Source: Carnobacterium inhibens subsp. inhibens DSM 13024 (GTDB taxonomy: Bacteria; Bacillota; Bacilli; Lactobacillales; Carnobacteriaceae). From it: DNA of 64,000 nt. Both the position numbers and the translations under genes were made by a program. The stretch covers positions 1,912,501 through 1,976,500 of the forward strand of contig NZ_JQIV01000006.1 of NCBI RefSeq assembly GCF_000746825.1, given 5' to 3'. A model generated the notes under the pieces. It worked only from the letters and a program-made list of their open reading frames with translations. It was not told the origin of the DNA and searched no databases. The stretch's first letter is position 1, and each line of letters begins with the position of its first letter. Below, one piece after another: positions 1-64,000 of this stretch.

Positions 1-914
<914 letters not shown>

Positions 915-1007
915 CAAAGAATAAACGGTGTACGACGGTTTCTAAACGAAAAACAAATTTTTAACTTATCCAGTTTTGAGAGAACAACGTTCTCTAGATT
1001 GAAATTT

Positions 1008-1124
1008 GTGTGGTGGCGATGGCAAGAAGGTCACACCTGTTCCCATGCCGAACACAGCAGTTAAGCTTCTTAGCGCCGATGGTAGTGAAGGGTTTCCCTT
1101 TGTGAGAGTAGGACGCTGCCACGC
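1008..1124 (+). rRNA. rrf: 5S ribosomal RNA
   Basis: A 5S rRNA of about 117 bases follows the 23S gene by some 93 bases. It begins TGTGGTGGCGATGG, carries the conserved CCCATGCCGAACACAG segment near 1042-1057, and ends GACGCTGCCACGCA, which pairs with the 5' end. It belongs to the same rRNA operon as the 23S gene. The ends are set by the terminal helix and are good to about two bases. Confidence 0.95.
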
Positions 1125-1148
1125 AAATTCAATTGTTTTTTCTCAGAT

Positions 1149-1224
1149 GGAGGTTTAGCTCAGCTGGGAGAGCATCTGCCTTACAAGCAGAGGGTCGGCG
1201 GTTCGATCCCGTCAACCTCCACCA
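1149..1224 (+). tRNA. tRNA-Val (TAC)
   Basis: A complete cloverleaf starts with GGAGGTT and ends AACCTCC-A-CCA, so the CCA end is encoded. The anticodon loop CTTACAA gives anticodon TAC (valine). It is the first of eight tRNAs that follow the 5S gene on the same strand. Confidence 0.96.
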
Positions 1225-1225
1225 T

Positions 1226-1298
1226 GAGTCATTAGCTCAGTTGGTAGAGCATCTGACTTTTAATCAGAGGGTCGCAGGTTCGAATCCTGCATGACTCA
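1226..1298 (+). tRNA. tRNA-Lys (TTT)
   Basis: The cloverleaf has acceptor arms GAGTCAT and ATGACTC and anticodon loop CTTTTAA (TTT, lysine). The discriminator is A1298 and no CCA is encoded. Only one base separates it from the tRNA-Val gene, so the two must be cut from one precursor. Confidence 0.96.
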
Positions 1299-1337
1299 TA
1301 ACTAATCATTCAACATGTTTAGTTATGCCATACTTTT

Positions 1338-1422
1338 GCGGGTGTGGCGGAATTGGCAGACGCACTAGATTTAGGATCTAGCGTCGAGAGACGTGGGGGT
1401 TCAAGTCCCTTCACCCGCACCA
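1338..1422 (+). tRNA. tRNA-Leu (TAG)
   Basis: This 85-base class II tRNA has a long variable arm, acceptor arms GCGGGTG and CACCCGC, and an encoded CCA. The anticodon loop TTTAGGA gives TAG (leucine, CUA codons). It is part of the tRNA array behind the rRNA operon. Confidence 0.96.
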
Positions 1423-1458
1423 TTTTTTTTTTTGAATGTTTAGTTAAGTACCACTTTA

Positions 1459-1531
1459 GCCGGCTTAGCTCAGTTGGTAGAGCATCTGATTTGTAATCAG
1501 AGGGTCGAGGGTTCAACTCCTTTAGCCGGCA
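1459..1531 (+). tRNA. tRNA-Thr (TGT)
   Basis: Acceptor arms are GCCGGCT and AGCCGGC with discriminator A1531 and no encoded CCA. The anticodon loop TTTGTAA gives TGT (threonine). It belongs to the tRNA array. Confidence 0.96.
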
Positions 1532-1538
1532 TTTTGTT

Positions 1539-1610
1539 GCGAAAGTAGTTCAGTGGTAGAACATCACCTTGCCAAGGTGGGGGTCGCGGGTTCGAATCCC
1601 GTCTTTCGCT
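1539..1610 (+). tRNA. tRNA-Gly (GCC)
   Basis: Acceptor arms are GCGAAAG and CTTTCGC with discriminator T1610, the usual base for bacterial glycine tRNA. The anticodon loop TTGCCAA gives GCC (glycine). No CCA is encoded. Confidence 0.96.
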
Positions 1611-1660
1611 TACTAGTTCAACTAGTGAGCTCATTCGCAAGAATGACAAGCTGTTCTAAT

Positions 1661-1749
1661 GCCGGGGTGGCGGAACAGGTAGACGCACAGGACTTAAAAT
1701 CCTGCGGTGAGTGATCACCGTGCCGGTTCGATTCCGGCCCTCGGCACCA
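1661..1749 (+). tRNA. tRNA-Leu (TAA)
   Basis: This 89-base class II tRNA has a long variable arm and an encoded CCA. The anticodon loop CTTAAAA gives TAA (leucine, UUA codons). It is the second leucine tRNA of the array, preceded by a 50-base spacer. Confidence 0.96.
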
Positions 1750-1752
1750 TTT

Positions 1753-1826
1753 GCACCCATAGCTCAATTGGATAGAGTACTTGACTACGAATCAAGGGGT
1801 TAGAGGTTCAAGTCCTCTTGGGTGCA
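1753..1826 (+). tRNA. tRNA-Arg (ACG)
   Basis: Acceptor arms are GCACCCA and TGGGTGC with discriminator A1826. The anticodon loop CTACGAA gives ACG. The first anticodon base is therefore a substrate for A34-to-inosine editing by the tadA product encoded at 6855-7379. Confidence 0.96.
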
Positions 1827-1860
1827 TTTCTTTTGTAAAAAAGATAAAAACTCAGTAGTA

Positions 1861-1934
1861 CGGGAAGTAGCTCAGCTTGGTAGAGCACTTGGTTTGGGAC
1901 CAAGGGGTCGCAGGTTCGAATCCTGTCTTCCCGA
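1861..1934 (+). tRNA. tRNA-Pro (TGG)
   Basis: Acceptor arms are CGGGAAG and CTTCCCG with discriminator A1934. The anticodon loop TTTGGGA gives TGG (proline). It is the last tRNA of the array and is followed by a terminator hairpin. Confidence 0.96.
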
Positions 1935-1945
1935 TAAACAACTTA

Positions 1946-1985
1946 GAAGATAATTCCATTTTTTTGTGGGGTTATCTTTTTTTAT
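1946..1985 (+). terminator. Terminator of the rRNA-tRNA operon
   Basis: The arms AGATAA and TTATCT (extended by weak pairs) enclose a T-rich loop and are followed by a run of T. It lies directly behind tRNA-Pro and before the ctsR promoter. Confidence 0.75.
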
Positions 1986-2067
1986 TATATTATTTTGTAG
2001 ATACTTCGATTTAATGTAGAATAACAACAGTTTAAATGGTATTTAAAGAAAAAATGAGTAGAGTTGC

Positions 2068-2116
2068 TTTTCAAATCTTCTTATTTCTCGTATAATTAAA
2101 GTCAGGATTAGTCAAG
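2068..2116 (+). promoter_or_regulatory. ctsR promoter with CtsR-like operator
   Basis: A -35 like TTTTCA (2068-2073) and a perfect -10 TATAAT (2091-2096) are spaced by 17 bases. Right behind, over the expected start site, lies the direct repeat AGTCAGG-ATT-AGTCAAG (2100-2116). The known CtsR site is two RGTCAAA heptads spaced by three bases, so geometry and most bases agree, with a few mismatches. This fits autorepression of ctsR-clpC. The promoter is seen directly; operator function is inferred. Confidence 0.6.
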
Positions 2117-2224
2117 AATGCTTCTTGATTGCTTACTGGAGCATCCTCCGTTATTAGTTTATTTTATTGAGTAAAAAAATAAACTAAGTAAATAAGTCTA
2201 GTGTTGGGACGAAAAGAAAAGGAG

Positions 2225-2304
2225 TGTTACTAAAAAAACGCCATTGCAATGTAAAGTAGATAAGGATATGATGTCTTATCACACATTAAAATGTTTTAGT
2301 AACA
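2225..2304 (+). repeat. 11-bp inverted repeat in the ctsR leader
   Basis: TGTTACTAAAA at 2225-2235 is the exact reverse complement of TTTTAGTAACA at 2294-2304. The right arm ends at the AAGG ribosome-binding site of ctsR. With a 58-base loop it could place the ribosome-binding site at the base of a long hairpin. The rest of the 1986-2313 gap holds the promoter and no gene. Confidence 0.5.
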
Positions 2305-2313
2305 AGGTAACTC

Positions 2314-2775
2314 ATGCACAATCAAAATATGTCGGATATCATTGAAGCTTATTTAAAGAAGGTTTTAGGCCAAGATGAACAAGTCGAGATTAGACGTAGC
2401 GAAATGGCAGATCGATTTAATTGTGTTCCTTCTCAAATAAATTATGTTATAAATACTCGTTTTACTGTACAACAAGGATATTTAGTTGAAAGTAAACGAG
2501 GCGGTGGTGGGTATATACGTATTATAAAGGTGAAATTATTAGATGAAGTTGAAATGCTGGATATGATGATTGATATTATTGGAAGTAAAATTTCTCAAAA
2601 GAATGCTTATTCTATTATACAAAGGTTGTTTGAATCTGAAATGCTATCGAAGCGTGAAGCCAATATTATGTTATCCGTAATGGAAAAATCACTCTTGAAC
2701 TCTACTGAAGCAAATGAAAATGAATTAAGAGCTAAGTTATTAGTTGCCTTTTTAACTAATTTAAAATATGAGTAA
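2314..2775 (+). CDS. ctsR: CtsR, transcriptional repressor of class III heat-shock genes
   Basis: CtsR is a dimeric winged-helix repressor that binds paired heptad repeats upstream of clp genes and releases them on heat or protein stress. The 153-residue product has the family length and opens with the typical SDIIEAYLKK segment after a short leader. The glycine-rich wing KRGGGGYIRI (about residues 60-69) contains the tetraglycine loop known to sense temperature in this family. ATG 2314 has an AAGG ribosome-binding site six bases upstream. The gene lies 25 bases upstream of clpC, and its promoter carries a CtsR-like site, so it probably represses itself. No mcsA or mcsB lies between ctsR and clpC, unlike Bacillus; this is usual in Lactobacillales. 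Function is established for the family. Confidence 0.95.
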   Translation: MHNQNMSDIIEAYLKKVLGQDEQVEIRRSEMADRFNCVPSQINYVINTRFTVQQGYLVESKRGGGGYIRIIKVKLLDEVEMLDMMIDIIGSKISQKNAYSIIQRLFESEMLSKREANIMLSVMEKSLLNSTEANENELRAKLLVAFLTNLKYE

Positions 2776-2800
2776 CGTATAAAAAACGGAGGCGAAATTG

Positions 2801-5293
2801 ATGAATGAATTATTTTCTGAAAAAGCAAGAATGGTTTTAATCATGGCACAAGAAGAAGCAAAAGGATTTCGTCACCATTCTGTAGGAACTGAACATATTC
2901 TTTTAGGTCTTATAATGGAACAAGATGGAATTGCTGGAAAAACACTAAGACAATTTTCCGTTACTGAAATGGATATTCGTGAAGAAATCGAACATTTTAC
3001 TGGGTATGGAACAATGAAATACCTTTCTAAAAACGCTATTCTTCCGTATTCTCCAAGAGCAAAACAAGCGATTACTTTTGCTACAGATGAAGCAAGACGT
3101 ATGGGTTCAGCTTTAGTTGGCACTGAGCACTTATTATTAGGCTTATTACGTGAGGAAGATATCTTATCTTCTAAGATATTAAGCAACTTAGATATCAATT
3201 TAAATAAAGCCCGTCAAATTGTATTGAAGAAAATTGGATTAAGTGATGTAAACAGTGGCAAAGGTAAAAAAGCAAAACCAGCTACAAAACAAATTGCCGG
3301 TACACCTACTTTGGATTCTTTAGCTCGTGATTTAACTGACACAGCAAGAAAAGGTAAGTTAGATCCAGTAGTTGGGCGCTATAAAGAAATTCAACGTATT
3401 ATTCAAGTATTGAGCCGTAGAACAAAAAATAATCCTGTTTTAGTAGGAGAACCTGGTGTAGGTAAAACTGCCATTGCTGAAGGTTTAGCACAAAAAATTG
3501 TTGACGGAGAGGTTCCTGCTGCATTAGCAAATAAACGATTAATGATGTTGGATATGGGTTCGCTAGTAGCTGGTACAAAATATCGTGGTGAATTTGAAGA
3601 ACGTATGAAAAAGATTATTGATGAGATCTATCAAGATGGAGAAGTTATCTTATTTATAGATGAATTGCATACGTTAATTGGTGCTGGTGGAGCAGAAGGT
3701 GCTATTGATGCTTCTAATATCTTAAAACCTGCATTAGCCCGTGGCGAATTACAAACGATTGGTGCGACCACTTTAGATGAATACCAAAAGTATATTGAAA
3801 AAGATGCCGCTTTAGAACGACGTTTTGCACCTATCCATGTTGATCCTCCTTCAGAAGAAGAAGCAGAAGAAATATTATTAGGCTTGCGTTCTCGTTATGA
3901 AGAACACCATGGTGTGGAAATTACAGATGAAGCAGTACATGCTGCTGTTAAGTTCTCATCACGTTACATTACTGCAAGACAGCTTCCTGATAAGGCAATT
4001 GATTTAATAGATGAATCTGCTTCTAAGGTGCGTCTAGATGTTTCAAGTAAACCTTCTCCAGTAGCAGCTGCAGTTTCTATTCTAGAAGCTTTGATCCAAG
4101 AAAAAGAAGAAGCCATTCAATTACAAGATTTTGAGAGAGCTGCAAAAATTCGTACAAAAGAAATGAAACAACGTAAGAAGATTGAAAGTTTACTTCAAAA
4201 ACAAGAAGGAAAAGCTTCTTCGAGCTCATTACAAGTAACGGAAAGAGATATTGCAGAAGTAGTCTCCTTATGGACCAATATTCCTGTGCAACAAATGGAA
4301 CAAAAAGAATCGGATCGTTTAATGAATTTAGAAAATATACTGCATAAAAGAGTTATTGGACAAGAGCAAGCTGTCGGATCAGTTTCTAGAGCGATTAGAC
4401 GGTCTAGAAGCGGGCTGAAAGATCCTAACCGCCCTATTGGTTCATTTATGTTCTTAGGTCCTACAGGTGTAGGGAAAACAGAATTAGCTAAAGCACTTGC
4501 TGCAGCCATGTTTGGTAGTGAAGAAGCATTAGTACGAGTAGACATGTCTGAGTTCATGGAAAAATATAGTACCAGTCGTTTGATTGGTTCGCCTCCTGGT
4601 TATGTTGGGTATGATGAAGGTGGACAATTAACTGAAAAAATCCGTCAAAAACCATACTCTGTTATTCTTTTTGATGAAGTTGAAAAAGCACATCCAGATG
4701 TATTTAATATCTTACTACAAGTTCTTGATGATGGTCATTTAACTGATGCCAAAGGAAGAAAAGTGGACTTCAAAAATACAGTCATGATTATGACTTCTAA
4801 CTTAGGTGCAACAGCTCTAAGAGATGAAAAATCTGTAGGATTTGGTACAGCAAACAATAAAAAAGATCATAAAGCAATGGAAAAACGAATAATGGAAGAA
4901 TTGAAAAAAATGTTTAAACCAGAATTTATAAATCGTATTGATGACTCTATTGTTTTCCATTCTTTAGAAAAAGAAGAATTGACTCAAATCGTAAAACTAA
5001 TGGCTCAAACTATTGTTAAACGACTAAAAGAAATGGACATTGAAGTAAAAATTACTCAAGCAGCAATTGATGTGATTGCTAAAGCTGGTTATGATCCTGA
5101 ATATGGAGCACGTCCGATTCGTCGTGCACTTCAAAAGGAAGTAGAAGATCGATTGAGTGAAGAGTTGCTAAGTGGTCGAGTTAAAATCGGCGATCAAGTA
5201 ACAATCGGTGCTTCAAAAGGAACGATTCGTATTACTGTAAAAGATTCAATAAAAAGAAACAACAAAACAGTAACTTCAAGTGAAAATAGTTAA
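2801..5293 (+). CDS. clpC: ClpC, AAA+ chaperone/unfoldase ATPase of the Clp protease
   Basis: ClpC unfolds substrates and feeds them to the ClpP peptidase; it acts in protein quality control in the cytoplasm. The 830-residue protein shows two Clp_N repeats (about 1-145), AAA module 1 with Walker A GEPGVGKT (about 216) and Walker [11 protein letters not shown] (about 282), a UVR/coiled-coil middle domain (about 420-460), and AAA module 2 with GPTGVGKTE (about 552) and FDEVEKAH. The loop EKSVGFG (about 678) matches the hydrophobic tripeptide loop that docks ClpP. ATG 2801 is chosen because GGAGG lies eight bases upstream; a TTG one codon earlier is possible. It is second in the ctsR operon. With no McsB here, substrate delivery must use another route (inference). 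Confidence 0.96.
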
Positions 5294-5320
5294 GTTGTTT
5301 TTTTAAAGTAAAGTTAGAGA

Positions 5321-5355
5321 AACGTCTGCTATCGTATAAGATGGTAGACGTTTTT
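5321..5355 (+). terminator. Terminator behind clpC
   Basis: The arms AACGTCTGCTATC and GATGGTAGACGTT form a long imperfect stem followed by TTTTT. It ends the ctsR-clpC operon. Confidence 0.85.
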
Positions 5356-5422
5356 ATTCGTATTTTATATTTCTTTCTGCTATGATAAATTTAAAGAAAT
5401 AAGGAAAGGAAAGTGACTAAAT

Positions 5423-5806
5423 ATGAAAAATTCGACAAAAGCATTATTGATAGGATTCGGAACACTTTTTACAGTTGGGGCTATTGTTGTTTCTTCTTCA
5501 AATATGGCAATGGAAAAAATTGAGTCTAAAATGAATCGTAAAAGAGCTAGATATTTCGTAAAAGATAAATTAAAAGGCAACGAAAATGCTATGAGTGTAA
5601 TTGATGATTTATCTGATATGGAAGTTGCTAATTTATTGGGTGTGGTAGATAAAGTGTCTGATTTAAGAGGCAGTATGAGCTCTTATGGAGAACACCTAAA
5701 AGATACTACACACGACTTTAAAGAAACACTTATGGATAAAAAATCAGATTTACAACATGAGTTTAAACACCAAAAAAAAGGGCTAAAACATAAATTTAAA
5801 AAATAA
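5423..5806 (+). CDS. Small membrane-anchored protein with charged helical tail, YtxH-like
   Basis: The function is unknown. The 127-residue product has one hydrophobic segment near its N terminus (about 7-28, KALLIGFGTLFTVGAIVVSS), then a long, highly charged, probably helical cytoplasmic part that ends in a Lys/His-rich tail (KHQKKGLKHKFKK). This layout resembles YtxH-type general-stress proteins of Firmicutes, but the resemblance is in architecture only. The ATG is preceded by AAGGAAAGGAAAG. The gene is a single unit between the clpC terminator and a strong terminator at 5824-5870. It could equally be a lineage-specific envelope protein. Confidence 0.75.
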   Translation: MKNSTKALLIGFGTLFTVGAIVVSSSNMAMEKIESKMNRKRARYFVKDKLKGNENAMSVIDDLSDMEVANLLGVVDKVSDLRGSMSSYGEHLKDTTHDFKETLMDKKSDLQHEFKHQKKGLKHKFKK

Positions 5807-5823
5807 TACTATTGTTATAAAAA

Positions 5824-5870
5824 AATAATCTACCGCTAATTTTTTTCATTAGCAGTAGATTATTTTTTTT
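5824..5870. terminator. Bidirectional terminator
   Basis: The arms AATAATCTAC-GCTAAT and ATTAGC-GTAGATTATT, each with one unpaired base, enclose a T-rich loop. A-rich and T-rich flanks on both sides let it serve the forward gene and the reverse-strand regulator that ends at 5869. Confidence 0.85.
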
Positions 5871-6732
5871 AGATTGTTAATAAATAACAAAGCAGCAAAT
5901 CATCTCTGTTTTTTAATGAAAGACCAGACTCTTCATAGAAACGATCTAGTCGATATTGTAAAGTATTGCGATGGATGTAAAGATATTTAGCTGCTAAGCT
6001 GATATTTCCTTGGTTTAGCCATATAGCGGTAATGAGTTCTTTTATTTCGGAATGAGAAATGAGTTCTTCTTTTAATTGTTGTATAATCGGACTTTTAAAT
6101 AGAGCTTCAGAAGCATAATAACTTAGTGCTATATCAGGTAATGAAAATACTTGCTTGCTTTTATCCAGCTGATTGAAAAAAATAGTTTGCTCTTCGTTAA
6201 AAATATCCTTTATTTCTAATGAAATAGACCAGTATTGACCAATATAACCTTTTGTTTTTATCGAAAAATCATCATCTAAAGTTTGTAAAATACCTATCGT
6301 CTCATCTTGGTTTAGTGAATAACCTGAATAGTGCTGAATCAAAAGACCATAATGGTCATTGATAAAAAAGGCAGCTTCTACATTTTCAAAAAAACTTTTA
6401 AATGCATTTAGCCATAATTTCTTATTAAAATTAGTATCCATTTTTTTTATATTAAATTGGATAATTCGATAATTTCCAGATTCAGCAGGTAGAATAGAAT
6501 TATTTTCTATTAAAAAATCATACCATTTTGACTGAGGATTTTCTGGATTTTTTATGTCTGTTTCTTTATTTAAAATAAGGTGAAGCAGCTTTGATTCTGA
6601 AGAGGTCAATTGTTTTTTATCAAAATGGATCCATTGATTTTGATAAGGGAAGGTCAAGTAATTCTGATCATTATTCGAATCATCTGTCAAAAAAGCAGAT
6701 GGGTAAATAGACTTAAGTTGATTAAAATTCAT
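5869..6732 (-). CDS. PucR/CdaR-type helix-turn-helix regulator
   Basis: This 287-residue protein ends in the C-terminal helix-turn-helix typical of the PucR/CdaR family: LITAIWLNQGNISLAAKYLY followed by IHRNTLQYRLDRF and a LKNRDDLLLCYLL end. The N-terminal 220 residues have no motif I can name and probably form a sensing domain. Family members regulate sugar-acid, purine or amino-acid use, but the target cannot be told from this sequence. The gene is divergent from tadA across a 122-base spacer that must hold both promoters. In several lactic acid bacteria the same type of protein is misnamed a leucine-rich protein. The DNA-binding role is a confident family call; the ligand is unknown. Confidence 0.75.
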   Translation of the reverse strand: MNFNQLKSIYPSAFLTDDSNNDQNYLTFPYQNQWIHFDKKQLTSSESKLLHLILNKETDIKNPENPQSKWYDFLIENNSILPAESGNYRIIQFNIKKMDTNFNKKLWLNAFKSFFENVEAAFFINDHYGLLIQHYSGYSLNQDETIGILQTLDDDFSIKTKGYIGQYWSISLEIKDIFNEEQTIFFNQLDKSKQVFSLPDIALSYYASEALFKSPIIQQLKEELISHSEIKELITAIWLNQGNISLAAKYLYIHRNTLQYRLDRFYEESGLSLKNRDDLLLCYLLTI

Positions 6733-6854
6733 AAAAGCACTCCTTTGAATGAAAACAGTTACAAATGTTCTATACGTTCATTCTATCATTTTTTTAATAA
6801 ATTTGTAGATGAATTATGCTATGATAAAGAAAAGAATAAACGAGGGAACAAGAA

Positions 6855-7379
6855 ATGTTAACTGCAGAAGAAAAAACGTACTTTATGCAAGAAGCGATCA
6901 AAGAAGCTCAAAAAGCAAAAGAGAAATTAGAAGTTCCTATTGGTGCAATAGTTGTGTTGGATGGAAAAATCATTGGCAGAGGTCATAATATAAGAGAAGA
7001 ATCGAACGATGCAACAACTCATGCAGAAATTTTGGCCATTAAAGAAGCTAATCGCCACTTAGGAAATTGGCGTTTAGAAGAGGCTCAATTATTTGTGACA
7101 CTAGAACCTTGTCCTATGTGTAGTGGTGCAATGATCTTATCACGCATCAAAGAACTCTATTATGGAGCTAGTGATCCTAAAGGCGGTACTGCTGGAACAT
7201 TGATGAATTTATTAGATGATAAGCGTTTTAATCACCAAGTACAAATTGAAAAAGGTCTTTTAGAGGAAGAATGCAGTGAATTATTAAGCGATTTTTTTAG
7301 AGAATTAAGAAGACGAAAAAAAGAAGAAAAAGCACAAAGAAAAGCAAATAAACTACAACAAGACGACAGCCAATTATAA
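6855..7379 (+). CDS. tadA: TadA, tRNA adenosine-34 deaminase
   Basis: TadA converts A34 of tRNA-Arg(ACG) to inosine so that one tRNA reads three arginine codons; the substrate tRNA gene lies at 1753-1826. The 174-residue protein has the zinc/catalytic motif THAEILAIKEA (His and Glu, about residues 56-60) and PCPMCSGAM (two zinc cysteines, about 87-90). The C-terminal Lys/Arg-rich tail (RRRKKEEKAQRK) is probably a tRNA-binding extension. ATG 6855 follows GAGGG by about seven bases. In many Lactobacillales tadA lies next to the SRP RNA and dnaX; here those are about 19 kb away. Function is established for the family. Confidence 0.95.
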   Translation: MLTAEEKTYFMQEAIKEAQKAKEKLEVPIGAIVVLDGKIIGRGHNIREESNDATTHAEILAIKEANRHLGNWRLEEAQLFVTLEPCPMCSGAMILSRIKELYYGASDPKGGTAGTLMNLLDDKRFNHQVQIEKGLLEEECSELLSDFFRELRRRKKEEKAQRKANKLQQDDSQL

Positions 7380-7391
7380 AAAAATAATGAT

Positions 7392-7570
7392 GAGGCTAAG
7401 ACAAAAATCCCAGCCACTTCTTTATATACGACTGTTTATTCTAAAACATGCTCCAAAAAAGCAGACCCGACGTCCACTTCGCGAACAATGCTCGATGGTC
7501 GATGACCATACTGCGCTTATTCGTTCCAGTGATTCGGGTCTAAACGCTTATTGTCCCACTCTCATATTCT
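7392..7570. repeat. Intergenic repeat-like element with nested hairpins
   Basis: The 334-base gap behind tadA is mostly one structured element. It starts with the hairpin GAGGCTAAGAC-AAAA-TCCCAGCC (7392-7415) and ends near TTGTCCCACTCTC. Inside, AGACCCGA (7463-7470) and TCGGGTCT (7534-7541) are exact complements, and ATGGTC-GAT-GACCAT (7495-7509) forms a small stem between them. A 66-codon frame through it is lost among these repeats and has no ribosome-binding site. The element looks like a dispersed repeat; the first hairpin may end tadA. Confidence 0.5.
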
Positions 7571-7713
7571 GTAAAGGTCTAATGTGAAAAAACTAAATTA
7601 ACTTTTCTATTCTTATTTTGGAAGGTGGTTTTGGTTAATACAGATTATATCAACTTGAAAATAATATAAATATCGGGTTATGATAGAAGAGTTCTAAAAA
7701 AGGAGGTATTCTT

Positions 7714-8124
7714 TTGTTTAATAAGAAAAGAAAAAAATTAGTGATGTATATGTTTTTAGGAATTATGTTGATATTCTTAACTGGGTGTAAAGGTTCAAAA
7801 GACATACAAGGTAAATGGTATGCAGAAAATTCCGATGGGAAACAAATGATTATAAATGTAATGGATGAATCTATCACCTTTAGTTCTGAGGGAACTGATG
7901 ATTGGACTGTATCTTATAAGCAAACGGGTACTGGGTTTAAAAACAATATTAGTTATAAGAAAATAGAATTCGATGATAAAATTTACTCGTTTGTTTTCCC
8001 AGACAAGAAAGATATAGACAATGCCATTATTTTGATTCCTTATGATGAAGATGAAGCAACAGAGGGAACTATTTACTGGGTTCTATCTAAAAATGATTTT
8101 CCAGATTATAACAAATATAAGTAG
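7714..8124 (+). CDS. Predicted lipoprotein, unknown function
   Basis: I do not recognise the family. The 136-residue product has a lipoprotein signal: Lys/Arg-rich start (FNKKRKKLVMY), hydrophobic core, and lipobox FLTGC with Cys at about 25. The mature part is short, acidic and rich in Asp and Lys, with a KGSKDIQGKWYAENSDG segment like small calycin-type lipoproteins of Firmicutes. The start is TTG, supported by AGGAGG seven bases upstream (7701-7706). It stands alone between the repeat element and a terminator at 8313. It is probably anchored on the outer face of the membrane. Confidence 0.75.
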   Translation: MFNKKRKKLVMYMFLGIMLIFLTGCKGSKDIQGKWYAENSDGKQMIINVMDESITFSSEGTDDWTVSYKQTGTGFKNNISYKKIEFDDKIYSFVFPDKKDIDNAIILIPYDEDEATEGTIYWVLSKNDFPDYNKYK

Positions 8125-8312
8125 TTAGCATAATCCAAAAAGACTATTAGACTGAAAGGACCTTACCTGCATTAAGGAGAAAATAAACTTATTAAATGGA
8201 CCTATCACGATTAGAAAACGTACTTTTGAATAAATAAAGTTAAATTCTCTAATTTTTGAAAAGCTGAACTTATACATTTATAAAACAAGAAAGGTAACAC
8301 GTAGTATCTATA

Positions 8313-8360
8313 CTAAAAAACTTCAATGACACAAACGTCGTTGAAGTTTTTTAGTGTTTT
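8313..8360. terminator. Bidirectional terminator
   Basis: The arms AAAAAACTTCAA and TTGAAGTTTTTT are perfect complements with a 14-base loop; T runs occur on both strands. It lies between the lipoprotein gene and the convergent proC. Confidence 0.85.
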
Positions 8361-8375
8361 TTTAAGATGGAACAG

Positions 8376-9191
8376 TTAGTGGTGTTTCATCATTTCTTGA
8401 TCTTTATCAATCACTGCTTGTGCTGCTTTTGTAATTGAAGAGATAAAACCAGCATCTTCCAGAGCTAGGATTCCTTCAACAGTTGTTCCACCTGGAGAAG
8501 AGACTTGATCAATCAAATTCCATGGCGTTTCTTCACTGTCCAAGACTAATTTTCCGCTTCCAAGAACAGCTTGAGCAGCAATTTTTGTAGCTACTTCTTT
8601 AGACATACCATTTCTAACAGCAGCTCTGGCTAATGAATCGATAAATAAAAAGACAAAAGCAGGTGAACTGCCGGCAATTGCTGTGAAAGTACTAAAATCT
8701 TTTTCAGGTAATTCAACAACTTCACCAATAGCTTTAAACATATTGAAGATAAATTCTTTTTGTTGAGAAGTAGTGTAGTCATTTCCACATATGGCAGTCA
8801 TTCCTTCTCCGATTTGTGAATTTAGATTAGGCATTACTCGAATAATAGCTGTTTCATTGCCGTCATTTAATAGTTCTGATAGTTTTTGAAGGGATGTTCC
8901 AGCAGCAATAGATACAACTAAAGGTTGATGAGCAGCAATTTCATCTTTAATTTCTGCCAAAATAGTTGGGAAAACATTTGGTTTAGCTGCAAGTACTAAA
9001 ACATCGACTTTTCCAGCTAATTCTTTATTAGAAGAACAAGCTTGAGTACCAGTTTCTGAAGTGAAAAGGGCTAATGTTTCTTTGGTTGTATTGTGAACGT
9101 AAATATCTTGATGAGAGGTATGCCCATTTTGGATCATACCTTTTATAATGGCACTAGCCATATTTCCAATTCCAATGAATCCTACTTTCAT
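8376..9191 (-). CDS. proC: ProC, pyrroline-5-carboxylate reductase
   Basis: ProC catalyses the last step of proline synthesis, reducing 1-pyrroline-5-carboxylate with NAD(P)H in the cytoplasm. The 271-residue protein has the N-terminal Rossmann motif VGFIGIGNMASAI, the VLAAKPNVF segment after strand 4, and the family C-terminal signature around SSPGGTTVEGILALED. ATG 9191 is chosen because GGGAG lies eight bases upstream; a GTG three codons earlier would overlap that site. The other proline genes, proB and proA, lie 34 kb away at 42194-44284, so the pathway is split. The gene is divergent from the Zur-boxed zinc lipoprotein gene. Family function is well established. Confidence 0.95.
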   Translation of the reverse strand: MKVGFIGIGNMASAIIKGMIQNGHTSHQDIYVHNTTKETLALFTSETGTQACSSNKELAGKVDVLVLAAKPNVFPTILAEIKDEIAAHQPLVVSIAAGTSLQKLSELLNDGNETAIIRVMPNLNSQIGEGMTAICGNDYTTSQQKEFIFNMFKAIGEVVELPEKDFSTFTAIAGSSPAFVFLFIDSLARAAVRNGMSKEVATKIAAQAVLGSGKLVLDSEETPWNLIDQVSSPGGTTVEGILALEDAGFISSITKAAQAVIDKDQEMMKHH

Positions 9192-9347
9192 GATGAACAC
9201 TCCCAGTTTTTCTTTTTATATGTTTATTTTACCATAACTTACAAGACAAAATTAAAAAGCATTAGTTATAACTAAGATGAACATAGAGAAAATAGCTTCT
9301 TAATAAAACTTATTGTGGGAAGTTCTATAAGAAAAAATGCTTGTGAT

Positions 9348-9368
9348 AAAACGTAACCATTACGATTT
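9348..9368. promoter_or_regulatory. Zur-type box 1
   Basis: The 21-base site has arms CGTAA and TTACG around CCA, flanked by AAAA on the left and ATTT on the right. The Bacillus Zur box is AAATCGTAAT-N-ATTACGATTT, and this site differs from it at only two positions. An identical copy lies at 9481-9501. Zur represses zinc uptake genes when zinc is plentiful. This copy lies in the proC/zinc-lipoprotein gap, 232 bases upstream of the lipoprotein start. Confidence 0.75.
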
Positions 9369-9449
9369 AATCAGTGCTTTAATAATTTACCATGCTTAAT
9401 TTTAGAAGTCAATCAAATATTATAACTAAATCGATAGTAAAAATAAAGG

Positions 9450-9501
9450 TTGCATCGATAAATATAATCCTGTATTATACAAAACGTAACCATTACGATT
9501 T
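9450..9501 (+). promoter_or_regulatory. Zinc-lipoprotein promoter with Zur-type box 2
   Basis: The promoter has -35 TTGCAT (9450-9455), a 17-base spacer and -10 TATTAT (9473-9478). A second Zur-type box (9481-9501), identical in all 21 bases to the one at 9348, starts two bases behind the -10. It therefore covers the transcription start, the classic place for repression. Confidence 0.8.
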
Positions 9502-9579
9502 GTGGCGTAATAATTAAATTCATTGAATACATACGAGTTTAAGTAACAGTGCACTATTTTTTTTACAGGAGGATTATTG

Positions 9580-10587
9580 ATGATGAAAACAAGTAAATTA
9601 TTAACTATAGGGTTATCTATAATAGGAGTAGGAGTATTCATGAGTGGATGTGGAGCAGCAGAGCAAGCTGATACATCATCAGATAATAGTCATACAGAAG
9701 AGACAATAAAAGTAGTAACGACGTTTTATCCCATGTATGATTTCACAAAAAATGTGGCACAAGATTTGGCTGAAGTATCTTTACTTTTACCTGCTGGAAC
9801 TGAAGTGCATGATTTTGAACCTAGTGCTAAAGATGTTGCCGAGATCCAAGAAGCAGATGTGTTTATTTATAACAGTGAAGAGATGGAAACATGGGTTCCT
9901 TCCGTATTAGATACTATTGATTCAACCGAAGTTCTCGTTATTGATGCTAGTGAAGGCATTACCCTTATTGAGAATGAAGCAGTTGAAGAACACAATGATT
10001 CAGATCATGAGCACGCAGAGCATACCCATGATCATGATGAAGAAGGGCAAGAAGAGCACAGTCATGCAATTGATCCACATATTTGGCTAGATCCTGTCCT
10101 TGCTCAAGAAGAAGTGAACACCATAAAAGAAGGCCTAATTGAAGCTGATCCTGAAAATGAAGAAGGTTACGAAGTTAATGCTGATGCCTATAATCAAAAG
10201 TTGGAAGCATTAGATCAAGAATACAGAGGAGCTTTTCAAGAGGCAGAGAACCGAACGTTCGTCACACAACATGCAGCTTTTGCTTACTTAGCTCAACAAT
10301 ATGATTTGAATCAAGTATCAATAGCAGGCTTGTCATCCGAAGAAGAGCCTAGTCCGGCTAAATTAGCTGAATTATCCGAATTAGTCGATCAAGAAGGGAT
10401 GGAGTATATCTACTTTGAAGATAATAGTTCTTCTAAAATCGCCGAAACGTTGGCAAGTGAAGTTGGTGTTGAGTTAGCTCTATTAAGCCCTTTAGAAGGA
10501 GTCAGCCAAGCAGATCAAGATGCTGGAGTAGATTATATCGAAGTTATGAAAAATAATTTAGAATCATTAAAGAAAAGTATCCGTTAA
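9580..10587 (+). CDS. Zinc ABC transporter substrate-binding lipoprotein (AdcA/ZnuA type)
   Basis: This is a cluster A-I (cluster 9) metal-binding lipoprotein, 335 residues, that delivers zinc to an ABC importer. It has a signal peptide with lipobox FMSGC (Cys about 24). Probable metal ligands are the His of EVHDFEPSAKD, an acidic His-rich loop (about 140-165, with HEHAEHTHDHDEE), the His of QHAAFAYLAQQY and the final Asp/Glu region near YFEDNSSS. The His-rich loop marks zinc rather than manganese. No ZinT-type C-terminal domain is present. ATG 9580 follows AGGAGG by seven bases. No permease or ATPase gene is adjacent, so it must use a transporter encoded elsewhere. Two Zur-type boxes upstream support zinc repression. 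Confidence 0.88.
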   Translation: MMKTSKLLTIGLSIIGVGVFMSGCGAAEQADTSSDNSHTEETIKVVTTFYPMYDFTKNVAQDLAEVSLLLPAGTEVHDFEPSAKDVAEIQEADVFIYNSEEMETWVPSVLDTIDSTEVLVIDASEGITLIENEAVEEHNDSDHEHAEHTHDHDEEGQEEHSHAIDPHIWLDPVLAQEEVNTIKEGLIEADPENEEGYEVNADAYNQKLEALDQEYRGAFQEAENRTFVTQHAAFAYLAQQYDLNQVSIAGLSSEEEPSPAKLAELSELVDQEGMEYIYFEDNSSSKIAETLASEVGVELALLSPLEGVSQADQDAGVDYIEVMKNNLESLKKSIR

Positions 10588-10713
10588 GATCACCATGGAA
10601 ACTATAAAGCAAAACATCAATTTATTAGCTATCTTTTATCGAATAAAGTAAGATAAAGACACGTCTTACACCATTGGAAGAACAAAATAAATGGTGGCAG
10701 GGAGGATAGCTAA

Positions 10714-11682
10714 ATGTTTGATAAGATAAAAAATCCGATTCTTTTTCAAGGAGATTTAACTAAAAACAATTATTTTGAAGGATGGTACTACAAGCACGTT
10801 TCATTTGATGAAAAGACCAGCATTAGTTTAATTCCTGGTGTGAATTTGTTTAAAGGAGACGAACATAGTTTTATCCAATACATTTATGTAACGCTAAATG
10901 AGCAAAACGAAAAAACGACAAACACAGGGTATATTCGTTATCGTTTAGATGAGTTTAGTTACCAAAATAATCCATTTTTAGTTCAAATTGGACAAACTAT
11001 TTTTACGGAATCGTTTGTTTCTATCCATCTGAAAGATGAGCAGTTTACGGTTCAAGGAAAATTAGGGTTAGGTACTTTTCAAAATATAAAAACTTCCATT
11101 CTGTCTCCTTCAATTATGGGAGGATTTGCATATATTCCTAAGATGGAATGTTACCATGGTGTCATTAGTATGAATCATCGCTTACAAGGAACTTTAACGA
11201 TCAATAATGAAGAAGTTGAATTCACGAATGGCAAAGGTTATATTGAAAAAGATTGGGGCACTTCTTTTCCAAAAGAATACATTTGGATCCACTCTAATCA
11301 TTTTAAAAATGAAAGTACAAGTCTCTTTTTTTCAATTGCACATATCCCGTTTTACCTGACCACTTTTAAAGGCTTTATTTGCAATATAATAGTGAACGAT
11401 AAAGAGTATCGTTTTGCGACTTATAATGGGAGTACGGCCAAGATAGTGAGTCAAACGAAAGATACAGCACTGATCGTACTTGAAAATAAAGAAGCAGAAT
11501 TGACTATTCAAGGAATGATTACAAGTTCTGGTAAACTCATCGCTCCTAAAAATGGGAGTATGAATAAGGCGATCAAAGAAGGGTTATCAGGAGAAATCAG
11601 TATTCTTTTAAAAGACAAGAAACAAAATACAATATATAGAGATGAAAGTAAGTTGGCAGGTATTGAAATAGTAGAAGCTTAG
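10714..11682 (+). CDS. Tocopherol-cyclase-like family protein
   Basis: The 322-residue protein resembles the tocopherol cyclase-like family: the start LFQGDLTKNNYFEGWYYKHV contains the typical FEGWYYK motif, and KGYIEKDWGTSFPKEYIWIH (about 178-197) matches the conserved GxGYxEKDWG..P..WxW region. In plants and cyanobacteria the family closes the chromanol ring of vitamin E; Firmicutes make no tocopherol, so the substrate here is unknown. The fold is a lipocalin-like barrel, so a lipid-like substrate is plausible (inference). AGGGAGGATAG precedes the ATG. The DNA alkyltransferase gene follows after 17 bases, so the two are probably co-transcribed. Confidence 0.72.
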   Translation: MFDKIKNPILFQGDLTKNNYFEGWYYKHVSFDEKTSISLIPGVNLFKGDEHSFIQYIYVTLNEQNEKTTNTGYIRYRLDEFSYQNNPFLVQIGQTIFTESFVSIHLKDEQFTVQGKLGLGTFQNIKTSILSPSIMGGFAYIPKMECYHGVISMNHRLQGTLTINNEEVEFTNGKGYIEKDWGTSFPKEYIWIHSNHFKNESTSLFFSIAHIPFYLTTFKGFICNIIVNDKEYRFATYNGSTAKIVSQTKDTALIVLENKEAELTIQGMITSSGKLIAPKNGSMNKAIKEGLSGEISILLKDKKQNTIYRDESKLAGIEIVEA

Positions 11683-11699
11683 GTTAATGAGGTGAGGAA

Positions 11700-12227
11700 A
11701 TGGAAAATCTTGAGCAGAACATAATTTACGGCTCTTTTGAATATGATTTAGGCAGCCTTTATCTAGCAGCAACCGAGAATGGTCTCTGTTTTGTAGGCTC
11801 TCTAAACGAGTCACTGAGAGAACTTGAGGATGGTGTAACAAAATTATTTTCAAAAGCAACTTTAGTAGAAAATACGGTTGGTTTACAACTCTACCATCAA
11901 CAATTTTTAGACTATTTTAACGGTTCTAGAACTACGTTTACGCTGCCTTTAGATGTGAAGGGAACGTTATTTCAACAAAAGGTTTGGAAAGCTTTGACCA
12001 CTATTCCCTATGGACAAACAAAATCGTATGGTGAAATTGCAGCTGAAATCGGTCAGACTGGAGCTTTTCGAGCAGTGGGTACAGCAATTGGAAAAAATCC
12101 GTTATTGATCGTCGTACCTTGCCACCGGGTCATCCATAAAAATGGGAAGTTAGCAGGTTATCGAGGAAAGTTAGACATGAAAGAAACACTATTAAGTTTA
12201 GAGAAAAGACAAGGGAAAGTATGCTAA
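11700..12227 (+). CDS. ogt: Methylated-DNA-[protein]-cysteine S-methyltransferase
   Basis: This suicide DNA-repair protein transfers methyl groups from O6-methylguanine or O4-methylthymine to its own cysteine. The 175-residue product has the family C-terminal domain: TIPYGQTKSYGEIAAEIGQ, then the active-site motif IVVPCHRVIHKNGKLAGYRG (Cys about 140). The N-terminal part is of the Ogt/YqjL type without an Ada regulatory domain. GAGGTGAGG precedes the ATG. It probably shares a transcript with the tocopherol-cyclase-like gene 17 bases upstream and ends at a strong terminator. Family function is well established. Confidence 0.93.
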   Translation: MENLEQNIIYGSFEYDLGSLYLAATENGLCFVGSLNESLRELEDGVTKLFSKATLVENTVGLQLYHQQFLDYFNGSRTTFTLPLDVKGTLFQQKVWKALTTIPYGQTKSYGEIAAEIGQTGAFRAVGTAIGKNPLLIVVPCHRVIHKNGKLAGYRGKLDMKETLLSLEKRQGKVC

Positions 12228-12251
12228 GAAAGAAAATGAAATAGGATAAAT

Positions 12252-12300
12252 ATAAATAGATTATGCCTTGATCCAGGCATAATCTATTTATATTTCTTTT
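12252..12300 (+). terminator. Terminator behind ogt
   Basis: The arms AAATAGATTATGCCT and AGGCATAATCTATTT are perfect complements around TGATCC, followed by a T-rich tail. Confidence 0.88.
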
Positions 12301-12341
12301 AATAACAATTAAAATGATGGACGAAATGTAGGATTGCGTTT

Positions 12342-12387
12342 ATACTATATATAGTTTAAAAATTATTTTTATAGCTATATATAGTGT
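12342..12387 (+). promoter_or_regulatory. Tandem NrdR boxes upstream of nrdDG
   Basis: Two sites, ATACTATATATAGTTT (12342-12357) and TAGCTATATATAGTGT (12372-12387), match the NrdR consensus ACACWATATATWGTGT. Their centres are 30 bases apart, about three helical turns, as is usual for NrdR pairs. NrdR is an ATP-cone repressor that shuts down ribonucleotide reductase genes when dATP is high. The second pair in this window is upstream of nrdJ. Confidence 0.85.
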
Positions 12388-12418
12388 TTTAAAGGAACGG
12401 ATAGGGTGGCGATAGGAA

Positions 12419-14632
12419 ATGATTATGGATAATGATATTTTTTGTGAAACTTCGAACAAACTTAAGCTGAAAGTAATGAAAAGAGATGGACGAGAAGTTG
12501 AATTTAGAGAAGAAAAAATCTTTGAAGCTTTGTTGAAAGCCTATCATTCATTGACAAAAGAAACGGATGAAAAAAGTATTCAGGAACTAAAAGAGATCGT
12601 TGAAGTAGTAAAAAAAGAAATAGCACAACGATTCGTCAGCAATATTAAAATTTATGAAATTCAGAGTATTGTTGAACATATTTTAATAGATGCCCATAAA
12701 CATGAATTAGCGGAAGCCTACTTAGTTTATAGAACCCGTCGCGATCTGGAAAGAAGCCAATCAACGGATATAAACTATGCTATCCATGATCTTTTACGTA
12801 AAGAACAAACCGTAGTAAATGAAAATGCGAATAAGGATAGCAACGTATTCAATACTCAAAGGGATTTAACTGCAGGAGTAGTTGCGAAATCTATGGGACT
12901 TAAATTGTTGCCGAAGCATGTTGCTAATGCGCACCAAAAAGGAGATATCCATTATCATGACCTGGACTATCAACCATACGCTCCAATGACAAATTGTTGT
13001 TTGATCGATTTTCAAAGTATGTTTAGGGAAGGCTTTAAAATAGGGAATGCAGAGGTAGAAAGTCCGCGTTCCATTCAAACAGCTGCTGCTCAAATGGCAC
13101 AAATTATTGCCAATGTGGCTTCTAGTCAGTATGGAGGATGCAGCGCAGATCGAATTGATGAAGTATTAGCTCCTTATAGTCGTTTAAACTATCAAAAACA
13201 TTTGCAGACTGCAAGAGAATGGGTCACAGGAGAAGAAAAGCAAAAGCAATATGCCCGTGAAAAAACAAAAAAAGACATTTATGATGCTATGCAGAGCTTG
13301 GAATACGAGATCAATACCCTTTATTCTTCTCAAGGACAAACGCCTTTTACAACGTTAGGATTTGGATTGGGAACGGATTGGTTTGAACAAGAAATTCAGC
13401 GTTCCATCTTATTAGTTCGCATCAATGGATTGGGAAAAGAAAAGAGAACAGCCATTTTTCCAAAACTTGTCTTCACTCTTAAACGAGGCGTTAATTTGGA
13501 TCCCGAAGATCAAAATTATGATATAAAAAAATTAGCCCTTACTTGTTCAACCAAAAGAATGTATCCTGATGTCTTAATGTACGATAAAGTCGTTGCGTTA
13601 ACGGGAAGTTTTAAAGCGCCAATGGGGTGTCGTTCATTTTTACAAGGATGGAAAGATGAACATGGTCAAGAAGTAAACTCAGGAAGAATGAATTTAGGTG
13701 TGGTCACACTTAATTTGCCTCGTGTGGCTATCGAATCTAAAGGAAACCAATCAATGTTTTGGGAGCTATTTGAAGAACGATTAAAGGTTTGTCACGATGC
13801 TTTAGTTTATCGTGTTCAAAGGACAAAAGATGCATTACCTGAAAATGCTCCTATTTTATACGAATATGGCGCTTTTGGGAAACGATTGAAAAAAGGAGAC
13901 AGTGTAAATGATCTCTTTAAAAATAAACGTGCGACAGTATCTTTAGGTTATATTGGACTATACGAAGCTGCAACAGTCTTTTTTGGGCCAGAGTGGGAAA
14001 AAAATGAAACTGCCAAGGCCTTTACAGTGGATATTTTGAGAAAAATGAAACAGCACACAGATCAATGGGGAGAAAAGTATGGCTATCATTTTAGTGTGTA
14101 TTCAACACCCAGTGAAAGTCTAACGGACCGGTTTTGTCGCTTAGATACAAAGAAATTTGGCGTACTGACAGATATTACTGATAAAGAGTATTACACAAAC
14201 AGTTTCCATTACGATGTACGAAAAAAACCAACACCGTTTGAGAAGATTGAATTTGAGAAAGATTATCCTGAATACACATCTGGCGGTTTCATCCATTATT
14301 GTGAGTACCCGAATATGCAACAAAATCCAAAAGCGTTAGAAGCTGTGTGGGATTTCTCTTATGATCGTATTGGATATCTTGGGACCAATACGCCTATTGA
14401 TCATTGTTACAAATGTGGATTTGAAGGAGATTTTGATCCGACTGAGCGAGGATTTAAATGTCCACAATGCGGAAATACCGATCCCGACAGCTGTGATGTC
14501 GTAAAAAGAACGTGCGGTTATCTCGGTAATCCTCAAGCTAGACCGATGGTAAACGGAAGACACAAAGAGATTTCAGCTCGGGTCAAACATATGCCAGTTA
14601 ACGGGGAGGAAATACTACATGAGGAATCCTAA
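12419..14632 (+). CDS. nrdD: NrdD, anaerobic (class III) ribonucleoside-triphosphate reductase
   Basis: NrdD makes deoxynucleotides without oxygen through a glycyl radical. The 737-residue protein has an N-terminal ATP-cone (KLKVMKRDGREVEFREEKI), the active-site cysteine regions TNCCLIDFQSMF and LTCSTKRMYPD, a C-terminal zinc site with CYKCGF and CPQCGN, and the glycyl-radical motif RTCGYLGNPQARP (about 700). The start is uncertain: ATG 12419 or the second ATG at 12425, with AGGA seven bases before the latter. nrdG overlaps by 14 bases, so the reductase and its activase are translationally coupled. A pair of NrdR boxes lies upstream. Function is established for the family. Confidence 0.96.
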   Translation: MIMDNDIFCETSNKLKLKVMKRDGREVEFREEKIFEALLKAYHSLTKETDEKSIQELKEIVEVVKKEIAQRFVSNIKIYEIQSIVEHILIDAHKHELAEAYLVYRTRRDLERSQSTDINYAIHDLLRKEQTVVNENANKDSNVFNTQRDLTAGVVAKSMGLKLLPKHVANAHQKGDIHYHDLDYQPYAPMTNCCLIDFQSMFREGFKIGNAEVESPRSIQTAAAQMAQIIANVASSQYGGCSADRIDEVLAPYSRLNYQKHLQTAREWVTGEEKQKQYAREKTKKDIYDAMQSLEYEINTLYSSQGQTPFTTLGFGLGTDWFEQEIQRSILLVRINGLGKEKRTAIFPKLVFTLKRGVNLDPEDQNYDIKKLALTCSTKRMYPDVLMYDKVVALTGSFKAPMGCRSFLQGWKDEHGQEVNSGRMNLGVVTLNLPRVAIESKGNQSMFWELFEERLKVCHDALVYRVQRTKDALPENAPILYEYGAFGKRLKKGDSVNDLFKNKRATVSLGYIGLYEAATVFFGPEWEKNETAKAFTVDILRKMKQHTDQWGEKYGYHFSVYSTPSESLTDRFCRLDTKKFGVLTDITDKEYYTNSFHYDVRKKPTPFEKIEFEKDYPEYTSGGFIHYCEYPNMQQNPKALEAVWDFSYDRIGYLGTNTPIDHCYKCGFEGDFDPTERGFKCPQCGNTDPDSCDVVKRTCGYLGNPQARPMVNGRHKEISARVKHMPVNGEEILHEES

Positions 14633-15179
14633 ACCGAAAGAATGGCTGGCTAAAGATTACAGTCAATGCCGGATAGCGGATTATAAACCGTTTAATTTTG
14701 TTGATGGAGAAGGTGTCAGATGCAGTCTCTATATGAGCGGATGTCTGTTTGCCTGCAAAGGCTGTTACAATAAGATCGCACAAAATTTTGCTTATGGAGT
14801 GGAGTATACTACAGAACTAGAAGACACGATCATTGCTGATCTAAAGCATTCTTATGTTCAAGGCTTAACTCTTTTAGGAGGAGAACCTTTTCTCAATACA
14901 CAAGTTGCAATTCCTTTAGCTAAACGCATTCGTTCGGAATATCGTGAGACAAAAGATATTTGGTCTTGGACTGGCTATACATGGGAAGAATTGATGCAAG
15001 AATCGGAGGATAAACTGGAATTGCTGTCACTAATCGATGTCGTTGTGGATGGACGGTTTGAATTAGCTAAAAAAGATTTGACGCTTCAGTTTAGAGGGAG
15101 TTCAAATCAACGTATTATTGATGTTCAAGCATCATTGAGACATGAAAAAGTTGTATTATGGCAAAATCAATTTAATTAG
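14619..15179 (+). CDS. nrdG: NrdG, anaerobic ribonucleotide reductase activating protein
   Basis: NrdG is a radical-SAM enzyme that abstracts hydrogen from NrdD to form its glycyl radical. The 186-residue protein carries the cluster motif SGCLFACKGCYN (CxxxCxxC, about residues 41-48) and the SAM-binding GGEPF segment LTLLGGEPFLN. ATG 14619 overlaps the end of nrdD by 14 bases and has GGGGAGG upstream inside the nrdD coding sequence. The gene completes the nrdDG operon. Family function is well established. Confidence 0.95.
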   Translation: MRNPKPKEWLAKDYSQCRIADYKPFNFVDGEGVRCSLYMSGCLFACKGCYNKIAQNFAYGVEYTTELEDTIIADLKHSYVQGLTLLGGEPFLNTQVAIPLAKRIRSEYRETKDIWSWTGYTWEELMQESEDKLELLSLIDVVVDGRFELAKKDLTLQFRGSSNQRIIDVQASLRHEKVVLWQNQFN

Positions 15180-15270
15180 AAGCAAAGTATGAAAGCCTTA
15201 CTTTTTAGACGTAAGTAGCATGAAGAGAATAAAATATGCTACACTACAGATAAATAAAGGAGCGGATATT

Positions 15271-15480
15271 ATGGATGGGAAGTCAAGAGCAGCGATTAAA
15301 ATTGATGCACTAGTAGATATTGTTTTAAAAAAAGATCAACGTACAGGTAAATTAACAAGAGGTCACGTAAAGCGTATTTTAACCAATAGCAGTCAACATC
15401 CACATGGGATCAAAGTCATGTTAAAAGAAGGAGACCAAGTTGGTCGTGTCCAAAAGATCTTAACAGATGACGATAAATAA
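15271..15480 (+). CDS. ywbE: YwbE family protein
   Basis: This 69-residue basic protein matches the conserved YwbE family, whose role is unknown. Typical segments are GKSRAAIKIDALVDIVLKKD, then TGKLTRGHVKRILTNS and HPHGIKVMLKEGDQVGRVQK. The last part looks like a small KOW-like nucleic-acid-binding barrel (inference). ATG 15271 is chosen because AAGGAG lies eight bases upstream and the family is short; a longer frame starting at 15220 would lack a ribosome-binding site. It stands between nrdG and a shared terminator and probably has its own promoter. Confidence 0.85.
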   Translation: MDGKSRAAIKIDALVDIVLKKDQRTGKLTRGHVKRILTNSSQHPHGIKVMLKEGDQVGRVQKILTDDDK

Positions 15481-15500
15481 GTAACCTAACTGACAATAAC

Positions 15501-15548
15501 AAAAGAGATCTAAACTGGTTTTCACATCAGCTCGATCTCTTTTTGCTT
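15501..15548. terminator. Bidirectional terminator between ywbE and bioY
   Basis: The arms AAAGAGATC and GATCTCTTT flank an unpaired loop and are followed by T runs. The convergent genes ywbE and bioY end on either side. Confidence 0.8.
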
Positions 15549-15571
15549 TTTTAGTTAATAAGCGATTAAAT

Positions 15572-16102
15572 TTAATTTTGAATGCGTTTAAGATGTCGTT
15601 GCAAGCGGGAGCTGATCAAAAAAGCGAAAACAGCTTTAACGACATCACCTGGAACAAATAATAAGAAACCCGTTTTGAAGATGAGACTGTTACTCATAGT
15701 CAAATCAAGATAGCCTCTTAGGATGAAAATCATATAAGGCAATCCAATGATATAAAAAATACTGGATCCAATAAGAATGGCCCCTAAAGCAGATTTAAAT
15801 GTGAAAGATCTGCTTTCTAAGAACCATGCCATTACATAAGCTCCTAGAATGAAACCAAGTACAAAACCAAAACTTGGACTTAAAAAAGATTGAAATCCTT
15901 TAAAGATAAGGATGAGCAATAAGTGCAGGGTTTGTGCAAGAAAAGCAGCATTTTTTTGCAAGATAAGGCCAGTTAGTAAAACAAACAACGTTTGCAAGGT
16001 GAAAGGGACTGGACCAAGAGGAATACTGATAAAACTGCTAATATAAGACAAAGCTGCCATTAAACTACAGAGTGTTATTTCTCGCGTGGTTAAGGTTGAC
16101 AT
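15572..16102 (-). CDS. bioY: BioY, biotin ECF transporter S component
   Basis: BioY is the substrate-capture membrane subunit of the energy-coupling-factor biotin importer. The 176-residue protein has about six hydrophobic segments, the family N-terminal ALSYISSFISIPLGPVPFTL region with the conserved PxPxTxQ-like element PVPFTLQTL, and the FSPSFGFVLGF-like glycine/proline segment in its middle. No ECF ATPase or EcfT gene is nearby, so it probably shares a general module encoded elsewhere. It lies 25 bases downstream of birA on the same strand, so the biotin sensor and the biotin transporter are co-transcribed under the BirA operator at 17154-17188. Confidence 0.92.
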   Translation of the reverse strand: MSTLTTREITLCSLMAALSYISSFISIPLGPVPFTLQTLFVLLTGLILQKNAAFLAQTLHLLLILIFKGFQSFLSPSFGFVLGFILGAYVMAWFLESRSFTFKSALGAILIGSSIFYIIGLPYMIFILRGYLDLTMSNSLIFKTGFLLFVPGDVVKAVFAFLISSRLQRHLKRIQN

Positions 16103-16127
16103 AATAGGCTCCTTTGAAATTCATTCA

Positions 16128-17114
16128 TCAATCGAATGGCTTTTTCATAATGATTTCTCCGTAAGACAACGTTCGTTGTTGGCCATCAGCCAGTTGCACA
16201 ACAAGACCTCCTTGAGGATCAATATCTATGGGAATAGCTTCGAATTCTTGCTTACGTTCTTTAAAAGTAATTTTTCTACCAATCACAAAACAACGTTTTT
16301 TATATTCTTCTAAAAAAGTACGTTCCTCAATTGTTTGATAAATCATGTGAAATTGATTCATGATTTCAGCTATTAGAAGATTACGATCACTAATTTCCTT
16401 TTCTGTATCAGTAGTAAGAGAGCCTGCGATAGTGCTGATTTCAGTTGGAAAACCTGTTAAAGGCTCTTTAACATTTAAGCCTACTCCGACAATCAGAGTC
16501 TCTATTTTCCCGCTTTCAAAGTCTGATACAGCTTCAGTTAAAATACCGCATATTTTTGTATCGTTGAGATAAATATCATTTACCCATTTTATACTAGGTC
16601 GTTTAGTAGTTAATTTTTCAATAGCCAAACAAACGGCTACAGCAGTAGCTGTAGTGACTAAAGTAGCATCCGCCATAGATAAGTTGGGCTTTAAAAAGAA
16701 ACTCATGTAAATGCCTGTTTGACTAGGAGAGTAAAAAGACTTACCTAATCGTCCTCGTCCTTTAGTTTGTTCTTCAGCTAGGACAACGCCTTGATTTTGT
16801 GAACTTTTCATTGCAAAAGAACGAGCTTTATTATTTGTAGAGTCAATGGTTTTAAATGTATGGATAGGAAAAGTTTTTAGATCTGTATGCAGGAATGATC
16901 TAATGCCTTCAATCGAAATGACATCTGACTTTTCAGAAAGTCGGTAACCTTTATTGGTTACTGCTTCAATGATGTAGCCTTCTTCTTGTAGAGTTTTTAT
17001 TCCTTTCCAGATAGATGTTCTTGAAAGTCCTAGTGTATCTGCCAATGCTTGACCAGAAATATTGGACCCTTTTTGTTGTTTTAATAAAGAAAGAATGCGT
17101 AATTTTGTAGACAT
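16128..17114 (-). CDS. birA: BirA, biotin-protein ligase and biotin-responsive repressor
   Basis: BirA attaches biotin to carboxylases through biotinyl-5'-AMP and, when loaded with it, represses biotin genes. The 328-residue bifunctional form has an N-terminal winged helix-turn-helix (about 1-60, SGQALADTLGLSRTSIWKGI), the catalytic loop EEQTKGRGRLGKSF (about 115-128), the KWVNDIYL motif (about 178) and a C-terminal SH3-like domain. ACCTCG-type complement GAGGTG precedes the ATG. Its promoter (TTGACA, 17-base spacer, TATACT) is overlapped by a BirA-type operator, so it should repress itself and bioY. Function is established for the family. Confidence 0.95.
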   Translation of the reverse strand: MSTKLRILSLLKQQKGSNISGQALADTLGLSRTSIWKGIKTLQEEGYIIEAVTNKGYRLSEKSDVISIEGIRSFLHTDLKTFPIHTFKTIDSTNNKARSFAMKSSQNQGVVLAEEQTKGRGRLGKSFYSPSQTGIYMSFFLKPNLSMADATLVTTATAVAVCLAIEKLTTKRPSIKWVNDIYLNDTKICGILTEAVSDFESGKIETLIVGVGLNVKEPLTGFPTEISTIAGSLTTDTEKEISDRNLLIAEIMNQFHMIYQTIEERTFLEEYKKRCFVIGRKITFKERKQEFEAIPIDIDPQGGLVVQLADGQQRTLSYGEIIMKKPFD

Positions 17115-17132
17115 AAGTTCACCTCGTTTTTT

Positions 17133-17188
17133 AGTATAAAAGCTTCTATTCTTATTGTCAACTAAATTATATTTAGTTAGGTAACAAT
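17133..17188 (-). promoter_or_regulatory. birA-bioY promoter with BirA operator
   Basis: On the minus strand a consensus -35 TTGACA (17156-17161) and -10 TATACT (17133-17138) are spaced by 17 bases. Overlapping and upstream of the -35 lies the inverted repeat ATTGTCAACT (17154-17163) and AGGTAACAAT (17179-17188), spaced by 15 bases. Bacillus BirA sites are ATTGTTAACC-N14/15-GGTTAACAAT, so this is a good match. An inner palindrome AACTAAAT-TAT-ATTTAGTT fills the spacer. Confidence 0.85.
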
Positions 17189-17289
17189 TAGAAAATAAGA
17201 GTAACCATTGTTAAATAAATCAAAAAGTAGTAATATGAGAACATTCTACAAAAAAGTTAAAATTATAAAAGAATTGAAGGAGAATAAAG

Positions 17290-19254
17290 ATGCCTGTAAT
17301 GGAACTAAAGCAAGTGAATAAATCATATAAGATCAATGGCGGAGAAACATTTCAAGCTTTGAAAGACATTAATCTGTCTTTTGAAAAAGGTGAATTGGTG
17401 TCTATTATTGGAGAATCTGGTAGTGGGAAATCCACACTAATGAATTTGATTGGTGGGTTAGATTCAGATTTTCAAGGCGAAATTCTTGTCGATGGTGAAA
17501 ATATTGGAGATTATTCTGAAAAGAACTTGGTACAGTATCATAAAGAAAAAGTGGGATTTGTCTTCCAAAGTTTTAATCTTATCTCTCATTTATCGGTTTT
17601 AGACAATGTAACATTAGCAATGACCTTATCAAACGTTTCAAAGGCAGACCGAGAAAAAAGAGCCAAAGAAATTTTAGGTGTAGTAGGTTTACAAGATCAT
17701 TTGTATAAGAAACCGGATGCTATTTCAGGTGGTCAAAAGCAACGGGTAGCTATTGCACGTGCACTAGTAAATGATCCGGATATTATTATCGCAGATGAAC
17801 CTACAGGAGCATTGGATTCAGAAACAACAGATCAAGTTTTAGAGATGATCAAAGAAATTGCTGAAAATGGCAAACTGGTTATTATGGTTACCCATTCTGA
17901 AAAAGTAGCGGGTTATTCTAGCAGAGTTGTGACGATTGATGACGGACGAGTAATAGATGATCAAAAAGGCAGTGCATTAACGGTTACAGACAATAAATAC
18001 AAAACAGAGAAACCTAATCGCAATAAAAATTTGAGTTTATTGGGTGCAACAAAGTTAGCCCTTTTAAATATGAAAGAAAAATTAGCTCGTAATATATTGA
18101 TTGCTTTAGGTGGTAGTGTAGGAATCATGAGCGTCATTTTAATGTTGTCTTTAGGAAGTGGTGTGAATTCTTATTTAACAGATACGATGAACAGTCAGGT
18201 AAATCCGTTAGTTAGTGAAGTTCATATGCCGGACGAAGAGCCGGAAAACCAAACTGAACTGAATGAAATGCGGGACCAAAATCCTTTAATGGGATTATCT
18301 AGCTCAGCTCCATTTGGGACGGAAAATATTGATGAGTTGTCTAATATTGAGCATGTAGAAGCAGTTGAAGAAGGTTTTACTAATTTCTCAATTGGAACAA
18401 ATAAAGCTTCTTTTGATGGAAAAGCTACTCAGTTTATGAGTGTGACGACTGTTTCTTCTATGATTACTAGTGCTGACATAGTAGAAGGAGGACTTCCTGA
18501 AGAAGGAGAAGTCATGATTACTAAAAATATGGCGGATACTTTAGGAGAAGACCTTGTAGGACAGGACATTCAAGTTGATACAATCGTTAATGAACAACAA
18601 CTTAATTTGACAATGACTGTCAGTGGAATATATGGTGCTGAAGCATCAGCTGCGATAGATACAGTTTACTTGAATTATGAAGATTTAAAAAATGCAATGG
18701 AAGAAGCAGGGGGAGTATTAAATCCTAATATCATTTACCTTGTTTCCGATGATGCTGCTGCAACAGACTCTATCAAATCTAAGGTTGAAGACTTAGGATA
18801 CAAAGGATCATCTACGGAAGCTATAGCAGAGACATTTAGTCAAATGCTGGATGTCTTTACGTATGTGTTAGCCGGAGTTGCTGGGATTTCATTAGTGGTT
18901 TCAGCTATTATGATATTGACTGTCTTGTATATCAGTGTGGTTGAAAGAACAAAAGAAATTGGTGTGATCAAAGCCATTGGGGGACGTAAAAAAGATATTC
19001 GCCGTATTTTTGTATCTGAATCCTTCTTGATTGGTTTATTCAGCGGAATGTTTGGTGTCGGAATTGCATGGGGACTATCATTAATCGCTAATGCTGCAAG
19101 TACGCACTATTTTGATGTTGCTGTCATTGATCTAACGCCAATGTATGCTGTTTCCGGAATAGTTTTAAGTATCATCATTAGTATGGTAGCTGGCTTAATG
19201 CCTGCGTCTAAAGCTGCGAAATTAGACCCTGTTGAATCACTAAGAAGAGACTAG
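17290..19254 (+). CDS. MacB-type ABC transporter, fused ATPase and permease
   Basis: The 654-residue protein fuses an N-terminal ATPase (about 1-225: Walker A GESGSGKST, signature [15 protein letters not shown], Walker B IIIADEPTGALD) to a permease with one membrane helix near 270-290, a large extracellular MacB-like domain, and three C-terminal helices (FtsX fold). Such mechanotransmission transporters act from the outer membrane face in peptide export, antibiotic resistance or lipoprotein handling, without moving substrate through the bilayer. AAGGAG lies seven bases before the ATG. There is no adjacent two-component system or accessory protein. The substrate is unknown; export of or defence against antimicrobial peptides is the usual family role. 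Confidence 0.88.
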   Translation: MPVMELKQVNKSYKINGGETFQALKDINLSFEKGELVSIIGESGSGKSTLMNLIGGLDSDFQGEILVDGENIGDYSEKNLVQYHKEKVGFVFQSFNLISHLSVLDNVTLAMTLSNVSKADREKRAKEILGVVGLQDHLYKKPDAISGGQKQRVAIARALVNDPDIIIADEPTGALDSETTDQVLEMIKEIAENGKLVIMVTHSEKVAGYSSRVVTIDDGRVIDDQKGSALTVTDNKYKTEKPNRNKNLSLLGATKLALLNMKEKLARNILIALGGSVGIMSVILMLSLGSGVNSYLTDTMNSQVNPLVSEVHMPDEEPENQTELNEMRDQNPLMGLSSSAPFGTENIDELSNIEHVEAVEEGFTNFSIGTNKASFDGKATQFMSVTTVSSMITSADIVEGGLPEEGEVMITKNMADTLGEDLVGQDIQVDTIVNEQQLNLTMTVSGIYGAEASAAIDTVYLNYEDLKNAMEEAGGVLNPNIIYLVSDDAAATDSIKSKVEDLGYKGSSTEAIAETFSQMLDVFTYVLAGVAGISLVVSAIMILTVLYISVVERTKEIGVIKAIGGRKKDIRRIFVSESFLIGLFSGMFGVGIAWGLSLIANAASTHYFDVAVIDLTPMYAVSGIVLSIIISMVAGLMPASKAAKLDPVESLRRD

Positions 19255-19329
19255 CCTATATTTCGGCCAAATTTGATTTGGTAAAAGATATAGATCAATT
19301 GGCTTTAAAGTGGTATAAAGAAATAAAGT

Positions 19330-19379
19330 AAAACCTAATGTATAACTGTTTGTTTGCAGTTATACATTAGGTTTTTTTA
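19330..19379. terminator. Bidirectional terminator
   Basis: The arms AAAACCTAATGTATAACTG and CAGTTATACATTAGGTTTT form a perfect 19-bp stem with an eight-base loop, with T runs on the plus strand and A runs on the other side. It serves the ABC gene and alr. Confidence 0.88.
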
Positions 19380-19388
19380 GTGCAATTT

Positions 19389-20564
19389 CTAATGAGAATC
19401 TATTAATCCTGTAGTGGCGACGATCTGATTATTTTGGATATAGACTCTGGGAACTCGTTTTCCAATCAAACAAGCGACCTCATAATGGATCGTGTTCATT
19501 TGGACAGCTATTTCGCTAAGAGAAATACAATTATCTAGTGGATCTCCAAAAAGAATGATTTCTTCATTAAAATCAGCTGGATTTATTCCAGAAAGGTCTA
19601 CCATTGTTTGGTCCATACAGACTCGTCCAACAATAGGTGCTTTATGCCCATTTAGGGTAACGTGTCCTTTGTTTGATAAGGACCGTGAAAGACCATCTGC
19701 ATAGCCTACTGGAATAGTCGCAATAATAGAATCTTTTGTCGTGGTATATGTTCGACCATAGCTAATTGTTTGCCCAGTAGGAACATCTTTAATCAAAATC
19801 GGTTTCGTTTTAAAAGACATTACCGGCTTTAATGTGATATTATTTCGCAAATGTTCTTCTGGGTATAAACCGTACAAACCAATACCGACCCGTACCATGT
19901 CTAAATGCATTTCTGGAAAAGCAATTGTGGCGGCAGTATTGCAACAATGCTTAACGGGGATATCATACCCTTTTTGTTGAAGATAAGAAACAATATCCAT
20001 AAAGTGATGAAATTGATCATGAACAAAAGAAGAATCGATCACATCAGCATCAGCAAAATGAGTAAAAATGCCTTCTAGAATCAAGTAATCTGAAGTAATG
20101 GACGAAACAACCTGCAAGGCTTCAGAAGTAGAACGTACTCCAATTCGGTTCATTCCGCTATCTATTTTTAAATGAATTCGACAGACCAATTTCTTTTTAG
20201 TTGCTAGTTCTTGAATGCGTTCAACAGCTTCTTTTGAATAAATAGTTAAAGTAATATTATGATCGATGGCTTGTTCAATTGTCTCAGTATCTAAGCTAGT
20301 GTAGCCTAATACTAAAATTGGAATAGAAAAACCGGCCTTACGTAAGATAATCGCCTCATCTAAAAATGCAACGGCTAAATAATTTGCACCAGCATGAATA
20401 GCAGCTTTAGCTACTTCTATCGAACCATGACCGTACGCATCAGCTTTAACGACAGCCATTAAGTTCGTTTCAGGCTGAATTGTTTCCTTAAAAGCGTTTA
20501 TATTGTACACTAAATTATTAAGAGATATCTCTACCCATGTTTCTCTATAACTTCCTTTTTCCAT
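19389..20564 (-). CDS. alr: Alr, alanine racemase
   Basis: Alr interconverts L- and D-alanine with pyridoxal phosphate and supplies D-alanine for peptidoglycan. The 391-residue protein shows the PLP-lysine motif MAVVKADAYGHG (Lys about 40) and the C-terminal catalytic tyrosine region ISYGRTYTT. The VGRVCMDQTMVDLSG motif near 305-319 is also typical. The gene is the only one of its strand here, divergent from a small unknown gene, and its upstream side carries a possible extended -10 (TGGTATGAT on the minus strand). Family function is well established. Confidence 0.95.
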   Translation of the reverse strand: MEKGSYRETWVEISLNNLVYNINAFKETIQPETNLMAVVKADAYGHGSIEVAKAAIHAGANYLAVAFLDEAIILRKAGFSIPILVLGYTSLDTETIEQAIDHNITLTIYSKEAVERIQELATKKKLVCRIHLKIDSGMNRIGVRSTSEALQVVSSITSDYLILEGIFTHFADADVIDSSFVHDQFHHFMDIVSYLQQKGYDIPVKHCCNTAATIAFPEMHLDMVRVGIGLYGLYPEEHLRNNITLKPVMSFKTKPILIKDVPTGQTISYGRTYTTTKDSIIATIPVGYADGLSRSLSNKGHVTLNGHKAPIVGRVCMDQTMVDLSGINPADFNEEIILFGDPLDNCISLSEIAVQMNTIHYEVACLIGKRVPRVYIQNNQIVATTGLIDSH

Positions 20565-20627
20565 TAGTCCACTTCCTAAATTTACCTACATTATTTTTTA
20601 TAATCATACCACTTAATAGTAGAAAAT

Positions 20628-20703
20628 GTATACCATTCTAAATAGAGATAAGTATCATATAGTGAAACTTAATGTATATAAGAATAACATAGGATGGTAT
20701 ACT
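20628..20703. promoter_or_regulatory. Inverted repeat and extended -10 between alr and the small gene
   Basis: GTATACCATTCTA (20628-20640) and TAGGATGGTATAC (20690-20702) are reverse complements with one mismatch, 49 bases apart. The right arm contains the extended -10 TGGTATACT of the forward gene (TATACT at 20698-20703). The paired arms could be a looped operator for a shared regulator, or a chance effect of two similar promoters. Confidence 0.4.
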
Positions 20704-20797
20704 AATAGAGGATAGAAAAGGAATTGTTAGAAAATAAATAAGTTACTTCTACAATAATAATGATTGACTATCTTTGGTTAAAAAGCAGGAGGTTTAT

Positions 20798-21025
20798 ATG
20801 AACGATATTCAAGATTTTCGAAAAAATTATTTAGCCATTCTTAAATCCAGTAAATTGAAACAAACGAAGAAAAACGAATTGTTTCAGACGATCTTATGTC
20901 AAATGGATGAGATTTTTAAAATTCGCACAAGTGAAATGGAAAAATACAATACAGATAATTATGATGCAATTACACTCTACTTAGAAATTTCTGCAACTTT
21001 AAAAGCTCAGCAAGAAAATAATTGA
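20798..21025 (+). CDS. Small hypothetical helical protein
   Basis: I do not recognise this 75-residue protein. It is rich in Lys, Glu and Asn, has no signal or membrane segment, and reads as two or three amphipathic helices (NDIQDFRKNYLAILKSSKLK, then a QMDEIFKIRTSEMEKY segment). GCAGGAGG five bases upstream of ATG 20798 is a strong ribosome-binding site, so translation is likely. It is divergent from alr and followed after about 140 bases by a strong terminator. A small bacteriocin-immunity-like or regulatory protein is possible from size alone, but there is no motif to support it. Confidence 0.65.
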   Translation: MNDIQDFRKNYLAILKSSKLKQTKKNELFQTILCQMDEIFKIRTSEMEKYNTDNYDAITLYLEISATLKAQQENN

Positions 21026-21162
21026 TTACATAAATTCGAAATCGTTAAAAGAATAATGAGGCCGCTATTTTTAAAGTTCTATCTTATAAACTGATATTGT
21101 TTATTGTTACACGTAGAGATAGTGTGAAAGAAATAAAAAAATGAATTCATGGACGATCTTAT

Positions 21163-21228
21163 AAATAAACAGCTGAAGAGTCTCTTGAGAAAGATAGAGA
21201 TTTTCAGCTGTTTATTGGATTTTTTTGT
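21163..21228 (+). terminator. Long terminator hairpin
   Basis: The arms AATAAACAGCTGAA and TTCAGCTGTTTATT are perfect complements. The loop itself can pair (GTCTCTT with AGATAGAGA, imperfect). A T run follows. The remaining part of the 21026-21334 gap has an extended -10 TGATATAAT ending at 21265 for the next gene and nothing else I can name. Confidence 0.85.
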
Positions 21229-21334
21229 AGAAATGGGTTATTTTAAGTTAGAAAAATGATATAATTATTGTAGAAAAGAGATAGATATTTTTTTAATAAT
21301 AAAAGTGAATGTTTTCACAAAAAGAGGGGTTTTA

Positions 21335-22093
21335 ATGAGCTTTAATGTTTTGATGTATCATGAGTTTCGCGAACGGGGTGCTTTTGATAGTACCAATCCA
21401 TCAACAATTTCAGTTGAACAAAACTATCAAGATGCTTTACCGCCAGTCCTTTTTAGTTATGTAGAGGATTTTAAAGAACAAATGAACTATTTAAAAAGTG
21501 AGGGATATCATACTTTAACGCTTCAAGAAATAAAAAACTTTTATGAAAATGAAACAGAGCTTCCAGAAAAATCAGTTTTAATAACAATTGATGATGCATT
21601 TCAATCTGTACATAAGTATGCATACCCGATTTTAAAAAGCTTACAATTTCATGCGGTTAGTTTTGTGGTATTAGGGTGGCTATCACAAGAAATGAAAAAA
21701 TTTGATCCAACTATCTCAATGGTTATGAGCAAAAAAGAACTTGAAGAAATGAAGGACGTAGTTGAATTGGCTAATCATACAACTAACCTTCATATTCGTC
21801 ATTCGAACGGAACAGCTGCTATGCAAATGGTCTCTTTTGAAGGTTTAAAAAAAGACTTAACAGCATGTGGAGAGTATGTGGATTTTCCTGATGTGTTTGC
21901 TTATCCATTTGGAATTTATGACTCTAAAGATATTGAACGGTTAATTAAAGCCGATGTGAAGTACGCTTTTTCAACTACTCCGGGTACCAATACAATTGAG
22001 ACTCCGCTATTAGAGCTGCGTCGTGATACGGTAACGTTGGGATGTACAATAGAAGAATTTAAAGCAATTGTAGAAAGAGGAGAGAAAAAATGA
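21335..22093 (+). CDS. Polysaccharide deacetylase (NodB-fold) family protein
   Basis: The 252-residue protein has the NodB-fold deacetylase pattern: a start with VLMYHEF, motif 1 VLITIDDAFQS (two Asp, catalytic and metal-binding), and motif 2 ANHTTNLHI (two metal His). Motif 3 is reduced to FAYPFG. There is no signal peptide, so unlike cell-wall deacetylases it should act inside the cell. ATG 21335 is chosen because AGAGGGG lies five bases upstream; a frame starting at 21305 is possible. Its stop overlaps the start of the solute-binding lipoprotein gene by four bases (ATGA), so the two are translationally coupled. This suggests it acts on the imported compound, perhaps removing an acyl or formyl group (inference). 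Confidence 0.8.
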   Translation: MSFNVLMYHEFRERGAFDSTNPSTISVEQNYQDALPPVLFSYVEDFKEQMNYLKSEGYHTLTLQEIKNFYENETELPEKSVLITIDDAFQSVHKYAYPILKSLQFHAVSFVVLGWLSQEMKKFDPTISMVMSKKELEEMKDVVELANHTTNLHIRHSNGTAAMQMVSFEGLKKDLTACGEYVDFPDVFAYPFGIYDSKDIERLIKADVKYAFSTTPGTNTIETPLLELRRDTVTLGCTIEEFKAIVERGEKK

Positions 22094-23046
22094 AAAAATT
22101 AGGAATGTTGTTAATGACAGTTGCAATTGGTTTAGCAGCTTGTTCAAACGGTAATGAAAGCAGCCAAGCGACACAAACAAGTGAACCAGACCTTACAAAT
22201 GAACCCCTTCGATTCGGAACATTGCCAGCAGAATCAGCAATACCGATTATATTAGCAGAAGAAAACGGCTATTTTGATAAGGAAAACGTCGAAGTAGATA
22301 TCACGTCTTTTAGTTCGCCAAACGACCGTAACGCTGCTGCACAGTCTGGTGAACTTGATGGAATGATTGGTGACGTGATGACGGCTCTTTCTTTTAAGGA
22401 AGGCGGAATCGATTTAACGATTACATCTGATATCAATGAAGAATTTAAATTGTTGTCTTCACCCGATTCTGGAATCACAGATATAAAACAACTGGATGGA
22501 AAAGATGTATCTTTAATACCCAAGCTGTTATTAGAATATATTATGGATGAAATAGCTGCTAAAAATAATATTGCCTATGAAGTTGTTTCCATCCCGTCGA
22601 TCCCTGCAAGATATGAAGCTTTATTAGAAAATCAAATTGATTCGGTTATTTTTACTGAACCTCAAGCAACAGCACTTCAGCTAAACGGAGCCCATGTGTT
22701 AGCAAGTTCGTCAGAGTACGGTATCAAAGGCGGAACTATACTCTTTAGTGACGATAGTGTAGCGGAAAGATCTAGTGATATTGCTGCTTTTTATAGGGCA
22801 TATAACCAAGCAGTTGATTATATGAACACAACAGATGCAGCAGAATATAGTACTGTTTTAACAGAATATAATTTCCCGGAAACTATGGGAGATTATTTGA
22901 AAAATAAAAAGGAAGATTACAGCAAAGCAACGATCGTCACTGAAGAACAATATGAAAGCATTAAACAATGGACAAAGGAAAAAGAGATGATTAGTAAAGA
23001 TTATATGTATGAAGAGTTAACAGACTTTTCTATGCTAGAAGATTAA
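22090..23046 (+). CDS. ABC transporter substrate-binding lipoprotein, ThiY/SsuA (NMT1) type
   Basis: The 318-residue lipoprotein has a signal peptide with lipobox GLAACS (Cys about 18) and an NMT1/ThiY-like body: EPLRFGTLPAESAIPIILAE, then ENGYFDKENVEVDI and a GELDGMIGDVM segment. This type binds small molecules such as pyrimidine precursors, sulfonates or nitrate for SsuABC-like importers. Its likely partners are the permease and ATPase genes that converge on it (23117-24612). It is coupled by ATGA to the deacetylase gene. No TPP riboswitch is present upstream, which argues against simple thiamine control. The substrate cannot be told from sequence. Confidence 0.85.
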   Translation: MKKLGMLLMTVAIGLAACSNGNESSQATQTSEPDLTNEPLRFGTLPAESAIPIILAEENGYFDKENVEVDITSFSSPNDRNAAAQSGELDGMIGDVMTALSFKEGGIDLTITSDINEEFKLLSSPDSGITDIKQLDGKDVSLIPKLLLEYIMDEIAAKNNIAYEVVSIPSIPARYEALLENQIDSVIFTEPQATALQLNGAHVLASSSEYGIKGGTILFSDDSVAERSSDIAAFYRAYNQAVDYMNTTDAAEYSTVLTEYNFPETMGDYLKNKKEDYSKATIVTEEQYESIKQWTKEKEMISKDYMYEELTDFSMLED

Positions 23047-23047
23047 T

Positions 23048-23112
23048 AAAATACCTCGATTTTGATGTACTCATTTATAAACTGAGTCATTTTAATCGAG
23101 GTGTTTTTTTCT
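23048..23112. terminator. Bidirectional terminator
   Basis: TACCTCGATTT and AATCGAGGTG pair across a loop that contains a second small stem (ACTCA with TGAGT). A T run follows on the plus strand. It separates the convergent lipoprotein and permease genes. Confidence 0.75.
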
Positions 23113-23116
23113 CTAT

Positions 23117-23869
23117 CTATAAAGTGGGTTTATTCCAAGGTGCTAGGAAACGCTCTAAGATATCAATTAACTTGAATAATAAAAATCCAAGCAAGCAAAG
23201 GGCTAATATACCACAAAACATTGCCGAATAATCAATAACAGACCAAGCATTCATGATGTAATAACCAAGACCGTATTTAGTGGCATAATTTTCTGCGAAG
23301 AAAAGAGAGGCAACCGCAATACCAATGCAAACACGTAGTCCGCTGATGATTTGTGGAATAATAGCAGGACAGAGCAAATAAATAAAGATCTGCCACTTAC
23401 TGGCATGCATCATGAGCATAACTTGGTAATAAGACTGATCAATTTGAGTTATACCATCTCGCACAGATAGAATGAGTTGAAAAACAATGATCCAGACAAT
23501 TAAGCTTATTTTTGAAGCATCACCTAGTCCATACAGCAACATAAAGACCGGTAAAAAGGCTACTTTTGGGATGGGGTAGATCAAATACAGTAATGGAGAC
23601 AATAGACGGTCTGCCCATTTACTCGCTCCAATCCATATTCCTAAAGGAACTCCAATCAAGAAAGAAATAAGTATAGCGGTTAAGATACGAAGTAAGCTGC
23701 TGAAAATATGTGGCAGCAGGATAGGGAACAGCTGAATAAATAAACGAATTGTTTTAATTGGTTCTGGAATGACAGGGTGATCAATAAAGTAGTAAAGGAA
23801 TTGCCAAATCAAAAATAAGCCAATTAAACCAATCAACGTATCAAAAGGAATTTTTAATTTTCGCTTCAT
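23117..23869 (-). CDS. ABC transporter permease, SsuC/ThiX type
   Basis: The 250-residue protein has about six hydrophobic segments and the binding-protein-dependent permease loop near 150-185, where it contacts the ATPase (KWQIFIYLLCPAIIPQIISG with a conserved Gly). It belongs to the taurine/nitrate/pyrimidine-precursor permease group. Its start overlaps the end of the ATPase gene by four bases (ATGA), so they are coupled. The matching binding protein is most likely the convergent gene at 22090-23046, an unusual layout since such genes mostly lie in one operon. Confidence 0.88.
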   Translation of the reverse strand: MKRKLKIPFDTLIGLIGLFLIWQFLYYFIDHPVIPEPIKTIRLFIQLFPILLPHIFSSLLRILTAILISFLIGVPLGIWIGASKWADRLLSPLLYLIYPIPKVAFLPVFMLLYGLGDASKISLIVWIIVFQLILSVRDGITQIDQSYYQVMLMMHASKWQIFIYLLCPAIIPQIISGLRVCIGIAVASLFFAENYATKYGLGYYIMNAWSVIDYSAMFCGILALCLLGFLLFKLIDILERFLAPWNKPTL

Positions 23870-24612
23870 TCTCGCGTACCTCTTTCTAAACTTTCTCTAA
23901 CGTTTAGACACATGTCATAAAAAACGGTTTTTTTTCGAATATCTTCTATTCCAACTAAAGGATTTTGGATGATATCATGGATACCGCCTTTATTCATAAC
24001 GATGATTTGTTCTCCTAAAAAAACCGCTTCTTCGATAGAATGAGTGACTTGGAAAAGAGTTGTGTGTTTTATTTGGTGAATCGCTAAAATCATATCTTGT
24101 AAATACTCTTTTGTCATTGCATCTAAAGCCGAGGTAGCTTCATCCAACAGAAGAAGTTCAGGTTCTAGATTCAGACTTCTAGCAATAGCAACGCGTTGTT
24201 TTTGTCCGCCACTAATTTGAGCAGGGTAGTAATGAGCAATATCTAAAAGATTTAATTCTTTTAAAAGTTTAGTTGTCTTTTTCTTTATGATTTCTGGAGT
24301 CTGATGGCTTACTTTAAGCCCCATAGCGACATTGTCGAAAACAGTACACCAAGGAAATAAGGCATAGTCCTGTAAAATAATCCCAGTATTTTTAGGGAAG
24401 GCGGTTACTGGAATGTCGTTTATGCTTAATTCTCCACTGTCGGGTTGAATAAAACCAGACAAAGCATGTAGAAGGGTCGTTTTTCCACAACCCGATGGTC
24501 CAATTACTACACAAGTAGAGCGGGGTGGGATAGTAAATGAAATTGAATCTAATACGATACGGTCATCGAAAGAACAAGTTAGTTTTTTCACAAATATAGC
24601 GTTTTTAATCAT
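23866..24612 (-). CDS. ABC transporter ATP-binding protein, SsuB/ThiZ type
   Basis: The 248-residue ATPase has Walker A GPSGCGKTT (about 40), Q-loop, signature [15 protein letters not shown] (about 137), Walker [13 protein letters not shown] and the H-loop VTHSIEEAVFLGEQ. The sequence groups with nitrate/sulfonate/pyrimidine importers. It is the first gene of a two-gene unit with the permease and overlaps it by four bases. Its promoter must lie in the 290-base gap shared with add. Confidence 0.9.
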   Translation of the reverse strand: MIKNAIFVKKLTCSFDDRIVLDSISFTIPPRSTCVVIGPSGCGKTTLLHALSGFIQPDSGELSINDIPVTAFPKNTGIILQDYALFPWCTVFDNVAMGLKVSHQTPEIIKKKTTKLLKELNLLDIAHYYPAQISGGQKQRVAIARSLNLEPELLLLDEATSALDAMTKEYLQDMILAIHQIKHTTLFQVTHSIEEAVFLGEQIIVMNKGGIHDIIQNPLVGIEDIRKKTVFYDMCLNVRESLERGTRE

Positions 24613-24791
24613 TCGTTTAGCTCCTTATCATTCGTCTACTCTATTATAAAATTTTTAACCTTAAGATACAATTGACTTTTTAGAGGTAGGCGGATTAGTT
24701 TTATTTGGATCAACTTAGTATAGGTAATTAGAAGTAGTTTGTTAATCGTTCGTTTATTTCGTTTTTTTAATTATAATTTTATGATTAATAA

Positions 24792-24819
24792 TTGATAAAA
24801 TGATATTTAGGCGTATAAT
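24792..24819 (+). promoter_or_regulatory. Promoter of add
   Basis: TTGATA (24792-24797) and TATAAT (24814-24819) are spaced by 16 bases. About 85 bases of leader follow before the start codon; I see no purine riboswitch or operator in them. The remainder of the 24613-24904 gap is AT-rich without a recognisable element. Confidence 0.65.
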
Positions 24820-24904
24820 TGTAATTAATAACATGCATTTCGTTCGTTAAAAAGCGAGTGAATTACTTGGAGTGAAAATAGTTTAAGCTAAAGGAGTGTA
24901 CACA

Positions 24905-25942
24905 GTGCCAACTAGATATCCAACGAGAGAATTTATTAAACAGTTACCAAAAGCAGAGTTGCATCTTCACTTAGAGGGAACATTAGAACCTGAATTAAAG
25001 TTGAAATTAGCAAAAAGAAACAATATTGCTATCGGGCAAGAAACAATTGAAGAAGTTCAAGAAAGTTATCAATTTGATTCCTTATCTTCTTTCTTAAATG
25101 TTTATTACCCAGCGATGAATGTCTTGCAAACAGAAGAAGACTTTTATGAATTAGCCTGGGAGTATTTGAAAAGAGCTAAAGAACACAATGTAAAACGTGC
25201 CGAAGTATTTTTTGATCCTCAAGCACATACCTCAAGAGGAATAAAATTCGAAACAGTTTTCAATGGTTATTATCGTGCTACTCAAGATAGTTTAAAATTA
25301 GGAATAAGTGCGGAACTTATCCTGTGTTTTTTAAGGGACATGTCTGCAGAATCAGCAATGGAAACATTCGAACAAGCTCTTCCCTATAAAGATAAAATAG
25401 CTGGGATCGGGCTGGATTCTGATGAAAGAAGCAACCCGCCCAGTAAATTTTTTGATGTATTTAAAAAAGCAAAAGAAGAAGGATTTCGCATCACAATGCA
25501 TTGTGATATCGATCAAGAAAATTCGATTGAACACATCCGTCAAGCCCTTTTTGATGCAAAGGTTGAAAGACTTGATCACGGAACAAATATCGTGGAAAAT
25601 CCTGAATTTGTAGCATATGTAAAAGAAAATAACATCGGTTTAACTTGTTGTCCAGTGTCGAATAGTTTTGTGGTGGAAGATATGAAGGGAAAAGAAATCA
25701 TCGAGTTATTGGAACAAGGAGTAAAAGTAACGGTCAATTCAGATGACCCAGCTTATTTTCAAAGTTACATTTCAGATGACCTATATGCGTTAGCTGAAAA
25801 TTATTCATTAACAACAGAGCAAATTATCCAATTAGCGAAGAATTCTTTTGAGATTGCTTGGATTCCTGAAGCGGAAAAAGAGAACTATATCCAATTGATA
25901 GATGCATATGTTGAGAATTTCAATAAAATAAAGACGATATAA
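24905..25942 (+). CDS. add: Adenosine deaminase
   Basis: The enzyme deaminates adenosine (and deoxyadenosine) to inosine for purine salvage. The 345-residue protein shows the zinc motif KAELHLHLEGTLEP (two His), the catalytic Glu/His region ITMHCDIDQENS, and the zinc Asp motif VTVNSDDPAYFQ. GTG 24905 is chosen because AAGGAG lies eight bases upstream; an earlier GTG at 24896 would overlap that site. It is a single gene with its own promoter. An adenine deaminase of the same superfamily is an alternative, since some such genes are named add by similarity alone; the SDDPAYF region with Ser-Asp-Asp is seen in both. Confidence 0.88.
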   Translation: MPTRYPTREFIKQLPKAELHLHLEGTLEPELKLKLAKRNNIAIGQETIEEVQESYQFDSLSSFLNVYYPAMNVLQTEEDFYELAWEYLKRAKEHNVKRAEVFFDPQAHTSRGIKFETVFNGYYRATQDSLKLGISAELILCFLRDMSAESAMETFEQALPYKDKIAGIGLDSDERSNPPSKFFDVFKKAKEEGFRITMHCDIDQENSIEHIRQALFDAKVERLDHGTNIVENPEFVAYVKENNIGLTCCPVSNSFVVEDMKGKEIIELLEQGVKVTVNSDDPAYFQSYISDDLYALAENYSLTTEQIIQLAKNSFEIAWIPEAEKENYIQLIDAYVENFNKIKTI

Positions 25943-26050
25943 AAGCTTTCTTCTATGAATTAAAAAAATTATGAAAACATTTTTTGACAATTAGATTTAT
26001 TTAATTGGAAAAAACACTGGATTTTCACATAGTATTCCTATATAATAAGA

Positions 26051-26150
26051 AATGCCGCAAGGCCGTACGGCAATGGTGGACTTTCGAATCGTGTCAGATC
26101 CGGAAGGAAGCAGCACTAAGGATGTTCTGTCATGTGCCGTTCGTACATAG
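26051..26150 (+). ncRNA. ffs: Small signal recognition particle RNA (4.5S-type)
   Basis: The conserved SRP domain IV is present: CAGATCCGGAAGGAAGCAGC near 26095-26114, with the GGAAG and AGCAG internal loops and flanking pairing TGTC...AGATC. The terminal helix pairs GTACGGCA with TGCCGTTCGTAC. A -10 TATAAT (26041-26046) lies just upstream. It binds Ffh and directs ribosomes to the membrane. As in many Firmicutes it lies directly before dnaX. Ends are good to about five bases; no Alu domain is seen, as expected for the small type. Confidence 0.92.
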
Positions 26151-26160
26151 AATAAAAAAG

Positions 26161-26198
26161 GAAACCGTTGATTTTAAAATCAACGGTTTCTTTTTTTA
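26161..26198 (+). terminator. Terminator behind the SRP RNA
   Basis: GAAACCGTTGATTTT and AAAATCAACGGTTTC form a perfect 15-bp stem followed by seven T. Confidence 0.92.
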
Positions 26199-26321
26199 GG
26201 ATAGATCAGAATAATAACAGGTAACTAAAACGAAAAGAGTCTTGGTCTAGCTGTTTAAATTTCTAGCCAAATAACGTATAATAAAAGGTAATGACGAACG
26301 GTTCAAGAAAGGGAGAAATGC

Positions 26322-28139
26322 ATGAGTTATCAAGCACTTTATCGAGTATGGCGTCCACAACGATTTCAGGATATCGCTGGACAAAAAGCTATCACGCAAA
26401 CGTTAAGAAACGCTTTAGTACAAGAAAAAACAAGTCATGCGTATCTCTTTACTGGGCCTCGTGGAACAGGGAAAACGAGTGCAGCAAAGATATTTGCTAA
26501 AGCCATTAATTGCCCCAATCTAAAAGATGGAGAACCTTGTAATGAGTGTGAAACATGTCGTTCCATCACGCAAGGTCAATTAAATGATGTGATAGAAATT
26601 GATGCGGCCAGTAATAATGGGGTAGAAGAGATTCGTGATATTCGGGATAAAGCGAAGTATGCTCCCACTAGTGCAGATTATAAAGTCTACATTATTGATG
26701 AAGTCCACATGTTGACCACTGGAGCTTTTAATGCATTATTAAAAACATTAGAAGAACCTCCCAAAAATGTGGTTTTTATTTTAGCTACGACAGAGCCACA
26801 TAAAATTCCTTTAACAATTATTTCTAGAACTCAACGATTTGATTTTAAACGGATCGGTATTCGAGATAGCTGTGAACGTATGAAATATATCCTATATCAA
26901 GAAAAAATGGCTTATCAAGAAGAGGCATTAACAGTTATAGCAAGAGCTGCAGAAGGCGGTATGCGTGATGCGTTAAGTATACTGGATCAGGCTATTTCAT
27001 ACGGTGACGATACAGTAACTGTTGAAAACGCCATGAGTGTTACTGGAAGTTTGACACAAGAGCTGGTTTTAGATTATTTTGATGCCATTATTCAGCACAA
27101 TACTGAAAAAGGGCTGTCTCTTTTACAAAATATTTTAGCAGAAGGAAAAGACTCTAGTCGTTTTGTAGAAGATCTGATTCTGTTCAGTCGAGATATATTA
27201 GTTTATCAACAAGCTCCTCAGATGACGGATCTATTGGAAGGTGCTAATGTTGACGAAGGATTTAAACAGCTTAGTCAAACGATATCGGCTAACCAATTAT
27301 ATGAAATAATTGCAATTTTAAATGATACTCAACAAGAAATAAGATTTACCAATCATGCAGAAGTGTATTTAGAAGTTGCTACGGTGAAATTGACTCAGCT
27401 AACCATTGCTCAGATAAACAATGCAGCAGCTGAAACATCAAGTGTGAATGAAAATACACAAATCGAACGACAAAAAATTGCTGATCTTGAAAAAGAACTG
27501 ATTCAAATGAAAAAGCAGCTACAAGAGATAGCTAAAAACGGAGGAACTCCTCAGCCGGCTAAGAAAGCACCTAAATCTGTCAATAAACCAGGCAATAACC
27601 AATTTAAAGCTAATACAACCATTATTTACAAAGTGTTAAGCGAAGCAACTAAAGAAAACTTAGCGCAATTAATTGATATTTGGCCTGACTTATTAAATAT
27701 GCTTTCTGTAACTCAACGAGCGATCATGAAAGCCTCAACCCCCGTTGCTGCAAGTCCAGATGGCTTGATTGTTTCTTTTGAATATGATATTTTGTGTCAA
27801 AAGGCTACTAATGATACGGAATTACTGGAAGCGGTCAGTGAAGATTTGCGTCGTTTAGTCGGTTATTCACCTAATATGGTTTGTGTACCTTCAGAACAAT
27901 GGCCAACAATTCGTGAACAGTTTTTAAAACAAAATAAAGATTTGTTAAAAAAACGTCCAGTGAAAAAAAGTTCGTCAACGTCTATTGAACAGCAGGAGAC
28001 AGCAACAGCAAATGATTATGAACAAGAAAATTTGGCTAGTTTAGAATCGGTTCTGCCTGAATCTGAGGAAGAAGAGACAATTGTTACAGAAGCTATGGAA
28101 TTGTTTGGCAAAGAAATGGTTGAAGTAAAAGAAGATTAA
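26322..28139 (+). CDS. dnaX: DnaX, DNA polymerase III subunits gamma/tau
   Basis: DnaX is the ATPase of the clamp loader and links polymerase cores to the helicase. The 605-residue protein has Walker A GPRGTGKTS (about 45), a zinc site with CNECETC, the DEVHMLTTGAFNALLKTLEE Walker B/sensor region, and ISRTQRFDFKR as sensor I region. A flexible Lys/Pro-rich linker (about 395-430) leads to the tau-specific C-terminal domain, which ends in an acidic tail. GGGAG lies six bases before ATG 26322. A promoter with TATAAT at 26277-26282 lies behind the SRP RNA terminator. It heads the block dnaX-ybaB-recR-yaaL. Function is established. Confidence 0.96.
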   Translation: MSYQALYRVWRPQRFQDIAGQKAITQTLRNALVQEKTSHAYLFTGPRGTGKTSAAKIFAKAINCPNLKDGEPCNECETCRSITQGQLNDVIEIDAASNNGVEEIRDIRDKAKYAPTSADYKVYIIDEVHMLTTGAFNALLKTLEEPPKNVVFILATTEPHKIPLTIISRTQRFDFKRIGIRDSCERMKYILYQEKMAYQEEALTVIARAAEGGMRDALSILDQAISYGDDTVTVENAMSVTGSLTQELVLDYFDAIIQHNTEKGLSLLQNILAEGKDSSRFVEDLILFSRDILVYQQAPQMTDLLEGANVDEGFKQLSQTISANQLYEIIAILNDTQQEIRFTNHAEVYLEVATVKLTQLTIAQINNAAAETSSVNENTQIERQKIADLEKELIQMKKQLQEIAKNGGTPQPAKKAPKSVNKPGNNQFKANTTIIYKVLSEATKENLAQLIDIWPDLLNMLSVTQRAIMKASTPVAASPDGLIVSFEYDILCQKATNDTELLEAVSEDLRRLVGYSPNMVCVPSEQWPTIREQFLKQNKDLLKKRPVKKSSSTSIEQQETATANDYEQENLASLESVLPESEEEETIVTEAMELFGKEMVEVKED

Positions 28140-28170
28140 AAATCAAACGAATTGAGAGGAAGAATAAATT

Positions 28171-28482
28171 ATGCGTGGAATGGGAAATATGCAAGGTATG
28201 ATGAAACAAATGCAAAAAATGCAAAAAGAAATGGCAACATCTCAAGAGGATTTGAATGCAAGAGAATTTGTGGGAGTAGCTAATGGAAACATGGTAACTG
28301 TTACCTTAACAGGAGACAAGAAAATGAAGGATATTGCTATTAAACCAGAAGCAGTTGATCCAGAAGATGTTGAAATGTTACAAGATTTAATTATATTAGC
28401 AACAAATGATGCTTTAGAAAAAGTAGAAATTGAAACACAAGCAGTAATGGGAAAATACACTAAAGGAATTCCAGGCCTTTAA
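28171..28482 (+). CDS. ybaB: YbaB/EbfC family nucleoid-associated protein
   Basis: This 103-residue DNA-binding protein has a methionine- and lysine-rich N-terminal helix ([20 protein letters not shown]), the middle segment [20 protein letters not shown], and the C-terminal [18 protein letters not shown]. Family members form dimers shaped like tweezers that bind DNA. In Bacillus (YaaK) and most bacteria it lies between dnaX and recR, as it does here, which suggests a role in repair or nucleoid structure. GAGAGGAAG precedes the ATG. Confidence 0.94.
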
Positions 28483-28582
28483 AAAGCCGCAATTAAAAAT
28501 AATGATTAAAAATGGGATTCCTTGCGGGTCCCGTTTTTTGAATTCTATGAATCCTCTATAAAGGATAAGAAAGGAAATGACT

Positions 28583-29179
28583 ATGCAGTATCCAGAACCG
28601 ATATCAAAATTAATGGACAGTTACATGAAACTACCTGGAATTGGCGCTAAGACAGCCGCTCGATTAGCTTTTTTTACAATTGATATGCGTGAAGATGATG
28701 TAACAGACTTTGCTAAATCGTTAATCAGTGCGAAAAGAGATCTGCATTATTGCTCAAATTGCGGACAGATTACAGAAGCTGACCCTTGCCAGATCTGCCA
28801 AGATAAATCGCGTGATAGAAGCATCGTCTTAGTAGTAGAGGATCCAAAAGACGTGATGGCACTAGAAAAAATGCGTGAATATCATGGATTATACCATGTT
28901 CTGCATGGTGTTCTTTCTCCTATAGAAGGAACTGGTCCAGAAGATATCAATATACCAAGTTTGATTAAACGGTTGCAGTCAGATGAAATAAACGAAGTGA
29001 TCATTGCAACAAATGCAACTGCTGAAGGTGAAGCAACAGCGATGTATTTATCGAGGTTAATTAAACCCGCAGGTATCAAAGTGACCCGTTTAGCTCATGG
29101 TCTTTCAGTCGGAAGCGATATTGAATATGCCGATGAGATTACGTTACTCAAAGCAGTTGAAGGACGTCGAGAACTTTAA
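28583..29179 (+). CDS. recR: RecR, recombination mediator
   Basis: RecR works with RecO and RecF to load RecA on gapped DNA. The 198-residue protein has an N-terminal helix-hairpin-helix ([16 protein letters not shown]), a four-cysteine zinc site ([16 protein letters not shown]), the Toprim domain starting [16 protein letters not shown], and a C-terminal Walker-like end. ATG 28583 is chosen with AAGGA seven bases upstream and because relatives start MQYPEPI; a second in-frame ATG two codons earlier is too close to the site. A small hairpin (GGGATTCC..GGGTCCC, imperfect) lies in the ybaB-recR gap. Function is established. Confidence 0.96.
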
Positions 29180-29196
29180 GAGGAGGCTGAAGGAAA

Positions 29197-29436
29197 TTGC
29201 TGTTTAAGAAAAAACAGGTATTACGAAAAGAATATGATGCAGCCTTGTTAAAATTGATGACGGAAACTAAAAGTAAATGGGAGTATGCTAAAAGAATTGA
29301 ACATTCTGTTATTGAAAAAGACAGTTTGTTATTTGCTCAGACAAAATTAGCAGAAGCTAAGTATTTTTACCTATTTAAAGAAGCAAAAAAGCGTCATATT
29401 AAAGGTGACACTTCAACTCTAGAGTCATTTAAGTAG
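29197..29436 (+). CDS. yaaL: YaaL family (DUF2508) protein
   Basis: This 79-residue basic protein matches the YaaL family found directly behind recR in Bacillus and lactic acid bacteria; its role is unknown. It is largely helical (EYDAALLKLMTETKSKWEYA, then AQTKLAEAKYFYLFKEAKKR). The start is TTG 29197, with AGGAGG ten bases and AAGG about four bases upstream. It lies 17 bases behind recR and 21 before the decarboxylase gene, so all are probably one transcript. Confidence 0.85.
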   Translation: MLFKKKQVLRKEYDAALLKLMTETKSKWEYAKRIEHSVIEKDSLLFAQTKLAEAKYFYLFKEAKKRHIKGDTSTLESFK

Positions 29437-29457
29437 CAAAAATAAGGAGGGACGAGG

Positions 29458-30888
29458 ATGGATAGAAAAAAAGTTGATTCAGAACAACATCGTCGTCCTC
29501 TTTTTGATGGTTTAAATCAACATAAAAAGAAAGAAAAGGTTTCTTTCCATGTACCCGGGCATAAGAATGGAATGAACTGGGATGAGACATGGTCATCCTT
29601 TCAATCGGCTCTATCATTTGACCAGACTGAAGTTACTGGATTGGACTATTTACATGATCCAGAAGGGATTTTGAAAGAAAGTCAAGAATTGCTCAGCAAA
29701 TTTTATGGCAGTAAAAAAAGTTATTATTTGATCAATGGGTCAACGGTTGGAAATTTAGCGATGATCATGGGAGCAACGAATAAAGGCGATCAAGTATTTG
29801 TTGATCGAGGATGCCATCAATCAGTGATCCATGCATTAGAATTAGCAGAGTTGCGACCTGTATTTTTAACACCAGACTGGACTGAGATGGATCAAGCGCC
29901 TCTAGGGGTAAATATAAAGAATTTAAAAGAAGCATTTGAACATTATCCAGCTGTTAAGGCCTTGATTGTAACGTATCCTACATATGATGGGATGGTTTAT
30001 CCAATCGAAGAGTTAATAGAGTATGCAAGAGAAAGAAAATGTTTAGTATTAGTAGATGAAGCTCATGGGCCACATCTTACATTAGGTGATCCTTTTCCGA
30101 CTTCAGCATTAGACTTAGGGGCAGACGCAGTTGTCCAGTCAGCACACAAGATGCTGCCATCTCTTACTCAAACAGCGTATTTGCATATTGGGAATCAGTC
30201 TTCGGATGCATTAAAAAATAAGATTGAACACTACTTGCACATATTCCAGTCAAGCAGTCCTTCTTATCCTTTAATGGTTTCGTTAGAATATGCGCGTTAT
30301 TTTTTAGCTGATTTTACAAAACAAGATTTAATAGCTACGTTAAAGTATCGAGACTTGTGGAAGAAACAATTTAAAAAAGCCGGTCTAACTATTTTTCAAA
30401 GTGATGACCCCTTAAAAGTAAAAGTATCTTTGATTAATCAGAGTGGGGAAGAGTTAGCTGGACAGCTGGAAGAGCAAGGTGTCTTTGGTGAAAAAACAGA
30501 TGGTACTTCAGTGTTACTGACATTTCCGCTTCTGAAAAAAGAAACAAAAATTACAGAACTGTTCTCCATCCACATTACACAATCTGTAAAAAATGAAGTG
30601 CCTAAAAAAATGAAAACTCCTTTATTAATAGCACCTTTTGTAGAACTAGACTTAAGTTATGAGAGGCAAACAAGTAGTACCAATAAACAAATAAGCCTAG
30701 CAGAAGCAGAAGGTAAAATTGCAGCCCGAAATATTACGCCATATCCACCAGGGATTCCACTAGTTTTAAAGGGTGAAAGAATAAAAGTTGAACAGATAAA
30801 ACAAATAAATCATTACTTAGACCAAAATATGAGAGTAACTGGATTAGAAAATCAAAAAGAAGTTGTTTTTTTTTCTGAAAACGATTGA
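29458..30888 (+). CDS. PLP-dependent Orn/Lys/Arg decarboxylase family protein (YaaO type)
   Basis: The 476-residue fold-type I enzyme has the family signature: FHVPGHKNGM near the N terminus, the DRGCHQSVIHAL segment, the PLP-ring Asp/His motif VLVDEAHGPHL (about 197), and the PLP lysine in QSAHKMLPSLTQTAYLH (about 227). The C-terminal domain starts near 380. Relatives decarboxylate arginine, lysine or ornithine for polyamine synthesis; the substrate of the YaaO group is not certain. AAGGAGGGACGAGG precedes the ATG. In Bacillus yaaO also precedes tmk, so the position is ancestral. Confidence 0.88.
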   Translation: MDRKKVDSEQHRRPLFDGLNQHKKKEKVSFHVPGHKNGMNWDETWSSFQSALSFDQTEVTGLDYLHDPEGILKESQELLSKFYGSKKSYYLINGSTVGNLAMIMGATNKGDQVFVDRGCHQSVIHALELAELRPVFLTPDWTEMDQAPLGVNIKNLKEAFEHYPAVKALIVTYPTYDGMVYPIEELIEYARERKCLVLVDEAHGPHLTLGDPFPTSALDLGADAVVQSAHKMLPSLTQTAYLHIGNQSSDALKNKIEHYLHIFQSSSPSYPLMVSLEYARYFLADFTKQDLIATLKYRDLWKKQFKKAGLTIFQSDDPLKVKVSLINQSGEELAGQLEEQGVFGEKTDGTSVLLTFPLLKKETKITELFSIHITQSVKNEVPKKMKTPLLIAPFVELDLSYERQTSSTNKQISLAEAEGKIAARNITPYPPGIPLVLKGERIKVEQIKQINHYLDQNMRVTGLENQKEVVFFSEND

Positions 30889-30991
30889 TTCTATCGTTAG
30901 GAATAGAGAAAAGGCATTAGACTGTCAGGCGTAGATACAGTATAATGAAGTTAGCTATTAAGCTATATTAAGAAGTTAGGGGCTTAGAGTA

Positions 30992-31627
30992 GTGAAAGGA
31001 ATATTTATTACAATTGAAGGTCCTGATGGTGCGGGGAAAACTAGTGTTATAAAACAACTTCTTCCAATGTTGGAAGAAACAATCCAGCAAGAAATTGTTG
31101 CAACTAGAGAACCTGGCGGTAGCCGGATTGCTGAAGAAATTCGTGAGCTTATTTTAAACCCGGAAAATACTGAAATGGATGCGCGAACTGAGGCATTATT
31201 ATATGCTGCAGGCAGAAGACAGCATTTGGTAGAAAAGATTCTTCCAGCCTTAGAAGCAGAGAAATTAGTGATCTGTGATCGTTTCGTGGATAGCTCATTG
31301 GCTTATCAAGGTGCAGCTCGCGGTCTTGGAGTTCATGAAGTTGCTGAAATCAATCAATTTGCAACGGATAATCTTTCTCCGGATCTAACGCTTTATTTAG
31401 ATATTGAAGCACACTTGGGATTAGAACGTATCAATCAAAATAAAAAAACACGTCAATTTGATCGATTGGATCAAGAAACACTGGAATTTCATGAAAAAGT
31501 TCGTTCAGCATATTTAGAGATTGCAAAAAATCATGTTGAGAGAATTGTTCAAATCGATGCTAGTCAAGAATTAGGAACAGTGGTTGAACAATGCTATCAG
31601 ACGATTATTAAAAGGTTGAAAAAATAA
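30992..31627 (+). CDS. tmk: Thymidylate kinase
   Basis: Tmk phosphorylates dTMP to dTDP for DNA synthesis. The 211-residue protein has P-loop [11 protein letters not shown] (about 8-18), the DR(Y/F) motif [15 protein letters not shown] (about 92) and a short LID region near 140-150. The start is GTG 30992, with AGGGG nine bases upstream. It is followed after 21 bases by yaaQ and then holB, the usual Firmicute order. Confidence 0.96.
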
Positions 31628-31648
31628 AAGTTGAGAGGATGTTCTAAG

Positions 31649-31978
31649 ATGAAATTAATATTAGCTATCGTTCAAGATAAAGACGGAGGACGTTTGTCTA
31701 ACGAATTTGTAGATGCAGGTATACGGGCAACTAAATTATCTACAACAGGAGGTTTTCTAAAAGCAGGAAATACTACGTTTATTATCGGAATTGAAGAAGA
31801 ACGAGTAGATGAAGTATTAGATCTTATTCGCAGAAACTGTCAATCTAGAGAACAATTTATGACTCCTCCGGTTAGCTTAGACGTTTCTATGGAAACAAAT
31901 ATGCCTTATCCAGTAGAAGTACAAGTTGGTGGAGCTACTGTATTTGTTATGCCAGTTGATCAGTTTCAACAATTTTAA
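31649..31978 (+). CDS. Cyclic-di-AMP receptor (PstA/DarA, YaaQ family)
   Basis: The 109-residue protein matches the PII-like cyclic-di-AMP receptor family: KLILAIVQDKDGGRLSNEF at the start, then GIRATKLSTTGGFLKAGNTT with the conserved TGGFL and the NTT(F/L) binding elements. It forms trimers that bind c-di-AMP; partners are mostly unknown. ATG 31649 is chosen because GAGAGGAT lies about nine bases upstream and relatives start MKLI. In Bacillus the gene is yaaQ (darA), between tmk and holB as here. Confidence 0.9.
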   Translation: MKLILAIVQDKDGGRLSNEFVDAGIRATKLSTTGGFLKAGNTTFIIGIEEERVDEVLDLIRRNCQSREQFMTPPVSLDVSMETNMPYPVEVQVGGATVFVMPVDQFQQF

Positions 31979-31990
31979 ATTTGGGTTGTG

Positions 31991-32977
31991 ATGAGAATCG
32001 AAGAGAAATTAAATTGGTTACAGCCGGTATTAGTCAAACAATTCAAAAAAACGGTACAACAAAAGCAATTGGCACATGCCTATTTATTTGAAGGAGTTTC
32101 CGGAACGGGTAAAAAAGAAATGAGTTTGTGGTTGGCCGCTAGTTTACTTTGCCAAGAAAGCTTCGATGGTCTTCCTTGCGGGAACTGTCAAAACTGCAGA
32201 CGTGTCTTTGATCACCAACACCCCGATGTCATTGAGATAGTTCCAGATGGACTATCCATAAAAGTAGAACAAGTACGCAATTTAAAAGCAGAATTTTCCA
32301 AAAGTGGTGTAGAAAGTTCTCAAAAGATTTTTATTGTTGAAGATATTGAAAAAATGACTACAGGAGCTTCAAATAGTTTACTCAAATTTTTAGAAGAACC
32401 TGAAGGCAGTGCCGTAGCATTTTTATTGACTACTGCTAAAAATCGAGTTCTTCCTACCATTCTGTCTAGGTGTCAATTAGTTCATTTTCAATCTCTAACG
32501 AAAAAAAAATTGATGACTGAACTTGAAACTAAAGGACTTTCTGTTAATCAAGCTTCTTTGTTGGTACAGTTGACCAATAGTCTAGAAGAAGCCCTCGAAA
32601 TGAATGGAAATGAATGGTTCCAAGAAGCTAAAACAATTGCTTGGAAATGGTTTTCGTTGATTACAAGTAGAGATAATCAAAGTTTCATTTATGTACAAAC
32701 AACTATTATGCCTCATTTTAAAGACCGTGATGCACATAGAATGTTGATAGAGTTAATCTTATTAGCCTATCGTGATGTGATGATGTTGCAGTACAATGCA
32801 TTTGATGTATTGGCATATAAGCGCTATGAGAAAGAACTGAACCAAATCAAAACAGCATATACAGGCAATAAAATGATACAATCTATTGAAGCTATTTTAC
32901 TCAGTCGTAAGAAATTAGAGAGTAATGTCAATGCTCAAGGAGTTTTTGAACAGCTTGTATTACAATTAATGAAGTAA
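31991..32977 (+). CDS. holB: DNA polymerase III subunit delta'
   Basis: The clamp-loader delta' subunit is a catalytically inert AAA+ protein. The 328-residue product has the degenerate P-loop EGVSGTGKKEM (about 31), a zinc site CGNCQNC (about 60), and the SRC motif ILSRCQLVHF in the sensor I region. The N-terminal QLAHAYLFEG segment is typical. The start is ATG 31991 or the GTG one codon earlier; no strong ribosome-binding site is seen, so translation may be coupled to yaaQ, whose stop is 12 bases upstream. In relatives yaaT follows; here yabA follows after 54 bases. Confidence 0.93.
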   Translation: MRIEEKLNWLQPVLVKQFKKTVQQKQLAHAYLFEGVSGTGKKEMSLWLAASLLCQESFDGLPCGNCQNCRRVFDHQHPDVIEIVPDGLSIKVEQVRNLKAEFSKSGVESSQKIFIVEDIEKMTTGASNSLLKFLEEPEGSAVAFLLTTAKNRVLPTILSRCQLVHFQSLTKKKLMTELETKGLSVNQASLLVQLTNSLEEALEMNGNEWFQEAKTIAWKWFSLITSRDNQSFIYVQTTIMPHFKDRDAHRMLIELILLAYRDVMMLQYNAFDVLAYKRYEKELNQIKTAYTGNKMIQSIEAILLSRKKLESNVNAQGVFEQLVLQLMK

Positions 32978-33031
32978 AGGCATGAAAAGATGACTAAAAC
33001 GATGATCATAGCAAAGAGTGGGTGAAAATGG

Positions 33032-33376
33032 ATGGACAAAAAAACTTTATATGATAGTTTTACTCAAATAGAACTTGATACGGATGCTACTCTACATCAA
33101 ATTTCTGAGATAAAAAAAGAGGTTGAAACATTAGTTGAAGAAAATGCGACTCTTCGCATTGAAAATCAACATTTAAGAGACCGTTTGAATGATCTTGAAA
33201 AGCAACAGCGGTCAGATGAAGAAGTCGTGGAACCAGAAATGAGTAAATCACGCTTAAATCTTGAAAAGTTATATGAAGATGGATTTCATGTTTGCAATGT
33301 GTTTTATGGTTCAAGAAGAGTGAATGATGAGCCTTGTGCGTTTTGCTTGGATGTTATTTATGGCGAAAGAAGATAA
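33032..33376 (+). CDS. yabA: YabA, negative regulator of replication initiation
   Basis: YabA binds DnaA and DnaN and limits initiation. The 114-residue protein has an N-terminal leucine zipper (about 1-65, with [18 protein letters not shown]) for tetramer formation and a C-terminal zinc domain with the ligands His-x-Cys of FHVCNVFYG and Cys-xx-Cys of PCAFCLD. ATG 33032 has only a weak GTGGGTG upstream. The gene is followed by a terminator. In Bacillus and many lactic acid bacteria yaaT lies between holB and yabA and is missing here. Confidence 0.95.
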
Positions 33377-33392
33377 TAATGAATTAAATAAG

Positions 33393-33436
33393 AAAACTTG
33401 TAACCTTATGGAACAAAATGGCTACAAGTTTTTTGC
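33393..33436 (+). terminator. Terminator behind yabA
   Basis: AAAACTTGTAACC and GGCTACAAGTTTT pair with one mismatch, followed by a T run. It ends the dnaX-yabA block. Confidence 0.85.
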
Positions 33437-33609
33437 TATGTAAAGTTTTTTTGTTTGAAGATCAATTGGCGTTTTTCACTAATGTCAAATTTGATGTCTG
33501 TGTATGAAGCCTCACTGTTATTTGTTAAAACTTACGTGTAGTTCATTATTTTTTGATGTTATTGGTGATCAATTTGAATTGAAAAATCGATTTCAACTAG
33601 ATTAAACCA

Positions 33610-33638
33610 TTGGGAAAGATAGCAGTCAAATGGTATAG
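33610..33638 (+). promoter_or_regulatory. Promoter of the quinone-oxidoreductase-like gene
   Basis: TTGGGA (33610-33615), a 17-base spacer and extended -10 TGGTATAGT (-10 at 33633-33638) lie 36 bases before the start codon. Most of the rest of the 33437-33609 gap is AT-rich with no recognisable element. Confidence 0.65.
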
Positions 33639-33673
33639 TAACACTAAACAAACACGAGGAGTGGGTATCGATA

Positions 33674-34657
33674 ATGAAAGCAATATCAATAAAAAAACCG
33701 GGTGGTTCTGAACAATTAGAAATCCAAGAACGCCCCGTACCTAGTCTTGAAGAAGGAGAACTTCTTATAAAGGTTCAAGCAAGTGCTATAAATAGAACAG
33801 ATACATTGACAAGAGAAAATAGACAATTATCAGAGCCATACCCTATACTAGGCGTAGAAGTAGCTGGGATAGTTGTTGATAGTAATTTAGCTGATGAGAA
33901 AATAGCAATTGGAACACGAGTAGCTGGTTTAGTAAATCATGGAGGATATGCTGAATATGTGGCAATGCCAGCAGACCGTGTTTTTCACATGCCAGATACC
34001 ATGAGTTTTGAGGAAGCTGCGGCTATTCCAGAAGTCTTTTTAACAGCTTACCAAACACTTTACTGGTTAGGAAAGTTGAAACAGGGAGAGACGGTTCTGA
34101 TTCATGCAGGAGCTAGCGGAGTTGGGACAGCTGCTATCCAGTTAGCAAAAAAAATGACAAAAGCAAACGTAATTGTTACGGCTGGATCAGAAGAAAAATT
34201 AGAATTTTGTAAAGAACTTGGTGCAGATAAAGGAATCAATTATAAAAAAGAAGATTTTGCCAAAGAAGTCTTGGATTACACTCAAAATAAAGGTGTGGAC
34301 TTGATTTTAGACTTTATAGGAGCTTCTTATTGGGATCAAAATGTTGCAAGTATTAAAACAGACGGCCGATGGATTTTGATTGGAACTCTTGGGGGTACAA
34401 TCGTTGAGAAGGTTAATTTAGGAGTTTTCTTACAAAAAAGAATTGCCATTCAAGGTACTCTTTTGACTCCTAGAAGTGATCAATATAAAGCGGAATTAAC
34501 GAATGAATTTGTAAAAAAAGTTATGCCGTATTTTGAAAACAACTCTATTAAACCAATAATTGACACGACGTTCTCATTTGGCGATGTTACAAGTGCTCAT
34601 CTTCATATGGAAGAAAATAAAAATACAGGAAAGATTATTTTAAGTATTCAAGAATAA
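33674..34657 (+). CDS. Quinone oxidoreductase-like, medium-chain dehydrogenase/reductase
   Basis: The 327-residue protein is a zinc-free medium-chain dehydrogenase/reductase of the quinone-oxidoreductase (PIG3-like) group. It starts MKAISIKKPGGSEQLEIQ, has the family ASAINRTDTL region, and a Rossmann motif LIHAGASGVGTAAIQLAKK for NADPH. Zinc-binding cysteines are absent. Such enzymes reduce quinones or reactive alkenals. GAGGAGTGG precedes the ATG and it has its own promoter. It sits between yabA and yabB, which are neighbours in Bacillus, so it looks like an insertion into a conserved block. Confidence 0.88.
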   Translation: MKAISIKKPGGSEQLEIQERPVPSLEEGELLIKVQASAINRTDTLTRENRQLSEPYPILGVEVAGIVVDSNLADEKIAIGTRVAGLVNHGGYAEYVAMPADRVFHMPDTMSFEEAAAIPEVFLTAYQTLYWLGKLKQGETVLIHAGASGVGTAAIQLAKKMTKANVIVTAGSEEKLEFCKELGADKGINYKKEDFAKEVLDYTQNKGVDLILDFIGASYWDQNVASIKTDGRWILIGTLGGTIVEKVNLGVFLQKRIAIQGTLLTPRSDQYKAELTNEFVKKVMPYFENNSIKPIIDTTFSFGDVTSAHLHMEENKNTGKIILSIQE

Positions 34658-34754
34658 AGCCAATAAAAATAAATAAGAGTTCACTTCATTTATATGGAAA
34701 GAGAACTCCTATATGATATAGTGAAAATGAGTATAATTGAAGGAAGTGTCAATA

Positions 34755-35507
34755 ATGAACCAGTGGTTACAGGGCGATGAACGGATGGATCAGCTACTTA
34801 GTCATAATTTATCTATTATCCAAAGCCCATCCGTTTTTTCTTTTTCATTAGATGCTGTATTGTTAGCAGATTTCGCTCAACCTGCTAAACACGATCGGGC
34901 AAAAATTGTTGATTTATGTGCAGGTAATGGTGTAGTCGGTTTATTGCTTAGTCAAAAAACAGCTAGTCCCATTGTTGGAATTGAAATACAAGAAAGATTG
35001 GTCGGTATGGCCAACAGAAGTATCCAAATCAATGGTTTAGAAGACCAAATTTCCATTATCCAAGGCAATTTGAGTGATGCAAGCCAATGGATCCCAAAAG
35101 ATACCGTAGATACATTAACGTGTAACCCGCCTTATTTTGCTGTGGGAGAAAAAAGTATAAAAAATCCTAATTCCCATTTAGCTATTGCAAGGCACGAATT
35201 GCATACAAATTTGGATGAGGTCATGAAAGTTTCAAGTGGTTTATTAAAAATGAATGGAAAAGCGTATTTTGTTCATCGTCCCGATCGATTAATTGAAATC
35301 TTAGAGACCATGAAAAAGCATCGGATTGCGCCGAAAAAAATGCGTTTGGTCTATCCAAAAGTGGGTAAAGAAGCCAATACATTATTAATTGAAGGTATAA
35401 AAGATGGAAAAGAGACAGGCTTTCGCGTTTTGCCGCCACTATTTGTGTACAGTGACGATAATGAGTACTTGCCAGAAGTGAGCGCAATGCTGCATGGAAT
35501 CCGTTAG
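34755..35507 (+). CDS. tRNA1(Val) A37 N6-methyltransferase family (YabB/TrmN6)
   Basis: The 250-residue SAM-dependent methyltransferase has motif I VDLCAGNGVVGLLLSQ (about 45-60) and the adenine-N6 motif NPPYF in TLTCNPPYFAVGEKS (about 120). Relatives of this layout methylate A37 of tRNA1(Val); in Firmicutes this is yabB, next to yazA and rsmI as here. ATG 34755 is chosen with AAGGAAG upstream, since a TTG at 34737 would overlap that site. It overlaps yazA by 14 bases. Confidence 0.9.
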   Translation: MNQWLQGDERMDQLLSHNLSIIQSPSVFSFSLDAVLLADFAQPAKHDRAKIVDLCAGNGVVGLLLSQKTASPIVGIEIQERLVGMANRSIQINGLEDQISIIQGNLSDASQWIPKDTVDTLTCNPPYFAVGEKSIKNPNSHLAIARHELHTNLDEVMKVSSGLLKMNGKAYFVHRPDRLIEILETMKKHRIAPKKMRLVYPKVGKEANTLLIEGIKDGKETGFRVLPPLFVYSDDNEYLPEVSAMLHGIR

Positions 35508-35850
35508 TTATTTTTATGTATTGTATTGTCACGATGGAAGTTTTTACGGTGGGTATACTACAGATCTGGCTAGACGAGAAGAAGAACATAATCAAGGCGT
35601 TGGGGCTAAGTACACTAAACCCCAAACAAGAAGGCCAGTAAAAATGATTTATGCAGAAGGATATCCTTCTAGAAGTGCAGCTACTAAAGCTGAGTATGCT
35701 TTTAAAAAGCAAACGCGTAAAAAGAAATTGGATTATTTAACAAAACAAGGAGTTCAATTTCCTGTGCTACCAACGGAATCTTGTTTAGTAAATATGCAGC
35801 AAATTGAAGCAAAGGAATGTGAAAAACATGCAGAGTCAAAAGAGTTTTGA
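35494..35850 (+). CDS. yazA: GIY-YIG nuclease superfamily protein (YazA/UPF0213)
   Basis: The 118-residue protein is a stand-alone GIY-YIG domain: YFYVLYCHDGSFYGGYTTDL holds the modified GIY-YIG pair (YVLYC..YGGYT), followed by the conserved Arg (LARREEEHN) and the Glu of KAEYAFKK. Its biological role is unknown. The start overlaps yabB by 14 bases and its end overlaps rsmI by 23, so the three genes are coupled. The C-terminal 30 residues are outside the domain. Confidence 0.9.
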   Translation: MESVSYFYVLYCHDGSFYGGYTTDLARREEEHNQGVGAKYTKPQTRRPVKMIYAEGYPSRSAATKAEYAFKKQTRKKKLDYLTKQGVQFPVLPTESCLVNMQQIEAKECEKHAESKEF

Positions 35851-36706
35851 ACAATCCATAGGCGGAAGTTTATACCTAATTCCTACGCCCATTGGAAATT
35901 TAGAAGACATGACTTTTAGAGGGGTAAGGCTATTAAAAGAAGTAGATTTGATTGCTTCTGAAGATACGCGTAACACACAAAAGCTTTTAAATCATTATGA
36001 AATAAAAACACCTCAAATTAGTTTTCATGAACACAATACACAAGAACGGATCGGACAGTTGATTGAAAAGTTAGAAGCAGGAATGACCATTGCACAAGTA
36101 AGCGATGCTGGGATGCCTTCTATCAGCGATCCCGGACACGAATTAGTTGTAGCATGTATACAAGCTGGTATTCCAGTGATTCCTTTGCCAGGAGCGAATG
36201 CTGGACTGACAGCTTTGATCGCATCTGGAATCAGTCCACAGCCTTTTTATTTTTTTGGTTTCTTACCACGCAAAAAAAAGGAGCAGCTGCTTAGTTTAGA
36301 GGAATTGAATCATCGACCAGAAACGATTATTTTATATGAATCGCCGCACCGTTTAAAAGAAGTACTGAAAAATATGTCTACCGTTTTTGGAATGGAGCGA
36401 CGCATTGTATGCTGCCGTGAATTAACAAAACGGTACGAAGAGTTTATAAGAGGAACGATCGAAGAAGCGATTGAATGGTCAATGACGAATGAAATCAGAG
36501 GGGAATTCTGTTTGATCGTTGAAGGAAATAGTGCAGGATCTCTTTTAATGGAAGAAGATACAAGCTGGGAGGCTTTGTCGTTAAAAGAACATGTAGATTT
36601 AATGATCAATGAAATGGAATTCACCAGTAAAGATGCGATTAAAGAAGTTGCTAAATTACGAGGACTAAAGAAGCAAGAAGTTTATGCAGCTTTTCATGAA
36701 TTCTAA
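35828..36706 (+). CDS. rsmI: RsmI, 16S rRNA (cytidine1402-2'-O)-methyltransferase
   Basis: RsmI methylates the ribose of C1402 in the ribosomal decoding centre. The 292-residue protein is of the tetrapyrrole-methylase fold: GSLYLIPTPIGNLEDMTFRG, the SEDTRNTQKLLNHY region, VSDAGMPSISDPGHEL and PLPGANAG. ATG 35828 is chosen with AAAGGAA eleven bases upstream; a TTG at 35804 is an alternative. It is the last gene of the yabB-yazA-rsmI run, which ends at a strong terminator. Confidence 0.95.
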   Translation: MQSQKSFEQSIGGSLYLIPTPIGNLEDMTFRGVRLLKEVDLIASEDTRNTQKLLNHYEIKTPQISFHEHNTQERIGQLIEKLEAGMTIAQVSDAGMPSISDPGHELVVACIQAGIPVIPLPGANAGLTALIASGISPQPFYFFGFLPRKKKEQLLSLEELNHRPETIILYESPHRLKEVLKNMSTVFGMERRIVCCRELTKRYEEFIRGTIEEAIEWSMTNEIRGEFCLIVEGNSAGSLLMEEDTSWEALSLKEHVDLMINEMEFTSKDAIKEVAKLRGLKKQEVYAAFHEF

Positions 36707-36732
36707 TTGGATAACTTACTTAAAATGTAAAT

Positions 36733-36780
36733 AAAAATACACGTACCTTATTTACAGGATAGGTACGTGTATTTTTTCTA
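36733..36780 (+). terminator. Terminator behind rsmI
   Basis: AAAATACACGTACCT and AGGTACGTGTATTTT form a perfect stem around a short loop, followed by T. It may serve mscL in the other direction as well. Confidence 0.9.
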
Positions 36781-36820
36781 TAAAGGGTACTGAAAAGAAA
36801 AATAAATTAATTTTTTAAAT

Positions 36821-37228
36821 TTAAAGATTCGTTTTATTTTTATCTTCTGCTAATAAATCGCGAATCTCTTTAAGATATTGTTCTGCCGCAGGAATCTCAA
36901 CCTCTTTTGTAACTTCTTCTGTTTTTTTGAATTTATTGGCAGCATTATTAATAATCTTAATAAAAATAAAGATCACGAGTGCAATTAAAATGAAGTCTAC
37001 AACAGCTTGCAAAAAAGCGCCGTATTCTAGTTTAGCACCGCCAACATCTATGGATAAGTTTTTGATATTTGTTCCACCAGTAAGAATACCAACGAGAGGC
37101 ATAATAATATAATTAACAAGAGCAGTAACAATAGCTGTAAAAGCAGAACCGATAACAACACCGACGGCTAAATCAAGTACATTTCCTCTAAAAGCAAAAT
37201 CTTTAAACTCATCTATAAATTTCTTCAT
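36821..37228 (-). CDS. mscL: MscL, large-conductance mechanosensitive channel
   Basis: MscL opens under membrane tension and releases solutes on hypo-osmotic shock. The 135-residue protein has the N-terminal amphipathic helix MKKFIDEFKDFAFRGNVLDL, TM1 with the pore-lining AVGVVIGSAFTAIV, TM2 (about 75-98) and a charged C-terminal helix bundle. The GGAGGTG ribosome-binding site is visible on the minus strand. It is a single gene. Function is established. Confidence 0.96.
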   Translation of the reverse strand: MKKFIDEFKDFAFRGNVLDLAVGVVIGSAFTAIVTALVNYIIMPLVGILTGGTNIKNLSIDVGGAKLEYGAFLQAVVDFILIALVIFIFIKIINNAANKFKKTEEVTKEVEIPAAEQYLKEIRDLLAEDKNKTNL

Positions 37229-37447
37229 GATTTCACCTCCCTATATGTTTACATACCATTAAGAAATGATTGTATTATCATAACTATAACAGAAGGGCAT
37301 TTTTACTGTCTAGTGTTATGTTAAATTTCTGATATAGGAGAGGAAATTACGTTTGAAAAATAAGAAATCTTTAAAATTTTGTAAATTAATGAGGAGTATG
37401 GATAAATAAGGTATAATAAAGAAAAGGTTTTACAAGGAGGAAAAGAA

Positions 37448-38269
37448 ATGAAAAAAAATTGGAGTCGTTTATTGATCATCTCTTTAGGAATGGTAGCATT
37501 AAGTGCTTGTGGAACGAATAATGAAAATGAGGGAGCTACTTCTGAAGCAACAAACTCTGAGTCTATGGTATCTGAGTCAGCTGTTTCTGAAACAACATCT
37601 TCTCAAGAGGTAGATTCAACAATAGAAGAGCCAGAAGAAGTTTCATTACAAGAAAAATATAACAAAATGTATACAGACGGGTCAGCTCAGTATGATGCTG
37701 GTAAGTATGATGAAGCTGCGGGTACGATTGGTGTATTGCTTCAAAATGATTTATCAGAGTACAATGAAATTGAAACCAAAGCTACAACTTTGAAAGAACA
37801 AATTACTCTTGCTCAGGCTGAAGAAGCTAAGGCAAGTGAAGCTACAGCTCTTATAGAAAATTCAGCTTATAAAACAGAACGCACTTCAGATTTAGCAGCA
37901 GCTGAATTCGCAGAAGCAACAGGTAAAGACATTAAAACGGTCTCTGATGATGAGATCAGCAGCTGGTTAAGCGATAAAGAAGCTGCAACAGCTGAATCTA
38001 GCAATGCAACAACAGAGGCAACTCCTGAAGAAGAAATGACTACAGTATTGGATGCAGTTGTTTCGATTACTGGAATATCTCCAGAAGATAATCAATTTTA
38101 TGCAACTAAAACAAATGAACAAACCTATACAGTTGAGATCCGCCATTCTCACGAAGTAGATGGAGTTGGAATTTCTAATATGGTGGGCATGTTTGAATAC
38201 AATTTAGCAACAAAAGAACTGAAAAAAATGGATCCGCTAACTGGTGAATATTCAGTAGTTACAGAATAG
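37448..38269 (+). CDS. Predicted lipoprotein with Ser/Thr/Glu-rich linker, unknown function
   Basis: I do not recognise this 273-residue protein. It has a signal peptide with lipobox ALSACG (Cys about 21), a low-complexity Ser/Glu/Thr linker (about 25-65), a TPR-like helix pair (YTDGSAQYDAGKYDEAAGTI, about 78-97), and a small C-terminal domain (about 195-273) after a second acidic linker. The end of the protein, EIRHSHEVDGVGISNMVGMF and FEYNLATKELKKMDP, resembles substrate-like domains of secreted Firmicute lipoproteins. AAGGAGG precedes the ATG and a TATAAT lies at 37412-37417. Surface location is inferred. Confidence 0.75.
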   Translation: MKKNWSRLLIISLGMVALSACGTNNENEGATSEATNSESMVSESAVSETTSSQEVDSTIEEPEEVSLQEKYNKMYTDGSAQYDAGKYDEAAGTIGVLLQNDLSEYNEIETKATTLKEQITLAQAEEAKASEATALIENSAYKTERTSDLAAAEFAEATGKDIKTVSDDEISSWLSDKEAATAESSNATTEATPEEEMTTVLDAVVSITGISPEDNQFYATKTNEQTYTVEIRHSHEVDGVGISNMVGMFEYNLATKELKKMDPLTGEYSVVTE

Positions 38270-38298
38270 TTGTAAAAGTAAAATATTCTAAACAAGGC

Positions 38299-38338
38299 TA
38301 AAAAACGAGTTCAATTAAGAACTCGTTTTTTAGTCTTG
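38299..38338. terminator. Bidirectional terminator
   Basis: AAAAAACGAGTTC and GAACTCGTTTTTT are perfect complements around a short loop. The stem reaches into the last codons of the minus-strand oxidase gene. Confidence 0.88.
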
Positions 38339-39457
38339 TTTTTTAATGTAGCGTTCAACTGGGTAATCAGTTAAAGGCAAATCAGTGGGCTCATCTGAGA
38401 TAAGCTGGCTTAACATTTTTCCAATCAACGGACCCGAAGTTAGTCCGGATGAACCTAAGCCACTTGCTGCAAAAAGATTAGGATAATTCGGAACAGCTCC
38501 AAAAAAAGGAGCAAAGTCAGAAGTATACGCTCTTGTACCAACGCGGATTCCTGTAATAGTTGCGTTTTTTAATTCGGGAGCAAGTTCTTTAGCTTCTTCT
38601 AACATAAGCGCTAGTTTTTCTTTAGTAGGGGTTAAATCATAGCCACCATCATTTTCATGTGTAGCTCCTACAATAATTTTACCATTTGTAAAAGGAATAA
38701 TGTCTTTTTCGCCATCTGGCATAACTACAGGCCAATTGGACATATCTTTTTGTAAGTGAAGTTGAACCAACTGCCCTTTTTGAGGACGAATATCAACATC
38801 TAAACCAAGTGGATTTAATAATTCTGGTAACCATGCGCCTACTGCTAAGATAACTATGTCATAAGTTTTGGTTTGTGTCTTAGAACGAATAATATAATCA
38901 GCTGAGTTAGGTTGAGATAATACAACTTTTTCAGCATAATGACTGGCTCCGTTAACTATAGCTTGATCAATTAATTTTTTTGTCAATAAAGAACCATCAA
39001 CACGTGCACCGCCAGTAGCAAATAAAGCTGATTCTTCTGAGTCATATATAGGAAATTTAGCTTTGATTTCTTTTGGAGATAAGAGAGAGAGCGTGCCAAT
39101 TTCTGGGGCAGTTTCCAGGCGTTTAAGAGCAGTTTTTTCTAACTTTTTCAGTAAGTTAGGATTTTTTTTGAAGACAAGAGTTCCTACTTGTTTGTAAATA
39201 TCAGAATCAGTAAGCGATTCATTTAGATCATGCATGAGTTGTGGATAAAAAGCTGCTCCTTTAGAGGCTAGTTGGTACCATTCTTTATTTCGGCGTTGAG
39301 ATAGCCATGGACAGATGATTCCAGCAGCAGCAGAGGTTGCTTGGCCTACTCCATCATCATAGATATCTACTTCATAGTTTTTTTGACTAAGATAAAATGC
39401 AGCAGTAGCTCCTACAATACCGCCACCGATTACTGCGATCCGTTTTATTTGTGTCAT
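38330..39457 (-). CDS. FAD-dependent oxidoreductase of the DAO family
   Basis: The 375-residue flavoprotein has an N-terminal dinucleotide-binding motif IAVIGGGIVGATAAFYLSQ, an acidic residue at the end of strand 2 (VDIYDDG), a substrate-domain region GARVDGSLLTKKLI, and the C-terminal FAD motif NLFAASGLGSSGLTSGPLIG. It groups with glycine/D-amino-acid oxidases; the exact substrate is not determined. The ATG at 39457 is preferred over a TTG one codon earlier, with GAGGATG upstream on the minus strand. It stands alone; D-amino-acid use is plausible but not shown. The gap 39458-39685 holds no recognised element. Confidence 0.85.
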   Translation of the reverse strand: MTQIKRIAVIGGGIVGATAAFYLSQKNYEVDIYDDGVGQATSAAAGIICPWLSQRRNKEWYQLASKGAAFYPQLMHDLNESLTDSDIYKQVGTLVFKKNPNLLKKLEKTALKRLETAPEIGTLSLLSPKEIKAKFPIYDSEESALFATGGARVDGSLLTKKLIDQAIVNGASHYAEKVVLSQPNSADYIIRSKTQTKTYDIVILAVGAWLPELLNPLGLDVDIRPQKGQLVQLHLQKDMSNWPVVMPDGEKDIIPFTNGKIIVGATHENDGGYDLTPTKEKLALMLEEAKELAPELKNATITGIRVGTRAYTSDFAPFFGAVPNYPNLFAASGLGSSGLTSGPLIGKMLSQLISDEPTDLPLTDYPVERYIKKQD

Positions 39458-39685
39458 CAAGTATCATCCTCTTCATTTGCAACTATCTGTATTGCATTCG
39501 TACGAATTAAAGTACTAATAGTGCATAAAATAGTGTGTTCCATAAAACCGACATTCTTATTATCATGAAAAAGAATCACAACATCTTTCATTATAAAACA
39601 AATGCAGTTTTTAATAAATGGGCATCACATCTAAACGTAAGAGAGTGTTTTTTGCTTAAGAGCATGTAGCATTCAATCATCTTTA

Positions 39686-41122
39686 TTAATGTATTTCAGT
39701 CAATGCTCCAGCAGCTGTATCATTTGAAGGAACATTTCCTTCAGCTAATTTTCTTAAATCAAGAATGTCATCGATTTTTTCTTTAGTCAGCCAGTTCCTT
39801 TTAAGTAAAATTTGTCGAATTGAAAGCCCGGTTTTCAAAGCTTCTTTTGCTACTTCGCTTGCTTTTTTATAACCGATAAAAGGACAAAGAGCAGTAACGA
39901 TCCCAACACTTTTCTCAACTTGATCTCGGCAATGTTTCTCATTAACAGTGATTCCGACAATGCAGTTGTCTGCTAAGGTCATTACGGCATTTGTAAGCAG
40001 TTCAATAGAGCTGAAAAGATTACGAAAAATAATTGGTTCAAAAGGATTCAATTCAAGTTGTCCCGATTCTGCGGCCATTGTAATGGTAACATCATTACCG
40101 ACAATTTGAAAAGCAACCTGAGAAACAACTTCTGGAATGACGGGATTGACTTTTCCAGGCATAATGGAAGAACCATTTTGCTTAGCGGGTAAATTAATTT
40201 CACCAAAACCAGTTTTTGGACCGCTGGACAATAAGCGAAGATCGTTGCTCATTTTTGAGAGAGAGATAGCAGCTGTTTTTATAACTCCTGAAACCCGAAC
40301 AAAGCTATCAACATTTTGAGTGGTGTCATACAGATTATCAGCTTGTTTTAAGGGCAACTGCAGTTCACGGGCAAGATTTTCGGCAATAGTTGAGGAATAC
40401 TCAACAGAAGCATTGATTCCATTTCCAATAGCGGTAGCACCAATATTAAGAGTGTACATTTCATCTGTTATGGCGATTAAATGCTTGATATCACGGTGAA
40501 CAACAGATTGATAGGCTTTGAAAGAATGTCCTAAAGTTGTTGGAACTGCATCTTGTAATTGCGTTCTGCCCATCTTGATCACGTCTGAAAATTCTATTGC
40601 TTTTTGTTCCAGTAAGTTCTCTAAGTAAGAAAGATTTGAAATAAGCTGTGGCATGAGTTCCAAGACTGTTAGTTTTCCAGCGCTCGGAAAAACATCATTT
40701 GTCGATTGAGAACAGTTAACGTGATCATTTGGGTGTACCAGATCATACTTTTCTTTTGTTCCACCCAGAATTTCACTAGCTCTGTGTGCAATGACCTCAT
40801 TCATGTTCATATTTGCAGAAGTACCAGCGCCTCCTTGGATGGTATCCACGATAAATTCTGTTTGAAATTCTCCTGCAATAATTTCGTTACATGCCTCGCA
40901 GATTGCATTTGTAACCGTACCAGATAAATTGTTTGCTTGGTAATTGGTAATAGCTGCTATTTTTTTTATAATGGCTAAGTTTTTTATAAAAACAGGATGC
41001 AGTTTTTCTCCCGATATCGAAAAATTATTTTTTGCCCGCAGAGATTGTATGCCATAGTAAGCTTCACCTGGAATGGGTAAGCTGCCAATTGAATCAAATT
41101 CTATTCGTGTATGCATAATCAT
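39686..41122 (-). CDS. aspA: Aspartate ammonia-lyase (aspartase)
   Basis: Aspartase splits L-aspartate into fumarate and ammonia. The 478-residue protein is of the fumarase/aspartase superfamily: RIEFDSIGSLPIPGEAYYGI at the start, QGGAGTSANMNMNEVIA, HPNDHVNCSQSTNDVFPSA and the signature GSSIMPGKVNPVIPE (catalytic Ser loop). Class II fumarase is the main alternative; the MNMNEVIAHRA segment with NMN fits aspartase better. ATG 41122 is chosen because GGAGG lies six bases upstream; an earlier ATG at 41140 would include that site in the coding part. It is divergent from an Lrp/AsnC regulator, its probable controller. Confidence 0.9.
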   Translation of the reverse strand: MIMHTRIEFDSIGSLPIPGEAYYGIQSLRAKNNFSISGEKLHPVFIKNLAIIKKIAAITNYQANNLSGTVTNAICEACNEIIAGEFQTEFIVDTIQGGAGTSANMNMNEVIAHRASEILGGTKEKYDLVHPNDHVNCSQSTNDVFPSAGKLTVLELMPQLISNLSYLENLLEQKAIEFSDVIKMGRTQLQDAVPTTLGHSFKAYQSVVHRDIKHLIAITDEMYTLNIGATAIGNGINASVEYSSTIAENLARELQLPLKQADNLYDTTQNVDSFVRVSGVIKTAAISLSKMSNDLRLLSSGPKTGFGEINLPAKQNGSSIMPGKVNPVIPEVVSQVAFQIVGNDVTITMAAESGQLELNPFEPIIFRNLFSSIELLTNAVMTLADNCIVGITVNEKHCRDQVEKSVGIVTALCPFIGYKKASEVAKEALKTGLSIRQILLKRNWLTKEKIDDILDLRKLAEGNVPSNDTAAGALTEIH

Positions 41123-41376
41123 CCTAATCCTCCAATTCAATGTAAAAAGCTGTTGTTGAAATATAAATAAGAAGATACCATGATTGGAACACAGAGTAAA
41201 TAGATGGAAAAAAGAAAAAACAATTGATTGGTATAGTCGTGTTTCAACTTATAAAACACTAGTTTTCCCTTTATAAACTTCATTTTGTTAAGCTGGAATA
41301 AAATGAATTCTTGAAATGTCTACTTCTAAATGTATAATCTTAATAGAAAGAGAATCTGTGAAAAGGATGGGATAAA

Positions 41377-41823
41377 ATGGACAACATTGATAGACATATT
41401 ATTCAATTATTAGAAGGTAACGCACGAGCGTCATTGAAAGAAATTGCAGCTGAAACATTTTTATCTTCACCTGCTGTGTCTGCACGGATTTCACGTTTAG
41501 AGAGAGAAGAAATTATTACAGGCTATACCGCTCAAGTAAATTTACACAAATTAGGTTACCATATCACTGCATTTATAAATCTTGAACTGAGCCCTAAACA
41601 AAAGCCGACATTTTATCCATTTGTCAAAAAATGTCCAAATATATTAGAATGTAATTGTGTAACCGGAGAATATTCGATGCTTTTAAAGGTGGCTTTCCCA
41701 AGTACAGTTGAGCTGGACGGATTTATCGGAGAACTGCAGCAATTTGGTAAAACATATACGCAAATTGTTTTTTCGACTAGTGTCGAACCTAGAGGGATTC
41801 AATTAGGAGAACAGGGAGAATAA
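41377..41823 (+). CDS. Lrp/AsnC family transcriptional regulator
   Basis: The 148-residue protein has the Lrp layout: an N-terminal helix-turn-helix (MDNIDRHIIQLLEGNARASL, KEIAAETFLSSPAVSARISRLE) and a C-terminal RAM/ASNC domain (about 65-140) for binding an amino acid effector, with the typical CNCVTGEYSMLLKVAF strand. It is divergent from aspA across about 250 bases, so control of aspartate breakdown is likely (inference). The effector is not known. AAAGGATGG precedes the ATG, and a hairpin terminator follows at 41848. Confidence 0.9.
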   Translation: MDNIDRHIIQLLEGNARASLKEIAAETFLSSPAVSARISRLEREEIITGYTAQVNLHKLGYHITAFINLELSPKQKPTFYPFVKKCPNILECNCVTGEYSMLLKVAFPSTVELDGFIGELQQFGKTYTQIVFSTSVEPRGIQLGEQGE

Positions 41824-41847
41824 AATCAAGTGAAAGTGTTAGTTAAA

Positions 41848-42133
41848 ACTTATTCCCATTTGTGTTAGCCATTTTCAGCAAAGTGGGAATGAGTTTTCTT
41901 TGAAGGGTCTACTTTTTCTAACCCTTCTGATTGTCTGGAGGAGTGACTCTTCCATGTAATGACCTTTCACGAAAAAGTGGAGCGAGAAATTAGTGTCACT
42001 CATCTATGGAATGGCTCTCCACGTAAGAGTAGCATCTAAAAATGATAGTCACTTTTATGTCAAAGTTAGTTTCACGAAAAAGTGACTACAAAAAAAGACT
42101 TCACTTTTCCGTAGAAAAGTGAAAGTCTTTTTT
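41848..42133. terminator. Hairpin-dense region between the Lrp gene and proA, ending in a bidirectional terminator
   Basis: The 370-base gap holds no gene but several hairpins: CTTATTCCCA..TTTG with CAAA.GTGGGAATGAG (41849-41892), GAAGGGT with ACCCTTC (41902-41927), GAGTGAC with GTCACTC (41941-42001), TAGTCACTTTT with AAAAGTGACTA (42046-42088, perfect 11 bp), and the strong AAAAAAGACT-TCACTTTT with AAAAGTGA-AAGTCTTTTTT (42091-42133). The first looks like the Lrp terminator and the last like a proBA terminator. The small palindrome TTTCACGAAAAAGTG occurs twice (41966 and 42070). Confidence 0.7.
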
Positions 42134-42193
42134 AATCAGAAGTTAAGGTGTATCCCAAATTTTTATCCTGTAGTTTATTAATAAAAGATAGGT

Positions 42194-43438
42194 TTAACGA
42201 ATTTGACCTTCACCGAAAATGATGTATTTAGATGAAGTTAATTCAGTAAGTCCCATTGGACCTCGAGCATGTAATTTTTGAGTGCTTATACCGATCTCTG
42301 CACCGAATCCAAATTCAAATCCATCTGTAAAACGTGTAGAGGCGTTAATGTAAACAGCAGCAGAGTCTACCTCACGATGGAACTGCATACCTGCAGCGTA
42401 ATTATCTGTCACAATAACTTCAGAATGGCCAGTACTATACCGATCAATGTGTTCAATTGCTTCGTCTAAAGAAGATACTACTTTGACAGCTAAAATAAAA
42501 TCTAAGAATTCTGTTTCCCAATCTTCTTGAGTAGCAGGAATCGCATGTTGCAGATAAGAGAGAGCTTTTTCATCTGCTCTTAATTCAACATGCCAAGGTG
42601 CCAATGCTTTTTCAATCACAGGTAAGAAAGTTTCTGCTACATCTTCATGAATCAACAATGTTTCAGCAGCATTGCATACAGAAGGTCTAGAACATTTTGC
42701 ATTTACGATAATATCGGTTGCCATAGTTAATTGAGCATCTTTATCGATATAGACATGGCAGTTACCGGTTCCTGTTTCAATGACAGGAACGGTTGCTGTT
42801 TCTAATACTGTTTGAATCAATTTTGCACCACCACGTGGGATCAAAACATCCAAGTAACGATTTAATCGCATCATTTCTTTAGAGCTTTCACGAGTGGTAT
42901 CTTCAACCAATTGAATCGTTGTTGGAGGAAATACAGTTGGTTGAAGCGCATCTTGTAAGATGTGAACTAAAGCTTTATTTGAATAGATAGCTTCTTTACC
43001 ACCGCGTAAAATGACCGCATTTCCAGCTTTGAAACACAGAGATCCGGCATCCGTGGTTACGTTTGGTCGAGACTCATAGATGATCCCAATCACACCTAAA
43101 GGAACACGTTGTTTGCCAATCGTTAAACCAGCTTCATTTTGCCACATTCCATCAACTTGTCCGATGGGATCTGGCAATTCTGCTATCTCAAGGATTCCAT
43201 CGGCCATAGCTTTAATGCGTTCTTCAGTTAAGACTAAACGATCAATCATGTTTTCTGATATCCCATTTTCTTTAGCAGCAATTAAATCTAATTTATTTGC
43301 TGTAAGAATGGTTTCAGTGTGATCAACTAAAGCTTGGCTCATTAGTTTTAAAGCATCATTTTTTTCTGATGATGTAGCTCTTGCAAGCGAGCGTGCCGCT
43401 TTCTTCGCTTTTTCACCTAGTTGGATCAAAGTTTCCAT
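42194..43438 (-). CDS. proA: ProA, glutamate-5-semialdehyde dehydrogenase
   Basis: ProA reduces gamma-glutamyl phosphate to glutamate semialdehyde, step two of proline synthesis. The 414-residue protein has the aldehyde-dehydrogenase fold: the [19 protein letters not shown] segment, the cofactor region [20 protein letters not shown] with [12 protein letters not shown], the catalytic Cys in [12 protein letters not shown], and the C-terminal [19 protein letters not shown]. It is 18 bases behind proB, with which it forms an operon. proC is elsewhere (8376-9191). Function is established. Confidence 0.96.
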
Positions 43439-43456
43439 AAAAACTCTCCTTTTAAT

Positions 43457-44284
43457 TTAGTCAGCAGAAAATAATGTTCCTATTTCTTTGCCTTCAATAA
43501 TATCAAAAATAATCGTGGGGTCTTCACCGTTAGCCAATACCATTTGACTGGAATTTTTTAAAATATGATTAGCAGCGATCAACTTGGTAGACATTCCGCC
43601 AGTTCCGTAGCTTGATCCTTTTCCACCAGCAAGAGTGTATAGCTCATCGGTGATGGCATGAACTTCATGAAATAAAACCGCATCAGGTTCATCATTTGGA
43701 TTCTTATTATAAAAGCCATTAATATCAGATAACATGATCAATAAATCAGCAGCAGTAATCTCTGCAACAATAGCCGATAAGCGATCATTATCACCAAATT
43801 TAGTCAGATGATCTAATTCTTCCACGGCAACAGTGTCATTTTCATTTACGATAGGAATAATGCCTTTAATCAGAAGCTGTTCAAATGTGTTAATCGCATT
43901 TAGTCGACTAGTTGGAAACTCGATTATATCTCGTGTCATTAAGACTTGTCCGACGATTTGTCCGTAGCTGTGAAAGAATTTACTGTACAAATTCATTAAT
44001 TCCGTTTGTCCTACGGAAGCTACAGCTTGCTGTTCAGGAATCGTTTTTGGTCGTTCAGTCAGTTGCAGGTGAGAAATACCAACTCCAACAGCTCCAGAAG
44101 ATACTAAAATAACTTCTTTTCCTTGGTTTTTTAAATCGGATAAAACAAAAGCTAATTTTTCTAAGCGTTGTAGATTGATGGTGCCATTAGGATACATAAT
44201 TGTACTGGTTCCAACTTTTACAACGATACGTTTACAAGAAGATAATAATTGTCGAGAAGTAGTCGTCATTTTTTTTTCATCCAT
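43457..44284 (-). CDS. proB: ProB, glutamate 5-kinase
   Basis: ProB phosphorylates glutamate, the committed and feedback-inhibited step of proline synthesis. The 275-residue protein is an amino-acid-kinase-fold enzyme without the C-terminal PUA domain found in many bacteria. Motifs are RIVVKVGTSTIM, LVSSGAVGVGISHL, IPIVNENDTVAV, KFGDNDRLSAIVA and YGTGGMSTKLIAA. Two starts are possible, ATG 44284 or the ATG five codons later; neither has a strong site. It leads the proBA operon, and a possible extended -10 (TGGTAAAAT on the minus strand) lies near 44375. Confidence 0.95.
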   Translation of the reverse strand: MDEKKMTTTSRQLLSSCKRIVVKVGTSTIMYPNGTINLQRLEKLAFVLSDLKNQGKEVILVSSGAVGVGISHLQLTERPKTIPEQQAVASVGQTELMNLYSKFFHSYGQIVGQVLMTRDIIEFPTSRLNAINTFEQLLIKGIIPIVNENDTVAVEELDHLTKFGDNDRLSAIVAEITAADLLIMLSDINGFYNKNPNDEPDAVLFHEVHAITDELYTLAGGKGSSYGTGGMSTKLIAANHILKNSSQMVLANGEDPTIIFDIIEGKEIGTLFSAD

Positions 44285-44487
44285 TCTATTCTTAATGACC
44301 CCTAAAAACTTTGGTTTGATTTAATAGGTCTATTTATAAAATCATTAGCCATTCTATTCCCTTTATTTTACCAGTTTCTGGGATGAAAAACTAATTTTTC
44401 TTATTTCTATATCTTCCGATGTAGAAAGAGAAGTCTTCATTTGAGCGTTCTCAATGTATGCAGGAATTTGATAATTTGATGAGATTT

Positions 44488-44620
44488 GTACTTAAAGGGC
44501 ACTATATGAACCAAAAATGCCAACTAAAACAAAGTATATGGTACTTAAAGCACTATACGAACCATAATGGTCAACTAAGACGAAGGTTATGGTCCGCAAG
44601 AGCATTATACGTATTAAAAG
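44488..44620 (+). repeat. Tandem repeat of about 52 bases, 2.5 copies
   Basis: Copy one (44488-44540) and copy two (44541-44591) both begin GTACTTAAAG, continue CACTATA.GAACCA, then CAACTAA.AC.AAG and end TATG. A third partial copy (44592-44620) begins GTCCGCAAGAGCATTATACG. The copies are diverged by about a quarter. A 63-codon frame crosses it without a good ribosome-binding site. The rest of the 44285-44487 gap holds only the proB promoter region. Confidence 0.65.
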
Positions 44621-44626
44621 CGGAAA

Positions 44627-44678
44627 AAAACACCAAGCAGAAAGGCTAATACTAGTCTTTCGCTTGGCGTTTTTTATT
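44627..44678. terminator. Bidirectional terminator
   Basis: AACACCAAGC-AGAAAG and CTTTC-GCTTGGCGTT pair with small mismatches, with T runs on both strands. On the minus strand it ends the P-type ATPase transcript. Confidence 0.85.
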
Positions 44679-44732
44679 TTAATGTCTTCTGTATGAGTTT
44701 AGGGACATCAAAATCATTCATTTGCAATAGCT

Positions 44733-47375
44733 TTAAAAAGGTTTGTTCATCTTATTCATAATAAATTTTTGAAGTTCGCCTACTACAATAATAGCCAACG
44801 ATAATCCAATAGCAATCATCCAGTGAGTCGTACTTAAAGCAACTAATTCAAAAATACCAGCTAGGAATGGAACTGTAGCTACTAATGTAATCAGTGCAAT
44901 AGAAAGTAGTGCTAACCAGAATAAACTAGAGTTGGACGTAAGACCAACTTTAAAAATCGACTCTTTACTGCGTGCATTGAAAATATGCAAGACAGAAGAC
45001 CAACCAAGAATTAAGAAAGCCATTGTTTGACCAACTGCATGACTTGCGGTAATGGAAGAATCAACATCAATAAATGAACCAACATAAAATCCGATGAGTG
45101 TCGTAACTGTGAAAGTGAGAGCTGCGATAGCAATGTTACGATATCCGCCTTTAGCGAAGATGCTTTCACCTTTAGCAGTTGGTTCATTAGACATAATAGT
45201 TGGATCAGCTTTTTCTCTGCTTAATGCAAAACCAGGAATTCCATCCGCTACTACATTAACAAATAGTAATTGAATCGCAATAACAGGTAATCCCCATCCC
45301 ATAATGACAGCAATTAACATAATGAAAATTTCTGAAATATTACATGATAATAAGAAGTATACGGTTTTTTTGATGTTTTCATAAACACGTCTGCCTTCTT
45401 CAACAGCATGAACAATGGTATCAAATTTGTCATCGGTTAAAATCATGTCAGAAGCACTTTTAGCTACTTCAGTACCAGTAATTCCCATGGCAGTACCAAC
45501 ATCAGCCGCTTTTAAGGCAGGTGCATCATTGACACCGTCTCCGGTCATGGCGACAACATCCCCATGTGATTGCCATGCTTTAACGATTCGAATTTTATCT
45601 TCGGGAGAAACACGTGCATAAACGGAATAATCACGAATCGTTTCTTTTAGTTTTTTGTCTGAAAGGTTGCCTAATTCAGCACCTGTGATAGCTTTGTCGC
45701 CTTCTTCGAAAATACCGATTTGTTTAGCAATAGCAGAAGCAGTAGCAGCGTGATCTCCTGTGATCATAATCGTCTTGATACCAGCTGATTTGGCTTCTTT
45801 AACAGCTTGAATACTTTCTTCTCTTGGTGGATCGATCATTCCTACGATCCCAGCGAACGTAATGCCGCTTTCTAACTCTTCAGGGGATAGATCCTCTGGA
45901 AGTTGATCGTATTTTTTATATCCAACAGCTATAACACGTAAAGCATCATTCGCAAATGAATCATGGATAGCTTTCGCTTTTTGACCAACTTCATCTGTAA
46001 TTGAAGAAAATTCAACTGGCAAACGGTCAAAAGCACCCTTAGTGATTGAAATGTACCCATCTTCTAATTCGTGAACAGTAGTCATCAATTTACGACCAGA
46101 GTCAAAAGGAATCTCGTGTACACGTGGATAAGTTTCATCTAGCTCGTTCTTTGGCAATCCTTTTTTCTGTAACAAGCGAATAATGGCTGTTTCAGTAGGG
46201 TCACCGCTGATAACTTCTTCGCCATCACGATCTTCAATTGTAGCATTTGAAGCTAGGCTCATCATTTTGAGTACCCATTTTTCATCTTCGCCAAATTCAT
46301 TTTTAACTTCAATGGGTTTATGTGGAAAAGCCCATAATTTTTGTATCGTCATTTGGTTTTGAGTTAATGTGCCGGTTTTATCTGAAGCGATAACAGAAGC
46401 ACTGCCTAGTGTTTCGACGGAAGGGATAGTTCGAATAATGGCGTTACGGTCAACCATGTTTTGAACACCGTAAGCTAGTGAGATCGTAACAATAACGGGT
46501 AAAGTTTCAGGAACTGCAGCAACAGCAAGAGATACAGCAGTCATTAGACTTGTAATAAAAGCTTCACCTTGAAAGAAACTTAAGGTGAAAATAATAATAC
46601 CTGCCACTAGAGCTAACACACTTACTTGTTTTCCTAAACGATCCATTCTTGATTGTAAGGGTGTTTTACCTTGTTTAGTACTATTTAATAAGTTAGCAAC
46701 AGAACCCATTTCGGTATCCATACCTGTAGTGACGACAATTGCTTTTGCTCGTCCATTAGTAACCAAAGTTCCCGAAAAAACAGTATTAAATACATCTCCA
46801 ACTGGGCTGTCTTCTTCAACTTCTGCATTTTCGTCTTTTTCAACGGGCACACTTTCTCCAGTCAAAGCCGATTCTTCTACTTGTAAATCACTACTAGAAA
46901 TTAAACGAGCATCTGCAGGAATTTGATCTCCGGCTTCTAATAATAAAATATCTCCAGGGACCAAATCAGCTGCTTCAATAACCTCTTCTTGGTCATTTCG
47001 TATCACTCGTGCTTGTGGAGCAGATAAACTTTGTAGCGAAGCTAAAGCTTTTTCGGCTTTGCCTTCTTGTCGGATAGCAATGATGACGTTGATTAAAATA
47101 ATAGAGAAAATTACGATAGGTTCTGAGAAATCGTCGGGGTGTTCAGTGATGGCAATATAAGTTGAGATAATTCCAGCTAGGATCAAGATAATAACTGTAA
47201 CATCTTTTAATTGATCAATAACTTTTGAAAATAAAGAAATACTTTCTTCTTCATCAAATTGGTTGGCACCAAATTGTTTTTTATGCTGTTCTACTTCTTT
47301 TGAGGTTAACCCTTTTTCTGAGTTACTATTGAACTGGTTTACAATAGATTCTATTTTTTTTGTTCTGAATTCCAT
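44733..47375 (-). CDS. P-type cation-transporting ATPase, P2A (calcium pump) type
   Basis: The 880-residue pump has the P2 layout: N-terminal cation-ATPase domain, actuator motif SALTGESVPVEK, TM4 with VAAVPETLPVIVTI, phosphorylation site SDKTGTLTQNQ (Asp about 330), hinge TMITGDHAATA and MTGDGVNDAPALK, and a long C-terminal membrane part. It is close to SERCA-like calcium pumps of Listeria (LMCA1) and lactic acid bacteria. TM4 reads PETLP where LMCA1 and SERCA have PEGLP; the metal-binding Glu is kept. Calcium efflux is therefore the best guess; manganese is an alternative. AGGAGG precedes the ATG and a consensus promoter lies at 47446-47475. Confidence 0.88.
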   Translation of the reverse strand: MEFRTKKIESIVNQFNSNSEKGLTSKEVEQHKKQFGANQFDEEESISLFSKVIDQLKDVTVIILILAGIISTYIAITEHPDDFSEPIVIFSIILINVIIAIRQEGKAEKALASLQSLSAPQARVIRNDQEEVIEAADLVPGDILLLEAGDQIPADARLISSSDLQVEESALTGESVPVEKDENAEVEEDSPVGDVFNTVFSGTLVTNGRAKAIVVTTGMDTEMGSVANLLNSTKQGKTPLQSRMDRLGKQVSVLALVAGIIIFTLSFFQGEAFITSLMTAVSLAVAAVPETLPVIVTISLAYGVQNMVDRNAIIRTIPSVETLGSASVIASDKTGTLTQNQMTIQKLWAFPHKPIEVKNEFGEDEKWVLKMMSLASNATIEDRDGEEVISGDPTETAIIRLLQKKGLPKNELDETYPRVHEIPFDSGRKLMTTVHELEDGYISITKGAFDRLPVEFSSITDEVGQKAKAIHDSFANDALRVIAVGYKKYDQLPEDLSPEELESGITFAGIVGMIDPPREESIQAVKEAKSAGIKTIMITGDHAATASAIAKQIGIFEEGDKAITGAELGNLSDKKLKETIRDYSVYARVSPEDKIRIVKAWQSHGDVVAMTGDGVNDAPALKAADVGTAMGITGTEVAKSASDMILTDDKFDTIVHAVEEGRRVYENIKKTVYFLLSCNISEIFIMLIAVIMGWGLPVIAIQLLFVNVVADGIPGFALSREKADPTIMSNEPTAKGESIFAKGGYRNIAIAALTFTVTTLIGFYVGSFIDVDSSITASHAVGQTMAFLILGWSSVLHIFNARSKESIFKVGLTSNSSLFWLALLSIALITLVATVPFLAGIFELVALSTTHWMIAIGLSLAIIVVGELQKFIMNKMNKPF

Positions 47376-47445
47376 AACATTCCTCCTGATAAGTATTTTT
47401 TTTATAGGGTCTTTTCAAAGCAAGCAACCACTTGTTTGCTGCTTA

Positions 47446-47475
47446 AGTATATCAAAAATTTTTAGTTTTTGTCAA
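47446..47475 (-). promoter_or_regulatory. Promoter of the P-type ATPase gene
   Basis: On the minus strand TTGACA (47470-47475), an 18-base spacer and TATACT (47446-47451) match consensus. The about 65-base leader holds a hairpin (GCAGCAAAC with a partly complementary GTTGCTTGC, 47418-47443) before the AGGAGG site. Confidence 0.8.
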
Positions 47476-47556
47476 GTTGTAAGCTTGATAAAAGACAGCA
47501 GTGGCGTGAGAAAAGACAAAATTAAGTAAAATAAAAGAAAAATTTAAATAAATAAT

Positions 47557-47648
47557 AAAAAAACCACCCATTAGAAAAATGGGTGGTAAAGGAGTCATTA
47601 CCTTTGCTTTGAGGAGAAAAGGTAATATGAAAATATAAAAAGTTGGTT
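47557..47648 (-). ncRNA. Candidate small RNA B with CU-rich loop and terminator
   Basis: On the minus strand a 9-bp perfect stem (ATTACCTTT with AAAGGTAAT) encloses the 12-base loop TCTCCTCAAAGC. Then come the linker GACTCCTTT and a 10-bp perfect terminator stem (ACCACCCATT with AATGGGTGGT) with seven T. A TATACC sits about 92 bases upstream of the T run as a possible -10; no good -35 is seen. There is no gene between this terminator and candidate A, so it is not explained as a gene terminator. Loop and linker can pair with Shine-Dalgarno sequences. The layout resembles csRNA/LhrC-type regulators; expression is unproven. Confidence 0.5.
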
Positions 47649-47761
47649 GTTATTGGTATAGATAAACTATAACGTTAATCTATGAAGAAAATGTGATGAT
47701 AGTTTTATGATTTTCTTAAAAAGTGTATTTTTAAAGAAGGCTATTTTGATGTTTCTAAAAT

Positions 47762-47856
47762 AAAAAAAGCTATCTCAATTAAGAGATAGCTAGGGGGTAA
47801 GACTCTTTTCAATAGGGGGAGAAAAGAGAGTGAAAAATAAATTCAGTTTTAAATAA
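47762..47856 (-). ncRNA. Candidate small RNA A with CCCCC loop and terminator
   Basis: On the minus strand an 8-bp perfect stem (CTCTTTTC with GAAAAGAG) encloses the loop TCCCCCTATT. Then come a linker TCTTACCCCCT and a 9-bp perfect terminator stem (AGCTATCTC with GAGATAGCT) with seven T. A TATAAA (47863-47868) is a possible -10 about 100 bases upstream of the end. The architecture is the same as in candidate B, 110 bases further on. This one could also be read as the terminator of the DJ-1 gene with an extra hairpin. Confidence 0.5.
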
Positions 47857-47887
47857 ACAACTTTTATAGTTTACCACAGTCAACTAA

Positions 47888-47901
47888 TTGTCATATGACA
47901 A
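47888..47901. promoter_or_regulatory. Perfect 14-bp palindrome at the -35 region of candidate RNA A
   Basis: TTGTCATATGACAA is a perfect palindrome. Its centre lies near -38 relative to the start site predicted from TATAAA (47863-47868). That is where an activator or repressor could act; the cognate protein is unknown. It lies 50 bases behind the DJ-1 gene stop codon. Confidence 0.45.
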
Positions 47902-47950
47902 AAAAGTAAAAGTTTTAGTTGAATTAAATTAGAAACTACTTATTTAAACA

Positions 47951-48469
47951 TTACTTATCTAAAGCGGCTACGATTGCTTTATTGAAAGCTGGAAGATCAT
48001 CAGGTGTACGGCTGGAGATAATACCACTTTCGTCTTCCACAACTTCACTATCTTCAAATAACGCACCTGCATTTTTCAAATCAACTCCGACTTGTTTGAC
48101 AGCAGTCATTTTTTTACCCTTGACTACTTCAGCATTAATTAAAAGCTGAGGCCCATGGCAAATCGAAAAAATAGGTTTTTTTGCATCAGCAAAGGCCTTA
48201 GTGAAAGCTAAAAAGCGATCATCTGATCTTAATTGATCGGGTGAAAAACCACCAGGAATTAAAAGTGCGTCAAAATCTTCCGGTGAAACTTCATCAATGC
48301 CTTTATCAATAGTAATGGTAGCTTCTCCTTTTTTTCCTTTAACGGTATTGCCTGCTTTTTTCTCAATCGTAATAACTTGGTGTCCTGCATTTGTTAAAGC
48401 TTCTTTTGGCGATGTGAATTCAACATCTTCAAATAAATTGGTCACTACTGTTGCAATTTTCTTTCCCAT
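47951..48469 (-). CDS. DJ-1/PfpI family protein
   Basis: The 172-residue protein has the class I glutamine-amidotransferase-like fold of the DJ-1/PfpI family: DALLIPGGFSPDQLRSDDRF and the nucleophile elbow IFSICHGPQLLINAE (Cys about 105, followed by His). Relatives are general-stress proteins (Bacillus YfkM), proteases or glyoxalase III/deglycases that act on methylglyoxal and its adducts. It is divergent from the methylglyoxal synthase gene mgsA across about 170 bases, which supports a dicarbonyl-stress role (inference). The GGGATTA ribosome-binding site is weak to moderate. Confidence 0.88.
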   Translation of the reverse strand: MGKKIATVVTNLFEDVEFTSPKEALTNAGHQVITIEKKAGNTVKGKKGEATITIDKGIDEVSPEDFDALLIPGGFSPDQLRSDDRFLAFTKAFADAKKPIFSICHGPQLLINAEVVKGKKMTAVKQVGVDLKNAGALFEDSEVVEDESGIISSRTPDDLPAFNKAIVAALDK

Positions 48470-48636
48470 GTATAATCCCTCTTTCCTTATAGTTTAACTA
48501 CAATTAGTGTAACGCAGACCAAAAAGGTCTTCAAGTGAAAGGGCTTCTAAGGCGAGAATGCTTGGAAGTTTAGACTTATCTTTTTTTTCAAGTAAGTGTT
48601 ATCATTGAATAAAGTTAGGAATGGAGTTGATCATAT

Positions 48637-49056
48637 ATGAACATTGCTTTTATTGCACATGATAAGAAAAAAGATGAAATGGTAAAACTAACTACAGCAT
48701 ATAAAGAAATTATCAAAGATCATCAAATATTTGCTACAGGAACGACTGGACAACGAATCATTGATGCAACTGGTTTAGAAGTACATCGCTTTAAATCTGG
48801 CCCACTTGGAGGCGATCAACAAATAGGGGCGTATGTATCTGACAACAAAATTGATTTAGTTATTTTTCTGAGAGATCCTTTAACAGCACAGCCTCACGAA
48901 CCCGATATATCAGCATTGTTAAGACTATGTGATGTTTATGAAATACCCTTGGCAACAAACCTTGGAACGAGTGAAGTGTTACTAAGAGGTTTAGGAAATG
49001 GTTTTATTGAATGGCGTAAAACACAACGTGAAGCCCAATTAAAAGAATTTGAATAA
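48637..49056 (+). CDS. mgsA: Methylglyoxal synthase
   Basis: MgsA converts dihydroxyacetone phosphate to methylglyoxal and phosphate, a bypass of lower glycolysis. The 139-residue protein has the family features: [16 protein letters not shown], the phosphate-binding [10 protein letters not shown], and catalytic region [15 protein letters not shown] with the Asp of GGDQQIG, then [30 protein letters not shown] precedes the ATG. It is divergent from a DJ-1/PfpI gene. The gene ends at a strong hairpin terminator shared with nrdJ. Confidence 0.95.
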
Positions 49057-49062
49057 AAAAAG

Positions 49063-49097
49063 ATGGAGTTGGGACAAAAGTCTCAACTCCATTTATG
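49063..49097. terminator. Bidirectional terminator of mgsA and nrdJ
   Basis: ATGGAGTTGGGAC and GTCTCAACTCCAT pair around AAAA with one G-T pair. T-rich and A-rich flanks lie on either side. It is one of three similar hairpins in the window (see 7392 and 57999). Confidence 0.9.
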
Positions 49098-49098
49098 T

Positions 49099-51648
49099 TT
49101 ATAATCCACATTTAAGTTGGGCATTACAATTGGTACACGTATTGCAGCCACCTAAATCTTCAACCGTTCCTTGTCGACAGATAGGACAAGTATCGCCAAC
49201 CTCATTGCCATAGTTATTCGCTTCTTTAACAGTACCTGTTTGAAGTGGTTGATGCTCTGAAGACGGTGCTTCTTTTGTTATTTCTTCATCCCAAATCGTT
49301 TCTTCAGCTTTTAATGTCAGTACTTGTGTATCACGGCTTCCATCTACATAAACCGTACCGCCTTTTGCCCCACCTCTATAAAGACGCTCATAAATTTTTT
49401 GAACTTGTTCAACCGTATAACCTTTAGGAGCATTGACTGTTTTAGAAATAGAACTGTCGACCCAGCGTTGAATGGTACATTGAACATCAACATGAGCTTC
49501 AGGTTTTAAACTCATGGCAGATACAAATTGTTTTGGCAATCTTTCAGGATCGGCTTCTGGATGTTGATCAAGGTATTCTTGGACGATATCAGCTTTTACT
49601 TCGATAAACTTGCCTAAACGTCCGCTTCTGAAATAACTAAATGAGAAGTAAGGTTCAAGTCCTGTTGAAACGCCCACCATTGTTCCTGTTGACCCAGTTG
49701 GAGCAACAGTTAATAAATGTGAATTGCGTATCCCATATTTCAATACGCCTTCGTGAATGTGTTCTGGCATTTGCTTCATATACCCCGATTGAAGGAACTG
49801 TTCTCTTAGTTTAGCTGTCTCTGCTTCAGTTTTCCCAATTAAGAAAGGGAAACTGCCTCGTTCTTTTGCTAATTCAATAGAAGCTTCATACGCTGAAACT
49901 GCAATTGTTTCGAAGACTTTATCTACTAATTGATTGCCTTCTTGAGAGCCGTATTCTTTACCACAGTAAATGAGTAAGTCGGCGAGACCCATAATGCCTA
50001 AACCAACACGGCGTTCTCCTAAAGCTTGTTTTTCGTTTTCTGCTAAGAAGTAAGGTGTGGCATCAATCACGTTATCTTGCATACGTACACCAACTTGCAC
50101 AGTTTTCTTTAATTTATCAAAATTGACTGTTCCAGATTCTTTATCGGCCATTTCGGCTAAGTTAACGGCTGCTAGATTACAAACAGAATAAGGAGCGAGA
50201 GGCTGTTCGCCGCAAGGGTTAGTTGCAACGACTTTTTGCCCATAGGCAGCAGCATTCGTCATCTTATTTGCATTATCAATAAAGAAAATACCCGGCTCAG
50301 CAGAGTAGGTAGCACAAATAGTGATGAGTTTCCATAATTCGCGAGCCTTTATTGTTCGGTAAGTATGAATGCCATGTCCTGAAGCTTCCCATTCACGGAC
50401 GTCTCCAATTTCTGACCAATTAGTGTTGTATTCTTCCATTTCCTCTGGGCTGTATGTTTCTACGGCAGGAAAGCGAAGAGTATAATCAGTGTCCTTTTCA
50501 ACAGCTTCCATGAAATCAGTCGTCAAACAAACTGAAATATTTGCTCCTGATAAAAAGTCAGGGTCATGAACACTATAGGAGCCGCCTATTTTTAATTTAG
50601 CAGCTGCTTCTTTCATTGTCGCTGCATCAAATCCACCACGCCCGGGCATATTTTTATAATTTAAAATAGTTTGATACATAGCAGTTTCGTGTTCTGAAAG
50701 AGGAGTGAATTTCAACTTTTCATTAGCTAGCTTCTTTATTTGAGCGTCTGTGGTATTTTCAATTAAATAACGTAAAATACGTGGGTTTTGCATTTTTGAA
50801 ATAATAAATTCAAGAATATCTGGATGCCAATCTGTTAACATAATCATCTGTGCTCCACGACGGCTGCCACCCTGTTCAACCAAGTGAGTTAATTTCGCAA
50901 TATCGTCTAGCCAAGAAACAGCTCCTGATGATTTTCCATTAACCCCACGCGCTAAAGTATGACGCGGACGAAGAGTAGAACCATTAGTACCAACACCGCC
51001 GCCACGACTCATGATTTCCATCACTTGTTTTCGATGATCCGAAATACCTTCACGAGAGTCAGGGACAAAAGGCATAACGTAACAATTAAAATAAGTGACA
51101 TCCGTTTTCGAACCTGCACCATACAAAACGCGTCCTGCAGGGATAAAATTCAAGTTTTTTAATTCTTCATAAAAGGCATTATAAGCAGCTTTTCTTTTTT
51201 CAGGAGTCGATTCTATAGCGGATAAGCCAGTCGCATTTCGTTTAGCAATTTGTTCATAAAAAATTTCAAGCGGTTTTTCAATCACATCTAAGCTGCAAGT
51301 AATGATTCCAGTTTTTTGCTCATACTCATCTTCAATGGATCCTCGGAATTCCTCATCAATCAAAATTGAAGCAGTATGTTGAGAATGGTTGATCTGTGTA
51401 ACAAATCCAGTTCCTCTTGTAGGGTATTGCGGGTCTGGCTTAACCGTTAAAACAACTAAATCTCCTATAGAAAGAGTAGATTTAGAGAGGTCTTTAAAGG
51501 AATACCGATCTAACATAACTAAGCGAGAAACCCCTTTATAGGTTAAGTTCATATCATCAGTTATCGGATAGACTTGAGGAAAAGCTTGAATGTCTTCATT
51601 TAACTTGTTAACATCTATTGTTGCTTTTGCGTAGATATTTGCAATCAT
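49099..51648 (-). CDS. nrdJ: NrdJ, adenosylcobalamin-dependent (class II) ribonucleotide reductase
   Basis: NrdJ reduces ribonucleotides with a radical from adenosylcobalamin and works with or without oxygen. The 849-residue protein has the RNR core with NPCGEQPLAPYSVCN (active-site Cys and Glu loop), the IMSRGGGVGTNGSTLRPR region, the APTGSTGTMVGVSTGLEP loop, and a C-terminal cysteine-rich tail (CPICRQG..GGCNTCTNCNAQLKCGL) that delivers electrons and may bind zinc. ATG 51648 is chosen with AAGGAG eight bases upstream. A pair of NrdR boxes lies upstream. The cell must import or make cobalamin; no such gene is in this window. Confidence 0.93.
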   Translation of the reverse strand: MIANIYAKATIDVNKLNEDIQAFPQVYPITDDMNLTYKGVSRLVMLDRYSFKDLSKSTLSIGDLVVLTVKPDPQYPTRGTGFVTQINHSQHTASILIDEEFRGSIEDEYEQKTGIITCSLDVIEKPLEIFYEQIAKRNATGLSAIESTPEKRKAAYNAFYEELKNLNFIPAGRVLYGAGSKTDVTYFNCYVMPFVPDSREGISDHRKQVMEIMSRGGGVGTNGSTLRPRHTLARGVNGKSSGAVSWLDDIAKLTHLVEQGGSRRGAQMIMLTDWHPDILEFIISKMQNPRILRYLIENTTDAQIKKLANEKLKFTPLSEHETAMYQTILNYKNMPGRGGFDAATMKEAAAKLKIGGSYSVHDPDFLSGANISVCLTTDFMEAVEKDTDYTLRFPAVETYSPEEMEEYNTNWSEIGDVREWEASGHGIHTYRTIKARELWKLITICATYSAEPGIFFIDNANKMTNAAAYGQKVVATNPCGEQPLAPYSVCNLAAVNLAEMADKESGTVNFDKLKKTVQVGVRMQDNVIDATPYFLAENEKQALGERRVGLGIMGLADLLIYCGKEYGSQEGNQLVDKVFETIAVSAYEASIELAKERGSFPFLIGKTEAETAKLREQFLQSGYMKQMPEHIHEGVLKYGIRNSHLLTVAPTGSTGTMVGVSTGLEPYFSFSYFRSGRLGKFIEVKADIVQEYLDQHPEADPERLPKQFVSAMSLKPEAHVDVQCTIQRWVDSSISKTVNAPKGYTVEQVQKIYERLYRGGAKGGTVYVDGSRDTQVLTLKAEETIWDEEITKEAPSSEHQPLQTGTVKEANNYGNEVGDTCPICRQGTVEDLGGCNTCTNCNAQLKCGL

Positions 51649-51726
51649 GGGTACCACTCCTTAATAAAATATGTATGTAAATCAATAGATAACAGTAAAA
51701 AAGGGTAGTAAGTGTAACATCCTTTT

Positions 51727-51773
51727 TTTCTATATGTTGTTACCTGAAATATATTTTACACTACATGTTGTGT
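51727..51773 (-). promoter_or_regulatory. Tandem NrdR boxes upstream of nrdJ
   Basis: On the minus strand ACACAACATGTAGTGT (51758-51773) matches the NrdR consensus ACACWATATATWGTGT at 14 of 16 positions. A weaker box TAACAACATATAGAAA (51727-51742, 10 of 16) lies with its centre 31 bases away, the usual spacing. This puts nrdJ in the same regulon as nrdDG. Confidence 0.75.
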
Positions 51774-51809
51774 TTTTTCATTAACTAAAAATTTTGTGAG
51801 AAATAGAAG

Positions 51810-51845
51810 ACAAAAAAAAGAAGCGAAAAACAACTCGCTTCAATC
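51810..51845 (-). terminator. Terminator of the met operon
   Basis: On the minus strand GAAGCGA and TCGCTTC enclose an eight-base loop and are followed by eight T. It lies 35 bases behind the M20 gene. Confidence 0.85.
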
Positions 51846-51878
51846 TTTTTCAGAAAATAAGTTCTGAATTTTTTTTAT

Positions 51879-53075
51879 TTACCGTTCATTTAAAAAATCT
51901 AGAGCATATCTGACATGTAATTCTGTGGCTATAGCTAATCCGCTTTCGTCAATATCAAAATTTTCATGATGATGCCCGTACCAAGTTTCTGGGTTAGCTG
52001 GGTTCTTAGTTCCAACACGAGCATAAACACCTTGCGCAACAGCTAAGAAGTCAGCAAAGTCATCTGCTCCTAAACTTTTGGGATTATCTTGAATAATATT
52101 ATCTGCTCCTACAATGTCTGTACCAACACGAGCAGCACGACTTGCAGCGGTTTGATTATTGATAAGAGGAGCTGCTGCATCATAATTCTCAAATTCAATT
52201 GATGTGCGATGAGCTTTGGCGACATCTCGTGCAACACGTTCAACAGCTGCTAATACAAATTGGCGTGTTTCGTGGCTAAATGTACGAACCGTACCTTCAA
52301 GGGAAGCTTCATTTGCAATAATGTTATAACGAGTTCCGGCGTTTAAGACTCCTACAGCAACAACTACATTATCTAAAGGGCTGACTTCTCGAGCCACAAT
52401 ACTTTGCAATTCGATCGTTATGGCAGCAGCTGTTAAAAGAGCATCTCTTCCTAAATCTGGTCTAGCCGCATGACCGCTTTCGCCTTTGACCCTAATCTTA
52501 AAAATATCACAAGAAGCATTTGTTGGACCAGCAGTAGCAACGATTTTTCCAGTCTCGATAGAGGAGTCGACGTGTATACCAAAAACTTGATCGACATCGT
52601 TAACAAATCCACCCGCTACAAATTGTCGTGCTCCAGCTCCGATTTCTTCAGCTTGTTGAAAAGCTAATTTAATGGTCCCTGAAAAGTCAGCTTCATGGTT
52701 TTTTAAAATTTTTGCAGCCCCTAATAAAGCTGATGTGTGAGCATCATGGCCACATGCATGATGTAATCCTTTTTTAGTTGATTTATAAGGTTTGTCTTTA
52801 GCATCCTCTAATTCAAGAGCATCAATATCTGCCCGTAAGAGAATCGTTTTTCCTAGTCCTTTTTTACCAACAATCGTCCCGATAGCTCCAGTTTCACCAA
52901 CAGATTCGTAAGGGATAGATAGTTTGTCTAATTCATTTTTGATAAATTTGATTGTTTCGTATTCTTTTAGACTTGGCTCAGGATGTTGATGAAGGTAACG
53001 GCGTAATGCGATGACCTCTTGAGCTCCTTGTTGAACTTCTTCTTGTAACGTAACTTTTGTAAGTGCTGTTGACAT
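51879..53075 (-). CDS. M20 family amidohydrolase/peptidase
   Basis: The 398-residue enzyme belongs to the M20D amidohydrolases (N-acyl amino acid deacylases, hippurate hydrolase-like). Motifs are ILLRADIDALELEDA (metal Asp), LHHACGHDAHTSALLGAAKI (metal ligands Cys/His), the catalytic Glu pair QQAEEIGAGARQF, and the C-terminal GHHHENFDID. It is the last gene of the metNIQ operon, 71 bases behind metQ. This suggests it frees methionine or a related amino acid from an imported N-acyl form (inference). An N-acetyl-diaminopimelate deacetylase is an alternative from sequence alone. Confidence 0.87.
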   Translation of the reverse strand: MSTALTKVTLQEEVQQGAQEVIALRRYLHQHPEPSLKEYETIKFIKNELDKLSIPYESVGETGAIGTIVGKKGLGKTILLRADIDALELEDAKDKPYKSTKKGLHHACGHDAHTSALLGAAKILKNHEADFSGTIKLAFQQAEEIGAGARQFVAGGFVNDVDQVFGIHVDSSIETGKIVATAGPTNASCDIFKIRVKGESGHAARPDLGRDALLTAAAITIELQSIVAREVSPLDNVVVAVGVLNAGTRYNIIANEASLEGTVRTFSHETRQFVLAAVERVARDVAKAHRTSIEFENYDAAAPLINNQTAASRAARVGTDIVGADNIIQDNPKSLGADDFADFLAVAQGVYARVGTKNPANPETWYGHHHENFDIDESGLAIATELHVRYALDFLNER

Positions 53076-53146
53076 AATAAATCATCCTTTCTGAATGGGG
53101 TTAGTTTTAATGTGTGCCGTAAAGGAAACTAGTTACTTGCGTTCCT

Positions 53147-53971
53147 TTACCACACTGGAATAGAAGAGCCTTTTGATGTTTCTTCGATGACTTCTTTAGT
53201 ATCTTCTGCTTGGTAAGCTTCTATAATCTTTTTGAAAACTTCATTATCTTTATCTTCTTCTCTTGAAACAATCGCATTGTAGTATGGATCAGAGGAATCA
53301 GTAACTGGTTCTAAGAACACAGCATCTTCAGTAGGAATGAATCCGGCGTCTACAGCCATTCCGCTATTAATGACGGAAGCTGTTACATCTTCTAAAGCGC
53401 GTGCTGTTTGAGAAGAATCTAGTGTTTCAAATGTTAAATTCAAAGGATTAGAGGTAATATCTTCAACTACAGGAACTTGGCCTTTTGAAGGATCAACTTC
53501 AATCAAACCAGCTGTTTGAAGTAAGAGTAAAGCTCGTCCTTCATTTGAAACATCGTTTGGAATGGCAATCACATCATTCTCTTTTATCTCAGAGACATCT
53601 TGAATCTTTGATGAATAAATACCAAGTGGCGCAATAACCGTATCGGCAATGGCCACTAAGTTTTCACCATGATCTTCATTAAAAGCTTCCATGAAAATTT
53701 TCGTTTGAAAAGAATTCAACTCTAATTCGCCTTCAGCAAGAGCTACGTTTGGTGTAGCATAGTCTGTAAATTTGACTAGCTCAATTTCAATATCTTCTGC
53801 GGCTAATTTTTCTTTAACAAACTCCCAAACTTCATTCACTTCTCCAACAACACCAATTTTAATGGGCTCAGATTCTTCAACCTCTGAAGTAGTGTTCGTT
53901 CCACAAGCGGTTGTTACAAGAAGCCCTAATGCTAAAGTTAATCCTAAAAAACCTTTTTTTATTCTGTTCAT
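53147..53971 (-). CDS. metQ: MetQ, methionine-binding lipoprotein
   Basis: MetQ captures methionine for the MetNI importer. The 274-residue lipoprotein has a signal peptide with lipobox LVTTACG (Cys about 23) and the NlpA/MetQ body: KIGVVGEVNEVWEFVKEKL, VKFTDYATPNVALAEGELEL, with NSFQTKIFMEAFN and IAPLGIYSSKI. It lies 20 bases behind metI in the operon metN-metI-metQ-M20. Expression should follow the two T-boxes upstream of metN. Confidence 0.94.
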   Translation of the reverse strand: MNRIKKGFLGLTLALGLLVTTACGTNTTSEVEESEPIKIGVVGEVNEVWEFVKEKLAAEDIEIELVKFTDYATPNVALAEGELELNSFQTKIFMEAFNEDHGENLVAIADTVIAPLGIYSSKIQDVSEIKENDVIAIPNDVSNEGRALLLLQTAGLIEVDPSKGQVPVVEDITSNPLNLTFETLDSSQTARALEDVTASVINSGMAVDAGFIPTEDAVFLEPVTDSSDPYYNAIVSREEDKDNEVFKKIIEAYQAEDTKEVIEETSKGSSIPVW

Positions 53972-53991
53972 CTTTTTTCCTCCAATGTCAT

Positions 53992-54672
53992 CTAGTGACT
54001 CGTTTTTTTGATTAAAGCATTTCCAATAAATTGACTAATGAATACAATAATTAAGATAATAGCAGTGGCGACTAACGTTACATCTCCTTGGAAACGATTG
54101 TAGCCTCTGGCAATGGCTAAGTTACCTAATCCTCCGCCACCGATTGCTCCTGCCATAGCAGTTAAACCAATCAAATTAATAATGGTAACAGAAGAGACAC
54201 GAATGATAGCTGTCAGTCCTTCTTTTAAATAAACACGAAAAATGATTTCTAAAGGACTGGATCCCATTGATTCGGCAGCTTCTATAACGCCAGAATCAAC
54301 TTCTAAAAGAGCATTTTGAATTTGTCTAGCAAAGAATGGCACGGTTCCGATAACTAAAGGGACGATAGCAGCTGTTGTACCGATAGATGTATGAGCGATC
54401 AAGCGAGTTAAGGGAACAACCAATGCCATCATGATGATAAAAGGCAAAGAACGAAAGAGATTGACGATTTGATCAAGTAGGTTGTAGAGGCGTGGTCGTT
54501 CTAAAATCCCACCTCTGTCGGTTACAACAAGTATGACTCCTAAAATCAAGCCAAGAATACCAGCAATCAGCCCTGTAATAATGACCATGTAGAGTGTTTG
54601 TAAGGTGCTTTCAATAATTTCATCTCTTAATGGGATAACATTTTCGAAATACGTTGTAAGAAATTCAGACAT
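53992..54672 (-). CDS. metI: MetI, methionine ABC transporter permease
   Basis: The 226-residue permease has five predicted membrane segments and the BPD-permease loop VIEAAESMGSSPLEIIFRVY that contacts MetN. The sequence fits MetI: TLYMVIITGLIAGILGLILG at the N-terminal half and IGGGGLGNLAIARGYNRFQ near the C terminus. It lies 14 bases behind metN and 20 before metQ. Confidence 0.95.
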   Translation of the reverse strand: MSEFLTTYFENVIPLRDEIIESTLQTLYMVIITGLIAGILGLILGVILVVTDRGGILERPRLYNLLDQIVNLFRSLPFIIMMALVVPLTRLIAHTSIGTTAAIVPLVIGTVPFFARQIQNALLEVDSGVIEAAESMGSSPLEIIFRVYLKEGLTAIIRVSSVTIINLIGLTAMAGAIGGGGLGNLAIARGYNRFQGDVTLVATAIILIIVFISQFIGNALIKKTSH

Positions 54673-54686
54673 TTTTATTCACTCCT

Positions 54687-55760
54687 TTAGATAATATTAG
54701 TTTTTTTCTTTAATGGGATAATCTGGTGGTGATGGTGAATCAAGGTTACTTTTACATTTTTTGATTTTAAATAAGCAATAGCTTTATCTCTGCGGCTAGG
54801 TTCTCCACTTAAGACAACAATTAGATTTCCAACAGGCGTTTCTTGTAAGATTTCCACATTTCCAAATAAGATATTAGTTGTAACGCCAAACCGAGTTGTT
54901 AGTGTAGCAATTAATGGATCACTTGTACTTTCACCAACATAAGAAATATTTGCTAAGACATCATTAGGCTGTAAATCTAGTAGTGTAGGGTGCTTTAAAA
55001 TATTTTCTAATGCCTGTTCAACATGGGTTGCGGTATTAATAAATTCTTTTGTGATTTTTTCTTTAGGTTCTGTAAAGATGGAAACTAAATCGCCTTCTTC
55101 AACGACATGACCATTTTCCATTACAGCCACTTTGTTGCAAATTTCTTTTACGACTTGCATCTCATGGGTGATAATGACGATCGTCAATGCTAATTTTTGG
55201 TTCAATTCTTTCAATAATTCCAGAATGGAAAGAGTTGTTTTCGGATCTAAGGCACTTGTGGCTTCATCACATAATAAGACTTCAGGGTCGTTGGCTAACG
55301 AACGAGCAATAGCTACACGTTGTTTTTGTCCACCTGATAATTGAGAAGGGTAAGCAACGCTTTTATCGGTTAAACCTACTAAATCTAATAAATCGGCTAC
55401 TTTCTCTTTTATTTCTGTTTTAGTCAATCCCGATTTTCTTAAAGGATAAGCTACGTTTTCAGCAATTGTGCGAGACCCCATTAAGTTGAAATGCTGAAAA
55501 ATCATCCCGATTTTCTTACGAGCGGCTCGCAGTTGTTTTGGTTTTAAACTCAGCAGATCCTGATTGGAGACAATAACTGATCCTGCTGTTGGTCGTTGTA
55601 GCAGGTTGATCGTGCGAACTAAGGTGCTTTTTCCAGCTCCGCTGTAGCCGACGATTCCAAAAACATCTCCTTTTTTAACGGTCAACTGAACATTTTCTAC
55701 CGCTTTTATTGTCGTTTCTTTCCCTGCAAATGTGACACTTACATTATTTAATGTAATCAT
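54687..55760 (-). CDS. metN: MetN, methionine ABC transporter ATP-binding protein
   Basis: The 357-residue ATPase has Walker [21 protein letters not shown], the Q-loop [11 protein letters not shown], signature [15 protein letters not shown], Walker [17 protein letters not shown] and the H-loop IVIITHEM. The C-terminal NIL domain (about 275-345), which binds methionine and causes trans-inhibition, is present. AGGAGG precedes the ATG. It leads metNIQ-M20, controlled by two T-box leaders. Function is established. Confidence 0.96.
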
Positions 55761-55782
55761 GTGAATTCCTCCTTAAAATAGA

Positions 55783-56089
55783 AAAAAGCGCTCGTCCATT
55801 AACCTACTGCTGTAGATTAAAGGACGAACGCTTTACCGTCGTGTTACCACCTTTATTTGAGTTGATCTCGCAAACAACTCCTTATCAAGTACGAGAAGAT
55901 TGCTTCTGATACTCTAGCACTGTAATGGGTGCGCCCATGATAGCCTAATGTTTAAAAACACTCGGTATCCCGCTCGGAGGCCATTTTCTCTTCATTCCTG
56001 CAAACCTGTTCTCAGCATTCAGGCTCTCTGTTGTTGCATTCTGTGAAAATACTTTTCTCTTCATTGCGTTTAATTATGTAGTTAATAAA
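55783..56089 (-). promoter_or_regulatory. T-box riboswitch A (methionine), next to metN
   Basis: This minus-strand leader has a Stem I with CAGAGAGCCTGAATGCTGAG and a specifier ATG at 55982-55984 (context AGAAAATGGCC). The T-box core GGTGGTAACACG lies at 55839-55851. The terminator arms AAAGCGTTCGTCC and GGACGAGCGCTTT (55785-55834) are followed by T. Uncharged tRNA-Met should favour the antiterminator and switch on metN. No own promoter with good consensus is seen between it and T-box B. Confidence 0.92.
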
Positions 56090-56435
56090 ATCAAAAAGTC
56101 CTTACAAAAAAGCAAATGAATTTGCTTTTTTGTAAGGACGAAAGTCAGTTGTCTGCTTCGTGTTACCACCTTAATTTATAAGTATATTGCTATACTTACC
56201 TTATCCAGTACGTCAGACAATAAGTTGTCTTTTTTATACTGTGACACTGTAACGGGTGCTCCCGTAGAAAGCTAACACTTTAATAAGTGATTCGCTAACT
56301 CCACTCAAAGACCATCTTCAGTTCAATTTGTCTAACCCATTTTCAGCAATTAACTGGGTTCTCTTTTATAGACGAATATAAACCTACTTTTCTTTTCATA
56401 GTGTTTTATCATTTTTTTATCATTAAACTTAACTT
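56090..56435 (-). promoter_or_regulatory. T-box riboswitch B (methionine), distal leader
   Basis: This second minus-strand leader has Stem I elements (AGAGAACCCAGTTAATTGCT), a specifier ATG at 56313-56315 (context GAAGATGGTC) and the T-box core GGTGGTAACACG at 56159-56170. Its terminator is a 19-bp perfect stem (56098-56116 with 56121-56139) followed by T. It is followed directly by T-box A, so the transcript must pass two methionine checkpoints. Confidence 0.92.
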
Positions 56436-56441
56436 GTTCTT

Positions 56442-56470
56442 AATATACAGAACTTCAAAATAAATGTCAA
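56442..56470 (-). promoter_or_regulatory. Promoter of the tandem T-box metNIQ operon
   Basis: On the minus strand a consensus -35 TTGACA (56465-56470), a 17-base spacer and -10 TATATT (56442-56447) lie just upstream of T-box B. Transcription should start near 56435. Confidence 0.85.
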
Positions 56471-56567
56471 CATGTAATGTATAAAAAGTTTTTTTGTTTG
56501 CTACCGGAAACAGAAGGAATATGCTATAGTGAATTAGCCTAAGGAATGAACAATAAGTTAGGTAATA

Positions 56568-56672
56568 AATCAGAGTAGGAAATAAAGCGTTAAGTGTCGT
56601 TGGGATGGGATGTTGCCCGCGAACGAAAAATTGTTTAGACAATTTGCGGTTTTGTTTCTGCATTCGCTGCAT
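56568..56672 (+). promoter_or_regulatory. Tetrahydrofolate (THF) riboswitch upstream of folT
   Basis: The leader carries the conserved THF-I motifs: GAGTAGGAAATAAAGCGTTAA at the 5' side broken as AGAGTAGG..GCGTTAAGTG, then GGGATGGGATGTTGCCC, and the closing GCATTCGCTGC at the 3' side. These match the folT-type THF aptamer consensus (GCGUUAAGUG, GGGAUG, GCAUCCGC). The AAAGGAG ribosome-binding site of folT lies about 30 bases downstream, so control is probably at translation. The aptamer is seen directly; ligand response is inferred from the family. Confidence 0.88.
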
Positions 56673-56712
56673 AAGATGTTATGTGTGGAGCTCTTCAAAG
56701 GAGATCTTCAAA

Positions 56713-57228
56713 ATGAGTAAGAATAAGTACGATGCACGAAGTGTTTCAAAAATTGGGTTATTAATGGCATTAGAGATCGTTCTAACTCAGTTTATTTCGA
56801 TTGAAACACCAATTGTCCGGATTGGTTTCGGCTTTTTGCCCATTGCCATTATCGGTATGCTTTACGGCCCTTGGATAGCTGGGATGGCTTCAGCTATAAC
56901 AGATTTAATAGGAACAATACTATTTGGCGGGGGAGTGTTTTTCCCGGGATTTACCTTGTCTGCATTTATCGGCGGAATAATTTATGGTCTGGTTCTTTAC
57001 AAGAAGCCTAAATCATTAAAGAGAATCATTTTAGCCATAATTTTGGTTGCCATTTTTGTCAATTTAGGTCTCAATACGATCTGGTTAACGATTATGCTAG
57101 ATAAAGCAATCTTTGTCATTTTCCCAACACGACTAGTGCAAAATCTTGTTTTAGCACCAATTAACATAGCATTGTTATACTTTGTTGTACAAAATAAAAC
57201 ATTGCGAAAAGCAATAGGGATCAACTAA
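56713..57228 (+). CDS. folT: FolT, folate ECF transporter S component
   Basis: FolT is the membrane subunit that binds folate for the ECF importer. The 171-residue protein has about five to six hydrophobic segments and the S-component start VSKIGLLMALEIVLTQF, with a typical IRIGFGFLPIAIIGMLYGP-like segment (VRIGFGFLPIAIIGM) and the FFPGFTLSAFIGGIIYGLVL region. ATG 56713 is chosen because AAAGGAG lies upstream and relatives start here; a frame opening at 56605 would read through the riboswitch. The THF riboswitch upstream supports the folate assignment. EcfA/EcfT are not in the window. Confidence 0.92.
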   Translation: MSKNKYDARSVSKIGLLMALEIVLTQFISIETPIVRIGFGFLPIAIIGMLYGPWIAGMASAITDLIGTILFGGGVFFPGFTLSAFIGGIIYGLVLYKKPKSLKRIILAIILVAIFVNLGLNTIWLTIMLDKAIFVIFPTRLVQNLVLAPINIALLYFVVQNKTLRKAIGIN

Positions 57229-57261
57229 GATTTAATAGAAAACAATAACAAAACATCCAAT

Positions 57262-57298
57262 TTTAAGGCAGTTCAAATTTGAACTGTCTTTTTTAGTG
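57262..57298 (+). terminator. Terminator behind folT
   Basis: AAGGCAGTTCAAA and TTTGAACTGTCTT pair almost perfectly and are followed by TTTTT. Confidence 0.85.
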
Positions 57299-57414
57299 AG
57301 CGCAACTTAATAAGTGAAATAAGAAAAAGTAACGGTACTGATTAAGTTTTTATTGATTCTTAAAAGTATAAAGATTAAAATAATGATAATAAAATGAGAA
57401 GGTGAAGGTGCGAA

Positions 57415-57882
57415 ATGGGAACGGAAACTTTTGGTGTGAAAATAGATGACCAAGATTATCAGACACGTGTTGGAGTGCACATTGTAATTTTTGACCAAAA
57501 TAGTAAAAAGATTTTGTTGGTTTCACCCCCTAATGGTTCATATTTATTACCGGGTGGCGAAATTGAGGAAAATGAAACCCATGAAGAAACGGCACAACGT
57601 GAAGCAATGGAAGAATTGGGATATGTAATAAAAGTTGGTCCTTTTATAGGAAAGGCTGAAGATTATTATTATTCTAAACATCGCCAACGGTACTATTATA
57701 ATCCTGCTTATTTTTATGTGGCGCAGTCATGGAAAGCCAGATGCAAGCCATTAGAGGATTTCAATCAATTGGAATGGGCAACTATTCCTGAAGCTTTAGC
57801 TAAATTAAAAAGAGGCAGCCACAAATGGGCTGTCGAACAATATGAAAAAAAGTATATGATGACGAGTCAACCAATAGACTAA
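57415..57882 (+). CDS. Nudix hydrolase
   Basis: The 155-residue protein carries a full Nudix box, GGEIEENETHEETAQREAME followed by ELGY (about 53-76), for metal-dependent cleavage of nucleoside diphosphates linked to another moiety. The substrate is not known; possible ones are oxidised nucleotides or sugar nucleotides. GAAGGTG precedes the ATG. It is a single gene in a region of single-gene units. The C-terminal 35 residues are not part of the box domain core. Confidence 0.88.
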   Translation: MGTETFGVKIDDQDYQTRVGVHIVIFDQNSKKILLVSPPNGSYLLPGGEIEENETHEETAQREAMEELGYVIKVGPFIGKAEDYYYSKHRQRYYYNPAYFYVAQSWKARCKPLEDFNQLEWATIPEALAKLKRGSHKWAVEQYEKKYMMTSQPID

Positions 57883-57998
57883 TAACTCTGGTTTATTAGT
57901 CAACTAGCCCTTTATTCGGCACTTATTTCATCAATAAACGTAAAAGAAATCACTTTTCACATTTAATGTGTAGTTAGAAAAGGACAGAATACAAAAAA

Positions 57999-58030
57999 GA
58001 GGCCGGAACAAAAGTCCCAGCCTTGTTTAA
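57999..58030 (-). terminator. Terminator of the ohr gene
   Basis: GAGGCCGGAAC-AAAA-GTCCCAGCC forms an imperfect hairpin with an A run on the plus-strand left side, which gives a T run for the minus-strand transcript. It belongs to the same hairpin family as 7392 and 49063. Confidence 0.75.
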
Positions 58031-58037
58031 AATAGTT

Positions 58038-58478
58038 TTATTTATCTGCTTCATAAGCAACAGTTGTTACTGTTACATCGATATTGCCGCTTGTAGCTTT
58101 TGAATAAGGACAAAAAGCATGAGCTTTTTCTGCTAATTCTTGTGTAGTTGCGTCATCTTGACCTTCAATTCCAACTTCTAGTTTAACAGCAAGTTTAAAC
58201 CCATTATCAGTCGGGTCTGAATGCAATTCAACAGTTGCGGTAACTTGGCTTTTACCAGTTACTTTTTCTTCTTTCATCATATGTTCTAAAGCTGAATTGA
58301 AACAAGCGCTATAGCCTAGTGCGAATAATTGTTCTGGGTTACTTCCTTGTCCAGGGCCGCCCATATCTTTTGGAGTAGAAACCCGAACAGAAAACGAATT
58401 GTCTGGTAAATGGCTTTCTCCATTTCGTCCACCAGTATTAATTGCTGTAGTTTGATACATTAATTTTGAATCTGCCAT
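58038..58478 (-). CDS. ohr: Organic hydroperoxide resistance protein (Ohr/OsmC family)
   Basis: Ohr reduces organic hydroperoxides with two redox cysteines. The 146-residue protein has GYSACFNSALEHMM (peroxidatic Cys about 60) and AHAFCPYSKATSGNIDV (resolving Cys about 122), plus the catalytic Arg region SFSVRVSTPKDMGGPG. GAGAGGAG precedes the ATG. A palindrome GATAATT-CT-AATTATC (58534-58549) overlaps its likely -35, fitting control by a MarR/OhrR-type protein encoded elsewhere (inference). Ohr versus OsmC: length and Cys context favour Ohr. Confidence 0.92.
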   Translation of the reverse strand: MADSKLMYQTTAINTGGRNGESHLPDNSFSVRVSTPKDMGGPGQGSNPEQLFALGYSACFNSALEHMMKEEKVTGKSQVTATVELHSDPTDNGFKLAVKLEVGIEGQDDATTQELAEKAHAFCPYSKATSGNIDVTVTTVAYEADK

Positions 58479-58514
58479 ATTTGTAATTCTCCTCTCTAAT
58501 TATCGTACAAATCA

Positions 58515-58549
58515 AGTATACTAATATTAAGCCGATAATTCTAATTATC
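58515..58549 (-). promoter_or_regulatory. ohr promoter with overlapping palindrome
   Basis: The minus-strand -10 TATACT (58515-58520) has a weak -35 (TTAGAA, 18 bases away) inside the perfect inverted repeat GATAATT-CT-AATTATC (58534-58549). A further half-site AATTATC lies at 58498-58504. The layout suits a MarR/OhrR-family operator, though it differs from the Bacillus OhrR site. Confidence 0.55.
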
Positions 58550-58657
58550 TGTTTGCAGCAAAGAGATAGGCGTTTAGAAGGAAAAAGAATAACGAGTTGA
58601 AAAATAAAAAAGGTATCGTTAGAATTGAAAGAAGAAACTACGAAAGGAGAGGGATTT

Positions 58658-58837
58658 ATGCCATTTGTACATGTTGAATTAGTTGAAGGACGGACAGCAG
58701 AACAAAAAGCTGGTTTAGTCAAAGATATTACAGAAGCAGTAGTAAAAAATACTGGAGCAACCGAAGACCGAATTCATGTTATTATCGAAGACATGAAAAA
58801 AACCAACTACGCTGTTGGTGGAAAATTGTTAGGCTAA
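58658..58837 (+). CDS. 4-oxalocrotonate tautomerase family protein
   Basis: The 59-residue protein starts Met-Pro; removal of Met exposes the catalytic Pro1 typical of the tautomerase superfamily. The segment [20 protein letters not shown] and the C-terminal [10 protein letters not shown] support the family call. Substrate in vivo is unknown. ATG 58658 follows AAGGAGAGGG by about five bases; a longer frame starting at 58625 would bury the Pro. It is divergent from ohr and ends at a strong bidirectional terminator. Confidence 0.88.
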
Positions 58838-58847
58838 AAAGATAAAC

Positions 58848-58890
58848 AAAAAATAAGCTGCGAGTTGTTATACTCGTAGCTTATTTTTTG
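58848..58890. terminator. Bidirectional terminator
   Basis: AAATAAGCTGCGAGT and ACTCGTAGCTTATTT pair with one mismatch around a short loop, with T runs on both strands. It serves the tautomerase gene and the convergent HAD gene. Confidence 0.9.
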
Positions 58891-58898
58891 AAAATTCT

Positions 58899-59738
58899 TT
58901 AGTTGAGATGGTTTTCCGCTATAGTCTGTTCAAAAGCAATAGCTTCAATTGCTGTAGCGACTCCATCATGTTCATTTGTATCTGTAATATAATTACTTAC
59001 TTCTTTTACGCTGGCAATAGCATTTCCCATGGCTACGCCCATTCCAGCGTATTCAATCATGTCTATATCATTTTCATTGTCTCCAATAGCCATGATATTT
59101 TCACGAGGAATAGATAAAATTTGTGCTAGATCTTTTAGTGCTTGACCTTTACTGGCAGATTTGTTTAATACCTCTAGATAAAAAGGCTCACTTTTTAAAA
59201 TAGTGTAGTCATCATAAAAATCTTTTGGAAACTTAGCGATAGCCGCATCTAGAATGTCAGGTTCATCAATCATCATCATCTTACTGATTTCAATAGTTGG
59301 ATCCATTTCTTCTACTGAGCGGTAACGAATAGGCATATTGACTAAAAAGGATTCTCTTACACTATAAGGACTAATGTCTTTGTTAGCAGTGTAAATGTAT
59401 TTTTCATCAATTGTATGACAATGGCTTCCGACTTGGCGACTCATATCTTCAATTTTCAGAAAATCTTCAAAGCTTAATGTGTGGTGGGCAATAGCTTTTC
59501 CGTTATGTGATTGCTGGACTAATGCACCATTATAAGTAATAACATAATCGCCTTCCTCTTCTAGATTTAAAGCTTTCAAGATTGAGTTTACTCCGGGCAA
59601 TGGACGTCCGGTGCAAATGACAATTTTAATTCCTTTCGTTTTAGCAATTTCAATTGTTTCTTTAACTTTAGAACTTATTTTCTTTTCGGGTGTTAATAAC
59701 GTGCCGTCTAAATCGATAGCGATTAATTCTATAGTCAT
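58899..59738 (-). CDS. Cof-type HAD-IIB phosphatase
   Basis: The 279-residue protein is a HAD hydrolase of the Cof/YidA group: motif I IAIDLDGTLLT (nucleophile Asp about 9), motif II ICTGRPL, a C2B cap (about 80-200), and motif III/IV KGQALKDLAQ with MAIGDNENDIDMIEYAG. Such enzymes dephosphorylate sugar phosphates or flavin/pyridoxal phosphates. Its start overlaps the end of the HD gene by four bases (ATGA), so translation is coupled. The order lipL-like, HD, HAD is one transcription unit. Confidence 0.9.
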   Translation of the reverse strand: MTIELIAIDLDGTLLTPEKKISSKVKETIEIAKTKGIKIVICTGRPLPGVNSILKALNLEEEGDYVITYNGALVQQSHNGKAIAHHTLSFEDFLKIEDMSRQVGSHCHTIDEKYIYTANKDISPYSVRESFLVNMPIRYRSVEEMDPTIEISKMMMIDEPDILDAAIAKFPKDFYDDYTILKSEPFYLEVLNKSASKGQALKDLAQILSIPRENIMAIGDNENDIDMIEYAGMGVAMGNAIASVKEVSNYITDTNEHDGVATAIEAIAFEQTIAENHLN

Positions 59739-61129
59739 TTAGGTAAATCCTCCACTAATTTATTTGGGTCAATAATAGCCCCGTTCTTAATATAACGATT
59801 AAATTCATAATATAAGTCTTCGAATAACGTGATTTCTTTAGAGGTTTTTAGCTTTAAAAATTCTTTTGGTACATAAAAGCGTTCATCGCCGCGAACTTTT
59901 CCGGTAATAGAAGAGACAATTTCACTTACTTTAGAAAGTTCAACAAGTGTACCATCTTGGCGCACCAATTCTATTTGTGTACGGTTGGTATTTTGATTTG
60001 GCCGGTAAAAGTCATAAGGCAAGTCATAGCTGTTGTTAATAGCTGTATAGTAATCTGTATCGTATCCTGCTTCACGAATAATAATTTTTAGATCTTCAAC
60101 CAAGTACATATCCGTGTCGCTGGAAAATTTAACCGATTTGAAAGGATGTCGATCAAGAAAGCGAGTAGCTAAATCGCTTAAAATCGGGTCTTTTTCTTCT
60201 TTCCATAAGGTAAAGTAAGTGGCTAAAACGCCATCATCAAGTCTTAAATAGTCTTTAAGTGTAAAATTCTTTCCAAAAAAAGGAGCAAGTAAATTCAGCT
60301 GATCATTGAATTGGGTTTCTGAACTAATATACAGTTCTTTAGAACGTTTCAGTAAATGGTCTAAAATAACTTCCATTCCTCTTGAGACGGGATGGAAATA
60401 GACCTGCATATACATTTGATAACGGCTAACGATATAATCTTCAACAGCATGCATGCCAGATAATTGGAAATAGATTCCATCATTATAAGGACGCATCACT
60501 CTAAGTATGCGAGTTAAATCAAATGTACCATAATTTACACCTGTATGATAAGCATCACGTAATAGATAATCCATCCGATCTGCATCAATTTGACTAGAAA
60601 TGAGTTGGACTACCTGTGGATTCGGGTACGTTTTTTGAATGACGCTCGCAACTTTTGCTGGAAAATCTTCACTAACCTTGACTAACACATTATAGACTTC
60701 CGTTTCTGGAGAGGTAATAATAGCCACAGTAATCTCTTCATGGTTGGTTTTGAAAATATGTTCGAATGTATGAGAATATGGGCCGTGTCCAATGTCATGT
60801 AAAAGAGCTGCACATAAGGCCACTAAACGTTCATTATCATCCCAACCACCATCTCCTTGTGTTTGAGTAGCGTAGTTTCGTTGGAATTTATCACAGATGC
60901 GACGTGTAATTTCATATACACCTAGTGAATGTGTGAATCTAGTATGCTCAGCTCCGTGAAAAGTCAATGACGAGGTACCCAACTGTTTGATACGGCGCAA
61001 TCGTTGGAATTCACTAGAATTAATTAAATCTAAAATAATTTGGTGTTGGACATGAATGTAATCATGAACTGGATCACGAAAAACGTGTTCTATAGGCAGT
61101 AAAAAATTGGCATCATAATGGCTGCTCAT
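59735..61129 (-). CDS. HD-domain phosphohydrolase (YwfO-like, dNTPase-related)
   Basis: The 464-residue protein starts with FRDPVHDYIHV and has the metal-binding HD motifs HTRFTHSLGVYEI and LLHDIGHGPYSHTFEHIF, followed by DADRMDYLLRDAYHTGVNYG with a third Asp. This pattern is typical of YwfO/SAMHD1-like phosphohydrolases related to dGTP triphosphohydrolases. dNTP or other nucleotide hydrolysis is inferred from the family. It overlaps the HAD gene by four bases and the lipoate-transfer gene by four, so all three are coupled. An enterococcal relative is known to be a dNTPase. Confidence 0.88.
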   Translation of the reverse strand: MSSHYDANFLLPIEHVFRDPVHDYIHVQHQIILDLINSSEFQRLRRIKQLGTSSLTFHGAEHTRFTHSLGVYEITRRICDKFQRNYATQTQGDGGWDDNERLVALCAALLHDIGHGPYSHTFEHIFKTNHEEITVAIITSPETEVYNVLVKVSEDFPAKVASVIQKTYPNPQVVQLISSQIDADRMDYLLRDAYHTGVNYGTFDLTRILRVMRPYNDGIYFQLSGMHAVEDYIVSRYQMYMQVYFHPVSRGMEVILDHLLKRSKELYISSETQFNDQLNLLAPFFGKNFTLKDYLRLDDGVLATYFTLWKEEKDPILSDLATRFLDRHPFKSVKFSSDTDMYLVEDLKIIIREAGYDTDYYTAINNSYDLPYDFYRPNQNTNRTQIELVRQDGTLVELSKVSEIVSSITGKVRGDERFYVPKEFLKLKTSKEITLFEDLYYEFNRYIKNGAIIDPNKLVEDLPK

Positions 61130-61995
61130 TCGCTTAACTCCTTATCGATAGAATCTCCAAGCATTTGTTGATTGCGACGAATCATTTTTTCAAACCCTTC
61201 ATTATAGTCACTTAAGATTTCTGAGGAGTATTCACCAGGCACAATCGTGCAATTGTTTTGATTAAGTGTAGATAAAATCAATTCTTTCATTTTGTCTACA
61301 CTTAAAGAAATACCTAGCAATTCTTCTAGTGTAGACATTGCTTCAGGATTCACAGATGGAAAGTGCCACTTAACGGTTTCTCCTTTTAATCCTGCTTCAT
61401 AAAAATCACGGATCATTTCAGCGCGTTTAAACTGGTTGCCTGTTACACTAATGTAAATCATAATAGCTACACCATTTTTTAAGCGTCTTTGTGAGATGCC
61501 GGCAAATTTTTTCCCGTCAATACTTAAATCAAAATCTCCGGGGCAATAAGAATCTTTGATCTCATAGGCTTTGCTTACCTTTCCGTATTGTTTAATGGAG
61601 TCGTTAATCAACTGGAACATATACTCATACCCAGTGTCTATAGACATTTTTTGTTCTAGACTTTCGGGTAATATAAGTGAAAAGTTTAACACTCCTTCAT
61701 CTCCAACTACAGCTAATCCTCCCGAATTGCGTACAATGTAGGGTTGTCCGTAACTTTTAATGACCTCTAATGCATCTTTAAAATAAGGTAATTTTGTATC
61801 CATCATACCTAATATAACCAAATTTGAGGTCGGCCAAAAATGTAAAATATTTTTTTGATATTTTCCAACATATCGCAATAAACTATCTGTTAATGCAAAA
61901 TGGGAGATGGTTTGGTTAGAAAAAGGCATGGTTGCAGCCTCGTAAAGTTTATAATAATGATTGGTTAAAAAGTCCTTTTTATCAGTAGTCGTCAT
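61126..61995 (-). CDS. Lipoate/octanoate transferase family protein (LipL-like)
   Basis: The 289-residue protein belongs to the lipoate-protein-ligase A superfamily: the binding motif IVRNSGGLAVVGDEGVLNFS (about 91-110), the invariant Lys region SIDGKKFAGISQRR and a probable active-site Cys in DSYCPGDFDLS. The Cys and the GVLNF pattern fit the LipL amidotransferase group, which moves lipoyl or octanoyl from GcvH to E2 subunits, more than true ligases. In Bacillus ywfL (lipL) and ywfO also lie near each other. A plain lipoate-protein ligase is the alternative. It heads the coupled three-gene unit. Confidence 0.78.
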   Translation of the reverse strand: MTTTDKKDFLTNHYYKLYEAATMPFSNQTISHFALTDSLLRYVGKYQKNILHFWPTSNLVILGMMDTKLPYFKDALEVIKSYGQPYIVRNSGGLAVVGDEGVLNFSLILPESLEQKMSIDTGYEYMFQLINDSIKQYGKVSKAYEIKDSYCPGDFDLSIDGKKFAGISQRRLKNGVAIMIYISVTGNQFKRAEMIRDFYEAGLKGETVKWHFPSVNPEAMSTLEELLGISLSVDKMKELILSTLNQNNCTIVPGEYSSEILSDYNEGFEKMIRRNQQMLGDSIDKELSE

Positions 61996-62197
61996 TAGTT
62001 TTACATCCTTTAGTTAATTGTAAATAGCGATTCTTCCTTATTATAGCAAATTTTGGTGTAGGGTTCTCCTTAACTGGTTTAAAAAAGCATAATCTTTCTT
62101 TTATTTATGATAAGATAGAGGTGCAGTTTAGTGGAAATGACGAATTAAGGTCATTAAGCTATCGTTAAATTAGGACTAATGAGCAGAGGTGAAATAA

Positions 62198-62629
62198 TTG
62201 GATTTATCAAAAGGAAGAACAGCTCAAATACATTTAGAGACGACGATCTCTCAAGGTAACGAAACTGAAAGGCATGTATTTGATGAAGCAGGTAAAGTCG
62301 TTCAAATGAATTCATCTTATTATATTCGGTTTCAAGAAACGTATGAATCGGTAGTCGTTCCTGTAACAGTCAAGATTGATCCTTCTGGAGTGGTTACACT
62401 TACACGTAAAGGTGATACAACTACGCGGATGAGATTTGATAAAGGGGAAAGGTTTGAAACCATTTATCGAACGCCACAAGGTGCAGTAAGTATTGAAACA
62501 ATGACAAGTAATATGCAAATCAGTTACACGGATAACCCATTCTCTGGACGCATTGAGATTGATTATAATTTATTTTTAGGAAAAGAAAAATTAGGAGATT
62601 ACAAATTACAATTGCTTTTTACTGTTTAA
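62198..62629 (+). CDS. DUF1934 (YwiB) family protein
   Basis: The 143-residue protein matches the DUF1934/YwiB family, a calycin-like beta-barrel of unknown role. Typical parts are QIHLETTISQGNETERHVFD, the YYIRFQET segment and a C-terminal FSGRIEIDYNLFLGKEKLGD. The start is TTG 62198 with AGAGGTG upstream. In Bacillus and lactic acid bacteria ywiB lies near argS or rpoE; here rpoE follows after 44 bases. No signal peptide is present. Confidence 0.85.
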   Translation: MDLSKGRTAQIHLETTISQGNETERHVFDEAGKVVQMNSSYYIRFQETYESVVVPVTVKIDPSGVVTLTRKGDTTTRMRFDKGERFETIYRTPQGAVSIETMTSNMQISYTDNPFSGRIEIDYNLFLGKEKLGDYKLQLLFTV

Positions 62630-62673
62630 ATATTGTATGATAAAGAATAGACTGTTGAAAGGACGTGGCTTTC

Positions 62674-63288
62674 GTGAAATTAACAGAATTTGACGGGCAA
62701 AACAAAAATGAATTATCAATGATTGAAGTAGCTCATGCCATCTTAGATCAAAAAGGAGAGATCCTTGATTTCTCAACTTTATTAAAAGAAGTACAAGATT
62801 TTCTAAACTTAAACTCAAAAGAACTCACAAATAAAACTTCTCAATTTTATACAGATTTAAATATTGATGGTAGTTTTATTTCCTTAGGAGAAAACCGTTG
62901 GGGTCTACGTTCGTGGTATCCAATCGATTTTATTGACGAAGAAGTTACTCAAGGAAATGAAGATGAAGCTCCACGCCGTAAAAAACGCAAAAAAGCGAGT
63001 GCTTTTGTCACTGGCGAAGACGACATTGATTACAATGATGACGATCCTGAAGACAATGACGAACCTGAAGAAGACGAAGAAGACGATACTACTTACGGTG
63101 GACGTGTGGATGTTGACGTGCATGGTGTAATGGTTGACGATGAAGACAAAGAAGACTTAGGTGAATACAAAGCTGATTTGTCTGAATTAGGTACAGATGA
63201 CGAAGAAGATGAATTGCCTGATGGTGTCGAAGGTGATCTTACAATCATTGAAGATGAGGACGAGGACGATTCTGACGAAGAATATTAA
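62674..63288 (+). CDS. rpoE: RpoE, RNA polymerase delta subunit
   Basis: Delta is a Gram-positive RNA polymerase subunit that speeds release and recycling and raises promoter selectivity. The 204-residue protein has the N-terminal HARE-HTH domain (FDGQNKNELSMIEVAHAILD to ENRWGLRSWYP, about 1-90) and a long, disordered, Asp/Glu-rich tail (about 100-204). GTG 62674 is chosen because AAAGGA lies ten bases upstream and relatives start MxLxxF; a GTG at 62665 is possible. It is next to pyrG as in Bacillus. Confidence 0.94.
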   Translation: MKLTEFDGQNKNELSMIEVAHAILDQKGEILDFSTLLKEVQDFLNLNSKELTNKTSQFYTDLNIDGSFISLGENRWGLRSWYPIDFIDEEVTQGNEDEAPRRKKRKKASAFVTGEDDIDYNDDDPEDNDEPEEDEEDDTTYGGRVDVDVHGVMVDDEDKEDLGEYKADLSELGTDDEEDELPDGVEGDLTIIEDEDEDDSDEEY

Positions 63289-63340
63289 TAACATTTATGG
63301 TTATAGACTGTTTCTTAGATAATTTTTTGAAAGGAAACAC

Positions 63341-63382
63341 TTGACGCTTCCTGGAGAAATGTGTATTATCTATATTGGGCTC
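63341..63382 (+). promoter_or_regulatory. pyrG promoter with GGGCTC start
   Basis: TTGACG (63341-63346), a 17-base spacer and TATTAT (63364-63369) place the transcription start at GGG (63377-63379) followed by CTC. Bacillus pyrG starts with the same GGGCUC. When CTP is low, polymerase stalls and adds extra G by slippage. Confidence 0.85.
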
Positions 63383-63425
63383 CCTTGAAGTGATTTAAGG
63401 GACAGGAACTGAAAGTAATCAATAT

Positions 63426-63470
63426 AAAGCTCCCTATTCTACTAGTGAATAGGGAGCTTTATTTTTTATT
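63426..63470 (+). terminator. pyrG attenuator terminator
   Basis: AAAGCTCCCTATTC and GAATAGGGAGCTTT form a perfect 14-bp stem around TACTAGT, followed by a T-rich tail. The CU-rich 5' arm (GCTCCCT) could pair with the extra G residues at the 5' end and so prevent termination when CTP is low, as shown in Bacillus. Confidence 0.88.
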
Positions 63471-63528
63471 TATGCCAAAAAAGAAAAAGCGTTTAGTGTC
63501 AACTTTTCTTTTACCCTAATAAGTTTAA

Positions 63529-64000
<472 letters not shown>

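Follow-up and report, generated by a model that had tools for sequence, protein, structure and literature searches.

The region considered here lies in a 64,000-nucleotide stretch of the Carnobacterium inhibens genome (the window), between a gene for a DJ-1/PfpI family protein upstream (47951..48469, minus strand; TIGR01382, 187.5 bits) and a gene for a P-type cation (Ca2+-type) ATPase downstream (44733..47375, minus strand). The intervening minus-strand sequence reads as two RNA modules, each built from a hairpin and an intrinsic terminator joined by a C-rich linker, which we call module A, nearer to the DJ-1 gene, and module B; the string CTTTTCTCC is present in both. A terminator scan of the region returned exactly two terminators, namely those of the two modules, where 0.7 would be expected, and neither fold was equalled by any of 200 dinucleotide shuffles (z of -6.35 for B and -5.21 for A). 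There is no plausible gene between the two terminators, and a 48-aa frame was discarded as a gene, as it starts inside module B and reads through the B terminator. The initial annotation had described the locus in much the same way, and its perfect first hairpins (8 bp in A, 9 bp in B), C-rich linkers, seven-T terminators, SD-complementary loops and linkers (SD, Shine-Dalgarno), common string and lack of an intervening gene all stand; only its module length of 92-95 bases needs revision, the likely transcripts being about 103 nt for B and about 100 nt for A. Elsewhere in the window, two tandem T-box leaders (55817-56408 and 56569-56671, minus strand) adjoin a plus-strand THF riboswitch.

Module B (47556..47658, minus strand; about 103 nt, a length taken from its Rfam match) is composed, in order, of an AC-rich 5' leader, a hairpin, a linker and a terminator. 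The hairpin (47597..47626) has a 9 bp stem formed by ATTACCTTT and AAAGGTAAT around the loop TCTCCTCAAAGC (47606-47617); the linker GACTCCTTT (47588..47596) is SD-complementary, with ACUCC(U) kept in most B relatives; and the terminator (47557..47587) has a 10 bp stem, a TTTTC loop and seven T. The sequences of both modules had been reported as unrecognised, which holds for module A, a member of no Rfam family, but not for module B, which matches Ref84 (RF02846, 'Enterococcus sRNA 84') over the full model length (1-87) with 62.9 bits against a gathering threshold of 52 bits; module A scores 22.7 bits against the same model, a weak similarity well below that threshold. A sub-threshold match of module B to the Burkholderia anti-hemB RNA family (47557-47625; 27 bits, threshold 49.5) likely reflects composition. 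An RNA-seq map describes two sRNAs of unknown function, sRNA_109 of E. faecalis and sRNA_093 of E. faecium, as similar to Ref84 (PMC7724050). The family shares with module B the AC-rich 5' leader UACCAAYAACAACC, a U-rich stretch, a hairpin, a ACUCCUUU linker and a terminator.

When the order was searched for Ref84, 100 of the 395 genomes, from 25 of the 80 genera, had a match, which lay above threshold in 55 genomes, and many genomes carried several copies. One locus (L054, G099:C1:1472000-1473300) holds four near-identical tandem Ref84-like sRNA genes, each with its own GTCATA-N5-CTCATA-N9-TAATAT promoter, while at another (L124, G003) the Ref84-like sRNA is preceded by two tandem boxes and also has TCCTCC in its terminator loop, which brings its anti-SD sites to three, the number in LhrC. 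The Carnobacterium inhibens genome itself contains a second Ref84-like copy (L002, C6:916446-916595), below the Rfam threshold, with a PieR-like box GTCACA-CTTTT-TTCATA, the loop ACTCCTCCAAAGT and the linker CCTTACCC. The DJ-1 gene is a recurring neighbour; at L126 (G005) a Ref84-like sRNA lies directly 5' of it, the reverse of the order seen here, where DJ-1 precedes the sRNAs.

The relatives fall into two versions of Ref84. Members from Carnobacteriaceae and several other families have UCCUCCAAA in the loop and ACUCC(U) in the linker, each of them SD-complementary, whereas the Enterococcus RNAs have a short hairpin loop without UCCUCC and, unlike module B, a promoter of ordinary look in which the TTCAYA repeat is absent. 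Outside Enterococcus the UCCUCC loop is conserved and the stem covaries: across 18 distinct B hairpins, a set whose rows were filtered beforehand for pairing, 92% of inner-stem cells are paired, against a mean of 73% and a maximum of 84% over 2000 shuffles, and 29 changes are double-sided, compared with 7. A set of 12 unfiltered hairpins chosen by promoter alone gave 80% against 67%, none of 2000 shuffles being as good, the outer pairs being weaker (52 of 2000 shuffles).

The promoter of module B (47697-47666, minus strand) reads ATCACA-TTTTC-TTCATA-N9-TATAGT, the paired hexamers occupying 47681..47697 and the -10, TATAGT, lying nine bases further on at 47666..47671. B promoters outside Enterococcus share this arrangement as a direct repeat, DTCAYA-N5-YTCAYA-N9 before the -10, in which the hexamers are spaced like OmpR-type sites, while the Enterococcus Ref84 promoters examined lack the box, so that control through it is not family-wide. 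The strict box without a -10 is not enriched in the Carnobacterium inhibens genome (8 matches against 10 for the control); it was the addition of N9 and the -10 that made the pattern specific, DTCAYA-N5-YTCAYA-N9-TANNNT yielding 50 matches in 18 Carnobacteriaceae genomes against 7 for the reversed control. Most of the 30 box loci retrieved precede either Ref84-like sRNAs, which was to be expected since the pattern was derived from them, or an ABC permease operon, which was not. This boxed operon is found in the Carnobacterium inhibens genome and several others, and in two genera it faces a response regulator/kinase gene pair in convergent orientation, the best NCBIfam model for the regulator being PieR (331 bits, below the curated cutoff of 450 bits but ahead of the next model at 216). 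In the Carnobacterium inhibens genome this PieRS-type pair occupies C6:888878-891000.

An independent check comes from the genus that carries LhrC. LhrC (RF00616) matches are confined to two genera of one family, which we take to be Listeriaceae, and the genus to be Listeria, as LhrC is a Listeria RNA. In ten genomes of this genus the same box pattern gave 34 matches against 3 for the control, and the genes that follow the box include one for a PrsA-type lipoprotein (prsA), an Lmo0881-like one whose 161-aa product has a signal sequence, and one for an ABC permease beside pieR. The PieRS regulon of L. monocytogenes comprises prsA1, prsA2, lmo0442, lmo0881 (with a signal peptide) and lmo1505-lmo1506, an ABC transporter and permease (PMC12234432), with which the boxed prsA-, lmo0881- and lmo1506-type genes agree. 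In this genus the boxed ABC operon has a neighbouring regulator with 60% identity to the PieR-like regulator of Carnobacterium, the other eight OmpR-type regulators of the Carnobacterium inhibens genome reaching at most 43%. We call the element the predicted PieR box because it matches PieRS regulon genes and because of this identity between the regulators; module B has in its promoter the box that precedes known members of the regulon, though the box is our own prediction and appears in none of the papers cited, the PieRS study describing no binding motif, promoter or sRNA (PMC12234432). At five loci of the LhrC-bearing genus (L169, L171, L176, L177 and L180) a predicted PieR box (32 bases, at about 1501) stands before a short transcript-like unit, followed by a NUDIX gene; the unit comprises CTCACCTGACAGCATCCG, a TCTCCC loop, a long perfect hairpin and a T-run, and is a candidate PieR-controlled sRNA, an Rfam search of L280 giving no match to it.

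Together these promoters point to the envelope-stress sensor PieRS as the likely switch of module B. Module B might instead be driven, with both modules still sRNAs, by another OmpR-type regulator, of the CroR/LisR, PhoP or WalR kind, to which the PieRS-adjacent ABC operon would also respond: the genome encodes nine OmpR-type regulators, hexamer-N5-hexamer repeats are common in this class, and in Listeria LhrC has a LisR-responsive element (PMC4132741). We regard this as quite unlikely, given that the box marks PieRS-adjacent genes in two distant lineages as well as published members of the PieRS regulon, that no strict box was found in the stretches around regulator genes, and that the pattern is absent from the LhrC promoters examined.

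Two established systems come close to the layout seen here. The csRNAs controlled by CiaRH in streptococci likewise place an unpaired SD-complementary stretch between two stem-loops, matched here by the linkers GACTCCTTT in B and TCTTACCCCCT in A, occur in several copies, and carry a direct-repeat response-regulator box just 5' of the -10, at a distance of 10 (PMC3091779) compared with 9 here; their repeat is nevertheless TTTAAG rather than of the TTCAYA type, and the module sequences differ. LhrC1-5 of Listeria (RF00616) resemble module B in their CU-rich loop and linker, terminator, tandem copies and control by an envelope-stress two-component system (predicted here), and also in the look of the AC-rich leader and of the ACUCCCUUUU linker. 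Their promoter element is different, a LisR-responsive element for which no LisR consensus is given (PMC4132741), and they have three redundant CU-rich sites, in the loop, the linker and the terminator loop, module B having two; the terminator loops of A and B are not CU-rich. The initial annotation had compared the pair with both systems, and while the likeness of architecture and promoter layout stands, membership does not, since TTTAAG-N5-TTTAAG is absent upstream of either module and the LhrC model has no match in the Carnobacterium inhibens genome. In our best model the circuit of module B resembles CiaRH-csRNA and LisRK-LhrC and belongs to neither.

Module A (about 47762..47861, minus strand) has an 8 bp hairpin, CTCTTTTC and GAAAAGAG around the loop TCCCCCTATT (47803..47828), the C-rich linker TCTTACCCCCT (47792..47802) and a terminator (47762..47791) with a 9 bp stem, a TTAATT loop and seven T. 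An extended -10, TGGTAAACT (47868..47876), with TGNTAWACT-like counterparts in relatives, would place its start near 47861, and the length of about 100 nt is measured from this -10. A covariance model (R1) finds module A in 13 of 18 Carnobacteriaceae genomes and, beyond Carnobacteriaceae, in Lacticigenium, and an exact-stem pattern search adds Atopococcus; further matches to the model in another family (f4) of the order proved on inspection to be B-type RNAs. Five terminator pairs are changed on both sides among 11 aligned loci. The hairpin stem is unchanged in all 11 and so offers no evidence of covariation, which means that the compensatory changes sought in the first hairpins of relatives are seen for B but not for A. 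An invariant stem would fit pairing of the 5' arm itself with targets, and we consider that the 5' arm and loop of A, CUCUUUUCUCCCCCUA, probably pair with targets directly, by analogy with LhrC4, where the 5' side of stem A pairs with the lapB target (PMC4132741). On this comparative evidence, module A is a conserved sRNA absent from Rfam and almost confined to Carnobacteriaceae.

Module A may be only the processed 3' end of the DJ-1 mRNA, its terminator region, the terminator of the module being the first after the DJ-1 stop codon, and DJ-1 being the upstream gene in several genera. This seems unlikely, as a conserved extended -10 stands some 7 nt before the conserved 5' region of A and the module is also present behind genes that cannot be recognised as DJ-1 (L005, L007); its own promoter and processing of the DJ-1 mRNA could also both contribute. 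As for its regulation, the best PieR-like site at the module A promoter scores 3.4, compared with 15.5-24.5 for the training boxes (p = 0.11), and a shared regulator acting on A through TTYACY-N5-NTCATR, scored in turn, was not significant in most loci. Simple duplication of one module was also rejected: A is no close copy of B, their promoters differ and A lacks a B-type box. A is a separate sRNA without a PieR-like site. The description of a tandem pair with a common layout is accordingly right about layout and not about duplication; in Desemzia the two modules are separated by 1.3-1.4 kb.

The region would then hold two small-RNA genes, a Ref84-family sRNA (B) and an independently transcribed one (A), both predicted to be expressed in Carnobacterium inhibens, a reading that is likely even when PieRS control and SD blocking are included in it. 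That the modules are ordinary terminators with promoter-proximal hairpins and no regulatory role is highly improbable: standard intrinsic terminators do end both, but family membership, cross-genus conservation, covariation and a specialised promoter all speak against it. In the two-gene model, envelope stress sensed by PieRS would lead the OmpR-type regulator PieR to bind the predicted site, ATCACA-N5-TTCATA, and activate transcription of module B from the -10 nine bases downstream. Module B would act in trans as a base-pairing RNA that exposes two anti-SD stretches, the hairpin loop and the ACUCC linker, to pair with ribosome-binding sites and lower the translation of selected mRNAs, probably for envelope or transport functions, and module A would be a second anti-SD sRNA with its own transcription. 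Observed here are the structures, their conservation, the place of B in Ref84 and the promoter box together with the other genes that carry it; to these the model adds expression in Carnobacterium inhibens, PieR binding and repression by SD pairing. The last of these we infer by analogy with LhrC, whose CU-rich loop binds the SD region of its targets (PMC5880928), and with the csRNAs (PMC3091779), on which both A and B should repress translation initiation. We consider the whole model, in which a PieRS-induced Ref84-type sRNA blocks translation initiation, to be reasonably probable.

A search for targets, as the initial annotation had proposed for the CU-rich loops against ribosome-binding sites, did not single any out, genome sites complementary to either loop being no commoner than control sites. 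Perfect 11 bp complementarity to the arm and loop of B is found, among other places, at a PTS EIIC gene (C6:589701) and an aldose-1-epimerase-like gene (C6:1341987), and the recurrence of PTS or sugar-transport and membrane-transport genes among the candidates is a lead only. Compared across genomes, the candidates are mostly not the same genes, and we therefore claim no specific target.

While the Ref84 family is already known, the predicted control by PieRS and the undescribed neighbouring module A are new; a search of a limited literature collection, in which absence is no proof of novelty, gave no paper linking Ref84 to PieRS or describing Carnobacterium sRNAs. Ref84 is widespread and without a known function or regulator, and the predicted PieR box suggests a concrete one, namely the envelope-stress system that controls PrsA, along with a testable expression condition for Ref84 and a candidate binding motif for PieR. 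On a view towards which we lean slightly, PieRS and its Ref84-type sRNA would form a further Gram-positive two-component/anti-SD circuit spanning several families of Lactobacillales, from which Enterococcus lost the UCCUCC loop along with the control while keeping the RNA, and to which Carnobacteriaceae added module A, a new conserved sRNA family for annotation. Such a circuit would be one more case of an envelope-stress two-component system with an added RNA arm for repressing translation.
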